Position numbers and translations under genes: made by a program. Below, piece after piece: positions 1 to 64,000 of a stretch of DNA of 64,000 bases. Within the stretch, counting starts at the first letter, position 1. Each line of letters starts with the position of its first letter. The notes below the pieces were generated by a model. The model had not been told where the DNA came from and did not search any database. It saw nothing but the letters and a program-made list of their open reading frames with translations. This DNA is from Gyromitra esculenta (Eukaryota > Ascomycota > Pezizomycetes > Pezizales > Discinaceae): assembly GCA_038503075.1 (NCBI GenBank), contig JBCAML010000021.1:1302001-1366000 (forward strand), written 5' to 3'.

Positions 1-1222
1 GCAGGACTGTTGACCCTAAGGATCTACGGGATGTATGAGTGTCCTGTGCGCAATACATTTTGTGGAGATCTAACAAGGAAGATTGAGCGCGAGGATGGAA
101 TGCTGAGCGCACGCTCCGTCAAACTGTTTGCCGGTATAACACACCATATATCCCACCGCCTCAAGAGATATTTACTAATCAGACGAGAAATCTAACAGAT
201 GGCGCTCTCGGTTCCTGGGGGGCCGCAATGCTAGAACCATACACAGACAAGCCCGATGTCAGTGGAACAATGCTAATCGAAGCCGACACTCTCACCGAAG
301 TCGTCCAACAGGTACACCCCTCACACCTCATTCACACCTCCATCCCACTAACTCCCACCAGTGGTACGCAGCAGACTACCAGATCAACATCCACGCAATC
401 GGCGACCGAGCGGCCCACGCAGCCCTCTCGGCATTCCACACAGCTCTATCCAGCTCCTGTCCATCACCAGACTATGTCTCCTCCCCATCCCACCTCGCCT
501 CAACCCTCGCCGCTTGCATCTCAACAACCCAACGCAACCTCCGCCGTCTCCGTCTAGAACACAGCCAAATCATCCACCCCGACGACCAGCGCCTAATGGC
601 ACAAATGGGCATCATCGCATCTATCCAGCCAACACACGCAACAAGCGATATGGCTTACGCGATCCACCGTCTCGGTGAGCGTCGACTCCAAGAACGCGCA
701 TATCGGATGCAGAGCTTTTTAGATATGAACGTGTCGATAATTCTCGGCAGTGACTTCCCCGTTGAGCCGCCGGAGGTGCTAGCTGGCGGGATATACGCGG
801 CTGTGACGCGGCAGGATCCGAATATTCCATTCGTGGAAGGGAAAGGATGGTACGATGAGGAGACGCTGGAATTTGCCGATGCTGTTAGTGGGTTTACGAG
901 GGGTCCTGCGGTGGGTGCGTTTATGGAGAGTAAGGGAGCGGGTGAGTTGAAGGTTGGTGGGTGGGCGGATTGGGTTGTGTTGGATATGGATATTGAGGAG
1001 TTGGATGTGAAGGCCAATCCGGAGGTGTTGAAGATGGTGAAAGTGCTGGAGACGTGGGTTGCTGGAAGGAGAGTTTATTGTAGGGAGTGTAAAGAGGAAG
1101 CGCGTGAGCTGTGGGGGTGGTGGAAGGATATTAAGGCTTGGAAAGGGTGGTGGGGGTGGGGGTTGAGGGTTGAAAAGGTTATGGCGGAGGTGGAGAAGGC
1201 GCTTGGACAGCATGGGTTATGA
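1..1222 (+). CDS. Amidohydrolase 3 (YtcJ-like) metal-dependent hydrolase, 5' truncated
   Basis: The C-terminal part of a YtcJ-type amidohydrolase, a family with a metal-dependent TIM-barrel hydrolase fold; the substrate cannot be told. The model is three exons, 1-133, 199-311 and 362-1222, with introns of 65 and 50 bp. Phases join cleanly: the first intron splits the Asp codon of a DGALGSWGAAM motif, the second is phase 0. Family motifs in order are DGMLSARSVKLF, DGALGS, IHAIGDRA, LEHSQII, QPTHATSD and SDFPVE, the last carrying the metal-site Asp expected of the family. The frame is open at base 1, so the 5' exons lie outside the window. The C-terminus is rich in Trp, Lys and Glu. I see no break in the visible part. 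Family call is firm; the enzyme's substrate is unknown. Confidence 0.85.
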
Positions 1223-1818
1223 ACCGCATGTGGTTCATTTGTTCTCTATTTCGGGTATGAGGGGGGAGTAGAAGTTGTTTGGATAGATATCGCTAGATAT
1301 CCAGTTTCTTGTTATTCACTGCCGATGGATGGATTTTAGTCAGTCTGGCAGCCTGTCGGTTCATATCATTTCTTTTCCCCCGTATCATCCCGAAATCGTT
1401 TCAGCAATTGGGGTTATTTCATCGCCTAAGCATTTTTAGTGCTACTGCTGCTACCATTGTAACTATATATTTCTTTTGTACTTTGTGGTTCACTCTCTAT
1501 TGTTCAATGGTCGAGTTGCGCTATTTTCATTCCTTACTTCTCATAGGCATACCCAACCATAGATTTCATTAGGTTTCAACCCCAACCAAGTTCCCAAGTG
1601 ACTACGGTCTTAGATAAGCTACTCGATAGATAGAATACTGCACAAGATAGACTGATTTAAGTCAGAAACCCAGGATCCGCAGAAGCTATAACGCAGTTCC
1701 CAAACTCCCCATTCAATAACCTGTGCTCACTCCTCCCATAATCAAACCTCAGTCTATCCAATGCCAACATAATAAATACATGACGGGCTAAACCACCACA
1801 ATATTGTCATTCTTGTTT
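1223..1818. other. Intergenic region
   Basis: Between the convergent amidohydrolase gene and the minus-strand gene at 1819-2364. T-rich 3' flanks; I see no supported gene, repeat or RNA. Confidence 0.5.
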
Positions 1819-2364
1819 CTACGTCCGCCACCTTCCCAACATTTCGGACTTTTTCAAAAGTTTCGACGGAGGCGCCTCGAGTCCAAACCCTCCACTTTTT
1901 CGTTTCCCTAAGGTATCACGTTCGCCATTCATACCGCTCAAGACGCCCTCGGCGACTCCTCGCCGGGATAGATCAGCTGCTACTAAGGGTTGAAGTGGAT
2001 CGTAGAAGACTTGACTAGATGAGTTCACGGCACCCCGTTCCATCTCTACTACAGGATCGCGCACTTGCACAGTGGACACCGCCGGTAGATTGGATGATCT
2101 CGCCAACATCCCGACACCTGGAACAACCCACCGACTGGTATGAGATGGCCTCAAGTGATATTTCGGGATATCCTGAGGCACCGAAAATGATTGAGGCAGC
2201 AGATCATCGTCTTCGGCCCCGTAGACATCCTGCCAATGGATCTCGCCGCCAAACAGAGTCTCTGCGGATACGTCCTTTGCGCTCTCCTTCGGGATTCTGC
2301 GTTTCTTCAGCATGGATGGACAGGATGGTTTGCCAAGTGCGCTTGGGTTACGGTCGGGTGGCAT
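1819..2364 (-). CDS. Hypothetical protein, 181 aa, basic motifs
   Basis: Single-exon reading frame of 181 codons from an ATG at 2364 to a stop at 1819. I do not recognise a family. Two basic stretches, KKRR near residue 20 and KLLKK near the C-terminus, could act as nuclear localisation signals. An acidic patch (EDDD) lies near residue 50. There is no signal peptide or membrane segment. Codon use looks coding, and the opposite-strand frames in the same place are shorter and less convincing. Expression or conservation would decide; this could still be a chance open frame. Confidence 0.45.
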   Translation of the reverse strand: MPPDRNPSALGKPSCPSMLKKRRIPKESAKDVSAETLFGGEIHWQDVYGAEDDDLLPQSFSVPQDIPKYHLRPSHTSRWVVPGVGMLARSSNLPAVSTVQVRDPVVEMERGAVNSSSQVFYDPLQPLVAADLSRRGVAEGVLSGMNGERDTLGKRKSGGFGLEAPPSKLLKKSEMLGRWRT

Positions 2365-3108
2365 GGTTGGTTAATCTTGTAATGAATAGGTGCTGAGTTG
2401 ATTCGCGTGATGGCGGATGATGACGAGAGTAGGTTGTGGGTTTTTTATGTTCTATTAATAGTCTACGCTAGATTCAAGTTAGTGACGAGGTAGTAATCTT
2501 GACGAGGCAGCCTTTTATAGCGAGATATCTGGACTTTCAAGTCTGACTTGCTTGTAACGAGATTTAATATCAGCTTAGCGTGGGTCACTAGATCCAGATC
2601 TAACTTTGAAACATATCATTGTTTTAAATATCAGCACTTTTAAATATCAACCCCACGTGTTGGAATAGTAGGTACGAGAGGGATTGGTTACTTGTATTCC
2701 TTTAATAGTTCCCAGCGTCCGTACTTCCCACTAATATCCAGCCCCCAGATTCATGCTTGAGCAGCCCCATATTATGAAGCTTCTCCAACATCACGCAGAG
2801 TCAGAATAAGCGAGTGGTATACGACGATTCGATTAGAAATGGTTTTACCTACGTGTTGTACGCGGCAATCGAGGATTTAAAATCAGATCCCTTTTCACCG
2901 GATTTATTTGCCGAACCCCAACACCAAAGTTGATACAAAGATCACAGATTCATAGGTATCACTCGTGTTTTCTCACGAGATTGTGTAGCAATCGAAAATA
3001 TATAGAAATTGTCCAGGAGCGGCTCTTGGAGAGCTTTGATATCTAAAATATTTTTTTTTATTGTTGTCTTGACGTCTCAAAGGAATTTGGAGATGGCCTT
3101 ATACTTGT
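2365..3108. other. Intergenic region left of the large transposon
   Basis: AT-rich DNA with no gene I can support. It ends at the 9-bp duplication TACAACGAC (3109-3117) that flanks the large TIR element. Confidence 0.5.
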
Positions 3109-3226
3109 TACAACGACTAGCCTCGTACCCAGGCTGTTAGGGTTAGGGTATACAGAAGCGTGGCGTCATGGCAACGGAGCTAGTCCATATTTGGGTCTTT
3201 TCAACGTTTGCTTCCTAACAGCCTGG
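3109..3226. repeat. Left TSD, TIR and subterminal inverted repeat of the large transposon
   Basis: TSD at 3109-3117, TIR at 3118-3137. A 13-bp segment overlapping the TIR, CCAGGCTGTTAGG (3129-3141), recurs inverted at 3214-3226, leaving a 72-bp loop. Within the loop, next to the TIR, is GTTAGGGTTAGGGTA, which resembles a short telomere-type repeat. The matching arrangement at the right end suggests a functional terminal structure, for example a protein-binding pair. Confidence 0.8.
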
Positions 3227-3288
3227 TGGATTTGCTCTCCAGAACCTTCACCCACAATTTGATCTCATCAATTCCTCTAGCGCTCGAT

Positions 3289-3697
3289 TCTCACGGATGG
3301 CTTCTTGTTAAGCCCTTCGGTATCCCCGAAGGTGAGCAGTGCTACTTAAGCGAGAAACCAATACGTTCGAGGAGTGCGGTATAGTCTACAGGTCCTACGA
3401 CGAGTATACTTCAAGGCGAAGTATCGGCAATGTTTCACAGCGGCAGTGAGGATTCTAAGGTAGAATCGAAGTAGAATTATAACAGATACAGCAGAAGTGA
3501 AACGAGAACGTTGCTTAAGAAAAGAAGAAAGAAAGTACAAAGAACAAACGAAATCCTTCACTTAAATACCCCGCTTTTACCCAACAAAACCCAATAGCCG
3601 ATAACACCCGAAATACAATAACATTATCTTACAACCGAAAAGCACGACAACCGTATACTCGAACCCTAGCCCTATATCCAATCCTTAATCCGTGAAA
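3289..3697 (-). repeat. 3' LTR of the gypsy element
   Basis: 409 bp, starting TCTCACGG and ending CCGTGAAA, so its ends are short imperfect inverted repeats. Apart from four transitions in the first about 60 bp it matches the LTR at 9024-9432. The pol stop codon (3685-3687) lies inside this LTR. Confidence 0.92.
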
Positions 3698-6600
3698 GTA
3701 GCCCCCCATTTTAAGCGTGAGCTCCTGCGAACCTTAGAAATAATAGCCGTCGTCGAGGAAAGAAACGCATCAAGGGCAGCAGTTTCTAGGAGATCTTCCG
3801 CGGGTTCCCAGGTGGGATGGGCATAGCCGGTCCACTCGACAAGGTATTGTTGTTGTCCATGGTATGTTCGTTGTTCGAGGATTTTTTCGATAAAATATTC
3901 CTCCTGTTCATTAACAACGACTGGTGATGGAGGGGGTATAACTTGTCCCGGAAGAGGATCGTTGGCAGCAGGTTTTAACAAAGAAACATGAAAAACAGGA
4001 TGGTATTTAACTGAAACGGGAAGATCAATTTCATAGGCAAAAGGGGATATTATCTTCTTAATAAGATAGGGTCCCATCCACTTCCAGTCCAATTTTCGAG
4101 CATTGCGTGTTGTCCTAATGTTCTTCATTGAGACGAAGACCTGATCGTCGACTTGATAGGACGGGGCTGGCGTACGATGCTTATTAGTGGCAGTTTCCTG
4201 GATATCTTGTGCCGTCCTTATTTGCGTTCTTAAATGGTCATATAAGTCTTGCATGGTCTGAGCAAAGGAGGCCGCATCGAGGCTTTGGGAAGAAGCCTTC
4301 ACAGGAACTATGGAGGTATCAAAACGTGGGTGGTAGCCGTAATTTGCAAAGAAAGGGGAGGCTTTAGTACTGGCTGACTCTTGGTTGTTGGCCGAGAATT
4401 CAGCCATCGGTAGCCACTTGCTCCAGTCTTCCTGTTGATAGGACACATAGGATCGTAAGTATTGCTCCATAACGGCGTTAAGTCGCTCTGTCTGTCCATC
4501 GGTTTCAGGGTGAAACGCGGTGGACATTCGAGATTGAATTCCCAAGTGTCGGCAAAGCTCCTTCCAAAAGTGGGCCGTGAATTGGGTACCTCGATCGGAT
4601 GTAACGTATGTAGGCAACCCGTGGAGTTTCCAGACATGGTGGAGATATAGATTAGCTACCTCCCTGGAATTAACCGTAGTGTTACAGGGTATCAAGTGGC
4701 GCATTTTTGATAAGCGGTCTACTACTACCATGATCGCATCATAACCATCGGATTCTGGGAGGCCTGTAACAAAATCCATAGAAACTTCCTGCCATGGGCG
4801 ATTAGGGATGGGTAGAGGACGAAGAACACCTTGTGTACGTTGGGTAACCGGCTTAGCCTTTTGACAGATATGGCAGTTGCGTACATAACGGCCAATCGAC
4901 TCTCTCATTTTCGGCCAGTAAAATCTTCTACTTATAAGCTCGAAGGTTTTATCTCGTCCTGGGTGCCCTGCCGCGGGAGTATCGTGATGTCTTTTGATTA
5001 GTTCTAAGCGAAGGGGGTCGAAGTTTGGCACATAAAGGTTTCCTCGGTAATAGAGTTTATCGTTTTCCTCCGTGCACTCGCTAAGGGTTATTTCCTTCGA
5101 CTGTTGCTCTTTATTCTTTAGGGCTAGAAGTATTTTTTCAGGAAATTTATCAGCGATATATCCTTCCAGAAAGAGTTTTTCTAGGGGTGCATCCAGTTCA
5201 GCGGCTTCATTTGACAAAGAAGCCGATAACAAACTTAGCTTGGGATCGACATTTTCCTTCTTTAACACCACTTGGCTCTGGTGTGCCAGTCTTTCATCCC
5301 CTTCCTTGGGGAGATCTCCTGATCTCCTAGTGAGAGCATCGGGTTTCCCTCCCTGGCTTCCTGGTCGATACTTGATCACGAAGTCGAAACGTGATAGGTA
5401 TTCAGCCCATCTGGCTTGTCGACGGTTCAGTTGCTTAGTACTCATGAAGTACTCAAGGTTCTTATGGTCGCTAATGACATCGATGGGGTGCTTTGAGCCT
5501 TCTAGTTCCGGTCGCCATTCTTCAAACACTCGGATTATGGCTAATAACTCCTTGTCGTAAATCTCATAGTTGCACTCGGCGGGGGAGTGTTTCTTTGAGA
5601 AAAATGCTACCGGGTGTAATACTCCTGCATCATCGTATTGAGATAGCACTCCTCCGGATACGAAGTCGGAGGCGTCGGTTTCCACAATGATTTTTTTATC
5701 AGGGTCGAAGTGGATAAGGATCGGGGCAGTGGTGAAGGCATATTTGAGATTTTCGAAAGCTATGTCAGCTTCGACAGACTATTCGAAGAGGATACCTTTC
5801 TTGGTAAGGGCAGTAAGGGGGGCAGCCAGTTTGGAGAATCCCAAGATGAACTGTCGATAAAAATTGGCGAAGCCTAGGAATGCCTGAACATCTTTTACAC
5901 TCTTCGGTGTTCCCCATTCCCTGACGGCCTTGAGTTTCTCTTCGTCCATCTTAATGCCGTCAGGTGTGAGTATTAGGCCTAGGTATTTGGTCGTTTGTAC
6001 CTCGAACTCACATTTCTCCTCACAGGGATGACTGTTGTCCTTGTTGTCGTGCACTTTCCGGACATGGCTTTGTTCGGCGAAGGTATCACTGTAGATTTGT
6101 AATATCATCTGCGTGATGCCGTACAAAAAATATCTAGGTATTCGGTGAGGCAGTCATTCACGAATCGTTGGAAAGTTCCCGGGGCATTAGTTAGACCGAA
6201 TGGCATAACCTGGTACTCGTAAAGGCCATAGCGCGTGCGAAAAGCGGTTTTCCATTCATCCCCCTCTGCAATGCGCACTTGATGGTATCCATCACGAAGG
6301 TCTAGCTTAGTGTACCATTGTGCCTTTGCAAGTCGGTCTAGGGTTTCACGGATGAGAGGGGAAGTATAGCGATCCTTAACAGTGATAGCATTAAGGCCTC
6401 GGTAATCCACACAGAGTCGTAAGGACCCATCGGCCTTTTTGACGAAAAGGACAGGGGATCCAGCAGGAGAGGAACTAGCGCGAATAAATCCCTTCTCGAG
6501 GTTATCTTCGATATACTTCTTTAGAACGATTAGTTCTTCTCGGGACATGCCATAGAGGGGTCCGAAAGGGGCATCCTTTCCCTCCATTAGTTGTATCTTA

Positions 6601-7340
6601 TGATTATACGAACGGCGTGGGGGGAGTCCTTGAGCTTTACTCTTATCAAACATATCGAGAAAGTCGTGATACTCCTTTGGAATTCTAGATTTCCATTCCT
6701 CTTTGGTTGTCGTTTGGTCTATGATTTTATTAATCTCATAGAGGGACATGGCGTAAGCTTGTGATGTCCGTTTCCTGGTGAGGGTTCTGAAGCTAGCGGC
6801 ACCAATGAATGACATGTTGAGCCGAGGAGGTGTCGAAATGGCTGAGGTAGATACCGGAGGGGAGTATGGTGCGCAATGGGTTCTGCAGAGTTTAGAATTA
6901 AACTCAATGCGTTTTTTGGCGAAGTGGAGTTGGACGTCGTGATAGTTCATCCATGGGATTCCAAGAACGAGAGGGTAATGTCCTAGCTGAGTAACAAAGC
7001 AGGGGGCCTGTTCCTGGTGTTCTTGAATGGAGAGGTTGATGTTGGCGATATGGGTGATGTCTCCTGATGAAACTGGACGACCATCAATCACTTCAAGTTG
7101 CCTGGGGTTTTTTAAAGGTAGAAGAGGTAGGGAGTGGTGACTCGCAAAGTCTTTATCGATGAAGGCAAATCCTGAGGCTCCAGTGTCCAATAGTGCGTGA
7201 GTTTTAATGGTTTTATTATTATGGGAAATGTTACATGCTATAACGAAATGTTCCCCGTCCAATTGATCCTCCACGCACATATCCGATACTGAAAAACCCG
7301 AAATAGAAAATGCCGACAAAGGTAAAGAAATGGGAACCAA
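3685..7340 (-). pseudogene. pol: Gypsy pol: protease, RT, RNase H, integrase, chromodomain (broken)
   Basis: The polyprotein of the Ty3/gypsy element. Visible in order: aspartic protease (LLDTGASG), reverse transcriptase (CVDYRGLN, KLDLRDGYHQVRI, MPFGLTNAPGTFQ), RNase H (METDASDF, YEIYDKELLA), integrase zinc finger (H...H...CHICQ), the integrase core with its three acidic blocks (MDFVTGLP, DRGTQF, HPETDGQTERLN), a GPY-type segment (WMGPYLIKK) and a C-terminal chromodomain (YLVEWTGY...WEP). Two lesions disable it: a frameshift at about 6105-6126 that destroys the YxDD catalytic motif of the RT, and an in-frame TAG at about 5779 between RT and RNase H. From 5685 to 3685 the integrase half is an uninterrupted frame. 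The chromodomain is expected to steer insertion to marked chromatin. Confidence 0.9.
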
Positions 7341-7369
7341 GGCAGGGTCACTGGTCAGCCTTGGTTGGA

Positions 7370-8701
7370 CTAGTTTAAAGACTCATTGGAGGAGTCTGCT
7401 GATTCTAATGCAAAAAACTGGGGAGGAAGAGGTGGTGGTGGAAGAACGGAGGCGGGGGGTGTTCTATTGGCGGGTGGTGCAGTGAGGGCTCCCCTCATAG
7501 TAGGTTTTTTAGGGGCAGAGGGACAGCTGGCGTAGGAGTGATCGGGGGCGGCGCAGAACATACATTTCCCAGTGGAGCGGCGCCACTGTTTTTCTTCCTC
7601 CGAAAGCTTTCTTCTTCCATTTATCATCGTATATCGTTGATCCTGCAGGGGGCGGGACAGGTTACTGGTCCTTCCGAAGGAAAGATCCATTGGGGCAAGG
7701 CCGCCTGGTACGAATGATGAGGCAGAGACAAAGGGGGTCATCGCTTGAGAACTGAATTGTCCCATATTGTCTCTTGTATTGCCTCGTTTTTCGGCTTTTC
7801 GGGCTCGGATGCGATTGTCCAGGCGGGTAAGGGTGGTGATCATTTCCCCGAGGTTGGTGGGGACAGCGGTGGCAAATACCATGGCTTCTTTCAACTCTTC
7901 TGACATCCCGTGCTCCAAGGCATCCATCTTCGAATTTTCATCGAAGTTGAGTTGACCCATGATGCGTTGGAAATCGGCCAGGTAAGCAGAGAAGTCGCGT
8001 TTTCCTTGACGGAGCTGGTGAAGTTCCCTTCGTGCGGTACCGGTGGGGTCGGGGTCTCCAAAGGCAGTTTCTAACGCGGCGATGAGAGCGGCTGCACTGG
8101 TCCAGGTGGTGAGGCCAGAGGGAAGGACTGTGTGTCGAACTTGTTCCAGGGCTGCTCCTTCCAGACGGTTAATCGTGTAGAGAATCATGGTGTTTTCATC
8201 CGCGAACCGGTCTCTGTTAACAGCGAGTTTTGAACGAAGTTGAAGGATGAAGCCGGGGAGTTTGACTCTAGATCCATCGAATTTCTCTGGATCTGGCATA
8301 CGTTCGGAGCGATGGGTAGAAGATGTCGGCGGTGGGGGAGTGGCGGTGAGGTTTGGTGGAGCCGGCGGGGCTGAGAGATTTGCGCGGGCTTCGTTTCACT
8401 CTTGGCGGAGTCTAGCGATAAGGCTGGCTGCTTCTGTAACCCTTTGATCCTGTTGTGTGGCGTGTCGGAGGGCATTGTCGATTTGGATTTGAGCAGTGCT
8501 GAGTTTTACTTCAGCGTCTTTCTCGTTATCCTGAAGGATGCTTATTTGGTCCTCCAGGCTCTGGTTCAATTCTCGAAGTTGATTGTACAACTCAACTGGG
8601 TCGTCTCTGTATGCTTTGGCAAAGGCTTCCTTAGTGGGGAAGCCTTAGGCTGCGACGGCGGCTCCTTCTGTGTTGGAAGAGGGGTCAACGGGGGAACTCA
8701 T
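7370..8701 (-). pseudogene. gag: Gypsy gag with zinc knuckle (two nonsense codons)
   Basis: The nucleocapsid/capsid gene of the gypsy element. The likely start is the ATG at 8701. The N-terminal part (about 8396-8590) is Gln/Glu-rich and looks like a coiled coil. A retrotransposon-gag capsid domain follows (about 7700-8290). A CX2CX4HX4C zinc knuckle (CMFC...H...C) lies near 7530-7575. Two in-frame stops interrupt it: a TAA at about 8647, replacing a likely CAA, and a TGA at 8396-8398, replacing a likely CGA. Both are C-to-T changes. Pol starts in another frame 30 bp downstream. Confidence 0.85.
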
Positions 8702-8749
8702 GATGAGTTAGCGGTAGGAGGTGTAGATGAGGAAGCAACGTAATCTCAC

Positions 8750-9009
8750 TTCCTCAATTGTTGCTAGAGTCTGCGTTGTTACAGACACTTGCGACGGTAT
8801 TGACGCGGAGGTACTCGGAATCTAGCCACTCAGGTAGGACTAGCGAGGGCTCAGTGGTCTCTGTAGGTTTTCGCGATGTCAAACAAGGGAACAAACACAC
8901 AAAGGATTGATGAATCCAAGTTGTGAAACCCATGAAGTAAGTATGACTCCAAGGGGGTTTGAACACGTGGCCTTGTATGGGAAAAGGTACAGAGTATACC
9001 GCTGAGCTA
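8750..9009 (-). mobile_element. tRNA-derived SINE inserted at the gypsy LTR/leader junction
   Basis: 260 bp flanked by a perfect 20-bp direct repeat, AGGAAGCAACGTAATCTCAC (8730-8749 and 9010-9029). On the minus strand its 5' end has a perfect RNA polymerase III A box (TAGCTCAGCGG, 8999-9009) and a B-box-like GTTCAAACCC (about 8955-8964), spaced as in a tRNA. The tRNA acceptor and T stems do not pair well, so it is not a working tRNA gene. The body of about 190 bp downstream is unrelated to tRNA. Long TSDs and internal promoter boxes are the hallmarks of SINEs mobilised by LINE machinery. Insertion duplicated the first bases of the LTR and the adjacent leader. Confidence 0.75.
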
Positions 9010-9023
9010 AGGAAGCAACGTAA

Positions 9024-9432
9024 TCTCACGGATGGCTTCTCGTTAAGCCCTTCAGTATCCCTGAAGGTGAGCAGTGCTACTTAAGCGAAAAACCAATACG
9101 TTCGAGGAGTGCGGTATAGTCTACAGGTCCTACGACGAGTATACTTCAAGGCGAAGTATCGGCAATGTTTCACAGCGGCAGTGAGGATTCTAAGGTAGAA
9201 TCGAAGTAGAATTATAACAGATACAGCAGAAGTGAAACGAGAACGTTGCTTAAGAAAAGAAGAAAGAAAGTACAAAGAACAAACGAAATCCTTCACTTAA
9301 ATACCCCGCTTTTACCCAACAAAACCCAATAGCCGATAACACCCGAAATACAATAACATTATCTTACAACCGAAAAGCACGACAACCGTATACTCGAACC
9401 CTAGCCCTATATCCAATCCTTAATCCGTGAAA
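9024..9432 (-). repeat. 5' LTR of the gypsy element
   Basis: 409 bp, same length as the LTR at 3289-3697. It differs from it by four transitions, all in the first about 60 bp (coordinate sense); three fit CpG to TpG/CpA change. Followed by the TSD TCGAT at 9433-9437. Confidence 0.92.
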
Positions 9433-9559
9433 TCGATCTATAGAGAATATTAGCACGCGGAATCCTTTGCCGCAGCTTATCACAGCCCTCCGCGTACCCA
9501 ATTTCTCCAGAGCGCCTAAAAATCGATCGCGCGCAGAGAATCCTCCGCGCAGCGCATAT

Positions 9560-12333
9560 ATGACTTCCGAAGAGCGCCGCACAACTTCAGGCCGCTCTTT
9601 CCGCGGCTCATATGCTGAAGAAATAGATCCTTTGCTGTCTTCCCCGCTGCGCGACTTGCCTAGCTCGCCATATTCACCACCTACTTATCGCGTACCACAT
9701 TCGCCGCCTGCTAATAGCTCACATTCGCCGCCTACACCCGAAGATTTCTCTGCCTCGACTCTCGCCTCCCGTCTAAACGCTATACAGGCCTCTCTTTCTA
9801 TGTACGGCTTTACTAGTATTGGGGAATGCCTACTCGCTGAGCTCCGCTGCGAAGACCCTCACATACGGCGCAGGGGCTCCCGTTTCGTTCGATCAGAATA
9901 CCTGGGCAAAATATTCTGCGCCACCTCTGACCACCCGAGCTTTTCGTTCAATATCATGCGGGCGGACAATTCCTTCCGCTCTAGGCTCGTTGACTTGGTT
10001 GCCGCGATAGTGGCCATAGAGATGGAAGCTCTTGTTGGCTCCCAGGTAATGCGCAAGCCCGTAAATCAATTCACACATGAATATCTCGCCAGCTTCTCTT
10101 CTTCCGCGCTCGCGCAAGCCCAAGAACGGCACGCCCCAACGGCCAAGCGCTTGATTGGTATTATGGTCTCTCCAGTACGACTACAGCACGAATCTTTCCA
10201 TTTCAGACCTGCGAATGATACCGAAGATGAGAGAGTTGCCGACGACGATGCCAGCGACGGAGGCAATCATAGCGCACAGAATTCTCCGCCCCGTGGTCGT
10301 CGGAGGGACCTCATATCTACTGCTGCACTCTGTGTTGCTACATATGGTCGCTCTCAGCGTGCTAACGCTTTGCAAGGTATCGTTGGATATTACCTTAGTG
10401 CTTGCGACGCAGGAAAGCGCGTCATAGAAACTTTGCACTGCATGGGATTCTCTGTCACGTACGAATCGGTCCTCAAGGCCCTGAAAGCAAACGCATTAGC
10501 TGTGCGTGAAATGTTGCGCCAGCGGGCGCGTGTTCACCCATTCTTCGTTTCCTTCGACAACATGGTCTTCTATCAGCGCGTGAAAACCCACCTCATGGGT
10601 AATCGGCAGCATCAGCGCCACTATACTGCTGGCTATATAGCTTTCTTAGAGGGCGCGCAGGGCAAGGGATTCCTCGTCCGTACCGCTATGCTTGATTGGA
10701 ACCGCGCGGCGGAGGTAGGCATCGCGGATATCATGATATCTAGAAACACGCTCCAGTATGCCCGCGAAGCGGCGGCAGCGAATATTTGGGCTGTGTTATA
10801 CAAGCACTTCCGGGTATCCATGCGCAAGAACATGATAAAGTATACCAAGGATGGAAATGTTCAGCGCCATGGATATGTCCCCTTTACTGCGCCGGAGATT
10901 TTCCCGCTGCCGGTCAAAAAGTCGGATCTACATACAATGACGGCCTTCTCAAAGAACGAAGCTGTGATAAACGAAGTTATAGAGATTCTCCGGGGTATTA
11001 TGAGGGAGCTAGATCTTCCTGCCGAGCAACTTATCGACAAAGTCGTGCTATTCAAGGGCGATTATATGACTGTGCGCAACATCATGTAGGTCATCAGTCA
11101 CTGATTCGAGCGCAGTGATTCTGACGCCCTCGCAGAAAGGCTATATACCGCCGCCAGGAAGACGACCCTATCCAACAGATGTCTTTCGTTGAGCCTGTAA
11201 TCGGGTTTTTCCATTTGCAGATGTGCATATTGGGCACGATATACAAGGCACACTGGGGCAACGAAGGTTCGCTAGACCCTACCAGCATACAACGTTTTGC
11301 TAGGATGATGGGCAAGCCTGCGATAGTATCGCCGAAGGTCAAGGATTTCCGCGCATACGAAGCCTTCTTCGATGAGCTTTTTGATGCGCACGTGATAACT
11401 CTCGCCGCGCAATCTCTGCGCTCCGAAACCTACGAGAAGCTGAATTCCGACCTCGCATCAACCGATTGGCGGGCCCTCATACAATCCATGGTAGACAGGA
11501 TAATGCCTTCCGCGCAAGGGTTTTCTACCGTACACCACATGCGCTTTGATGCATATGGCGAGAAAGTGCCCCTCGCAGAGAGAGACATTATATATGAGAA
11601 CTTTATACTCTTTTTGCAGCAGGGTTTGATGTACAGGGATTTCCATGCGGCAATCAAAGCTGGAGATTCGGGCAGATTGGAGAATATACTTTCTATATGG
11701 ATGACACAGCTCCACGGGACGCAGAATATCAATTACCCTAGAGAGCTGATTCACCACATGGCTTGCCTGCAAAAGATATGGTCACCCGCGCTGCGTGACC
11801 TTTGGAGGCGCAACTGCTTGGTGAATCCTTCCGGCAGGAAAGGCGCATGGATGCCCGACGATTTGTTCGGCGAGTATGTGGTCCGCGAGATCAAGGCGAA
11901 GATCCATCCGAGCAGCAATCGGCAGTCTGATACTCATCTCCATGAAACTATTGCCTGTCAGGTCATGTCCCTATTCGCCTGCAAAGCGAGCATGCACAGA
12001 GAATTCCGTGCGAGCGACTACGGGCAATCGTCAACCTTGGTGAGCAATGCTTCCGATGTGGCTCATATAGTCCGTACCCTTATTGGAGAAGGTGCCGCTG
12101 TCCTGGCCCGCGGCAGGTGCAGCGATAACCCTGCACATCAAACCTACTGGCAGGCGCAGGATATGCTAGCTGTCGGGGCGCTCAAAATTGCGACTGGTCT
12201 GCCGCTCAGAGACTATAAGATGCGCGCGCGGTTCAATTGGCGCACGTATGGAGCGTTTGAAGAGGATCTTGGTACCGATGAAAGGGAAGGTGGATATTTG
12301 GATCCGGATAGCAGTCTCGATGACCTACTGTAG
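9560..12333 (+). CDS. DUF6589 protein, candidate transposase of the large element (907 aa)
   Basis: Two exons, 9560-11085 and 11136-12333, with a 50-bp phase-2 intron. It rejoins the conserved stretch FKGDYMTVRNI with KAIYRRQEDD and FHLQMCILGTIYKAHWG. This is the layout of the fungal DUF6589 family as I know it. Residues 1-60 are Ser/Pro-rich with repeated SPPT/SPPA. A YGRSQRANALQG motif lies near residue 265, FDN with D333 and KGD with D501. The family has no established function. Two conserved Asp motifs at the ends of predicted strands, in the largest gene of a TIR element, suggest an RNase H-like (DDE) transposase; this is inference. The ATG at 9560 is the first in frame; the frame is open about 90 bp further upstream without an ATG. 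No lesion is visible, so this may be the one intact mobility gene. Confidence 0.75.
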
Positions 12334-12463
12334 TTAATAAGACAAAGAATCCTACAGAGAATCTCTTGCGCCTATAAGTAGTAGCTTGTTTCGCGAGTCC
12401 AGCTCGTTTCCTAGGTATAGTTTCTTCGCAGCGCTCAAATTCTTTGCTCTTGCTGTCACAAAT

Positions 12464-12926
12464 ATGGTTGGCTATCACACGATTATTATGGCGCCCGATC
12501 CTGACTGGAGCCAACCTCCGCCACCAGGGGCCCCGCCTTTGACCGCTTTCTACACAATGCGGAATAGGATGATATTAGCTCGGGTCGCAGAGCACAACCG
12601 CGAGGCGCGCAGAACTAACCGCGTCCTCTACCTTTCCGGGCACGCATATTTATTGATCCCTATAATGGGGGAGACTGGCGCTTCGATCGGCCAGAACTTT
12701 CCGAAAACTGTGGAAGATATATATGACTCGACTCGTATGTATTAGGCCCAACCTGCGCGCAGAATCTTTGGTAGCTCCACTAATTGTACCCGTAGCGGCA
12801 TCACGTCTGGCATTCGAGGCTTATTATGACCTGAATAATATCTCTTGGCTTGACTATGGGAGCGCCACTACTGTGAATGAGCGCATTAGGAAGATAATGG
12901 TTTTCATTGGTGTGCTAGATGCATAG
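12464..12926 (+). CDS. Small element-encoded protein A (tandem paralog of the next gene)
   Basis: Two exons, 12464-12734 and 12796-12926, with a 61-bp phase-1 intron (GTATGT...GTAG), giving 133 aa; the second ATG at 12488 would give 125 aa, closer to its paralog. Shared motifs with the gene at 13181-13613 are EHNREARRTNR.LYLSG, a Pro-rich N-terminus, WLDY, and a C-terminal RKIMVFIGVLDA. Exon 2 is 131 nt in both and the intron phase is identical, so they arose by duplication of a spliced-structure gene. I know no family for it. It lies 130 bp after the DUF6589 stop, inside the transposon, so it is probably an accessory protein of the element. Confidence 0.65.
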
Positions 12927-13180
12927 GGTTTGGAGAGAGAAGTGTCGCGAGCGGATAAACATGTGCATGCTTTGCTTTGTTTAAGGTGGGATCGTGTGTA
13001 TATCATTGTCAAAAAAAGTATTAGGATGTGGTATAGCGCAATCAAACAAAGAAGATAGGGAGACAAAGAATATTGCGACCTTCCTTTCATATATATTGCG
13101 CCCGCTCGTGCCCTCCCTAGAGCGCGCGCGGTATTCTCTGCGCCTCACGTCGGACGCCCATTTGATTGATACCGCAAAGT

Positions 13181-13613
13181 ATGGTCCATCCGCTCATGTT
13201 CGCCGCCGATCCCACATATACTGTCCCTCCGCTCACCACCATAGATGAGCTTATAGCAAATGATCTTGTCCTCATGCAAGTGAGAGAGCATAACCGCCAG
13301 GCGCGCAGAACAAACCGCGCTCTCTATCTTTCGGGTTCAGCTTATACCTTTATACCGATTAGGAAGCAAAACAGGGCTTCCATAGGTGGCACTTTCCCCC
13401 AAACTGCGGACGAGGTTCGGGTATTTCCAAGTGAGCTCGTAGTCCGCGACTGTTTTCTTCTTATATCTAACTATCTTCTTAGCAGCACGGATTGGGCTAT
13501 TCTCAGCGTTCTACGGTCTTTTTGGGGTGACTTGGCTTGACTATAGGCGCGCTTTTACGGTAAAGCGCCGCCGCAGGAAGATTCTGGTCTTCATAGGTGC
13601 GCTTGACGCGTAG
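13181..13613 (+). CDS. Small element-encoded protein B (tandem paralog)
   Basis: Two exons, 13181-13430 and 13483-13613, with a 52-bp phase-1 intron (GTGAGC...CTTAG, branch CTAAC), giving 126 aa. It repeats the plan of the preceding gene: EHNRQARRTNRALYLSG in exon 1, and WLDYRRAFTVKRRRRKILVFIGALDA at the C-terminus, here with a run of basic residues. The basic tail and the small size would fit a DNA-binding accessory factor, but that is a guess. No known domain was recognised. Confidence 0.65.
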
Positions 13614-13702
13614 GCCCCCAGGAGCGGAGAGTGATATATATTATAGGCACAGAATTAAGCATGTAGAGACTTTGTATTATTGAACAGAATGCTATACTAT
13701 AA

Positions 13703-16700
13703 TCACTCATCTCCTGTTTTAAACCTGATATTTGCCTTTGCTCTTGCTGGGCCTCGGCGCACGTTGGGGGTTGCCGGGGGAATTTGTACTATCGGAGTCG
13801 GAGGTTCGTCTCTCCTCGGTGTCGACGGAACTGCACTGATCGACGTGGATTTTTGCGTGGCCTGGCGCTTTGGAGTGGGCGCGGGTTTCTGCGCGGGCGG
13901 GCGCTTTGGAGTGGGCGCGGGTTTCTGCGCGGGCGGGCGCTCTGGAGTGGGCGCGGGTTTCTGCGCGGCCTGGCGTTTTGGAGTGGGCGCGAGTTTCTGT
14001 TTGGCCTGGCGCTTTGGAGTGGGCGCGAGTTTCTGTGTGGCCTGGCGCTTTGGATTGGGCGTAGGTGTCTGCGCTGTCGCCGATTCCGTAGCTATAGGAG
14101 AGGGAGAATTCACTCTTGAGGGCTCGAGTGACTGTTCGTGATTCTGTGTACTGGTGGTGGCTATATCCCGCCGCTGCAGCAGAGAGGGTATAGCGAAGAA
14201 TTTGTTGTTTCTATCTTCCCGAGGCTCCGACCGCGTCTGAAGATTGAGTCGCTGAGCTTTCTCATTCCATGAAGAGAGTTCATGGGCCGCTAAAGATTTC
14301 GCCGCATTCTTACCCGCAGTTGCACTTCTCTTTACTAATACGCGGGCTTGAATCGCTGCGTCGTCCTTAGAGATTCGTCGCTGCGCTAAGAGTAAATTTG
14401 CTTGCTCAGGGATATTCACGTCGAGCTGGTCCTCCGGGATGTGATCGAAGTCGTAGCGCCGCCTCCGGGGAGCTGGGGGTGGGGGGTGGATGGACTGTAG
14501 CGAGAGAATAGCGCTGAGCAGAGAATCCGCCGCGGGGTCAAGAATTGAGTCTTCGAGGCTTATCGCAGGTAACAAAATAGAGGCAAGATCTGATTTTGAT
14601 TTGATATTTGGGATTGAGTTGACGATTCTCTTTATTGCCAGGTCTCCCAAAAACCCGTTTATCGGAAGAGTTGGGTATAGAGGTTGGACCCAGCGCGCAT
14701 ATTCCTGTGCCCTCCAGTCTTTCAAGGCTGCAGTTAAGGCGGAGGTATTCATATCTGAATTCAGCGACCTGGAATTAATTGCCGCTAAGTGTTTCTCGAA
14801 GTATGCCATAAACAGATTCTCAATGTGCTCCTCTGTATGTGTGAAAGGTATGGTGCGCCGCAAATCAAATCCATGGATCAGATAACTCTCTTCAGCATAG
14901 TCGTTCTCACGGTTGAGTCCCTTGTTTAAGCCCTTCGGTATCCCCGGAGGTGAGCAGTGCTACTTAAGCGAGGTATCAACACGTTCAAAGAGTGCAGGAT
15001 TTCTACAGGTCCTACGATGGATATACTTCAAGGCGAAGTATCGGCGGTGGTTCACAGCGACAGCGAGGATTCTGAAGTAGAACCGAGTGAGATTATAACT
15101 TGATACAAGAGAAGTAAAACGAGAACGTTGCTTAAGAGAGGAAGAAGAGAAAGAACAAGAACGACCAAAATCCGTCGCTTAAATACCCCGCTTTCTTTAA
15201 CAAAACTCATAACCGAAAGATAACCGAACTACAAAGAGATTGTACAACCATCCAAACGACAATACAATCAGCAACCAAACCACGATTCCTTACCCAACAT
15301 CAATCCATGAAAGTCGTGGGATTCTTCGTTGCGGCGGATGAAGAAGCAGTTATCGCAACAATAAGAAGGTGTTGCGCTTTCGGGGGTTGAGAGTAGACTA
15401 TCGCCATTTATCCAGGAAGGGTCTCCGAAGAGAGCCAGCCCCGCACGCCATCTGCACCCCGCCGTATTCAGTAGGAAGAGAAGCGATGGGTCCACTTTAT
15501 CGAGAGTGCAACGGATCTGCTGTGCATCTAGCGGTCTGTATATGCGGGATATAAAATCATGAACCTGGGCCTGCCGAGACTCCTCTACAGTCTGACGCCA
15601 GCCATAAAAATAGCCCCTCTCATTAACGGCATCATCATTCTCTTGGGGTAGTAGGTAAAGATCCTCGGCGAAGATAACCGCAAGCGCATTGCGGGAAGGA
15701 TCTCTTGCCGCGCGTCCAATTCGCTGCCAGACCGATGCCAACGTCAAGCGCTCAACCAACCCCCACTGCACGATGATATCCACGTCAGGGAAGTTGATTC
15801 CCATGGCGACAACTTCGGTGCCGACGAATATTCTATGCGTACCCTCCCTAAACCCGCTCATACTTTGGCTGCGGGTGGAAGGTTCCAATGCTGCGGTCAT
15901 AACTTTGACGATATCGCGCTCTCGGTGGCGCAGAGCTGGATTCAGTAGACCTCGCAGGTGTTTGGCTATTTTGTGAGCTTCATCTACATTATCCACGAAC
16001 ACGAATGCCTTCCGTATTGTAAATGACGCAGTTTTAGCGGGGCTGATCAAGAAGTTCAGCAGCGCATGAGAACTCACGCGCGGCATAAGGATAGGCACAA
16101 CCGCTAGGGTGACATTGTTTCGGCCTAGCGGGCGCCAATATATCACTGCGGGGGAAGCCATCAGAAGCACACGATGTATATATCCCAGGACGGTGGGCGT
16201 GAGAGTGGCGGAGAGACAGAGAACCGGGATAGAGCGGAGGTGTGCGCGCAAATCTCCGAGATTCGCATATTCATAGCGGAATTCGCGGTATCCCCAGACG
16301 ACGTGCGCCTCGTCGATAGCTATGGCCAGGAGATTATTCATGAATCTAGATTTACCGTCTCGCAATATATTGGTCCAGAAGTACGAGTCGGATGAAAGGA
16401 GGGCTTCCGGAGCGGCATAAACAACCTTATATTTTCCCTTTTGGACCTCCCCCCAGATTCCAGGGTGTGCGAGGATTTCCTCGGCCGTCAAAGCAACTGC
16501 TGGTATATCCTTTGACAGAAGCCATGAGACCTGATCATGCATAATGCTCAGCAAGGGAGATACGACTAAGATTATTCCGTAGCGCTTCATGTAAGGAAGG
16601 CACTGAAAGATTATGCTTTTGCCCGCCCCAGTGCCTGCGCTGACCACAACATCTCTCTTCATACACACGTCAGCAACCGCCTCCGCCTGCCATTGATATA

Positions 16701-16827
16701 AGGGTATTCTAAAGCGCCTGCGAGCAATTGCTTGTGCCTCTCTAATGAAACGATCACAAATCGCTGTTTTTTCAACCTCAGAACTGGGAATCCAGGTTGG
16801 CGCAGATATTCCTGTTCCCCGAGCCAT
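13703..16827 (-). pseudogene. RecQ-like DNA helicase with long C-terminal extension, split by a solo LTR
   Basis: ATG at 16827. Superfamily 2 motifs: Walker A SAGTGAGKS (residues 63-71), DEAH box (172-175), LSATLTP (about 205) and motif VI QRIGRAARD (about 368-376). CCDNC (490-494) fits the RecQ zinc-binding region. After residue 505 the frame runs into the LTR and stops at 15268. Beyond the LTR (14904 down to 13703) the same frame continues once a single GTCGT copy is counted, so the original protein was about 903 aa. The extension starts alpha-helical and ends in about seven copies of a 12-residue Lys/Pro/Gln/Ala-rich repeat (13850-14070). The helicase core is intact up to the break, so a truncated 519-aa product could still be made. 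RecQ helicases unwind DNA 3' to 5'; in this element it may process transposition or replication intermediates. Confidence 0.85.
14905..15312. mobile_element. Solo LTR related to the gypsy element's LTR
   Basis: 408 bp, from TCTCACGG to CCATGAAA, with a 5-bp TSD GTCGT at 14900-14904 and 15313-15317. It clearly aligns with the 409-bp LTRs at 3289 and 9024 but is far more diverged from them than they are from each other, so it is an older or different subfamily. No internal region remains, as expected after LTR-LTR recombination. It interrupts the RecQ-like gene. Confidence 0.9.
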
Positions 16828-16870
16828 GACTCGCAGACGGTAGACCCTATATGCGCACCCAAATAAAGCT

Positions 16871-17214
16871 GCGCGCAGAGAATCGCAGCTATAGAAAGGC
16901 TAAACCCTAAGCTGTTGGATATGGTCTTCGTGGACCGCGGGTATGGAGAGACGTGTAAATCGACGTGACAGCGGGGCAAGTAGCAAGAGCAAACAGCGAG
17001 CGCTCATCCAAACAGCGAGCGTTCACCCAAATAACGTAGCGCTCACCCAAATAACGTAGCGTTCACCCAAATAACGTAGCGCTCACCCAAATAATGTAGC
17101 GCTCACCCAAATAACGTAGCGCGCAGAGAATCGCAGCTATAGAAAGGCTGAACCCTAAGCTGTTGGATATGATCTTCGTGAACCGCGGGTATGGAGAGAC
17201 GTGTAAATCGACGT
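16871..17214. repeat. 96-bp direct repeat pair enclosing a 20-bp minisatellite, upstream of the helicase gene
   Basis: A 96-bp unit at 16871-16966 recurs at 17119-17214 with three transitions. Between them, 16991-17118 is a tandem array of about six units of roughly 20 bp (core AAATAACGTAGCGCTCACCC). A more diverged partial copy follows at about 17247-17315. It lies directly 5' of the minus-strand helicase ATG, so it may hold its promoter or be a protein-binding array of the element. Confidence 0.8.
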
Positions 17215-17539
17215 TGGTAGGGTGGTGGCGGTGGTAGCGGGGCAGGTAGCAAGAGCGAACAGCTAGCGCACACCATAATAAGGCTGCGCGCAAGCTATCG
17301 CAGCTAGGAGAAGGCTAATGGGAGGGATTGGAGGGATTCCGATAGAGCGCGGGCATGGAAAGGAGTGGCCGGGTGGTGTTAGGGTGGTTGGGGTTGGGTG
17401 CGCAAACTAAATGAAAAGCGAGAAGCATGAGCCAATGAGACGCACGGGGAGGGTTAGCTCTACAATAGTTATATATATAGGTAGACTATATAAAAATACT
17501 GTGAGCTCCTATAAACAAACAGCTAGTAATAGCAAGGGA

Positions 17540-17960
17540 AGAAGATATGCGCCTCGCAATAAGGTATACAAAAGAGCCGCCCAATAAAGCTAACCAAGAG
17601 ATCCCCCCGCAATAAGATATATAAAAAAGAGACCCCCCCGCAATAAGATATATAAAAAAGAGCCACCCTGATAGAGATCCCCCGCAATAAGACACCAAAA
17701 AAGAACCTCCGCAGTGGAGCTAAGAATAGCGATAGAGATAGGAAAGAGATATACCCGCCCCGCAAAGAGATATGTTAAGAGAGTAGAAAAGAAAAGAGAA
17801 GCTGTCGCAAGCAAAAAAAACTAGGAATGGATAGGAGAAAGATAAATCCGCCCCGCCATAAGGGGGACAGAGAAGCCCGCGCACTCGCCTCCTAAACGAA
17901 TAGTAGAGATACATGCCCACCCCGCAATAAGGGGCACAGAAAAGCCCGCTCGGCCGCCCG
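17540..17960. repeat. Dispersed CCCCGCAATAAG repeats in a purine-rich tract
   Basis: At least six copies of a C-rich box followed by GCAATAAG and an A/G-rich spacer, for example near 17617, 17637, 17679, 17851 and 17920. Two adjacent copies are nearly identical over about 30 bp. No gene is supported in 17315-18094. The minus-strand frames here are low-complexity by-products of the repeat. Confidence 0.6.
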
Positions 17961-18094
17961 CCGCCCAACATACTCAAAAGGGGAAGAAGAAAGAAGAAAA
18001 ACGCCCGCCCGTAGAATCCTCTGCCCATAGAGCTAGCCCAGAGAGTGTAGCAAGGGAGGGAGAAGCTATAAATACCCGCTATCCACACACGCAG

Positions 18095-20098
18095 TCAATC
18101 ATCATACTGTTCCATATCACTAGTCGAGCCGCGAGTAAGGTGAGGGGAGGAGACCGGAGTCGGGGATTTAGACTTCCTAGGAGCAGTTGCAATTGAGCTC
18201 TGGGTTGCCGTGAAGTTCTCTTCACTCTCTGCCTTAGGCGGTAGGGCCGAAGATTCCGGGGCAGGGAGAGAAGCGCGAGAAGAAGTAGCACGACTCGAGG
18301 GGCGGGCAGTAGCGGCAGCGGCAGCGGGAGTAGAAGAAGCGCGGGAAACAGGAGTCTGGAAGCCCTTGGATGGGCGCTGCGCCATGGAGTAAGGATTCTC
18401 CCCCCTACCTAACATAAACGCCCCTCGAGAAGGCGGGGGCCCAGAAGTGGGTTGCGCTGAATTTTGGGGCTGGAGGGGAGCTTGCCTTTGAGACGCAGAA
18501 CTCGCCGCTCGGAGAACCTCGGCAGCGCGCAGTTTTTCTTGCGCCTCCTGTAAGCTCTCTTCGGCTCCCTTATACCTACTATATAGGTCGCGCAGCACGT
18601 TCATCTTCATCTCGATATCCTTGGTCTTCTTGGTGACCTCCTCGGCCTCCGCGCGAATGGCTAAAGTGCGCATCTGTATGTTGTAGTTAAGGGCATCAAG
18701 CCGTTGGCCTTCCTCTTCGAGCAGACGTAGGTGGATTTGGCTCTTAGCCCAGATGTTTGACTGCGCATAAAGATCGGATACCTCCGTGGAATATCGCGCG
18801 GGCGGCTCGAAGAACGACGGAGGCTGCTGGACGGAGCCCTCAATCTCGGGGTGACTGACAGGGCGAATTATGTGCGCGCCGCTCTCCTCGAGGTCCTGCC
18901 TACGCCTTGCAACGAACGACTCCACCATGCTTTCCTCGTACTGCTTTCCCTGCGCTACAAGGGCTTCGGCTTCCTCTCGGGAGGATTCAAATTCCCGCGA
19001 AGGCTCGATTGAAGCCAGCTCAGAAGCGAAGTCACTAAGATCAGAATCGTCCGACAGAGCAGCTGCTTCTTCGTAAATGGCGGATGGAACGGGCGGGCGT
19101 GTTTTTCTCTCCGCCCACGCGCTATAGTCGCTGAGGTATTCAGCTGCTGGGGGCCAGGAATATCCACTCGCAGTACTCGGATTTGGGTACGCAGCAAAGT
19201 CTTTGGCGATAGCAGAATTGCTATAGGAGTCTGCAAGGTAAAGGTAACCAAAGACGAAGCAAGCAACCACCTGTAGGAAGATACTCTGCAACGTTTCGCC
19301 CCACCAATCACTGTCGTCGCCGGCAATTCAAGATATATACCCAGCAGGGGCGGGCTGCGTGTGCACGGCGAAAAGGTTCTTGCGGAAGACGCTCACGAGC
19401 TCCAGGCGGCCGAAGGAAATGCCGCCTTCGCAAGTCAAGACAAGCTCGGGGGGCCTGTGTTTGTTAAGCCTTGACATGTATTAGTAGGTGCCTATCTAAA
19501 ATGAGGCGGGGGCGGGGAATACTTCTCGTGCTCGTATGCGGGCTTGTAGGCTTTGAAGGCGGGTGAATTGAGGTATGCCATGGCATACTTCCTAACCTGC
19601 GCGCAAAAATGGGCCATGAATTCCTCGTAGGTGGACTCAAGGAACCCTGCAAGGTCATTGCGATACTGATGGAGAGCGAGAGGCACAATCAAATCCAGGA
19701 GCGCGTTCTGCTCGTCGGGGGTAAATCTACAGCGGACGAAGAAAATCGTGGCCCACAAAACGTAGCAGCGGCCTCTCCATTCCTCACCAGACTAGGAGCA
19801 GGTATTAGCGCAGCTAATGCCGCGCGCAGAATACCGCGCACAGATTACCGCGCGCACAAAACAGATAACGTACCTTAGCTGCCTTCATGAATTGGCGCAG
19901 CGGGTCGGGAAGAAAGTTGTCCATGGAATTGGTGGCTTTCTTTTTGCTAGGCGTGGTAGGGACCTTACGGGTTCTTAGAGTTTTGGCGGGGGTTTCAGCA
20001 GGCTCCGAATCTGCTTTCGCCGCTGCAGCTCGCGGGCGCTTCGGGGCGGAAGGTGAGGGGGAAGCTGCGGCATCCCTGCTGCGTCGCTTGAAGGGCAT
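18095..20098 (-). CDS. Element-encoded basic/coiled-coil protein, with an in-frame TGA
   Basis: Three exons fit: 20098-19874, 19791-19523 and 19469-18095. The introns are 82 and 53 bp; the second has a CTACTAAT branch site and phases match. The product would be 622 aa. The N-terminus is basic and Lys/Arg/Pro-rich like a nuclear signal. The middle has an FTPDEQNALLDLIVP segment and DSDWWGE. About 19,000-18,540 (coordinates) encodes a long Glu/Lys/Arg-rich probable coiled coil. The tail is Ser/Ala/Pro-rich. An in-frame TGA lies at 19328-19330. It is either a nonsense mutation (CGA to TGA) that leaves a 211-aa protein, or it is removed by a 30-bp GT-AG segment, which is very short for a fungal intron. 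No family recognised. No ATG lies between the TGA and the downstream part, which favours one gene. Confidence 0.6.
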
Positions 20099-20302
20099 GT
20101 TTGGCGGGCGCTCGTTTGCCTAGTGGGCGCGGGGATCTGTGTGCCGCAAGCAAGCTAGGGATTCAATTGCCGCTGAACGAGGCTGCGGACGGAGAAACCA
20201 ACGTGCGGAAAAGAATCAGTGCAAAGGGTTTAGTGGGGGGGGGGGTTCACACGGAGTTTGCAGAGGTTGAGGTTTGGGTGGAGGTTTGGGAGAGCTATTC
20301 CA

Positions 20303-20418
20303 CCAGGCTGTAGGATGGGAAGTCGAAATGTAGGTGGTTGGGGTTGATAGGGCTTAGGGTTGTGGCGGAGAATGTGGCGCCCAAAATCTACAGCCTGGGA
20401 ACGAGGCTATACAACGAC
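20303..20418. repeat. Right subterminal inverted repeat, TIR and TSD of the large transposon
   Basis: TIR ACAGCCTGGGAACGAGGCTA at 20390-20409, TSD TACAACGAC at 20410-20418. As at the left end, an 11-bp segment CCAGGCTGTAG (20303-20313) is the inverse of 20388-20398, with a 74-bp loop. The near-equal spacing at both ends (72 and 74 bp) argues for a conserved terminal architecture. Confidence 0.8.
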
Positions 20419-20681
20419 TGATCAAGTGGTGGTGTTGGGAAACTTAGTCATCAGAGTGCAGCAGTGGCCGTGCCCATGCCAGAATTAATGTCGATCGCGA
20501 GCTGACTAATGAGCGGGACTCGGATCTGATTGGTCAAATCCGTCACGTGATTGATAATAATACCTGGTGACATGAGTATATTGCAGCCTTATATTGTTTA
20601 CGCTTCCAAACTAGCATAAATCACCATCACCATATTAAACCTCCACGCCTTTAAGTCCCCATTCGTTCTAATCTCTCCATA

Positions 20682-21434
20682 ATGTGGCACAAACTACGTA
20701 GGAACTCATACCGGAAACAGGTATCCAACGAACCGAATGATGCAGTCGCGGCGCCTCGTCGAATAACCTCACTACGCTCAAAGGGTAGAGCGCTTTTCAA
20801 ATCCAACAGAGCAGTCGCGACTCTACACCAAAACACATCAGCAATACCGTTAACAATGCTCCCCAACGAGCTAATCCTTATGATCGCCGAATACCTAGGC
20901 GCAAAACCGCTGAACTCGCTCCTCCAAACCTGCCGCATGTTCAGCCCGCTCCTGACCCCGATGCTGCACGATCGAGCTCTCGAGGACCATAAAGGAGTTT
21001 CATCTCTTATACGAGCTGCAGAGCGTGGCTATGAGCCCCTTGCCCGCCTCCTCTTACAGCGGGGCGTGGAAGTCAACCGTATATGTACAGTTTATATCGA
21101 CGTAGGGTACAAACCCCTCCCCCCCCAACCCTAATACCACAATACTTCAGCATTCAAATTTTTTTTCCCTTCCCACTAATAGCGTGATGTACAATTGATA
21201 AGCAGCCGCACAAGACGCTTGTGGAGGAATAAAACGGCACTTGAGCAAGCAGTAAGATGTGGATATGAGGCGATCGTAGAATTATTACTCGACAACGGCG
21301 CAGATATCCACCTGGTTGCCAGCCACTTTGACATATCGTTGCTCCATATTGCGGTTGAGCTCGAAAACGAAAAGATAACCCGGCTGTTGATAAAACGCGG
21401 GCTACGGATCTCTCGTGTTGAGGGCATGAGCTAG
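20682..21434 (+). CDS. F-box and ankyrin-repeat protein (223 aa)
   Basis: Two exons, 20682-21101 and 21183-21434, joined at phase 0 by an 81-bp intron ending CTAATAG; the donor choice GTAGGG is tentative because other donors give the wrong phase. The N-terminus is basic. An F-box lies at about residues 58-100 (LPNELILMIAEYL...LLQTCRMF). Ankyrin-type helices follow (SSLIRAAERGYEPLARLLLQRGVEVN, then TALEQAVRCGYEAIVELLLDNGADIH). F-box proteins recruit targets to SCF ubiquitin ligases, and ankyrin repeats would bind the target. The protein is short for the class; the third repeat ends at the stop, so a 3' truncation is possible. It starts about 270 bp right of the transposon. Confidence 0.7.
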
Positions 21435-22997
21435 AAGAGTCTTCCGACTGAGTGCGCGTGAGTATGGCCTCCGCGCTAAAGAGAGGAGGGGACGGAGAGG
21501 CTATTGAAGCGATTCTTGACGAGCATATTTCCGTATCAAGGAGTGCAACAAAAAAATTGTTAAAAATTTCGAAGGGTTAGTGTGACTGTTAGGGGACCAC
21601 GGCTTTAGACATGAATTCGTATTACGGCAGGATAATTGAAAATTTCATGCGTTGTGATTGGTACGTATTCGTACGGTATTCTTATGAACGTGGATGTAAA
21701 CTCGTAGCGCTACGGATTTTACAGTAGTCGTCCTGACCTCTTTCCTTCATTTTCAAGCAGTACGGTACCAAAAACACCCCACTTTGAGGTACTGTAATTA
21801 TATGAGAGGACGGTCCAATGGGCGGGTAGCTTTTTTTGCTCGTTACCGGTTCATACCTGTCGTCTTCGAATCCACCCTCTCTCCCCTGCCTGTCATTTAC
21901 CGGGTTTGCTGAAGCACCATGCAGCCCAGCCATCTGTGCGGGCGCCAACTGGTAGCTAAAACCCTTATTTCTAAAACGGCTAATGCCATCTCGCGGGGCC
22001 TCGGCTCAGCCATCAAATAAAACGAGTGATACCGCAGCCAAAAAACGCTTCGACGTGCAGATCAGAGGGCCAAGCACACCCACAAGGTCCTCCATACTAG
22101 CAATATAGTTACCGAGAAAATCATGTCGTTGAGGACATATCATTCTAGTAAGACATAAACTCAGAAAGCCTGGAGCTAATTTCTGTTTTTCCCATGACAG
22201 AGCCTGGCTTTCTCTCCTTGTAGTTTTAGTCATATGCCATTTATATATATGTCCAGATAGTTGATTACCTGTATCGCGAGACAAATCCGACACAATGACC
22301 CAAAACTGCACTACCTAGCTATAGAAAAAAAGCAATCAAGCAAAAATCTAGAAATCTACGTCGGTCCCACCAGTCGGAACGCAAACCTCCAAGTCTCAAC
22401 TCAGGCAACTATTGCATGCATGTATGGGTAGATAGATATGCCCGTTTGGTAATGTCTAGCGAGTACCTAGTCCAGAAAACTTCGAGAAAGCTATGTTAAG
22501 AATTCAACTAAGTGAAGGTTTTTTTTACACTATCGCATGCACTAAATTAATGATAGCCATAGCTTGGTGTTGGATTTGAATGATTAGCACTGAAAACTCC
22601 TTTATAAGATTATATAATGTACTTGAATGAAAACTATCGTCCCAGTAACCTATCGACGCGTACAAAGGCTCCCAGAAAATAGCGTGAGAGTGTAAAATAA
22701 TTTTAATTCGAACCATTAATCTCTGCTTTTAGTAAGATTAGTTGTGCGAGGAACAAAAGACGGTATAGGGTTGAAGCAACAAGTAACGAGTCACGAAATA
22801 AATAAAAATTCAAACGCGCTGTATCAACCCTAGGTCTAAGTTGCAAGACCGAGTTGATTATAAAATAAGCTCAATCCTGCCTTTCCCAGGATTTCTTTTC
22901 TTTCCTTACGTCCAACAAACCGCGCTTTTATCAAGATAGAATAATCTTAGATCTATATTTAGACGCTTCTTCAATTATTCGGTAATTCTTTACAGCC
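21435..22997. other. AT-rich intergenic region
   Basis: No gene, RNA or clear repeat that I can support. Short frames on the minus strand (about 22006-22311) lack domains and look accidental. Pyrimidine-rich DNA from about 22880 probably belongs to the promoter of the next gene. Confidence 0.5.
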
Positions 22998-24139
22998 ATG
23001 AAGGCCCAAACCCTTCTTGTCCCTGCTGTATATCTCTTCTCTCTATCCTCCTCTCTTCCAGTATACCCAGGCCCTCAGCTACACACATTCGACACCAACA
23101 GGAAAAGCGGTGTGAACTCTCCCCTACAGTATAAATAAACAAACTAACATAAAGGCTATAGAGGATGCCCTCTTCCTCGAGCGTTGGCAGAAGAACTGGG
23201 GCACACGTCCATCGAAGCCCGCCCCCATTTCTCCCCCTTCAGGATTCACTAGGAATCCCTTCGATATTGACGAACCCACCTTTACCGGCGAAACCCTAAC
23301 TAGCATCCTCAAGCCTCTAAGAGCGCCTCATACTCTGGTCATCCAACCCCAAGTGATGTCGGACAAGAAGAAGCCAAAGAAGGTCCGACTTCCACCGGCC
23401 GACCTCAACTCCATTGACCACGCCCCAGTCCGGTCAGAATCCAAAGCCCGGATTCCACCAATTGACCTCAACTTGGTCGACCACATCTCAGAGCGGCCAA
23501 GACCCGCGGTATACTCCACAATGATGCACGGCGCACTCGGCTTCCTTAAGCCCAATCCCAAGTCCAAGCCTGACTCTATCCCCGCCCCCGCCCCCGCCCC
23601 CATTCCTCTAACCAGACCAGATCCAGTCCTCCCGGCAGACTGGCGCGACTGGGTGCCATTAAATGAGAACTCGCCACCCGTCGGACTACCGGTCTCCGAT
23701 GCCCTAAGCCGTGAATCGAGGGGGAAGCCAGCGGGGCTAGATAAGCTGCAGTCGTCGTCGTCTTCGGCCTCTGTTTCTGGAGTCAGCGTGTTGATGGATC
23801 CGCCACCGAGGTTCATCATGCCGCTGAATATAGTGACGAAAGCCGACGTCGTCAACCGGATTATTGCACAGATGCCGACAGAGTGTCCAGATTGCGGGAT
23901 CGACTTGAATGGGAACCCGGGTATTTACTTATTTGTTTATTCGTATGGTTTTTGGGTGATGTTGAGCTTGCAGTCTGCTAACATGGTGCTTGGGGATAGG
24001 GTGGAAGGCGCGCTTCGCGGCTTGGTTTAGGGCGTTGTGGAAGAAGTTGACGCTGCCTTTCCGCCAGGAGAAGAAAATTAATCGTAGTGCGGATATGCCG
24101 GGTATTTGGTGGGTGGAGGGAGAGGGTTTCCGCAAGTGA
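22998..24139 (+). CDS. Secreted low-complexity protein, unknown function (339 aa)
   Basis: Three exons, 22998-23111, 23155-23920 and 24000-24139, with introns of 43 bp (branch AACTAAC) and 79 bp (branch GCTAAC). Phases 0 and 1 match and the sum is divisible by three. The start (MKAQTLLVPAVYLFSLSSS) looks like a signal peptide. The middle is Pro/Ser/Lys-rich with a repeated PPxDLNxxDH motif and a run of Ala-Pro repeats. A CPDC pair lies near residue 285. The C-terminus, encoded by exon 3, is basic and Trp-rich (WKARFAAWFRALWKK) and could form an amphipathic helix. I know no family. It could be a lineage-specific secreted protein. Confidence 0.65.
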
Positions 24140-27039
24140 TTTTGTGGGAGTAGGAGAGAAAGGGATTATCTGGTTTTTAATGGCGAGAGTATGTGGGGTA
24201 CGCAATGCGGTTGTAGCTATGGAACAGTGCTGGGCTTGTTACCGCTTTCTGGGAAACTGCTGGAATTTGTATTTATTCCCTTGTTTGTGTATTATCGTGA
24301 TCTGAGCGGAGGCTGGTCCGAGAACATAAAATTTAGCAAGTAGAAGCTGAGTGCCACGCGAATCTGAAGGTAGGAAAAATCTCGAATTCGAGTGAGTTCC
24401 AGAAGCAGAGTGATCGAGCATGATCCGTTCTGCCAAGACTTATTAGCACTCAACCCAGCAACTGCTCCCAACTTCGAACCATTCCACCTCATCTTGTCAG
24501 CTCCACTACCACATGACCATCTACATCCCGTCACACAAAACTGGAGACTAGAGCTTTATTCGCATCAGCTCCTTTTAAATGAAATGACATTCGCTGATAA
24601 AATACATAGGACACCTTTTCGACTCTACTCCCAACTGTCGCATCTAGCGGATATCACCCATCAACGCTGCCATAAAACAAGACATGCTACCAAGAATACA
24701 TTTCTTGTTTCCATCCACCCATAACCTCCAGTGGTATGAGAGGGTTTGCCCGGCTGGATGACAGCCGGTTTACCATAGCGTCTCCAGCCCTCTGGAATAT
24801 ACTTGTAATCGCTGGTCCATTGACTATCGCAGATGATAACATACGGCAGTTTTCTTATCTCCTGCTTTTCGATTAAAGTTCTGTTTTTTGATTGAAGCGG
24901 TGTTAATAGGAGGGGATATAGGTAGTCGGGGCATTTTTATTTAGGATCGATAGAGGACTTAGTCGAAACGAAAGACTATGGTGTTCCTCCGCGCTGTTAG
25001 GACACAGAAGCATTGAGACGATAGCGAGAGACTAATATCATCGCTGCTACATGGATAAATACCCGAAACCAAACCTTGCTCAAAATTCGGCATCACTAAT
25101 GATGTTGCTTTTAGGATATCGATTTGGCATCAATTAATTCCTTCGAAACTGCGCCTCCGGCACAATATCAAAAGATGGAGACTTGATGTAGCATTTGAAG
25201 GTGAAGGTTCAAGTCTCGATTAGAGAATGATTTATGTTTCTGGGAACATTGATCGCTCACAAAGTAGCAGAGATCGCGACAAGTACCAAAAACTCAATTG
25301 ACTTATCTACACTAGAAAGAAATTATGATGTGTTGAATACAACTAACAGACGGCTTGAGAGTCGGGACATGAAAAGGCCACTGAAAAAACTGATGGTCAA
25401 CTATTCAACCGAGGATCCCCTATCTAAGACCCCTGGCAGTAATGTGCCAACTACGGTTGAGCGTACTGTTACCAAGCGGGGTAGTGCCACAGAGGAGGGG
25501 AAATACTGTATATTCGCCTAGATTTGGCGGCGATCAGTATTCTGCGCATATGTACTGGAGAGAGCAGTGGCTGGGGAGGGATGTTTCATTCGGATGCCGG
25601 TCGTTGATCCTTCAAACACATACTATTAATTTGGTCAAGTCATAGTCTACGAAAGAGGATCAAGCTAATTTCTGAATCTATTTAGGTCGACCGAATTAAG
25701 ATCAGTGAGGTTAAACAAGGTATTTGGCAGAAATGAGTTGAAACCCAGTTTTCATCATTCCAGACTCAGTGCAGCTGAGTGGATGGAAGATCCACCGAAT
25801 CACTCAGAGGATATTCGCCGGTATCAAGCCCAACCAGAAAAGTATCACCGATTTATTCGCTCTCTCTCATTTTCAACAACTCTTCCATACATTTCCCGTT
25901 CCATCGCTATCAGGATTCAACACCCGTTCCGTCCCGTTACTAATTATCTCGAAGCTTTAACTCCGATTAGCCCTACCTCGGCATAGCTATGCGCTGCAAT
26001 ATATGCTAAATTTTCATTTACAGATATGACACTTCCCATTTGATGACTAAGAACGATAGCGCGTAAGAGCTGAAAAAGGCGACTCAGCCATTGGGCGTAT
26101 CTTATAAGCAGAGAGTTCATTCCTTGAGAATTTGCCGTTAGCTATTGACTGACTATAATAAGGTGCGGTTAGGTTCGTCCCAAATATTATGGCTTTCGCC
26201 ACTGTTAAAACACCAGGATATCAATTCCTCTCCCTCCGCCCTTAAGTCTTAGGACTATTCCCCCGTCGCCAACGCGATTACCAGCTTTAACTCTATCTTC
26301 AGTTATTATCTCACCAGAAGTAACCTCTCTCACTCCTTGAATCTGCTCTAGATCCCTTGACGGGTATTAAATCCGCAGGCGGTTTTCGAAGACCTCGAGC
26401 CAATTCTATTTTGTAAAATAGAACACAGATCCCGGTCGTTATACGCACAGATTTTATCTCAGTCACATTTTATAACGAGCATGACCTTCAAGATCACCGT
26501 CATCGCTCGTTCAACTGCACTAAACACCATTATATTCACAACCGATCACCCACCCTCGGAACACACCTCCACGAAATTTAATCCACATTTAGGCAAATGC
26601 AGCTCTTAGAAAATATGGAAGAAGGAGATATTTCTATAAATAACTCTCGCGTTGAGGGTTGCGTATAGGACGCACTCGGACGCAGACCGTTAATAAGGAT
26701 TTTCCCTGGAATATTACATTGACCTCCCGGAACGAAATGGAATTTCCTGAGTCATTGTTAGCAATATATTCGATGGCCAAGATGTTAGGAAAAGAAAATT
26801 TTATTAATAGAGATTTTCAAGTAAGGATTGATAGTCGAGGAGAGTTAGCAAGGCCGAGTTATCTCCTTTTGTAGCAAATGAAGGCTACCCCCAATGTTAA
26901 TGGATGTAGACAATGTCGCTACAATATTTTCTATTAAGCACAGCAATCACACAGTCTAGAGGAAATTTAAATAATTGAATGAAATTTTAAATTACACCAT
27001 TTTACAAAATCTCTAGTTTATATCTAAATAGACGTACAT
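24140..27039. other. Gene-poor AT-rich region
   Basis: About 2.9 kb with no gene I can support. The longest frames (24392-24724, 25234-25521 and 25705-25986 plus) have no recognisable domain, signal peptide or splice continuity, and I treat them as chance. No inverted or tandem repeat stood out. Confidence 0.45.
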
Positions 27040-28500
27040 CTAAACCCATGTAGGCAGGGGAGGGTTTGCGTTCTTAACAAGGGTTTCAGCGAACTCCTCA
27101 AACCAAGATCCTGCCTCAGGTGCTGGGGTATCTGCAACTGGACTAGCACACATGGCGTCGAAACGGGCAGCAGTTGAGTCGCTAGTTCCATCACTCTCAC
27201 CACCTGCAGCATAGAGTTAGCTAAGAATCCCAACCCAGCAAAATCGAAGATAACATACCAGGTTTAACCCAGACCAAAGCGTCGACCAAAGTATCATTAG
27301 TAGCAGTGGTTGGGCGGTGTCCAAAGCCGGCACCCTTGACATTGCACCACTGGCCCCACTCAGTCCTGATAGCAAGTTTACCAGCACGCCCTTGGTCGAT
27401 AATGAAGTGAGCCGGGAACCCCTCAGCCGTCAGGTATGGCGCAAGTGAGTTGACGTAGTGAGATTCATCCCAAGAGTTGCTCCACTCAGTGAAGTTCTCA
27501 CGCGGGACAGCGATATAGGCTATACAAAATTAGCCTTATTACCTCAACCAAACCGAAAGAAGCCCCTTTTCTCACCATTGTAGTTAGATACGTTTGTAGC
27601 CAGCCCACGAACCTTGGCCGGGGTGGTGGAGTTGGCATTTGCAATCGCCAGAACCTCAGCAAAGAGCTTCGCCGACGGCTCCAAGTTTCCGTCCCAGCCC
27701 AACCAACCGCCGTGTGCCGCATCCAGATACAGGAAGACGTTCGAGAACTGCAGTTTCTTGATCGCGTAGGCAACTCCTTGCTTGTAGGCATCAACAGCGC
27801 CGGCACACTTCTCGACGCTCAGGTTGGTGACCAGGTTCGCGAGCGAGTCGGGCTCGAGAATAACGGCGAATGTCAGGTCTTTGGCTTTCTTGGCGCTGAA
27901 CTGCTTGGCGACATCTAATACGACATGTCAGTACGAACGAACGCAACCGGGCCCATGGGCAGGGTGGGTGAATGGGTGGGGAGGAGGGAGGAGGGAGGAG
28001 GGAGGAAGCTTACTGTCGATAAATGCTTTGTACTTGTTCAGACCGTCCTCGCTGATCTTGAGTTCGCCGTCGGAAGCCTTCGCTGAACAGTCACGATCAG
28101 GCAGGTTGTAGACCACCAACTCGACAATCTGGGACTTCCTGGACACCTTCTGGACCAGAAGTGCTTCGTCGATGTAGGATGAAATGCTAGGGACCTAGAA
28201 AAAACAATATTCCGTTAGCTATCTGCTATTAGTAGCCCAACATGAGAATATGTGAGAGTTTACATCAGCGGTGGAGCTAATCCAGGCGAAGGTTCCGGTG
28301 CGCTGGACAGTCACTGTTCTCGCGGCATTGAGGAGATCGCCCTTGCTGGCGAAGCTCTTGAGTGTCTGCACGAGTTTCGTGGCGTACTTGGAGTTTGCGT
28401 AAAAGTCCTTTCCTTCGAAAGGATTCCCGGATGGGGTGGTGGGAACCGCAAAAACGGCAGGGACGGCAGCAGCGAGAGCAAGGAGTGACTTGAGCAGCAT
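27040..28500 (-). CDS. cel6A: GH6 cellobiohydrolase (exoglucanase II type), secreted, no CBM (393 aa)
   Basis: Hydrolyses cellulose chains from the non-reducing end. Five exons read by phase and family continuity: 28500-28264, 28194-28014, 27914-27576, 27519-27259 and 27203-27040. The last three introns are phase 1. The N-terminus (MLLKSLLALAAAVPAVFA) is a signal peptide, followed at once by the catalytic domain; no cellulose-binding module or linker is present. Family signatures: NLPDRDC (D114, C115) and ILEPDSLANLVTN (D162, the expected catalytic acid), the disulfide partner C176, LDAAHGGWLGW, LATNVSNYN, and WVKPGGESDGTSD. The Cys usual in GECDGTSD is Ser here. The cysteines of the second disulfide (QWCNV and DAMC) are present. 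No lesion is seen. The symbol reflects the family, not a proven ortholog. Confidence 0.93.
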
Positions 28501-30885
28501 CTCGAAGGTCTAAGGAAGGGCGTGCCTGAAGAAGTTGAGGGATAGAGAATCCATGATAGTCGGCGGATTGGCGGTCTTCTTATACTCGTGATCTTAGCCC
28601 GTGAGATGGCCATATGGCTTATTATTTTTTTGCAGATTAAATTGTCCAAGGTGGTTATTAGAGGTGCAAATGCGAGTCGGAAGTATATCCCCATACCCCA
28701 GTTATGCTATTTCCCCGGATCTAAATGGTACCTGCATGCATGCGGCGGAAGATTAAGGTTAACCTTTGGCTTTCCGGGGAAATCGGAAAGGCCCCCCGCC
28801 TCGGCAAATTACAAAACTATGTAATTAGAACCATCGTATACCGTAGCCCTAGTTGGTACTACCTCACACATTCCATTTCTGGAGTAGAATTTCAAGGGGC
28901 TGCATAATACCGGGTTTCCCCGTACAATTGAGCAAGTTCAGATTGTATTGTTCGTGTAAGTGCCTTACATGGGTTTATGGCGGTAGATGGGGCCGTGCTG
29001 CCGATAAGGAGGGGAACGATCCTGGGATTCCGATCACAGATTAACGAATGTATTTCCGTCAATCGCAGATGCCATGATTTGGATAAGGCTCCCTGGTTGG
29101 GGCAATCATGCTATTGTCGTACCTATTTCGTCTTATCGCTCTCACAAACAGTTAAAATTGAGTCAAGATAATTATTTGCAAACAGCATTCGCTCTAATGC
29201 CTAAGACTAGTAATATCGGGTACCCCCAGTAACAGGGTTGCAAGAGAGAGTAGCAGTCCTACTGGCTAATTTGAGCTATAGTTAAACCGTATTAAAAACA
29301 TTTAGCTAGCAATATACGTTGAGAACCTCCTGTACCAAGACATCTGCGCGTAAGAGAAGCCTCACTGATTGCGAAACCAAGCCACTCCGATATTTAAAGT
29401 TAATATCCCGAGTATTATAGTGCAACCCTAAGGTTATTAAGTTGTGAGACCAACTCGGCCAGACCCTAGTAATCACGGAAACCCCTTAGTGGTTCCTGGA
29501 TAGTGGGTAATGCCCACCCAATCGACTGCTAACCATTTCTCCAGGCTTAGCAGTCCGGTTCCAAGTAAATCTGATCCGCAAGTCTATGGACTCTATATCC
29601 TCCGATTACTAATACGAAGCCGTCAGAGTCCACTGCTTCAGCCACAATTGTTTTCCAGCACACACACGTGCCTAGAAGCATATTGCACTATTACGCTCGA
29701 AGACGGCTTATCGGCAACTAATAAACATTATGAGCACGATCTTGCTAGGTATAAAAAGAAGTGGGGTGCACGCCCACACATATGCATTGGATGCTGTTCA
29801 ATCCAAATGGGTTTTTGTCTCATTCTGGATACCCTTTCCACGGAAAATTTTGGCCGTGTTCTACACGTCGAACACCAAGGATGCAATGCACCCGGGATCA
29901 AACCTCCGATCTTGCAATCAAAAAATCTACTTCGCTCAAAAATGGCCATAATCGCACTTGTAAGACAATATTACGCCATAGTAAGTATTTGTAACTTAAT
30001 TTTCCGACGAATTTATGCTTAAAGTGAAGAATCCGCTAAACCAAGAACTCAAAGTGGATGTTGTGCAGTACATACACGAGAAAAGGACCATTAATCCACC
30101 CAACTACATGTATGTACTTTGTGATTTCTTTTTGCAATTACTCGATTCCAAGTATTCACGGAATGGACGGCCCATGCGCCATTTTCCCCCCAGGGGCGCG
30201 AACAAGACAAACTACCTGCAAACTGTTACTGGAGCTTATCTGATCTTTATTTGGGATTACATATGACGAGCTCTGCGCAAAAGCACGAGATATGCCCGTG
30301 CGTTGGTGCCACCGGAAAGATGCAAGGTACCTACCTATCCACAATGTCGTTGATAACACGAGCCCTTTTACGGCTGGTTACACCGAACGGTTCCTAGGGC
30401 TTGGGTAATCTTGGCGGATATCAGAGCCGACAATGTACAATAGGTACCAACGACAGTGCCATCCGCTATACCAAGTAAAAACTATCTTAATTCCTGCTTA
30501 GCACGCAATACGTTGTCTATAATAAAATAGAGTCCCGGATAGATGGCCGAAGAACCCTAATACTTTAATTGCTGTCTTCGAAACTTGCTCAGCGGTTCAA
30601 TAGCACCGCTTTCTCTTCTGAAGGCACGTATGCAGAATATTGATATATAAGTCATCACCTCCCTCTTTCGGCACACTAACAATCGTCCATTCTCCCTCAA
30701 TCCTTAACAAATCAGTCTGTCCCCCAGCCCAAAACACAACTATTCGCAGGATCTCACGCTATCAAAGTTTCGAGACAGCCAGCAACAACCCAGCATCTAA
30801 GAAACGATGCCCCATCTCTCAGGTAAGTGGACTTGGAGCTCTCGAAAAAAAATAGAATTCGCGTTCTATAGACCGGGAATACAAC
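28501..30885. other. Gene-poor AT-rich region
   Basis: Begins with the GH6 promoter region. The rest holds only short unsupported frames, for example 29510-30022, which has no domain and no signal. No RNA gene recognised. Confidence 0.45.
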
Positions 30886-31362
30886 TAGTGATGTCCACGA
30901 GCCGAGCCAGCCCGAGCTTTGAGCTCGAGCCTTAGGCTCGAACAACATGAGCCAGAGAGCCCACGAGCCGAGCCCGTTCGAGCCACAATTTTAGAAGCTC
31001 GAGCTTGGGCTCGAGCTCTGACTAATCATATGTAGATTTTGCTTGTGGGTGATGAGACTATAAACTCAGGCCCTCCTTACCTCAGGTTCAGTTCTAGACA
31101 AGCCCCTAACTTGCTTTCGCTAGCAACTCGAACAGCAAGATAAATACAGCGGATGATTTATTAAGTTTCCGTACAATCACAGATAATCACTCCCTACTAC
31201 GCGCCCTCTCACCCCCCTCCCTCTGGGCCCGAGCCTAGGCTCGAGCCTAACTGTCCAGCTCGAACACCACGAGCCGTAATAGCCACAAGCCGAGCCAGCT
31301 CGAGCTCTCGCCCGGGCTCGTCTCGAACAGGCTCGTCTCGAACAGGCTCGTGGACATCACTA
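30886..31362. mobile_element. hAT-type MITE, 477 bp
   Basis: Perfect 18-bp terminal inverted repeats (TAGTGATGTCCACGAGCC) and a perfect 8-bp target duplication AATACAAC (30878-30885 and 31363-31370). The 8-bp TSD and a TAGTGATG-type terminus are typical of the hAT superfamily. Inside are many short GAGCTCGAGC/GCTCGAGCC palindromes and a tandem pair of about 15 bp at the right end. There is no coding capacity, so it would depend on a hAT transposase elsewhere. Confidence 0.88.
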
Positions 31363-33244
31363 AATACAACATTTATTAGATAAAAAAAACACCAAGTATG
31401 GCGCATTATATGAAGTATCTAGCTTCTAACTCATTTCTTGAACCCAGGCGATCTATTTAGATTCGGATTGACTTTCTTTCCTACGCCATGGCCTGACCTT
31501 AGTGTCATTTATAACACCTATAGTTTACCCCCCTGCTTAATGCAGGACCTGTTCAGACATACTTTGAATTCCTTCTTCGTATAAGGTTCTCCCTTACTCG
31601 ATTTTTAACAATTCTCCTCGCGTCTCTCGCCCTCTGTGGTCTAGCTCCTACCGGTCTTTACTATATTTGGATGAGCAATAGCAACCCAAATAAAGGGGAA
31701 ACATGTTGAAATGGTAAAAATGCTAAGCTCAAAGTAATGATAACCCTAACCCAAATCTCGGCTTTGCGCTGAAAATTTCAGCAGAAACTGATCAGCCCGC
31801 CACCTCACGCGCGTGTTGCTAGAATTTAACCATAATTGTGCACTAAAATAAGATTTATGGAAGGATAGGCTGGAAGTGAGATAGTCTGATATCTTTAGAT
31901 CTTGCTTAGCGAAGGTGTTTCGCTAGCAGTAAACTTTGGTACATAACTGTATTAGAAAAAAAACACAAGGCTATAAGATAATTACTGTTACTGGCTAGAC
32001 ATTTAAATCTGCAACTCGTACCTAGTATATGCTATACGGTGAGCTCAAGTTTGAAACCCACGATACGCGTGAAATATAAATATTTTGCCGCTGTTGGAGG
32101 AGTTTCCTAATACGGGGCGCCTCCACGGGTGTGGCTTCGGAGTCGGATATGATTGAGAGACAGGTACCCGAGCACACTGGCACTCGGTCACCCAAGAGAG
32201 CTATTTAGATATGGTCCGTATGCCCACCTCTAGCAAGCAAGCCTAGGCGATACAAGCAATCGAGTCTTCTATTCCTCCCTACACGCCCCAATATTACAAC
32301 AGCCGCATAATGTAGTTACGGAGTGGTAGTGTATGAAGCTGCGCGTTTAGAGAAAAGCTACACTGGCAATAATATAAGCACAAAATCAAAGAATAGATAA
32401 ATGTGTATTGCTTGACTCTCTAAATACAGGCGGGGAGATAGTACCATATTTATATTAAAAATTTTCCACCATTATCATGGTTGCTATATCCCAATTCCTG
32501 ATGTGTGGTTACACTTCTTGCTTAGTTACCGCTTTAGGCAACTAAGAACACAAGAGGTGCGGTTGCAACAGCAAGTCCCCAGTTACCTAATTAAATAAGT
32601 GAGGTGCGTAACTCTAGATAGGTATTTCAGCAAAAATAACTTCACATACCATTAACACCCTTTTGCAATCGCCTCAGAGGACTTATTCAATCGTCTGCGA
32701 TCATATATTTTCCCTTTCCTCGGAAGATTTTCTTGCGTGTTGATGGTTGTGAATCCAAGTCCCCATGAATACCCTCCTTCTTGATCCCGTGCCTGAACTC
32801 GCAATACTTCTCGAGGCATTCCAGCTGCTTCAGAAATGCAAGCACTAGACTGTTAATATCACTCACACCCTACCGATTAGCCTAAGGGGAAACGAACATG
32901 AAATCTAGACATCCCCTGTACCACAGAACTATCGGACAACCCGTAGCCTACAACTTCCTTGAGATTTCTTGAACCGTTCCTATTAGGGCCAAGAACGATG
33001 GAGCTGTGGAGGTATACTATCAAGCGTTTGAAGGGCCTCTACATACAATCAAGTAGTTGTATAGTCAGGAAAGTCGATCAACCCGGCACGGGTGTCTCAC
33101 ACGTATGGGCCGTAGGCTTTGCCGAAAGTATACCCTCGTATCCAGTCTAGAAACTTACATTTTGGAGCCCAATCCTAATTCCGAGACAGTGTTCCCTCAA
33201 AACGAACTAGCAGATGCTAGCAAAAGCAACCAGGTCTCGTAATT
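31363..33244. other. Gene-poor AT-rich region
   Basis: Nothing that I can support as gene or RNA. The frames at 32959-33242 are short and without features. Confidence 0.45.
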
Positions 33245-34023
33245 AACATTGTTGAGGCGGCAAAAATGGGCATCCTGGTACATACTTTGTTATATAGGCA
33301 ACACATAAGGCAGTGTTATCCTCATCTTCTCTTTTCACAGAGAATCTCAGAGTGGGCGTCCGTTTAAAGAAATCTTTATCGCGATCACTCGACCTAAATT
33401 GTAAATGCCTAGCATAAATAAGATCTCGCCTAGGGAATGCTCATATACACATCGTCCTTGATCGTGATCATCTGCAGCTAGTTTTATAGTCAGAGCTATT
33501 CATCGGCTTATGACAATAACCGCAGGATTGTAGTTTGATAGTGATCCATTAGAGAGTTAAAATAAAATAATCGCGGTTTCTCCCTAACTCGCAGTAGGGA
33601 ATACGTTCGGTTGTAGCGTTTGGCTGGGATCGCATACACGTGCACACAACATGATATACACTTTGCAATTTGACTACGGCCTACCACACACTTCCCACTA
33701 ACTCGAACATCGAACCAAATACCCCTTGTGCTCGTCGACGTAGAATAACAGGGATCGTGTAGTATCTCATATTCAAGCCGGAGGTTAGTTAAATCCTCAG
33801 CCTGAACGTAGGCCGTTCCAGCTACAAACCTGGAAGACTGGCTATGGCGCGCGCTACCAAGATTTTCCTTTGAGGGACCACCTTCGTAGAAATTGTGCAA
33901 TGAATGCTCCTGCGCGTAGGCTTTTTGAACAGATTTTGTAGGATACTCGCGATCCTTAATGAGTTTATCAGAAGCAGGTGTGAGAAGGTCAGCTAAATAA
34001 GACTTCATATAGCGCGAGTACAC
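33245..34023 (-). pseudogene. DUF7918-like protein, decayed copy 1
   Basis: The frame from 34023 to 33508 matches the other copy at 36716-37459: AYAQEHSLHNFYEGGPSKE against AHVQEHSLYDTYQKGP, then TAYVQAEDLTNLRLEYE against TVYVEAEHLTNFRIECQ. The C-terminal part resumes below 33505 after a sequence like a splice acceptor (DHDQGRC, then AYITKYVPGCPF). Comparison with the second copy shows loss of the conserved middle (IRGVAIRNGRVKEGIRRFQF). DUF7918 is a fungal domain of unknown function; this assignment rests on remembered family motifs and is moderate. The two copies are about 2.7 kb apart on the same strand. Confidence 0.5.
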
Positions 34024-36095
34024 TTAAACCTGGACCACCATTTTCGGTGAGATATCGACACCCACAGCTAACCAAATTCCTTCTGAAAACTGTAAAGCTT
34101 AGAATGATAGTAATGAAGCTCTGCAAGTTTTTGTAGGACATGATTATAAGTGATTGTAGTGTAATAAAACCTCATTTTTGGCTGTAAAAGTTCAGTTTGG
34201 AGCATTATAAGAGATACTGCACATGTGACCAAATATACATGGAGGAACTTTAAATCAAATACCGATTTTAAAGCTTAGTTTCAGCATCAATGCTAATAAA
34301 GTGACTATCTAATAGCATTCTTCTTTAGGAACATTGGTGACTAAAATTCTTAGGTTGAGGGGTTTTCCATAAAATTGAGTGAGGCACCAACCAAGTTTTG
34401 TAAAACAAAGGCGTTCCACATACCAATTTGATTGGTCTAGGTTTAAGCGTGCACGCGCCATAGCCTAGGCTCTGTACACCAGTATTATTTCCGTCATCCA
34501 CCTATCATCATTTGCACGGACGTTTTACTGCTTTCAAAACCAATCACAAACTGAGAACTCGACCCGCTACGCCAGACACGAGGTCAATGACTGCCAAGAA
34601 ACTGAATTATGGACCTCAGACATTGAAAAAACCGGTTTTCGGTGCAGTTTGTTCTCGAAGAATAAGGGAACAGGTTAGCATCAAAGTATCAGCCCACAGA
34701 GAGACCCAACTGAAACACATCCTCGGGGGTACAATCAGGCCTAAATCAAAGTATCAACCAAACAATCCCAACCTTCTGGCAGGGAAAGGATACTCACAAA
34801 TGGGACAGGCTAGAACCAAGTGGGATCCTCAATTATCGCCACTACACTCTTGATAGCGGAACTCTTAGATAATTTGTCACCTACAACCTGCGTTCCTCAA
34901 AATAGGTATTATGGGGTAGGGTGGGAAAACGGGGCCCTGCTTCTGCAGTTGGTCACTTGGTGATCATACTATATTATCAACCTTCACATCCACCGGACAC
35001 TAGTGAAGCACCTATGAGTAGACGACCGAAGATCGCCATGTGAGCCTGGTAATTGGTCGCGTAGAGCCCCCAACTTGACGTCAGAGTGGTTCCAGCCCAC
35101 TAGCCGAGGTGTTATAAAGCCTCAATTCAAGGTATACACCTGCGCCAAAAGTGATACCGGCCCTCAGGCGTAGGATGTTTCACTCCTCTCGGTATGATCG
35201 GCAGTAACTGTTGTCTGGTTAGACTGTTAGTTATACTGCGTAGTACGACGAAGTCAGAGAGAGAGATACTCATTTTGCACGCCTACCAAAACGCAATCGT
35301 GGGACTGCTGTTGAGAATCTTTCAATCGTTCCCGAGAGGCGGTGAGCTGTTGTTGGGAGTGGTTGAGGTGCTGGAGAACTGATTGGCCCCCGTGCTAGGT
35401 CCTAGGGTTGCTGTGTACCTGTATTCTGTAGTCCTAACAAACGACTCATGTGTCATGTGCCAGGTTTTGTCTTGAAAACTAACTTCACTACTTTAACTTA
35501 GTGCCACCATCAATAAAATGCGTGTATGCGTTGGCGCTAGGACCTCAATTCTCCGATGCAAATTGTTTGAGCAGGAGTGGAAGATAGTCAGAAACGGGGA
35601 GCATGGGTTTGATTATCGTGGTAACGGTACGTTGATCATTTCCTTCTATTATCAGGTTCTCTAACGTAGGATACCTACTCCGAGATATACAGAAGTACAC
35701 GATATACCTAAAACCTGACAATTCTCTGCATCAGACAACCATGTCTCAAACCCGTGAACCAAATCTTTTGTGTTGGCTGCTGGTTCTTGTGCTATTCGAC
35801 CTGGTCGGCATCGGTCAAGTAGTAAATTTCTAGGAGCCTTTCAATCGGGAGACTTGATACCAATGAATATCTCCCTGCGCTTCGTTTAATTGAACAAATT
35901 AATATATTCAAACATTTTTTGTGGCTGTGGGACTTGATCCTTCAAAATTCATGTAAAATGCAAATATTCGTGTCACGCAACATCGATAACATTTCCCAGC
36001 TCGGAGAAGAACTGGTTTAACTACATGTAGTTTACGGTCAGATCAATCACTCCATTCCCATCTCCGTTTCCCCCAGAAGTTCTCCTGCGTTTGGA
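34024..36095. other. Gene-poor region with traces of segmental duplication
   Basis: No gene supported. Short stretches here resemble DNA upstream of the second DUF7918 copy: CGCTACGCCAGACACGAGGTCAA at about 34565 against a near-identical stretch at about 37600, and GCTAGGACCTCAATTCT at about 35538 against about 37710. The two DUF7918 neighbourhoods therefore derive from one duplicated segment. Confidence 0.45.
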
Positions 36096-36538
36096 TTGGG
36101 AATCCTCCACATATCCATGAGCACTACCCCTACCAATCTCACGTTTGAGCTTACGGTATTGGTCGAGGGATTCCAGTTGGCCCTAAAGGTTGAGCAACAG
36201 ACAGTTAATATTAATCAAGTTGATGAGACAAACGGCTTAGAAAAGGACGAACCCGAAGCCTTGCCATCTCTTGCGCTATGGCACTTTCTGACAGCCCATC
36301 ATCTACAACTTCCTTGGAATTTTTCAAACCATTGTATCCAGGGACCGAGGATGGCGGGGGAACGGACAGCCCACCAGTTGGGACTTCCTTGGAATTTTTC
36401 GAACTGCCATATCTAGGGACTGAGGATGGCGGGGGAGCGGACAGCCCACCAGCTGGAATTTCCTTGGAATTTCTCGAACTGCCATATCCAGGAACTAAGG
36501 ATGGCGGGGGAGTGCAAGGTATAAGTCCAAGGGATTGA
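36096..36538 (+). repeat. 75-bp in-frame tandem repeat with uncertain reading frame
   Basis: Nearly three copies of a 75-bp unit (about 36309-36530). The unit is 25 codons with no stop in one frame and would read as SLEFFELPYxGTEDGGG followed by xDSPPxG. Just upstream an ATG-started frame (36096) runs in a different phase with a plausible 60-residue N-terminal part. Either an undetected splice or a frameshift separates them, or only the repeat is open by chance. I do not recognise a protein family. Confidence 0.4.
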
Positions 36539-36715
36539 AGCGCTTCTACACGCAGTTAGGCAGCTGCAAAAAACAGACAAGCACTACCTGTTTTAGGAAG
36601 TTTCTCACGTTTAGATCTATATAAAATACGAAAGCAAGCATACGGCTTAGCGATAGTATCGAATTTACGCGTTGTTACCCGAGAACCCTCCGAAGCTTTT
36701 CCTTTGGGCCCTAGC

Positions 36716-37459
36716 CTAACGTTTGGGTAGCGTTTTCAAAAAAGGATTAGCAATAGTAAATGCTAGTGAAATTAGGAGTAATGAGCATTTTGGCACATAC
36801 TTAGTTATATGGGTGATACCTCTACCCTTAACCTCTTTTTCACGCACCGTTTCTCCGAATAATTTCTCAGTAGATGTTTTTTGTTGTGGGAAACTCTTAT
36901 CTTTCTTAACGCGCATCAGTCTCGCCCGCATAGCGTAGATAACGATCTCGCCAACTCCGGCCAACTCACGGTCATTCACAGGTCTTCCTTGGTCAGGAAC
37001 ATCCACTACTCTTATAGTTAGGCCTATTCACCGGTTAAAACAGAGGTTATATGAGATAGTACCCAATGAGACATCAGAGAACTGAAACCTTCGAATCCCT
37101 TCTTTCACCCGCCCGTTGCGAATGGCTACGCCTCGAATTTTTGCCTTAGGCGAGTACTGCGCAACAAGGTGGTTACAATCTACACGTTTTCCGTCGATGT
37201 GAACTTCGAAAGACACTCTGTTTCTGGCGGTAGTATACCGGTATCCACGCAGTGTTTGGCACTCAATCCGAAAGTTAGTCAAGTGCTCAGCTTCAACGTA
37301 AACTGTCTCGGCTGTAGACCTGGACGGCGTTAACTGGTGGTTGCCACTTGGAGCTGGGTATTCCTTCAAACGGCCCTTTCTGGTATGTATCGTACAGCGA
37401 ATGTTCTTGTACGTGGGCATTTTGAACCGTATCTGCGGAGTTGTCGCGATCTTTGACAA
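36716..37459 (-). pseudogene. DUF7918-like protein, copy 2 (probable single frameshift)
   Basis: Exon 1 runs to about 37055 and ends at a GTACTA donor. An intron of about 43 bp ending GTGAATAG (phase 1) leads into TIRVVDVPDQGRPVNDREL... and KEVKGRGITHITKYV, the conserved C-terminal motif. The core VSFEVHIDGKRVD and IRGVAIRNGRVKEGIRRFQF fit the fungal DUF7918 domain as I know it. At about 37380 the frame that matches copy 1 upstream (VQEHSLYDTYQKGP) and the frame used downstream (KEYPAPSG) differ, so one small indel is likely. The protein could instead start at a later Met and be expressed. Function unknown. Confidence 0.55.
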
Positions 37460-37500
37460 GTCTGCCGAAGTGAGAGGTTGGGAAGGCCGACTAAATAAGG

Positions 37501-39077
37501 ATTGGATTCATAACTCGAAGCCTGTACAGGAGTATTATTCCAATGCCCACACGCACAGACGTTTAACTATGCGGAAAGCAAGCCATAAGCCAAGAAACTG
37601 ACTCGCTACGTCAGACATGAGGTCAACGATGCTAGGTATGGAATTGATTCCCAGAACTAACATCATTGCGTAGGTCTACTCTAGCACTACTTCCAACAAA
37701 ATACTTGTATGCTCCGCTAGGACCTCAATTCTTAGTTAGGAATATGTTGACGAGGAAAGGTTGAACAAGGAGATAGGGCGATGGTCGTGTGAGATGACAC
37801 TAGGCAGAGTGGGGATAACCAAGTATGACAGGTTGGGATGGATAGTAGTAGAAAAAGGGGGATCGGAAGAGATGATAGGGAAGTCGTGGATCAAGATGAT
37901 GGAGATGGTAGTGGAGAAAAAGATAAGAAACGAGGTGATCAGATGATAAATTATTTTGTGTTTACCACTTTGGGCAGAGAAGGTAGACGTCCAGCATTAC
38001 GGAAATGCGGTTAGGATATGTTAGTTGGATTTATATTTTGTTTTTTTGCGAGTGCTAGTTAGTTTTTTGTTTTTTTAAGAGTGCCATAACCTTCGGGTTG
38101 AATGTACCTAATGTATAAACAACAACAATTCTCAGTTCAGTCGTCCCGGCAGGGGTGGGAGATAGACATGAGCGAGGAGCGTGTGTTTGATCGTGCTACT
38201 GATGAAATACCTATAGTTTTTTTCTATCCTTACGATATCTAGAGTACTCCAATATAAATAAAATTATATGTGGCCTCCGAAGCTCAACAATCCCCAGCTA
38301 GCAGCAGAGTATCGTGCTGTGGCGGCCCAGTTCTCCGAGGCTTTCGCAAACAGTTTACTTGTTGCAACATATTCCTTTCTCACCATTCGGCTTTGTGCAC
38401 AAAATCGAATGTTTGATGTTCGTTAAACCACATGCAATGCGGATGTTTGCCCCACCGCCCTGCGCTGCTGTAGGAGCTTGCCGCCTTGATCCTTACCATA
38501 GTCTCACAAGTGATATCATTCTTCTAACTACTATTCAACATCCACCATCCACCAAAAACAAACAGCAGGCCCAAGCGGAAAAATCTAACAGCTAATTGAT
38601 ACTGGGTGGGCAAGTTTGTGCGATTAATAGCGATCAATATCCCGGTACCGAGCTCCGGATAATCTTCTCCAAGTGTGTTCATATGCGGATTTGTGATCTC
38701 GAGGTTTTAGTGATAGTTTTAGGGATGTTATGTCACTAAAGTTAGCCTAGCTCAAGCCTCGAAGTAGTTTTCGGGATCTGAGTACAGCCCAGCAAAAGAT
38801 TTGTCTGGAAGTCGATCACCGAAGAATGGAAACTTCTAGCAAGGTTTGGTTTGCCCAACATCTATTGGCTGGGGTTATCGGAATTGATATCGCTGCAAGA
38901 GATATACCGCCCCACTTAGACATGATTGCCCTCAATGAAGCGAACGGGTACTATGTAGTAGGTAATGCTTCTCCAAGTCTAAGGATCCCTATTGGTCGAC
39001 CAATTCCAAGTATTTCTGCAGCAAACCACACACCCTGTCCAATTCTCCAATCAAAGCAAGCCCCCTTATGCCTACCA
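37501..39077. other. Intergenic; possible tail of a non-LTR element near 38090-38130
   Basis: T-rich runs at 38040-38080 and the end GTACCTAATGTATAAACAACAACAA (given as positions 38104-38128) look like the 3' end of a LINE or SINE, but no coding remnant or TSD was found. No gene supported. Confidence 0.3.
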
Positions 39078-39458
39078 TCACTTACCCTCCTCCCCCTGCC
39101 CCCTCACCTGATCCCAAACACTCACAACCTCCTCCTCCGTAAACCGATGCGTCAGCTTCCTGACCTCCTCCTCCACGCCCCCGCCATGGCCACCCACGGT
39201 GCGCGCAACATGAATCACCGGTACATCAAACTCCTGCCCAAGCATCAGCCGTATCACCCACCCAGTCCTAGCGGAAATGCCCACATAAACATCCTTCCAC
39301 CGCTCCTGCCCTTTCTCCATCACATCGATCTCCCTGAACTCAAATGGGCGCAACTTCCACGCCTGCGCGAGGTTGTCCCGTGCAGTCGTGCACAGCCCAC
39401 AGCTGGCGCGGGTAAAGAGCGTGATATGGATCGGGAGGCGTGGGAGGATCTTTGACAT
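39078..39458 (-). CDS. Glutaredoxin-like (DUF836-type) thioredoxin-fold protein
   Basis: A small thiol-redox protein of the glutaredoxin-like group that includes yeast YDR286C. It contains HITLFTRASCGLC with a CxxC active-site motif, FREIDV, and FDVPVIHV, the cis-Pro segment. A 51-bp segment (39284-39234, GTGGGC...GGGCAG) between KDVY and EFDVPVIHV is best read as an intron. Because its length is a multiple of three the frame stays open if it is retained. The Met at 39458 (MSKILPRLP) is the likely start; an in-frame ATG at 39536 would add 26 residues. A cluster of GATA motifs lies 200-250 bp upstream. Confidence 0.75.
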   Translation of the reverse strand: MSKILPRLPIHITLFTRASCGLCTTARDNLAQAWKLRPFEFREIDVMEKGQERWKDVYVGISARTGWVIRLMLGQEFDVPVIHVARTVGGHGGGVEEEVRKLTHRFTEEEVVSVWDQVRGQGEEGK

Positions 39459-39663
39459 GGTTGAGCGTGGACATGTGGTTGGTGAAACGGCTCGGAAGTG
39501 AGATGTGGTTGGGATGCGTAACCCTAGCCCATGCAACCACCACCAACTAGCCAGCCACTAACTACATGTACTAGTAACTGCAGGTCCAAGCTCCCATGCA
39601 TAGGGAGATTAAAGTCCGATTTTGAGCCGCAGAGACGGACGTGGAGAGCCTCATGCGGTCTAA

Positions 39664-39712
39664 GATAAGGTAGGCGACGATAAGATAAGATAGGACACGA
39701 TAAGATAAGATT
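39664..39712. promoter_or_regulatory. Cluster of six GATA motifs
   Basis: Six GATA cores within 49 bp, five of them GATAAG or GATAGG type, at 39664, 39679, 39684, 39689, 39699 and 39704. Fungal GATA factors (AreA, SreA, WC classes) bind HGATAR sites. The cluster is upstream of the glutaredoxin-like gene. It may also be a simple repeat without function. Confidence 0.45.
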
Positions 39713-40121
39713 GTAGTTGGGTGACTTCTTGTGACTGAGCAGATCTGTGGCTATCGATATGATCATAATCGAGCCCCACATTCTCATTTTCAGCTAGACA
39801 TTCTTGTTCGCCCCGCTGGTGGTTTCTCACCCATTTTATTAGAACATATCACTCACAACGGCCACTGGCAAGAATGTCGGCAACGTATCGCCCTCATCAG
39901 TCCATTTCTTATTAGATATATCCAGATTCCATCTGATCCCTCGATTCGCCAGCAATCAGGACCACACCATCTCAGCCAAATAACGAAGCCAACGCAAACA
40001 TATGAAATCCTGCTGGTTTCTGATAGCAATTTATCGAAAATAAACCAAGTCCCAAGCCTCGCCAGCATGGTAAATACAAGTACACCTAACGCCCCCAAAC
40101 CAAATACTCCAATCCCACGCC

Positions 40122-41510
40122 TCACTCCTCCACCACCAGCTCCTCCTGCAACTGCAGCTGTCCAAACATCTCAACCGGCGCCTCGCTCCTATAGTTATCA
40201 CAAACCACCTTTCCCAGCCTCATCAAGATCTTCCCTCGCTCCAGTCCACGCTCTGAAATACACTTCCTCAGCTCATCCGCATTAGCACCCTCACAGCCCT
40301 TGGCGCACTTCACGGTCATCTCCTTCAACACCAACCACTCCGCGTCCATCAACAGCTTCTGACAGACCCTCAGCTCCCCAGCACACTTCAACACCAATTT
40401 CGTGATCCCCTTCGACCTCCCTCCCAACACCTCGCAAAAGCCCGCTCTCCGTCCATCATCCACAGGCTTAAATGACAGCGGCCCCACCTCCACCCTAACC
40501 TCCCTTAGTGCGCCAGTACACCCCTTCATAAACGCATACACCACGTCCGCCCCCGTCTTCAGCTCCACCACCTCGACCCGCGGCACCGCTCTCGCCAACA
40601 GCTCCCCCACCACGCTCTCCAACATAGCCGGCCTCCTCACCGGCGCATCCAGCACCAAGACCTTCACGCGCAGCACCCGGCCGTCGTCCAGCATCGCCAG
40701 CACCTCCTGCAGCCGCCTCGCGACCCTCTCCCCCTCTTGAAACGACGGCGAATTCGCCATCTCCAGCTTCTCGATACGCAGCTCCAGCAGCCCCCCTCCG
40801 CCCTCCCCACCACCGCCCCCCCACGGCGCCACCTGCAGCAGCGCCGCAAACTGCGTCAGAAACCCGACCATCCGGAAATCGCGGAACGTCACCGCCCTGA
40901 TCGTGCGCAGCGAGGACGCGGCGATGTGTGCCAGGAACTCGGTATGGAAGTTGCTGGGGACGTCAGCGTACTTGCGCGTGCGCGGCTGCGTCAGGACTAG
41001 CTCCGTGAGCGCCGTGCAGTTCCCGAGGACGCTGTAGATCCAGGGTGTCGGGCTGCTGGGCGTCGGTGGCGCGGGGGGGTTCGTGATTGCGCTGAGATCC
41101 AGGTTCTTCAGCGGGTACGGCGGGAAGGCAGCGTCTTTATCGGGCGGGGGGGAAGCGAGGTTGTAGGGTTGGGGGACGGCAGGGTTTGAGATGCTGCGGT
41201 CGGGGTACGGGATGGTTAGGGAGCGGGCTTTGAAGGTTTCGGCGTGGCGGTACTCGGGCGCGCACACGGTCAGGGAGCGGACGTTGGAGGCGATGGCGGG
41301 GAAGTCTGCCAGCAGGCGTTCTAGTTTTCCGGAGGTGGCGGCGGTGGTGATGTCGCTGTAGATGAACGAAACGCAGACTGTGCGCAGCAGACTGCAGGTC
41401 TGGGCGAGGTTCAGGAGGTCCCTTGGTGGCGCTGGAGAGACGGGGACTGCGCCGAGGACGAAGTGGATTATTGCATCGAGAAGCTCGCGGGGGATGGCGA
41501 GGAGGGACAT
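40122..41510 (-). CDS. F-box-like protein, 462 aa
   Basis: Single exon, ATG at 41510, stop at 40122. The N-terminus LLAIPRELLDAIIHFVLG...LLNLAQTCSLLRTVCVSFIYSDI is an F-box. The rest is a Leu-rich, irregular fold with segments like LTELVLTQPR and ITKLVLKCAGEL, as in fungal F-box/LRR-like proteins, plus a Gly-rich loop near residue 235. It would act as a substrate adaptor for an SCF ubiquitin ligase; the target is unknown. The gene is GC-rich, which explains long antisense frames over the same DNA. Confidence 0.75.
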   Translation of the reverse strand: MSLLAIPRELLDAIIHFVLGAVPVSPAPPRDLLNLAQTCSLLRTVCVSFIYSDITTAATSGKLERLLADFPAIASNVRSLTVCAPEYRHAETFKARSLTIPYPDRSISNPAVPQPYNLASPPPDKDAAFPPYPLKNLDLSAITNPPAPPTPSSPTPWIYSVLGNCTALTELVLTQPRTRKYADVPSNFHTEFLAHIAASSLRTIRAVTFRDFRMVGFLTQFAALLQVAPWGGGGGEGGGGLLELRIEKLEMANSPSFQEGERVARRLQEVLAMLDDGRVLRVKVLVLDAPVRRPAMLESVVGELLARAVPRVEVVELKTGADVVYAFMKGCTGALREVRVEVGPLSFKPVDDGRRAGFCEVLGGRSKGITKLVLKCAGELRVCQKLLMDAEWLVLKEMTVKCAKGCEGANADELRKCISERGLERGKILMRLGKVVCDNYRSEAPVEMFGQLQLQEELVVEE

Positions 41511-42316
41511 GGCTGCGAGCTCGCTTGCTCTGCAGAGAGAATGGGCAGGCGAGGGTTTTCTTATTTATTTCCATGCCTGCTCCATCCGCCTACGCACAAG
41601 ACGGAGCACCAGACAGAGGCCAGACTGCCCCCGAACCAGGCATTTCACGAGTGGGGTTGATTCCCTGCTTTTTTTGGTGCTCACACACTCGCCCGGTGAG
41701 TCACCGTCGCGTCCTTCATGCGATAGCGGGGCGTGGCTGCAGGGGAGACGCGTTGGAAATGAGTCAGTCACGTGCGGAGCCCGCGTGTTTCGTGTTACCC
41801 GGTATCCCAGCTGCGCCACGACTGGCTGGACAAGAAGCACTATCTGCACCAGGGCTTGGCGGGGGGGGGAAGAGGGCTGGGGATGACTGGTTGGGGGTTG
41901 GGGGAGAGGGAGGGAGAGCGCCGAGTGATGGGCTGTGCAGAGCTTCATGGAGTGTCACTCGGGGAACACGGGGGGGTATATGGAGCGATGGCATATAGGG
42001 CGGTGGTATTACAAGTACATGTAGTTGGCGTAGAAACAGTAGACGTCCAGTCCACCCCCGAGAAGCCAGTTCAGCACCACGAACCAGGCAGTGTCCGCAA
42101 GAGAAAGGACAACCCTATGCAAGCTCTCCACGCTAACAAAACCCATTCTGCGACAATCCACCCGGCACCCGGTATCGCCCAGCAACACGTGATGTGATAT
42201 CCACTCGACCACCTCACCTTCATCCCGTCCCCGTCAACAGTCCATCCGTCCCATCCCCCATCAACAGTATCTCTCATCCTCCTCCAGCCACCCCCCACCC
42301 CCCTCCACCCCACAAA
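41511..42316. other. Intergenic region between divergent genes
   Basis: About 800 bp separating the start of the minus-strand F-box gene from the plus-strand SAM-like gene; probably holds both promoters. The open frames across it are GC-driven and carry no domain. Confidence 0.5.
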
Positions 42317-42598
42317 ATGCTCCCCCCATCACCAAACCCCCCACGCCCAGTCCCCTCCCCCGCCGCCATCAAGGCCTGGGACTCGCTCGACCTGACCCGC
42401 TACCTGAGCGCGATGTACCGCGACAACCTCGACGGCGACGTGTACCACTGTCTGCGCAACTACCACATCACGGGATCGTGGTTCCTCTATCTGCGCGAGG
42501 AGGACTACATCAACTGGCGGTTCACGCCCGCGGAGGCGAAGATCCTGGTGCACGAAGCGAGGATGATTGAGGGGGGGGAGCTGGGCTTGGCTGCGTGA
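42317..42598 (+). CDS. Small protein with SAM-like helical domain (93 aa)
   Basis: The frame is open from 42194, but the ATG at 42317 gives a compact protein: a Pro-rich start and then AWDSLDLTRYLSAMYRDNLDGDVYHCLRNYHITGSW...EEDYINWRFTPAEAKILVHEAR (quoted in pieces). It resembles a sterile alpha motif fold, with the typical LTRYL and the final helix ILVHEAR. SAM domains mediate protein or RNA contacts. The assignment is by pattern only. Single exon; no signal peptide. Confidence 0.55.
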   Translation: MLPPSPNPPRPVPSPAAIKAWDSLDLTRYLSAMYRDNLDGDVYHCLRNYHITGSWFLYLREEDYINWRFTPAEAKILVHEARMIEGGELGLAA

Positions 42599-43289
42599 AT
42601 TGGTGGTCTCAGAACTGTTGTTTGTTTGTTCGTCTCTTTGTTTTCTGTTTTCTGTTTTTCTGCTTTTTTGTATTTGCATCTCTGGGTGTTTGTTGTTGTT
42701 TTCGCCACTTTGGCGGTTAGCATGTTTCCTACTCTTGTTCTGCCGGGTTGGCTCGTTCTCTCCATAGACGTGCGCAATGCTACGTTGTTATCAACCCCCA
42801 GCCCTAACCCGCGCAGATAAGATAAGATAAGATGGCGGCTCGCGTGGCAAAGTGCAATAAGCGCACCGGTGTGCCACCCCGGTCGCTTTTAAACTCGGCG
42901 CCGGCTGCATAGCGGGGAAGGGAGCCGGGGCTGCGGGACCTGTGCAACTGTTGGGCGACGGTGCCTGCGCTGTCACGGCGGGATTGGGTGGGCGGGGAGG
43001 GCGAGGGCGTGGTGGGGCTGCTGCTGCTGCGGTGTCTGCGAGGAGCCCCGCGATCAGGCGCTGGGGATCGGGTACTTATATGGGTGATTCTCCGGGTGTT
43101 GTGTGTGTGTGTGTGTGTGTGTTTGTCTGTCTGCTCTGTCTCCCATCCTGTTTGTTCTCTCCGCTGCCCACGGCTGCCCCCGTCTGCTCTCTACCCCGCA
43201 GTCCGCAGCTGGGCTTTCTGCCGCGACTGCAATAAAAGAGGGAGCCATATCTCGCGATAGTGTTCAGTCCAGCTCTCTCCCCAGCCAGA
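42599..43289. other. Intergenic with GATA repeat and a GT microsatellite
   Basis: Contains a short GATAAG triplet repeat at 42816-42833 and an interrupted (GT)n run at about 43101-43125. It is the likely promoter region of the gene at 43290. Confidence 0.6.
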
Positions 43290-44154
43290 ATGATGCCGTT
43301 CGCCGTGCGGTGTCTGCACTGCAATAACGTCGATGAGCTCCCCCGTCTGGACTACGACGAGATTCCCTACTGCTCACAGGTGCCTGCTCCACTCTCCTCT
43401 GCCCCCCTCTGCCCCCCCACAGTGCTAACTCCAGCAGTGCGCCTCCACCTCCACCCTAGTCCCCGCCAGCCCCCCCAAGCCCCAGCCCGCCTGGGAGCCC
43501 GACGACCTCTCCGCCCTCTTCTCGCGCAACCTCTCCCTGCACCCCGTCACCCCGCCAACCTCGCCCCCGTCCGCCAACTTCTCCGTCTCGCAGCACTACA
43601 CCCACCCCACCTCCTTCCGCCCCCCCACCCCCTCCCCCACCCACCCCGACGCCCAGCTGCTGGCCGAGGCCGGCCAGCACGAGAAGGAGTACATCCAGTA
43701 CCTGCTCTCCGCCAACCTCGGCTCCGCCAGCTCGTCCTCCGACCTGCAGATCGCCCGCGCCCACGGCATCATCTCGGACGCGGAGTACGCCCGCGCCGTC
43801 GACGCCAACAACGAGCTGCTGCGCCAGCGGCGGCACGACGAGCTCATGGCGCGCCAGGCGGGCATGGAGCGGGACAGCATCGCGGTGCAGCAGCAGCAGT
43901 TTATGGAGATGCAGAGTCACCAGAGCTATGGATACCAAGGGGGAGGTGGGGGAGGTGGGGGAGGGAGGGGGTTGGAGGAGGATTGCTCGGCGCATAGATT
44001 GCTGAGTATGTCGGCGGCCCAGAGGAAGGATCCCGTGTTTAGGACGGCAGAGTTTTTTAATGACTATTATGGCGGTGTGGATTCGAGTTGGGAGGATGAG
44101 GAGGCGCCGTGCAGTGTGCCGACTGGCGGGAGGCTGAGGCCTTTTGATTTGTAG
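43290..44154 (+). CDS. Hypothetical protein, 268 aa, N-terminal Cys pair and Gln/Gly-rich tail
   Basis: Two exons, 43290-43379 and 43438-44154, joined at phase 0 by a 58-bp intron ending CCAGCAG. Residues 1-30 hold VRCLHCNNVDELP...YCSQ, so a small metal-binding or redox knot is possible. A Pro/Ser-rich stretch is followed by a charged helical part (EYIQYLLSANLG..., ELLRQRRHDELM), a Gln run and a Gly run. It has no signal peptide. I know no family. Composition and clean splicing suggest a real gene. Confidence 0.6.
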
Positions 44155-46978
44155 TCCTGTTGGTGGTGGGTGGGTGGTATAAGGTGGGGTTTGGGGTGGT
44201 GGGGTGGTAGGGTGGTTTCTATGCACGTTTCATTTGTTCTGGGAGGCTGTTTTTATTTTTGTGGCTCTGTGTTCTGATGAGATTGGCGATGACTGTTGTA
44301 CGTATGTGGGCGGTAGATGGCTGAGAAACGCATCGAGAAATGGAGATATTTACAAACTGGGCCTGCGCTTGTGTAACTGAACGTACCCAGAGCGATGCCC
44401 TCCTAAAAAGGAATACAGGGCCTGAGATCTAGTCGAGACCATACTAGGGCGGCAGCGGGGTCGCTGGAGGAGGGTAGACAGCCTTCGGACCATCTCCACT
44501 CTGCATTCTTCGAGATACCTGTCAGACTGGAGACGCGCTATAAAAAAACAAAACAAGACCTACGAATTATAAATGATAATTGCGTTATCTGCAAACAGAA
44601 CAACTTTGTATTTGGTACAACCTATGTTGGAAGTGTTGCTCCACATTCAAAGTGCACCTATGTACAAAAAAACTGGTTTTTATAACCTGAAAACCAAAAC
44701 CAAAACCAAAACAAACAGCGGGAACACTCAAGAGCAAGAACTGACCCCCTTTTTTTATGATGCTTCGCTGAGAAGATGTTCCAGAATGGAGGGTGTTTCG
44801 CTGGATGTTTCTGGGATGGAGGATGCGATGTTTCGCGAGCGGAATGTTTCAGAAATGGAGTCACTCCTCCTTTCCCTTCTGGCCCACAAAAATTATTATT
44901 TCGGCTAGCAAAAACCAATCTCCAAATTTTAGAAACTGAACAATCGACATACCGTACAAGCTTTACTTACAGAACCACCCATACCAAAAGTTATACTACT
45001 CGCCAATATTGGTAAACTTGAACGGCATGTGCGCTTTGAAACCCCCACATCTTAGCATATCAGACGGAACATGCACAGGCTGCACCCCGCTCGGTATCAT
45101 AAACCAAGACACACCCGATCGTGTTCCAAAGCTCCAACACCAGCTGTCGCAGCATTGGGGCACGTACAGAAGAATAGAAGACTTGGTTGCTTGTTTGATT
45201 GCTTGCTAGGGGAAGAGCTAGCTCCCCTATACTACGTATCTGGGGTCCCTGAGGTGCTCGCTCCTTTCCTTCTTGAGCTTTCGCCGAGAGTGCCGAGAGT
45301 GCCGAGAGTTCGCCCGCTGAGATTTCCTGCAGGCCTTTGGGTGAGCGCTGGAGCTCATACGTGTTAGGAAGCTACTTCAAACACCGACCGGTCGACCGGC
45401 CATGTGAGACCGAGTGATCGGCTGTGATCTCTAATAGCGGGGTCGGGGGTTTTGGACGTGAAGTCGGGGGTTTGAATCCTTATTTGTTTTTCTTCTGGGT
45501 GTGATTGGAGGAGGGGGAGGGGGAGGTCCTTGTTATCGAGATGGGTGAGTTTTCTTTTTGATATGAGGTGGGTATGCTTTACGGTGGAGAATTTTGGGTG
45601 TATGGGGCGGGGCAGGAGCTCGAGTGTTCTAGGGTTTGAACTGGTCTTGGACGTACGGTGCTCTGTTTGTCCGTCCGCCCGCCCGTCTGTCTGTCTGTAT
45701 ATCGTGGACCGTAGGAAGGCTTTTCTGTACCGAAATTCGTGCGTACTTTCGGCCTTTGATTTTCAGCCAGAAGTTGTGTGAGAGGGCCAATCGTAGCCCC
45801 CCTGACCTTGGTGTAGAGTACAAAATGTAATTTTTAAACCTGTTTTTTTATATATCCCGTACAGAGTTTAACGGCCGACGGAGGATAGGGCCCAGGTCTA
45901 CTTGAAAAAAACTTGGTAGGACTATTGAAATGGTTGGACAATAGGAAAGTTACAACAAAAATCACAAAAATGTACCCTATTCCTACCCCGTACCCTCTAA
46001 ATAGTATTGTGTCAAGCCCTGACTTCTATACCTCTATATAGCCCCCATTCTAGCTATGATGGTGGATAGTAGTTGCCGAAAATGGTTTTTTTTAAATAAA
46101 ATAGTTTCTTTTAATAAACCTACTATTCTAATAACTCTCCTTCTAGTCCACATCATAGATTCGTGCTCCAGCTGTTGAAATATTGCCATGCCATTTCGCT
46201 TTTTGAAAGCTGCGAAAGTACGAGTCAAGGCTTTGCTATGAACACCACTACCGACGGAATGCCCCTATAAAAAAATTGAGTCTGTAGAAAGTCTTTCGTA
46301 GTATTAATGACGGCCTAAAAAGGACCGAGATTGTTAGAGCTTGTTGTGATTGAGCTAGTTGGCCTAGAAAATTTGCACCGGTTTTCGTGCAAAACACGTT
46401 ACGGTTCATGGGATACTAGATCTATTCGTCACTGCGTATTACTCTATTTCGATCTGCCGCTAACTATGGATATGAAACTGTGATGTTGTTCAGCTTTAGA
46501 CTCAAGCATTCAACAATAGGTCCTTGGGATAACATTGAACTGCTGCACTGTAATAGGTATGCTTAGTTATACGATTCGTGTTTTCCCCTCTACTACTGGT
46601 CACATGTTGGGTGGAGTAACTCTGAGCTGAGTCTACAGGGCCCCTAATGAAACAAGTCTTATAAAACCTCACAATTGAAATACTGTCATTACACTTGGTG
46701 AAGAAACAGAAACATTTTAGAGGGCCAGATAGAGTGACGTAGGGACAAAAGAGAGACTTGCTAAATAACTCTAATAAGTTATCTTTTTGAACATATGTAG
46801 TAGGAAAAAGTCTTAGGGGCCCTGTGGCCCGCGGAACAAAAACCGCAAACACGTTCTCGCCTGAGGTACTTACATACCCTTTGCAGCACGCATCTTCCCT
46901 GATAAGTCTAGGAATCCTGCCTTAGTTGGCTATCTGATAAGCTTTTTCTGTTGCATCAGCAAAAATATTTTTTTCTTC
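44155..46978. other. Gene-poor AT-rich region
   Basis: No gene supported. Small low-complexity tracts include (AAAACC)n near 44690-44712 and (GTCT)n near 45676-45697. A T-arm-like sequence near 45460 lacks the rest of a tRNA. Confidence 0.45.
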
Positions 46979-46984
46979 CCTGAC

Positions 46985-47430
46985 CTCCTGGAGGCCCGGG
47001 AGACCCGGGAGGCTTGGGAGGCTCAGGGAGTAAATGTGCCTTCGTGGAGGAGCGCACGGCGACCTACTTCCTCCGGGAGTCTCCGGGCAACCCAGGCACC
47101 CTCTCCTGGAGTCTCCTGGAGGGCTTGCCTGCTCCTCCAGGAGCTTCATGGAGAGGGTCACAAAGCGTGATATTCTGGGCTGATTCAGGTCCGATCCGGG
47201 TCCGCCACGCTGTCACGTCGCTTATTTGGGATAGTGGACTTTTTTTGTTTCGCGAAAGTGTTTATTGCTGGTCCGTGTGCTCTATATGCTCTATATGCTT
47301 TATGTACAACGTATATATTCCAACAGACCCGATACAGCTCCTCCCACGGATCCTGCCTATCCCACGGATCCTGCCTATCCCACGATCCTGACAGCGTCTG
47401 GGGGAGACATGCCTGATCTCCAGGAGGCAT
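46985..47430. repeat. Region of repeated CTCCTGGAGG/CCTCCAGGAG palindromes
   Basis: The segment opens with CCTCCTGGAG and closes with CTCCAGGAGG, with several more copies in both orientations (about 47100-47145) and a triplicated CCCACGGATCCTGCCTAT-like unit near 47345-47385. It could be a non-autonomous element, but no clean TSD was found. Confidence 0.4.
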
Positions 47431-47980
47431 AATTTTTTTTGCTGATGTAAAGTCTCAGATACGACTTAAAACCCATTTCCTAGACGATTATTATATTTTA
47501 CTTTCTACCACAAGCCCTAGATATAATATTGACTTTTTACAAAATTGAAGATTTTATACATTCAAAATATCCTGCTCTTGGCAGGGTTACTATAAAATGC
47601 AATTTGCTATCTTATGCTGCCAATAATATTCTCTACCCTCTACAAAAAATCTCTTAAAGGGCAGAAGCCACCTTAATTGATGTGGTTTTTATATAGTATT
47701 ATTTGTGGGGTGGTCCTAAAAACTCATATTTTTAGCTTGTGACACAAATAAAGTGGCCCAGATCGCTCTAAAAACTACCCTATTTCTAATATATATTTAT
47801 TCTATCTTGAACTACTCTCTGTATTTAATTCGGGGCATTTTATTCAATGTGCGTGGTGGGGTGGTGCTGTGGTGGGGCTCGACCCGTTGCTTAGTGGGTG
47901 GCTTATTTCTGCGCCGTGACCCATTTCCCGGTAAATTTCGTTAGCATATTTTCTTCTGCACGGCGTAACACAAACCTGCA

Positions 47981-48152
47981 TACTCGGGTCAGGGGTGAAG
48001 TATTGGGACACCCTGGAAAGGGAGAACAACGCCGTGACGTAGCGAAATATTACGAAATGCATAGGGCACGGTGAAAACAACAGAGTGATACTGTGACCGC
48101 TCAGATCCGCGACACCCTAGTAAGTCCCAATACTTCACCCCTGACCCGAGTA
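47981..48152. mobile_element. Tc1/mariner-type MITE, about 170 bp, TA-flanked
   Basis: A perfect inverted repeat of 29 bp counting the TA at each end: left arm begins TACTCGGGTCAGGGGTGAAG, right arm is its exact inverse and ends at 48152. The TA at each extremity fits a TA target duplication, as used by Tc1/mariner and pogo/Fot elements. It has no coding capacity. It lies about 150 bp upstream of the alpha/beta-hydrolase pseudogene. Confidence 0.8.
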
Positions 48153-48306
48153 CACGTTTCTCAGCCAATTATACCCCTCTCAGGCGGCTAGGATTATCAA
48201 GTGAAGAAAATGGAAGAAGAAAAAAAAGCAATCCAGAAAAACCCACTTCCATCTTTCCCTCGGTCTCCGGTAAGAATCCCAGAAAGCTCACCACTCCAAG
48301 AGAAAA

Positions 48307-49736
48307 ATGGCAAGCACTTCGAAAAGGTCTTTTTTTAAGACCAAAGGTTTCAACAAAGAAGAAAAGGTTTCTTATAGCTACATATGATTTCGATTACCAT
48401 TGTATGCTGATGTCTAGAAGGCCTCCGAGTTTGTTGTCGAAATCCCCGAGATCGAGGAGATCGAGGAGCCCGACGAAGAATCATTTGGCTTGAAGGTGCT
48501 AGTCCAAGGAGAAGATCCTGCTGTCGAGTAAGCACGACTCCTACTTGTGAACATGAATACTCGTGATAAGAAGCTAACTGCTATTGATTTTTCGGTAATT
48601 TAGTATTATCGCCGTCCACGGTCTTAATGGCCATCGCGAAAATACCTGGACTGCGAAAAACAAAACTCTGTGGCTGAAAGACCTTCTGCCCGAGGATATT
48701 CCCAATGCTCGCGTTATAACATACGGCTATAATGCAAGTACCCACAGTAGATCTGAATTGTCATCTCAATTCCTTTACGACCACGCGACTGCCTTCGTGA
48801 GTGATTTATCGCTGTTAAGACGTAAGAGTCGGGTATGTAATGGACATGAAGTACTAAGTCACCACCTCCGACTAATAGATGACAGACAACACGAAGACCC
48901 ATAATATTTATAGCGCATAGCTTAGGGGGAATTGTTGTCAAAAGTGTATGCACCGTATTTCTATTTTGAGTGGCGTTAACTAACCCCACTCCATAGGCCC
49001 TGATATATGCCGATTCCTGTCGCAAAGGCTAGCTAGAACACCATAGATGGATCAAGAACTCCACCTACGGGATTCTCTTTTTCGGAACACCCCATCAAGG
49101 AGGTGAAGGTGTCTCTTTAGGCAAACTCATCGTCAACATCGGTTCGATCTTCCTCCACACCGATACCGTAGCATTTGATGAAATTCATTCCGGCGCTAGT
49201 AGGTAAGACATGCATATAATCTGTTAATACTCTACGTTTATGATGCCGCTGGGGGGTTTTTGGCGGAAAATCATGGAGAGTTAACACGTCCTATACATGT
49301 CTTACCTACTAGCGCCGGAACGGATTTCACCAAATACTACGATAGCAGAATCCTAAAACATCTGGCACGGGATTCTGAGTGGCTACAGCAACAAATGGGC
49401 CAGTATTGCCTATCAGTACTGAATTCCTCACGATGTTCTTCTACGAGGTCTATGCTACGCCACATGCCGCTGGCAAGTCTATGGTTGTAAGTTTTCCTCC
49501 GATAATGAAGGGGTGGTGCTAAGATGCTGTAGATTGTCCCCAAACCATCCGCCGTAGTTCCGGGACAAACTAATTCCGAGGCCATCGCTATAAACAAAAG
49601 CCATAGAGAGATGGTTAGATTTAGTTCTAAGAGTGATAGCGACTTCAAAAAAGTGTCAGATCAGCTCTGGTTAATGGTTGAGGAGGCCCCTCACAAGATT
49701 GCAGAGAGATGGCAGCAGGTGGACGAAACTAAATAG
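48307..49736 (+). pseudogene. Alpha/beta-hydrolase of the type found at the N-terminus of fungal NLRs, decayed
   Basis: Exons read as 48307-48366, 48418-48527, 48604-48832, 48886-48945, 48997-49202 and 49313 to about 49490, then a last exon from about 49533 to 49736. Signatures: IIAVHGLNGHRENTWTA, WLKDLLPEDIPNARVITYGYNA, RPIIFIAHSLGGIVVK (the GHSLGG-like nucleophile elbow), STYGILFFGTPHQGG, DSEWLQQQMGQY and IVPKPSAVVPGQTNSEAIAINK (quoted in part). Two lesions: an in-frame TAG at 49030-49032, and a one-base deletion near 49407 that shifts QY from the PISTEFLTMFFYEVY frame. These hydrolases (serine-esterase/DUF676-like) usually precede NACHT domains, but here no NACHT follows. It may be an amputated NLR or a stand-alone gene. 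Confidence 0.75.
49188..49320. repeat. Perfect 25-bp inverted repeat spanning both splice sites of an intron
   Basis: Arms 49188-49212 and 49296-49320 are exact inverse complements with an 83-bp loop. The left arm contains the end of an exon and the donor AG/GTAAGA; the right arm contains the acceptor CTACTAG/C and the start of the next exon of the hydrolase pseudogene. Confidence 0.8.
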
Positions 49737-52492
49737 TTATGTATATGGAGTGATAGAGTATTTGGAATGGAATTCACATGATTTGCAGCGGATGGAGCTA
49801 AGAGCACAAATATGAACCGGACATGTAAGACTAGCCTTCCTACCGTGAACCAACCACGCAAGATGCCAGGTGGGGATCATAAAAGGGATCGGCGACAGTT
49901 CACTCCCGCCTTGTCTCTTGGAAACTACAAAGCCATTAGCCCGGGTTAATATTGCAGACCTCATTGTTTCGTTTTTGGTTGATGAAAAAAATCAACTGAC
50001 AGTCCCTTCAGCCCTAACCCTACAAGCAGGATTCATCATATAAACTAGCGGTTAGACTAATAGGTGGGTAGATTTCGCTTAGGGGCCAGATATTAATATA
50101 TCGGTATGAGAAAAGCTGATTTAGGCCGCGCTCAGTTGTGAGTGCTAAAAGCACGACAAGTATATCATAGTATGTTCGTCCTAAAACTAACATTATCCAG
50201 ACATCTGCTCGCTAAAAAATTAGTCTCATCTCAGGGTACCTGATCAATACGACAATTCGACTATTCGTATTGATAGGACCAACAAACCAAAAAAATGAAC
50301 TATAGGCTAGAATGAGGATTCTTGTTTATTTGCTCCCTTGTAATAATGACTGTAATATGTAATGGCGGTTGCGGGATTCATCAATGCGGCTCCACCTTAC
50401 AATGTACTCATATTGTACTCTGGGGTAAGACTTTATTTTAGCGAGCACAATACCCTTCTTAGAAATCACTGTCTGGAGGCAGGGTAACTAGCTGTTCTAT
50501 AGCTAGCAATTGAACCTATTTGAGAACTGCCTTAAAGATCCAAATATCTGGCCCTAGGCGAAATCTCCCTAATAGCCAAAGAAGATCGACCAGCATGGCT
50601 GGCTAACCCTTTCCCCACTAGAATCAGACCAGGTAACAAGGTTCATACACCCCTGGGGATATATATACTTGTTAGCAGGAATACGAACCAGAAAACAGGG
50701 GATGTAGCTTTCTGTGCTACGGAACCCGTGCCTAATGTTGCGGCACACAAAGCCACACACCCCAGTTTTCCGGTTCGTATGCTTGCTAACAACTATATGT
50801 GCGCATGATCTGATCTAGCCAACCAATTGATGGAAAATAAATATGCTAAATGTAAGACTACTTGATCTCTATTTCTTGGTATTAGGTCCAGCGACCTTCT
50901 CCATCTCATTCTCCATCAATGCAGGCGCAGCCACCTCGTACACTATAGCTAGGCTCCTTAGCTGCTAAGAAATGCGCTGTTTCTTGATAAGGTTTTGGCA
51001 GGGGCGAGAAAAAACCCTAATCCTGAGGAGGTTTTTCTCGATTGTCCCAAGTCTCGTCTATATCTAGTTTAGTTGCCGTCTCGCCGCAATCTCGCGACTG
51101 CGCAGAACATGGTAGGTATTGTGTTGTGCTTCGAGGAAATTGAACGGGTTAGAGTTTATGCCACATTAGTCAGACGTTGGTCAGCAATTTCTTGGCATGC
51201 CAATCAAAGGATGTTTAATTATGAAACACCAACAAGCTGCCTATGAGGCCGGCAACAAATTCTTTAGATTTTCCGCTTCTTGGGCTCATCACGCATCTAA
51301 ATTAGGCAGCGGTATGTGGGTTATCGTTGGTGAAGAACCTCTCTTTTCTTCCAGTTGGGTTACGGCTAGAATTACTTGGCCTCACGCATCACCGTTAATG
51401 GTGTGCTCGGGTTCATGATCTGTAATGCTAGTAAACATGTACACTCATGCATATGTAGGGATGAGAAGAAGCTCGTGTGAGCTATTTGCTAACAATCATC
51501 TGTACGATTTTACGTTCGTTGGATGCTTGAATGGCCTCCTAGCTATCTTAGGCCTAGATCACGGGAGGGCAACTTACATAACCCAGAATTTGGAGAGATT
51601 AATTCCGCCGTTCCACATGGAGTTTGCCTTGCGCAACTGCCAATGATTAATGTGCACTTTTCTACTCCCTAGCCTACATGCGGTTTGTCGTTTGGCTAAG
51701 TTATCGTCTCAGCCAAACTATAGGTACGACATCCTTCCTGAAGCTGGAAAGACGCGAATAGTTAGACTAACTCGTTCTAGATATTTTAGTTCTACTGTTT
51801 AATAATAGTAATTGCTGTTACGTGGCTCTTGCAAGGAACTTTTGGTAGAGGACTTATAGCTATATATGGGGCTTGAGCGATCTAAGGATTGAAGGCATCA
51901 TCCGCCTCATGGAATCCTAGATCTTTGACTATATATAGGGCTAGATAATAATGTGCTAGAGAATCGTAGTTCAAGATGTTTATTCAGATCCGGCCGGCCA
52001 GCGGCGGCATCTGCCTATAGCTAGCACCCGGTCAAGGACTGATTAACTACAACGGATATTAGTGTAAGTTATTTGTCTAAGCGAAAGTGGATGAGCCAAG
52101 CGATGGCGGCGAAGGCTTTTTATGTTTGCTTTTTATTATATTTTTTACGGATAGGTTTGACTCTGATGCTTCACTAATACACAGAGCCAATTCTGATGCT
52201 AGTTATAGTTGGTTTATGTTTTATGGCTAAGTATGCTACGCAGATTTCATCGTGAGATTCATATTATAAAGGCAAACGGTTTTAAATGATATCAATTTTT
52301 CCAAATAGCTAAGTAACTACGAGACAACAAACAGAAGGAAATTTCCTAAAGAGTGGCAAGTATCTTAAGAAAGAGCAAGACAGGTTCTCTATTCCATCCC
52401 CCCACTGTAGACCCACCCTAGTGATACAATGATACATCTTGATTCCCTAGCTTGTAGAGTTTCCCCATCGAGTCATCCATGAAAGTCGAAGA
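49737..52492. other. Gene-poor AT-rich region with one imperfect inverted repeat
   Basis: No gene supported. 50663-50799 is an imperfect inverted repeat of about 30 bp arms (GTTAGCAGGAATACGAACCA against GTTAGCAAGCATACGAACCG), possibly a small MITE without a clear TSD. The frames at 51197-51646 carry no domain. Confidence 0.45.
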
Positions 52493-53024
52493 CTAATAAC
52501 AGATGAAAGAAGAGATAACATCGTTCCAGAGTGCAACACCTCCCGAAAGCTGCGAGTATCCGGGATTGGTGACATAGAGCGAACCAGATGGTGAGCTGAC
52601 GGTTCCGCAATTGTAGGCCCTATTTATTCATTAATAAATGCAGGAAGCAGCTTTGTTTGATAGAAAGTGGGACATACGGGAAGAGATAGCACCCTCCTTC
52701 ACCTGCGTCAGGGCCGATCGAGGAGATAACATCGTTCCAGCCATCGGGAACGTTGTAGCAAACGTTGTACTGCCATCTTTGGTAAAGACATCCACCAGTG
52801 AAATCAAAAGCCTTGCAGAAGTAAAGGCCGATGTCGCTGGAGCGGGCCTCAATTTCCCCCTCGGCATTTCTCTAGAAAATTGTTAGAAGATATGCCAGAA
52901 AGAGTGTGACGAAATAGAAACTAACAGCTTGAAGAACCTCTCCCTCGCTGGAGGCAACTGGTGCAGCGGTAACGGCTGAGGCCACGAGGGCAACAAAAGC
53001 AGTGGAAAAGGTAGAAACTCTCAT
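52493..53024 (-). CDS. Small secreted cysteine-rich protein, beta/gamma-crystallin-like pattern (139 aa)
   Basis: Three exons, 53024-52926, 52871-52678 and 52619-52493, with introns of 54 and 58 bp. Phases 0 and 2 match and the total is 140 codons. The first about 20 residues (MRVSTFSTAFVALVASAVTA) are a signal peptide. The mature part has six Cys in FCKAFDFTGGC...VC, then DGWNDVISSIGPD, GEGGCYLF, NCG and a C-terminal ICY. The alternation of F.G.C, GWND..SS and C.L resembles small secreted fungal proteins with a beta/gamma-crystallin-type fold; this is a pattern-based inference. The segment WNDVISS occurs twice, consistent with an internal duplication. A candidate effector or cell-surface protein. 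Confidence 0.75.
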
Positions 53025-55291
53025 ATTTATTGATTGTGGAGGTTGATTGTAGGTGACCGGTTGCTGTATATAATTGAATGGAGGGCGAGTCTGAGGAATA
53101 TATCAACTGCTAAGTGGATTGATAGATTTGACAGAGACGTTCGGACAGCCTCCCTTTATACAAAATTCCAAATACTCAGGCAACCTCCGTATCTATAATC
53201 GTATGTTGCATGTAATCACGAGTGTAGATTGTGAGGTGGGAGATAAAAACAACGCAGGGTCTGAGACTAGTTTTTGGTGAAGCTAAGGTTTATCCTAATG
53301 GCAGCAGATGGGGCGTACATCAGGCTGCGGAATCAGCTACACGCATGTATGAATCCAGTGTGACTTGCACCAATATCCGTAGGTAGTTATTGATAAAACT
53401 CGATCGTGATGTCAGCTCAAACTCAGCCAACTGAAATTGGTAACGCGGCCGACCCTTTTCATTGCTTTTTTTAAGAGTTAATATGTCAGCTAACTACATT
53501 TATATCCAATGCAATGGATAGGAACGCTTCGGCTGGGTGGAGAATATTTGGCTGCAGTACGAAAAAGGCAGGTGAATCTACGACCGTACGATTAAGAAGC
53601 GTCAGCTTAATCCTGGGGAACTACTGTATTTACTATAGGAATCCAGGATTAGTCCGGTATTTGTTTCTAATACCACACAAATGTTATACCAATTCCATCC
53701 CCCTTTCCCATACTCTATTGTAACAGGTTTCATATAGTATACATACACCTATATCTATACTAGCGAGGGTACCAAATTCTTTGGCGATTGAGGCAAAGTA
53801 ACAAAGGTTAGCTAGCTATACCTACCAAATAACTAATACTATTGTGCAGCGGCTGCTCTACTCTTCATAGCAGAGTTTAGTAATGTAGGTTGAGCCTACT
53901 ATTTCTGTACCGGTTCATGTAGCCGTGACGGCTAATTGAGGCGACACTGGCATGACAGCGACACACGCGCTGGATAACAGCCGGATACACATAACGAACG
54001 GTACGGTGCCTTCTCGTAAGCACTCTAATAATGAGTAATTGAAGGTGCATCTATCCCGTAATATTGCAGCATGATTGAATTATCGCTTATATTATCGCTA
54101 GAAATGATTAATCTATAGTCGTCTCCAGGGATCCGGAAGATTTCGTACGGGATAGCAGGGGATCCGGCTGCGCGCGGTACACTACTGTAAGGGATAGCGG
54201 GGTGCGCCTGGAACTGGGAATCGTAGCTGAAGGCCACGGGATCGCTACATGTGCTGCTGTGGTTGGGCCAGAAGCTAGAATGGGGCTATGATCGATGTCA
54301 GAGTTATTTATTATTTATTTATTATTTCATTCGCCGTGTTCAACCCGTATACGTATACGTAGGTTACGGCATTACTTTGACGCCAGAATTGATCAGGAAG
54401 GGAAAGGTGGCTAAGGCAGTGAGGATTTTGGAGGCTGCTACGGTAAAAGAAAGAGCTGAGCAATAAAATTCCCAAGAGTGGAGGATGGGAGCGAAGTGAA
54501 AACTTCCGCTGGAGGGCTAACCAGGTAATACTTTAATTTGGAAAGGTTAATTGGTACATGTGCATACAGAGCCGCTTACTAAAATTATGTAAGTAACACG
54601 AGCACGCAGGTAGCACAAATATGTATAAATCGGTACTAAGATTGTACAGTTCCGGTTATATACCATAACTAATCCTATCAAATATCAGAGAGCACTGGAA
54701 AACAGCTACACAAGAAAAGCGGATGCGGTCGGAGACTCGGAGACTCGGAGACAGATGTATCCACGAGGAAACAGTGGGGGACGAAAACAGGCCATAGCTG
54801 AGAAAATCACGGCAAAGAACCGTTGGAAATCCTTGACTGCAATCCGAGAGCCGTGCAGTTCACGGGCAGCTGGCCATGGGCGGTTGACAAGGGAGACAGC
54901 TATGTGGAGCTTTTCTACGGGCTCTGTGAAGAAATGTTTATTTTGGCTGGTATTTGGTGAGTAGTCGGGATGTTGGTGTTTGCGAAGGTATATACATCAA
55001 ATTATTTTTCGTTCACGATCCCATGGACTGTGAGGGTGCTATAGTTTTTGGTTACTATCAACCGCCCTAGCATTCGTAGATCCAAGTGAAATTAACTGAT
55101 TTCTTTATTCTTAGTTTTTGAATATCAGGCAGGGCTGTAACTATATTAGCCTTGCCACGCGGAACGAACTTTTGGCGGGATTAGAGATTGTGCAGTTGCA
55201 ATCTTTCTAAAAATATAATCAAGATGCGTGGTACTAGCGTTTGCAAATAACTATTTCGGATCATATCTGAGGCTTAATTTCTCCCCCAAAG
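53025..55291. other. Gene-poor AT-rich region
   Basis: Holds the promoter of the minus-strand secreted protein gene at its left end. No other gene, RNA or repeat that I can support; a short GGAGACTC triplication occurs at about 54731-54751. Confidence 0.45.
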
Positions 55292-58200
55292 CTAAATAGC
55301 CGCTTCTTCTGTGGCCGATTCATAGTCCATTTCATCGTTTCCGCTTTCCGGCTCATCCTCGATGTCTGAGTCGTTGTTTGGCTTTTCTGCATCGGATTCA
55401 TCGTCGCTTTCATAATCGGATTCCTATTGTTTTGCTTGTTATCAAAAGAGGACTCTTTATTAGACAGTAAGCCAAATGTTACTCACATCCCACATATCTG
55501 TTGGGTTTTCTGGATTGATCGGTATTCTTTTCTCTTGTAATATTTTGACTACCTTCCTGTGCTGCAACTGGCGCCGCCTTTTTTCTCGCATTTCATCTGT
55601 TATTTCATCTGTATCAGACTCGTCGCTATCGGTTTCAGACTCCTGTTTTAGACAATTCATTAGCACACAGCTAAGTCCTAATAATAATAATTTTTTAAGT
55701 GCTTACATCTCTATGCCCTCGCATCCTCCCAGAATCGAATACACCTAATCCTTTTAGGCTAGATGGCTCCAACCTCTGTGGTTTCTCATCCTCGGTTTCC
55801 TCTGCGCAGGATTCATCGCTCTCGGGTTCGGATGCCTGGGTTTATAACCTGTCAATATGTAGCACACTACAAAAAACGGCATTCAGAGACTTTACGTTCT
55901 CTAGAAAATTTGGCAGCAAACTTTGTAGCTTATCTGAGTCGAGTATTGCTCCTCTCTTTCGCAAAATTCTCACGACCTTTTGATGTCCATGCCGTTTCGC
56001 GGCTATGAGCGCATTACCATACCTGCCGCCATGGGCATTGACATCTGCTCTAGCCTCCAATAGCATATCCACCACGTTTAAGTATCCACCGTTAGCAGCA
56101 GCCGACAATGCATATGCGTGCTCGCCACCCATAACATCCAGCCTTGCTCCCGCCCTCAACAACCGTTTGACCACCTTTTCATGTCCGTTGACGGCCGCCG
56201 CATATAATGCATTACCATGCCGGGAATCGTAGTTGTTAACATTAGCTCCGTTTTGTAGCAACTTATCCACAGTAGTTGCCCATCCACTGATAGATGCTGC
56301 TAAGAGGGCACTACCGTAAATACCACCCTTAGCATTAACCCTTGCTCCTTTCTTTATCAATATGGTTGCCACCTCGTGGCGTCCTCTTGCGCATGCCGCA
56401 GAGAGCGGGTTTCCGTAATCGCCACCTTGCACATTGGCATCTATTCCGGAATCTAGGAGCACTTGTACCACCTCTTGATGTCCGTTTGTGGCTGCTGCCG
56501 ACAGTGGATTACCGTACCTACCATCGACATCATTGAATTTCGCGCCAGTATCTAGTGGCATCTGCGCGATTTTTGGTTGCCCACTGTTCAGTGCTGCCCA
56601 GAGTGCGTCACCGTGTTCGCCGCCCTCGAGATTCACATCTGCTTTGTGTTGTAGGAGTATTTTCGCAATCTTTACATGCTTCCCAGAAGCCGCCGCCTGT
56701 AATGCAGTTCCATATTTGCCAGCCAATTCGTTGATATCCACTCCTTTCTCCAATAGCAACTCCACCGTCTTCCTTCTTCCTTTATGAGCTGCTGCCTGCA
56801 ATGCAGTCCCGTACTCCCCGAATGAAGCGTTGAGATCTGCCCCTTTCTCCAAAAGCGATTCCACTACCCTCTCGCGCCCATTGACAACCGCAGCATGGAG
56901 GGCACTCTCGTAGGACCCACTCTTAGAGTTGAGATCTGCTCCTTCTTCCAATAGTAGTTCCACTATCCTCTCGTGGCCTTTGAAGACTGCTGCGTGGAGG
57001 GGACTACCATAGCGTACACATTGGCTATTAATTTCTGCACCTCTGTCCAACAGCATCCTCACTACCCCTTCATGACCTTTGACGACTGCCACATGCAAAG
57101 CACTTCCGTAGCGTCCGTATCTGGCATTCAAGCTTCCTTCTTTATCGAGCAGCAGCTTTACCACCTTCTCGTGTCCATTGAAGATTGCTGCATATAGGGG
57201 CGTTTTATCGTGGTTGCTGCCCTTCCGGACGGCGGTTTTTGCCCCTCGTCCCAATAGTATTTCGACTATCCAATCATATCCTCGACCGCTCGCCAAATAC
57301 AAGAGTGATTCTCCCCGTTTGTTTTTATAGTTGACATCCAGTTCCGTCTCCCACAAGCTTTTGATTTTCTCGCCGAATCCAAATACACAGGCCGCCAATA
57401 TCGGGGGTATTTCGCGGGCTCGAATATGCTTGAATTCCCGGGCGAGGAAGTTCCGGCGTACGTCCAAGTACCACATAGTCTCAAGAGTGATCTTAGCTCG
57501 TTTATACCAATCGGAATACGCTTCGCTGGGCCGAGTTAAAGTTCCTAGGAATTTCTGCAACAACTTCGGTATTTCCATGCTCATTTGCTGGTTTAGGCAT
57601 AGGTCAAGGTGGTTCGGCCAGTAAATCACTACGTATTCTTGAATGGGAGTGAGCTCCTTTGAGATAGCGGGTTCCTTTAAAGTAGCTGGTTCCTTTAAGG
57701 TAGTGGGCTCCTTTGAGATAGTGGGTTTCTTTGGGATCCATCCGCGTTTGTTGTTTAACAGGGAGAGACAAAATTCTGCAGCTATGGAGTTCATGGAGAC
57801 CGTGTCGAAAATCTTCTCAAAAAATTCCCGGACAGAGAGATGCATAAACCGCACAATGTTTTGTGTACGGTCAACTACCAAGAGATTGCGGAAGAGCTTG
57901 AGTAAACAATCTTCGCTGATCGAAACGCCTGGCGAGGAAATCATCGCGAGCAATTCACTAGGCGAGAGCGGCCGACACGAGCATAGAAGCCACATCAGTG
58001 TCTTTTCCGCCAATTCAGGGGCCCTCCCCTTTTCTGACTTGATGCGCTCATAGATTTCGAAGTATGCCTTCTCCAAGGTTGCCGGGAGCTTTCCAAGCCT
58101 TTCGCGGATATCGAACTCGAGTAGCAGCTCACACATCTCTTTTATCTGGAGGTCGGCCCAGAGAAACCTATTCAACCATAAAATTAGTAAATTGAAGAAT

Positions 58201-60885
58201 CGATGGAACTATTCGGGGCGTATACATTCCATGAGCTTCGTCGACTATTTTGTGTTTCACAGTGCGCCTCAGAGCATCACTGACTTTACCACGCAGCAAT
58301 TTCCCATTATTTATGCAGTTATTGACTTCGACATCGACAAATCGTTTGATGTCTCGGAAACTGTCTTTGGGCCTGATTATGATGTTTGGTATAGTTTCAA
58401 GGCCGTATACGATATCGTCATCATTTCTGCTGGACAAGAATATCTTTACTGGGCTAGTAGAAAGAGTTATTATTCCCTTTAAAGCGACAATGAAATGCTG
58501 CCGTCTGCCCACATCACACTCGTCGAGAGCATCAATAATAATCGTAGTGCGCGAATATTTCTTCAAGAGTAGCAAGAGTAGCTCGCCACTCTCCGCAAGA
58601 CTTAAAGGCCCTGATGTAAAGTTCTGAGCTTTCTTGGCCTTGTAAATATCGATTAAAGGCTGTGGCAACGGCAATCCAGCTCGAAGAGACAATTGCAGGA
58701 TGATGGTCCTCATGATCTCGCCCGGGTCAGCAGCCTCATCGCGTCGGCAATAGAAATAGGCTAGAGCTTCACTCCCTCCCAAGAACCCCGGCTCTCTGAG
58801 GACACTGTCCACAACTGCTGACCTATCATCCGTTACTCTCATCAGTATAGAAACGGCAGACAGAACCCACAGCCCCAGGTGGAGACTCACGTAAGTTTAG
58901 TTTTCCCCGATCCAGCTGAGATAAATGTTAGAATTAGAATTGTAAGAGCAATACTATGAAAGGGTTACGTATATTTCTAGTTCGAAATAAACAGGCTTTT
59001 GGTAGAGAAGGGTTAGGTTTCTTACGGATTCCATGTAGCCATAGCATATCAGATTTGTCCATAGTCCTCCATTGGCAAAATGGATCCTTCCCGAACAGCC
59101 ATTCGCCACCTACACGGCCCTCCGAAGCATCATTATGATGCCTTGAATATTGAACTTCGGATAACCATCTGAGTATGTTTCCTCGTTCGATATCTATTTT
59201 CGTAGTTAGTTCTGTACATAGGCTTCATCTGCGTAGGAAATTTTTCAACAACGAGTTGATATGACACTCAGACCGCTTTTATATATAGTATACAGTTCCT
59301 TTCATCAGCATCGGATGGTAAATTTTACCTTGTCCAGCATCATAGAGGTCTTTGACATAAGCAAGAATTTCGCTAATCGGGGTCTCGAATTCCTTCAAAA
59401 ATTTCCTCAATTTCTCCGATTCATCTGTGTATCTGAGTGTTAGCTGGGTAGGAGTTTATAAAAGGTGTATATCAAGAGCTAACCCGTTATTTTGTTTTCG
59501 AGCCCTAGATCAATCAACCTGCGGTCTGTGTTTTAAACACCAAGGATTAGCTGTCCATAAACTTGATGCTTGTGGGCTACGAATACGACTTTAGGTTCGG
59601 GCAGTGACTTACATTTAGCCTCCTCAATATCTTTCTCCTTCAAGACAGAAGTCTCCTTTACGATAATATCATCAAGCAGTCCTTGAATTTCATTTGTAAC
59701 AATAACGCTGGACAGGATGCGACCTAACACAAATATCAACCTAACCATCCCAACGACAATAAATCCTGATATAGAATATAAATCTCGAGCAAGCACCTAC
59801 CTGCGGTATTTTTGGTGTAGTATTTCTTCGCTCGCACAAAGTAGAGTAAAATACTTGCATATAACTCTATCAATGCTTTCTCAAGCTCGCTGGCTGGCGC
59901 ATTGCCGTTCCGCAGATACATTTCTTCGTATATAACGCATCTGCTCATCAAGTTCGAAATTATCTCGAGTCCTACAAGGGTCGCTCCCATTATCTGGCTA
60001 TCGCCCACAAAAATCTACCACCTATTAGATTTGCCACCTAAACAGCAACAGAAAAAAAACAGACCTGTAGAACGACTTTAAATCCCGCCCAAGGAATCGC
60101 AGCATGTAACTGATCGAGTTGAACGACGCTATCGATGAGGACTCCGTACTTATCAACCCACCCTGCGATTTTGTCTACTAGTTTGCGTACAACGATAGTT
60201 TCCCCTTTCCACACGAGTGTCCATTGCTTTCCAATGCAAATATGTTGTGCGTTCCTTGTTTCCTTTAGCGCATTCGTGAATGTGTCGTGTTTACCAAGTT
60301 GGGCTAAAGATTCGCGATCTTCGTCGTCCAAACTGTTGATTGCTTTCTCCCATAACGACTCGTACTTTCTACCGACACAGTGGTTAATTCACTATAATTT
60401 ATTTAGGTTGATCCTTCTCACCTTGAATTAGTTGGAGGAGAAAGAGGAGATCGGATGGGAGGTTGGACGAGGCGCCCAGGAGCTGCTGGAGCTGCTGGAG
60501 CTTTAGTACCAGGTATATTGGGTGGAAGACCTGTTGGGTACGAAGCTGGTGGTAATGAAGGTTGAATTGACGATGAGCTTTGCAGGGGAATTGGAATTGG
60601 AGATACCCCCTTGGCCGGAGTCTGGTGCTGATTCTGGAACTCTGGAAGGCTGTCACCTCCTGGAACGCGCTGCAATATGGCCGCTGCCCCCAGCAGCGCG
60701 CCAATTGCATTTTTGTGTGGAGATCGATCACGACGGAAAGGCTTTTTGCATTTGTCCCAAAATTTGTCTAAAGTGCCTAGACGTCCACTAGTTAGCTTTA
60801 TAGCTACATATGCGTACGGGTGTTACGAAGCCCCTAATAGAAACGACTAGCCTGATTGAGTAGAATCCCTCCTACGGCGAGACAT
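55292..60885 (-). CDS. NLR: NACHT_N-like domain, NACHT NTPase, 14 ankyrin repeats, acidic tail (about 1530 aa)
   Basis: Thirteen exons join in phase: 60885-60852, 60776-60422, 60368-60065, 60014-59801, 59723-59613, 59424-59329, 59193-59026, 58915-58891, 58822-58226, 58167-55896, 55835-55707, 55642-55487 and 55423-55292. The product has no internal stop. Only the first junction is weak, needing a GC donor. Order: Pro-rich N-terminus; helical domain (IPWAGFKVVLQ...IYEEMYLR) like NACHT_N of NWD-type NTPases; WLSEVQYSRHH linker; Walker A GSGKT near residue 430; IIIDALDECD (Walker B) and IFLSSRND; winged-helix part; KEP-rich spacer; 14 ankyrin repeats (about 910-1380); Asp/Glu/Ser-rich tail of about 138 residues on three exons. 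Fungal NLRs are intracellular sensors in non-self recognition or programmed cell death; ligand and effector output are unknown. Confidence 0.88.
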
Positions 60886-62023
60886 GGTAAAGAGTAACTG
60901 TTTAGATGGTCTACTCGTCAGCTCGAATCTGTAGAGAAAATGCGAAGGTCCTTGGAGCTTCGCAGGAGTGAACGGCACCAAGTTTGTTGATGCAATGTTA
61001 GTTTATAGTGGATTGAATTCATGAAGGTGGCCAGAGCTCGCGCTGCGCATGCAGGAAACTTATGCAATTGCGCAAACGCAACGCGAAATGTGAAACAGCC
61101 CTCAGAGAATTGGCTGCAGCTCATAATAATTAGTCTGATAATTCTGGCTACCTTCAAATGCCCATCAAATAGCAACTTGACAAGCTACCACCCAATTTCC
61201 TCCAATATTTCTCACCGCTGCCATGGCCAATAGCACCCCAAACTTTGTTTTAAATGTAAACGCTATGCTTCTCATAACTTCTCCGACAAAGACTTTCTGG
61301 CCCCTACTTGATATAACAGGCGCTTCGTAGAGAGTTTATTCAAAGTTCTTCCATCACGACAAAAAGTTTATAATTACAGGTTACTCGAAACTCCAAACAG
61401 TTCCTGTTACAATAGATATGGGACAGATACTCCATGAGGCGGGATAGAATTTCACGCTACAATACCTACCTGATCAAAGCCTAATTAGATGCATATGGGC
61501 AGAGTGGATTAAGACAAATAATGAGAACTCGGATTTAAAAGACGAAGATTGGTTTAGAGATCGATCAAGGTTAGGCAGTGTGATCATACACTCCCGTCCG
61601 AGATAGGAAGATAGGTCATCTGCTCGATAAGACTAATATCATCACATAAATTCATCTCATCTTCTAGTTCCAAAAGACACTTAACTCGCTCTCTGCGATT
61701 ATTCGAGTTTACCGTCATGTTGGGATTGCGAGTTCTGAAACGCGTTTCATTGGACTTGCATGCAGCTCAACTCAGATCGACTGGTTGATCGAGTCTAAAT
61801 TATTTTTTTGGCCACATCTACAACCAAATCGGTCATAAACATAAAAAGATTCTTTGTGCGTTCGCCAATCGTTTTTTCTTAACCATCCCTGCAATGTCGA
61901 TATCTTTTTAAAAGCGTCATAAAATACAAATACAAAGTAAAAAGACCCTATTCAAGGTACTGGTGACACTGCATGAATGTGGTACCCCATCAAATGCATA
62001 TGGGTTAATAGGAAAAAGATCGC
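60886..62023. other. Intergenic AT-rich region
   Basis: Promoter side of the NLR gene at its left and 3' flank of the PL4 gene at its right. No gene or repeat supported. Confidence 0.5.
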
Positions 62024-63759
62024 TTAATAAAATTCTATCGAATCATAGATGAACTGCAAGCGACACATATTAGCAAACAAGTTTCAAAGCGGTCCAAGAG
62101 GGGTGAAAAACTCACGTTGGGATTCAAGAAGTCGGTTCCGGTGCTTCCAGAGGCACAACTGATAGCAATGGTATTGGTACCAGCGATCAACTGCGCAGCC
62201 GGAATGGCGAACGAATAGACCTCGCCGTATCCGCGATAAGCACCGCGAGTCAAACCACGGGAATCAATCTTTGTTGGCGCTGCAGGGGTTGCAGGAGCAT
62301 AACTGTTGAACACAATTGAAGGACGACCGCCAGCGAAGCTGAGCGTGGTGTAGATCTTGAGTGTCCTGGCGGCAGCAGCCTGCGCAGCAGTCAAAGTGAC
62401 CTTGATCGTGGTTGGATCGTTGACAGTCTTGACCTGGGCCATGGGGAAATCTGCAGTGGAGGAAGTACCCCATGTGAAGGTTGTTGCAGCCCACGAGGAC
62501 ATGCGGGTATCGGTGGGGTGCATATAAAGCTGGTTGGCAGCGTTTTTAAACCCAGTTGGTCTCCCATCAACTGCGCCAATGCGGAAGAGGACGCTTGCGG
62601 TGCCAGCAGTGGCAGTGATCGATTTGCTGGTAGTTGATCCAGCGGTGACGGTGACGGTGGTGGAAGCAACTTGGTATTCGCCACTGTATAAGATCATGTC
62701 ATAGGTTCCTGGTTTCATGGCGGGGGAAGTGAATGAGCCAGTGGAAGAAGTCCAGTACTGCGCAGCACTGTTCTTCCAGTGAACCACACCATCGGAAGTG
62801 ACACCGCTGACGGTACCGGAGACATAACCACGGCTACCGACAGGAACGAAGCCGGTGACGCCGAGGGAGCTGAAGAAGCTGAAATCAAGAGTGCTGGATG
62901 CAGTGCTACCGGAGGTGAAAACAAGACCGTATGGGCCGTGCAGGCCCATGCGGTAGGCTTCGGTTTGAACGTGGCCGGAGTTCATGTAGAAGTAGAGTTC
63001 CTGTTGAGCGCTGCCCTGGTTGTCGATATCACGGAAGAAGCTAGATACAAGTCAGTGATCAAATCCACAATATTTCTTGAGGTGAGATTAAACTCACGGC
63101 CCACCGCTAGATGACTCGTAGGAGTATCCAGGGATAACCATACATGCAGCGACACCGGTACCAGTAACACAGTGAACCTGATCCTCGATGAAACGTTTGC
63201 TGGAGTAGAACTTGCTGCGAGTCTGCCCGTCGAGGAGGTAGACATCAGAGCCTTCAATGGCAGTACCACCATCCATTTCCGATGCAGTGACACCGTTCGG
63301 GAGAGCGGTTTTCTTGAGACGTGCGATGAAGCGCAATTCACCGACGGTGGGCTCTGCAGTGATGTAGGTCGCCATGTGTAAAATTGGGCTTCCAGACTAT
63401 AAGCACTATTAGTATTGACGCCAATAATGTTAATAATAGATCATAAGCTTTACTTTTACGATGATGTATTGGATCAAAGTATCTGTGGTAAGGGTAATTT
63501 TAATATACGACCCCGAAGTCGTAGCGACGACATTGGAAGTCCCAAGGCCAGAGCTGATATGCGTAAACTTAGACGAGTCCTGGCATTCGATGCCGTTGTA
63601 AACCAGAGAGACGATATCACCGGTAGTCTTCGAGACCTTGAACACCAAACCACCAGCAGTGTCCACAGTCAATTGAGTGCCAGAATCAGTGACGCCAAAG
63701 GCGGCATATGCCGTCGCCGACAAAAAGGCGACGGCGCTGAAGAGGGATTTGATCAACAT
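62024..63759 (-). CDS. PL4 rhamnogalacturonan lyase, secreted (519 aa)
   Basis: Cleaves the rhamnogalacturonan I backbone of pectin by beta-elimination. Four exons: 63759-63454, 63396-63098, 63040-62116 and 62053-62024; all phases match. A donor six bases earlier in exon 1 is also possible and would remove two residues. The N-terminus ([19 protein letters not shown]) is a signal peptide. Then come the beta-sandwich catalytic domain ([61 protein letters not shown]), an FnIII-like domain ([10 protein letters not shown]...) and a C-terminal carbohydrate-binding-like domain ending FIYDSIEFY. The length agrees with fungal PL4 enzymes of about 510-530 aa. No lesion seen. With the GH6 gene it points to plant cell-wall degradation. 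Confidence 0.92.
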
Positions 63760-64000
63760 CGCGAATAATCAAGCAGACCCAGGTAGCAATGGATGCTACG
63801 GAACCTAGCCGGACTTAGATTCAAGAAAGAATGAAAAAACGCTCTTGAAAAAGCGCCTGATGAGGAGAATGAAGGTCGGCAGTGGTACCTATGGTGGTGA
63901 ACCAGAGATTGGGGGAGAGTTCTTCAGCGCTGCCATAGGTTCTTTATATGCCATCGGAGAAGACAGTAAAAATCACCAGCCTGCCGGCTCGGACCCGTCG
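63760..64000. other. Upstream region of the PL4 gene
   Basis: Presumed promoter of the lyase gene to the window end; TTCTTTATATGCC near 63950 (plus strand) is the only TATA-like element I note. Confidence 0.35.

Follow-up and report, generated by a model that had tools for sequence, protein, structure and literature searches.

A fungal DNA transposon, very probably of the AcademH type, that carries DUF6589 and RecQ helicase genes and is broken by nested retrotransposons

The window analysed here, a 64-kb stretch of contig C21, contains a fungal cut-and-paste DNA transposon that is very probably of the AcademH type and is broken by nested retrotransposons, a filing made on features described in the literature. 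The element carries a RecQ-family helicase gene and a DUF6589 gene that is the most likely source of its transposase, and it constitutes a new family within a fungal lineage that is recognised but little studied. AcademH, reportedly set out by Kojima in 2020, comprises those members of the Academ DNA transposon superfamily that bear a helicase.

Termini of the element

By sequence inspection, the element spans positions 3118-20409 of the window and is 17,292 bp long, or 10,730 bp once the nested Gypsy retrotransposon and the solo LTR are subtracted. Its left end is a 20-bp TIR on the plus strand (TAGCCTCGTACCCAGGCTGT, 3118-3137), a sequence repeated in the genome, and its right end is a 20-bp TIR on the minus strand at 20390-20409, which reads ACAGCCTGGGAACGAGGCTA in the forward direction and TAGCCTCGTTCCCAGGCTGT as the reverse complement. 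The two TIRs differ by one mismatch in 20 bp and are abutted by a perfect 9-bp TSD, TACAACGAC, read directly from the sequence at 3109-3117 and 20410-20418. If base composition is taken as uniform, chance would supply 0.07 inverted pairs this good within 20 kb of each other in 64 kb, and the expectation falls to 2.7e-7 for an inverted pair with an abutting exact 9-bp direct repeat in a window of this size. The first-pass annotation had called a TIR DNA transposon with a 9-bp TSD and a length of about 10.7 kb before nesting, and its ends hold exactly and its length agrees.

The 9-mer CCAGGCTGT occurs four times in the 64-kb window, always within the element ends. One head-to-head pair lies at 3129-3226 (3129 on the plus strand, 3218 on the minus strand) and the other at 20303-20398 (20303 on the plus strand, 20390 on the minus strand). 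Because the 9-mer is restricted to one such pair per end, the pairs are suggested to be possible transposase-binding sites; they are also retained in a second long copy of the element on contig C10. A telomere-like sequence, TTAGGGTTAGGG, is located directly inside the left TIR at 3137-3148 and is the sole plus-strand occurrence in the window.

Nested insertions

A Gypsy retrotransposon is inserted in the minus orientation at 3289-9432, with LTRs at 3289-3697 and 9024-9432 that are 99% identical and a perfect 5-bp TSD (TCGAT). Further copies of its LTR are present elsewhere in the genome, and the retrotransposon is a later insertion that lies outside the element proper. The second insertion is a solo LTR at 14905-15312 within the helicase gene, flanked by a perfect 5-bp TSD (GTCGT) and missing from the C10 copy at that point. 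The frame of the DUF6589 ORF is still open in the window copy. This copy is probably immobile on its own, because the solo LTR cuts the helicase gene and the Gypsy insertion lies between the transposase ORF and the left end.

The DUF6589 gene and its predicted transposase

The DUF6589 gene is encoded on the plus strand in two exons. The first exon extends from the first in-frame ATG at 9560 to 11085 and matches Pfam PF20231 with an E-value of 1.2e-8, while the second, at 11136-12333, matches the same family at 9.6e-61. Between them lies an inferred 50-bp GT-AG intron (11086-11135), which is placed by the sequence, by the Pfam profile, whose positions 53-119 fall before it and 124-408 after it, and by homologous ORFs, of which P0002-P0005 stop just past the junction and P0001 has an extra stretch there. 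Residue mapping places two invariant D codons in exon 1 (10556-10558 and 11060-11062) and an invariant E codon in exon 2 (11872-11874). The first D is conserved in 25/25 aligned rows, the second in 28/28 and the E in 15/15.

An AlphaFold2 model of a DUF6589 homologue, built from a 30-row alignment (pLDDT 78; a 7-row input reached only 37 and was discarded), resembles the P-element, Hermes and Transib/RAG1 transposases by VIA-align. The model contains an RNase H-like DDE core with a helical insertion, as in hAT and the P element. The 7-row DUF6589 alignment, run as a profile against the PDB, returned no matches up to an E-value of 10, Pfam matches of the transposase rows other than DUF6589 were all weak, and exon 1 gave no tblastn match to plasmids. 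Because the D, D and E residues are conserved and the predicted fold of the homologue is transposase-like, DUF6589 is most likely a DDE transposase. In the literature searched, whose reach takes in a minority of subscription papers, no publication was found that makes this assignment for DUF6589 by name.

A core shared with hAT and the P element does not amount to membership of either. Both groups produce an 8-bp TSD and are not known to carry a helicase, and the TSD here is 9 bp. DUF6589 also lacks a C/DxxH motif, and its sequence identity in the comparison with the P element and hAT (Hermes) is 8-12%. For Transib and RAG1, the TSD is 5 bp. C(2)C and H(3-4)H, given as Transib/RAG1 motifs in PMC12730594, are not among the conserved DUF6589 columns.

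A further DUF6589 protein is encoded at C22:74062-74898 (L062), where an intact 805-aa ORF matches the family at 1.9e-38. In this protein N stands opposite the second catalytic D, and K or Q opposite the E; the 3.8 kb examined there contains no TIR, even with up to five mismatches allowed. From its sequence, this ORF is a candidate domesticated transposase gene.

The RecQ helicase gene and other ORFs

The helicase gene is encoded on the minus strand in two parts. The N-terminal part, at 15313-16899, contains the helicase motifs (Pfam DEAD 2.7e-15, Helicase_C 6.9e-14; PDB RecQ 6.6e-26), and its open frame extends to 15268, within the solo LTR. Its best PDB relatives are RecQ, RECQ5, WRN and BLM, and it features a CCDNC zinc-binding-like motif. 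The C-terminal extension lies at 13703-14904 (ORF 13703-14959). In the C10 copy it is joined to the helicase: the ORF at 1287621-1288460 there passes from helicase motif VI into the counterpart of the 13703-14959 ORF. Since this C10 ORF crosses the point of the solo LTR unbroken, the two parts are a single helicase gene. The C10 helicase has stop codons of its own and an LTR further on, so that the gene is intact in neither long copy.

Downstream of the DUF6589 gene, two small related ORFs at 12341-12745 and 13166-13540 on the plus strand (12341-13540 together) appear to be tandem duplicates, with a self match of 86% between 12589-12639 and 13285-13335. A 410-aa ORF on the minus strand at 18098-19327 is coiled-coil-like by eye, has one match in the genome among the matches listed and is not present in the C10 copy; together with a 101-aa ORF at 19817-20119 it possibly forms a third gene. 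Pfam assigned no family to the two small ORFs, the 410-aa ORF, the 101-aa ORF or the C-terminal piece of the helicase, and identified no nuclease family among the eight element ORFs scanned. The four gene units counted in the first-pass annotation are only roughly right; the element contains the DUF6589 gene, one helicase gene split by the solo LTR and at least two further ORF groups.

Other copies in the genome

The genome searched comprises 47.1 Mb in 23 contigs, and the copy counts given here are lower bounds because only the best candidates are scored. At up to three mismatches the TIR has 25 matches, compared with six for a reversed control. The second long copy is at C10, 1266499-1298472 (minus strand), and contains both termini, DUF6589 and the RecQ helicase. 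It exhibits approximately 92-99% identity to the window element across most shared blocks and 84% over 16852-17880, while the stretch at approximately 17880-19471 of the window has no match in it. The C10 TSD matches at 7/9 bases (AGTTATATT and GGTTATATC), and a later insertion of approximately 4 kb, marked by a 15-bp duplication and a tail rich in A, is located just inside its left TIR. C10:1267433-1273999 (L025) contains reverse-transcriptase-like ORFs, judged by eye to belong to a non-LTR retrotransposon, nested with several Gypsy LTRs.

Partial copies are found on three contigs. C12 encodes a left end at 658067 and part of DUF6589, and the helicase and right end were looked for in this copy and not found. 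C3 has a degenerate left end and the N-terminal part of DUF6589 at approximately 80% identity. C15 retains a 106-bp right end only, with no left partner at up to five mismatches in the 10 kb examined.

The copies bear on a further possibility, in which the TIRs and TSD mark some element and the DUF6589 and helicase genes are unrelated genes caught inside it. RecQ-like helicase genes also form telomere-linked families in fungi (PMC4522978). However, the C10 copy contains both genes between the same ends, the C12 and C3 copies tie DUF6589 to the left end, the ends have the very small chance expectation given above, and approximately 150 kb separate the element from the contig end of C21. A chance association of this kind is hardly credible. 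The proposal of the first-pass annotation that DUF6589 and the helicase form a mobility module stands in part: DUF6589 is favoured as a mobility protein by its conserved D, D and E and by the transposase-like predicted fold, and the two genes occur together in both long copies, the pair having been found in one copy besides that of the window.

Short non-autonomous relatives with perfect 9-bp TSDs are present on C2 (1226 bp, GTATATCTC), C11 (1241 bp, ATAGAAATG) and C14 (197 bp, GCCTCGAAT). Seven copies were read at both ends: the TSD is perfect over 9 bp in four (window, C2, C11 and C14) and matches at 7/9 bases in one (C10), and the remaining two, putative elements on C5 and C1, have no matching TSD. 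The right end has nine matches in the genome, and those paired or read are C2, C5:26121, C11 and C14. A scan for exact TSDs took in 19 of the 25 TIR loci and reached approximately 1.5 kb inward from each; at three of these loci a 9-bp TSD adjoins a matching end. At the locus of the window element itself, an 8-bp match falls inside the Gypsy retrotransposon and was taken as chance. Multiple copies with 9-bp TSDs, one of the supports named in the first-pass annotation, are thus present.

Empty sites had been proposed as a further check, and one was found for a relative of the element. The C2 element lies inside a repeat, and 12 of the 14 other long right-flank matches begin 4-6 bases left of the TSD and cross the site. 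Two of these repeat copies (L073 and L074) read TACC-GTATATCTC-CAAAAG, with a single 9-bp copy, and represent the empty site, which is short because the left side offers only a few bases and the TSD. In a search of the same genome no empty site was found for the window insertion, only its own two flanks and the dispersed repeat of its right flank. This repeat is approximately 100 bp long (approximately 20478-20581) and has 33 further matches at 75-90% identity.

Between 9802 and 14489 the window and C10 copies differ by 205 substitutions, of which 116 are C/G in the window and T/A in C10, versus 33 in the opposite direction. Most are in a CpG context (96 of the 140 having an unchanged neighbour). 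The bias is consistent with CpG decay, as from cytosine methylation.

Classification

The AcademH filing is made because the helicase type, the 9-bp TSD, the TIRs and the fungal host all fit AcademH as described. According to PMC10045372, AcademH has a TSD of 9 or 10 bp and AcademX one of 3 or 4 bp, a difference seemingly tied to the presence of a helicase or a nuclease. The window element has a helicase and a 9-bp TSD, in contrast to AcademX, in which a nuclease replaces the helicase. Among fungal Academ copies, 81% (1,568/1,938) contain recognisable protein domains, such as DEAD/DEAH helicase and recQ_fam, and the copies are frequently annotated as host genes (PMC6416283). The features found here are likewise those of a fungal TIR DNA transposon with a 9-bp TSD, a DEAD/RecQ-type helicase, also present in C10, and a predicted DDE transposase. 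In the features compared, no difference from AcademH appeared. The window family also carries further ORFs and, at both ends, a second TIR core placed internally in inverted orientation. The first-pass annotation had matched the element to no named superfamily and had noted that RecQ helicases are not standard cargo of hAT, Tc1, MULE or CACTA elements. The literature does not support leaving the element outside every named superfamily, nor a view of RecQ helicases as alien to DNA transposons: this feature set is that of AcademH (PMC10045372, PMC6416283), and RecQ-type helicases are recorded both in Academ, as recQ_fam (PMC6416283), and in KolobokH (PMC9587614).

Among fungal DNA transposons, the second lineage to bear RecQ is KolobokH, which is known only from fungi and has a helicase of the type found in the window element (PMC9587614). 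However, the Kolobok TSD is TTAA (4 bp) in the same source, whereas the four perfect TSDs here are 9 bp and non-TTAA, and the C/DxxH signature given there for Kolobok is absent between the second D and the E of DUF6589. The sole H conserved at 90% or more in this interval has G at position -3 in 21/21 rows having that H, and exon 2 of the window gene contains no C/DxxH upstream of the E. The KolobokH reading is largely refuted by the TSD, and an identity with this lineage is very improbable.

It is also conceivable that DUF6589 and RecQ constitute a separate superfamily, like AcademH only in helicase and TSD length. The filing of DUF6589 rests on features, and the literature searched was without "DUF6589", with "PF20231" only in a paper unrelated by title. 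In opposition to this, the element agrees with the descriptions of fungal Academ and AcademH in its helicase type, its TIRs, its 9-bp TSD and its host, and a separate superfamily is quite unlikely. An unlikely form of the idea is a DUF6589-RecQ superfamily apart from Academ with a P element/hAT-like transposase fold, which would also have given rise to a host gene on C22. The AcademH filing is preferred.

Other classes were rejected. The Starship class is presumably not the identity of the window element. Helitrons are defined without TIR or TSD in PMC4522978, and the element has both. KDZ/Zisupton elements, with an 8-bp TSD, and Plavaka elements, with a 2-3 bp TSD, differ from the 9 bp observed here (PMC12730594).

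Proposed transposition and implications

At each end, the predicted transposase would bind both the TIR and the second CCAGGCTGT site, which lies further inside in inverted orientation; it would then pair the ends, cut the element out and join it to target strands 9 bp apart, a spacing that would give rise to the 9-bp TSD. The RecQ helicase, whose gene is convergent with that of the transposase, probably acts in transposition and repair by unwinding or remodelling either the element ends or the gapped DNA of donor and target; a role in transposition is suggested by its presence in both long copies and by the literature. The short non-autonomous relatives are probably mobilised in trans by the transposase of the window family or of a sister family.

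Taken by itself, the element is unremarkable within a fungal lineage that is already recognised, and the anatomy of its ends, TSD and internal sites is now given for testing of what use a RecQ helicase is to a cut-and-paste transposon. The main gain is one of annotation, in that a Pfam family of "unknown function", DUF6589 (PF20231), is most likely a DDE transposase. With this assignment, a fungal DUF6589 gene would be regarded as belonging to a transposon or as a domesticated transposase, and a RecQ gene adjoining it would call for a check before being assigned to host repair.
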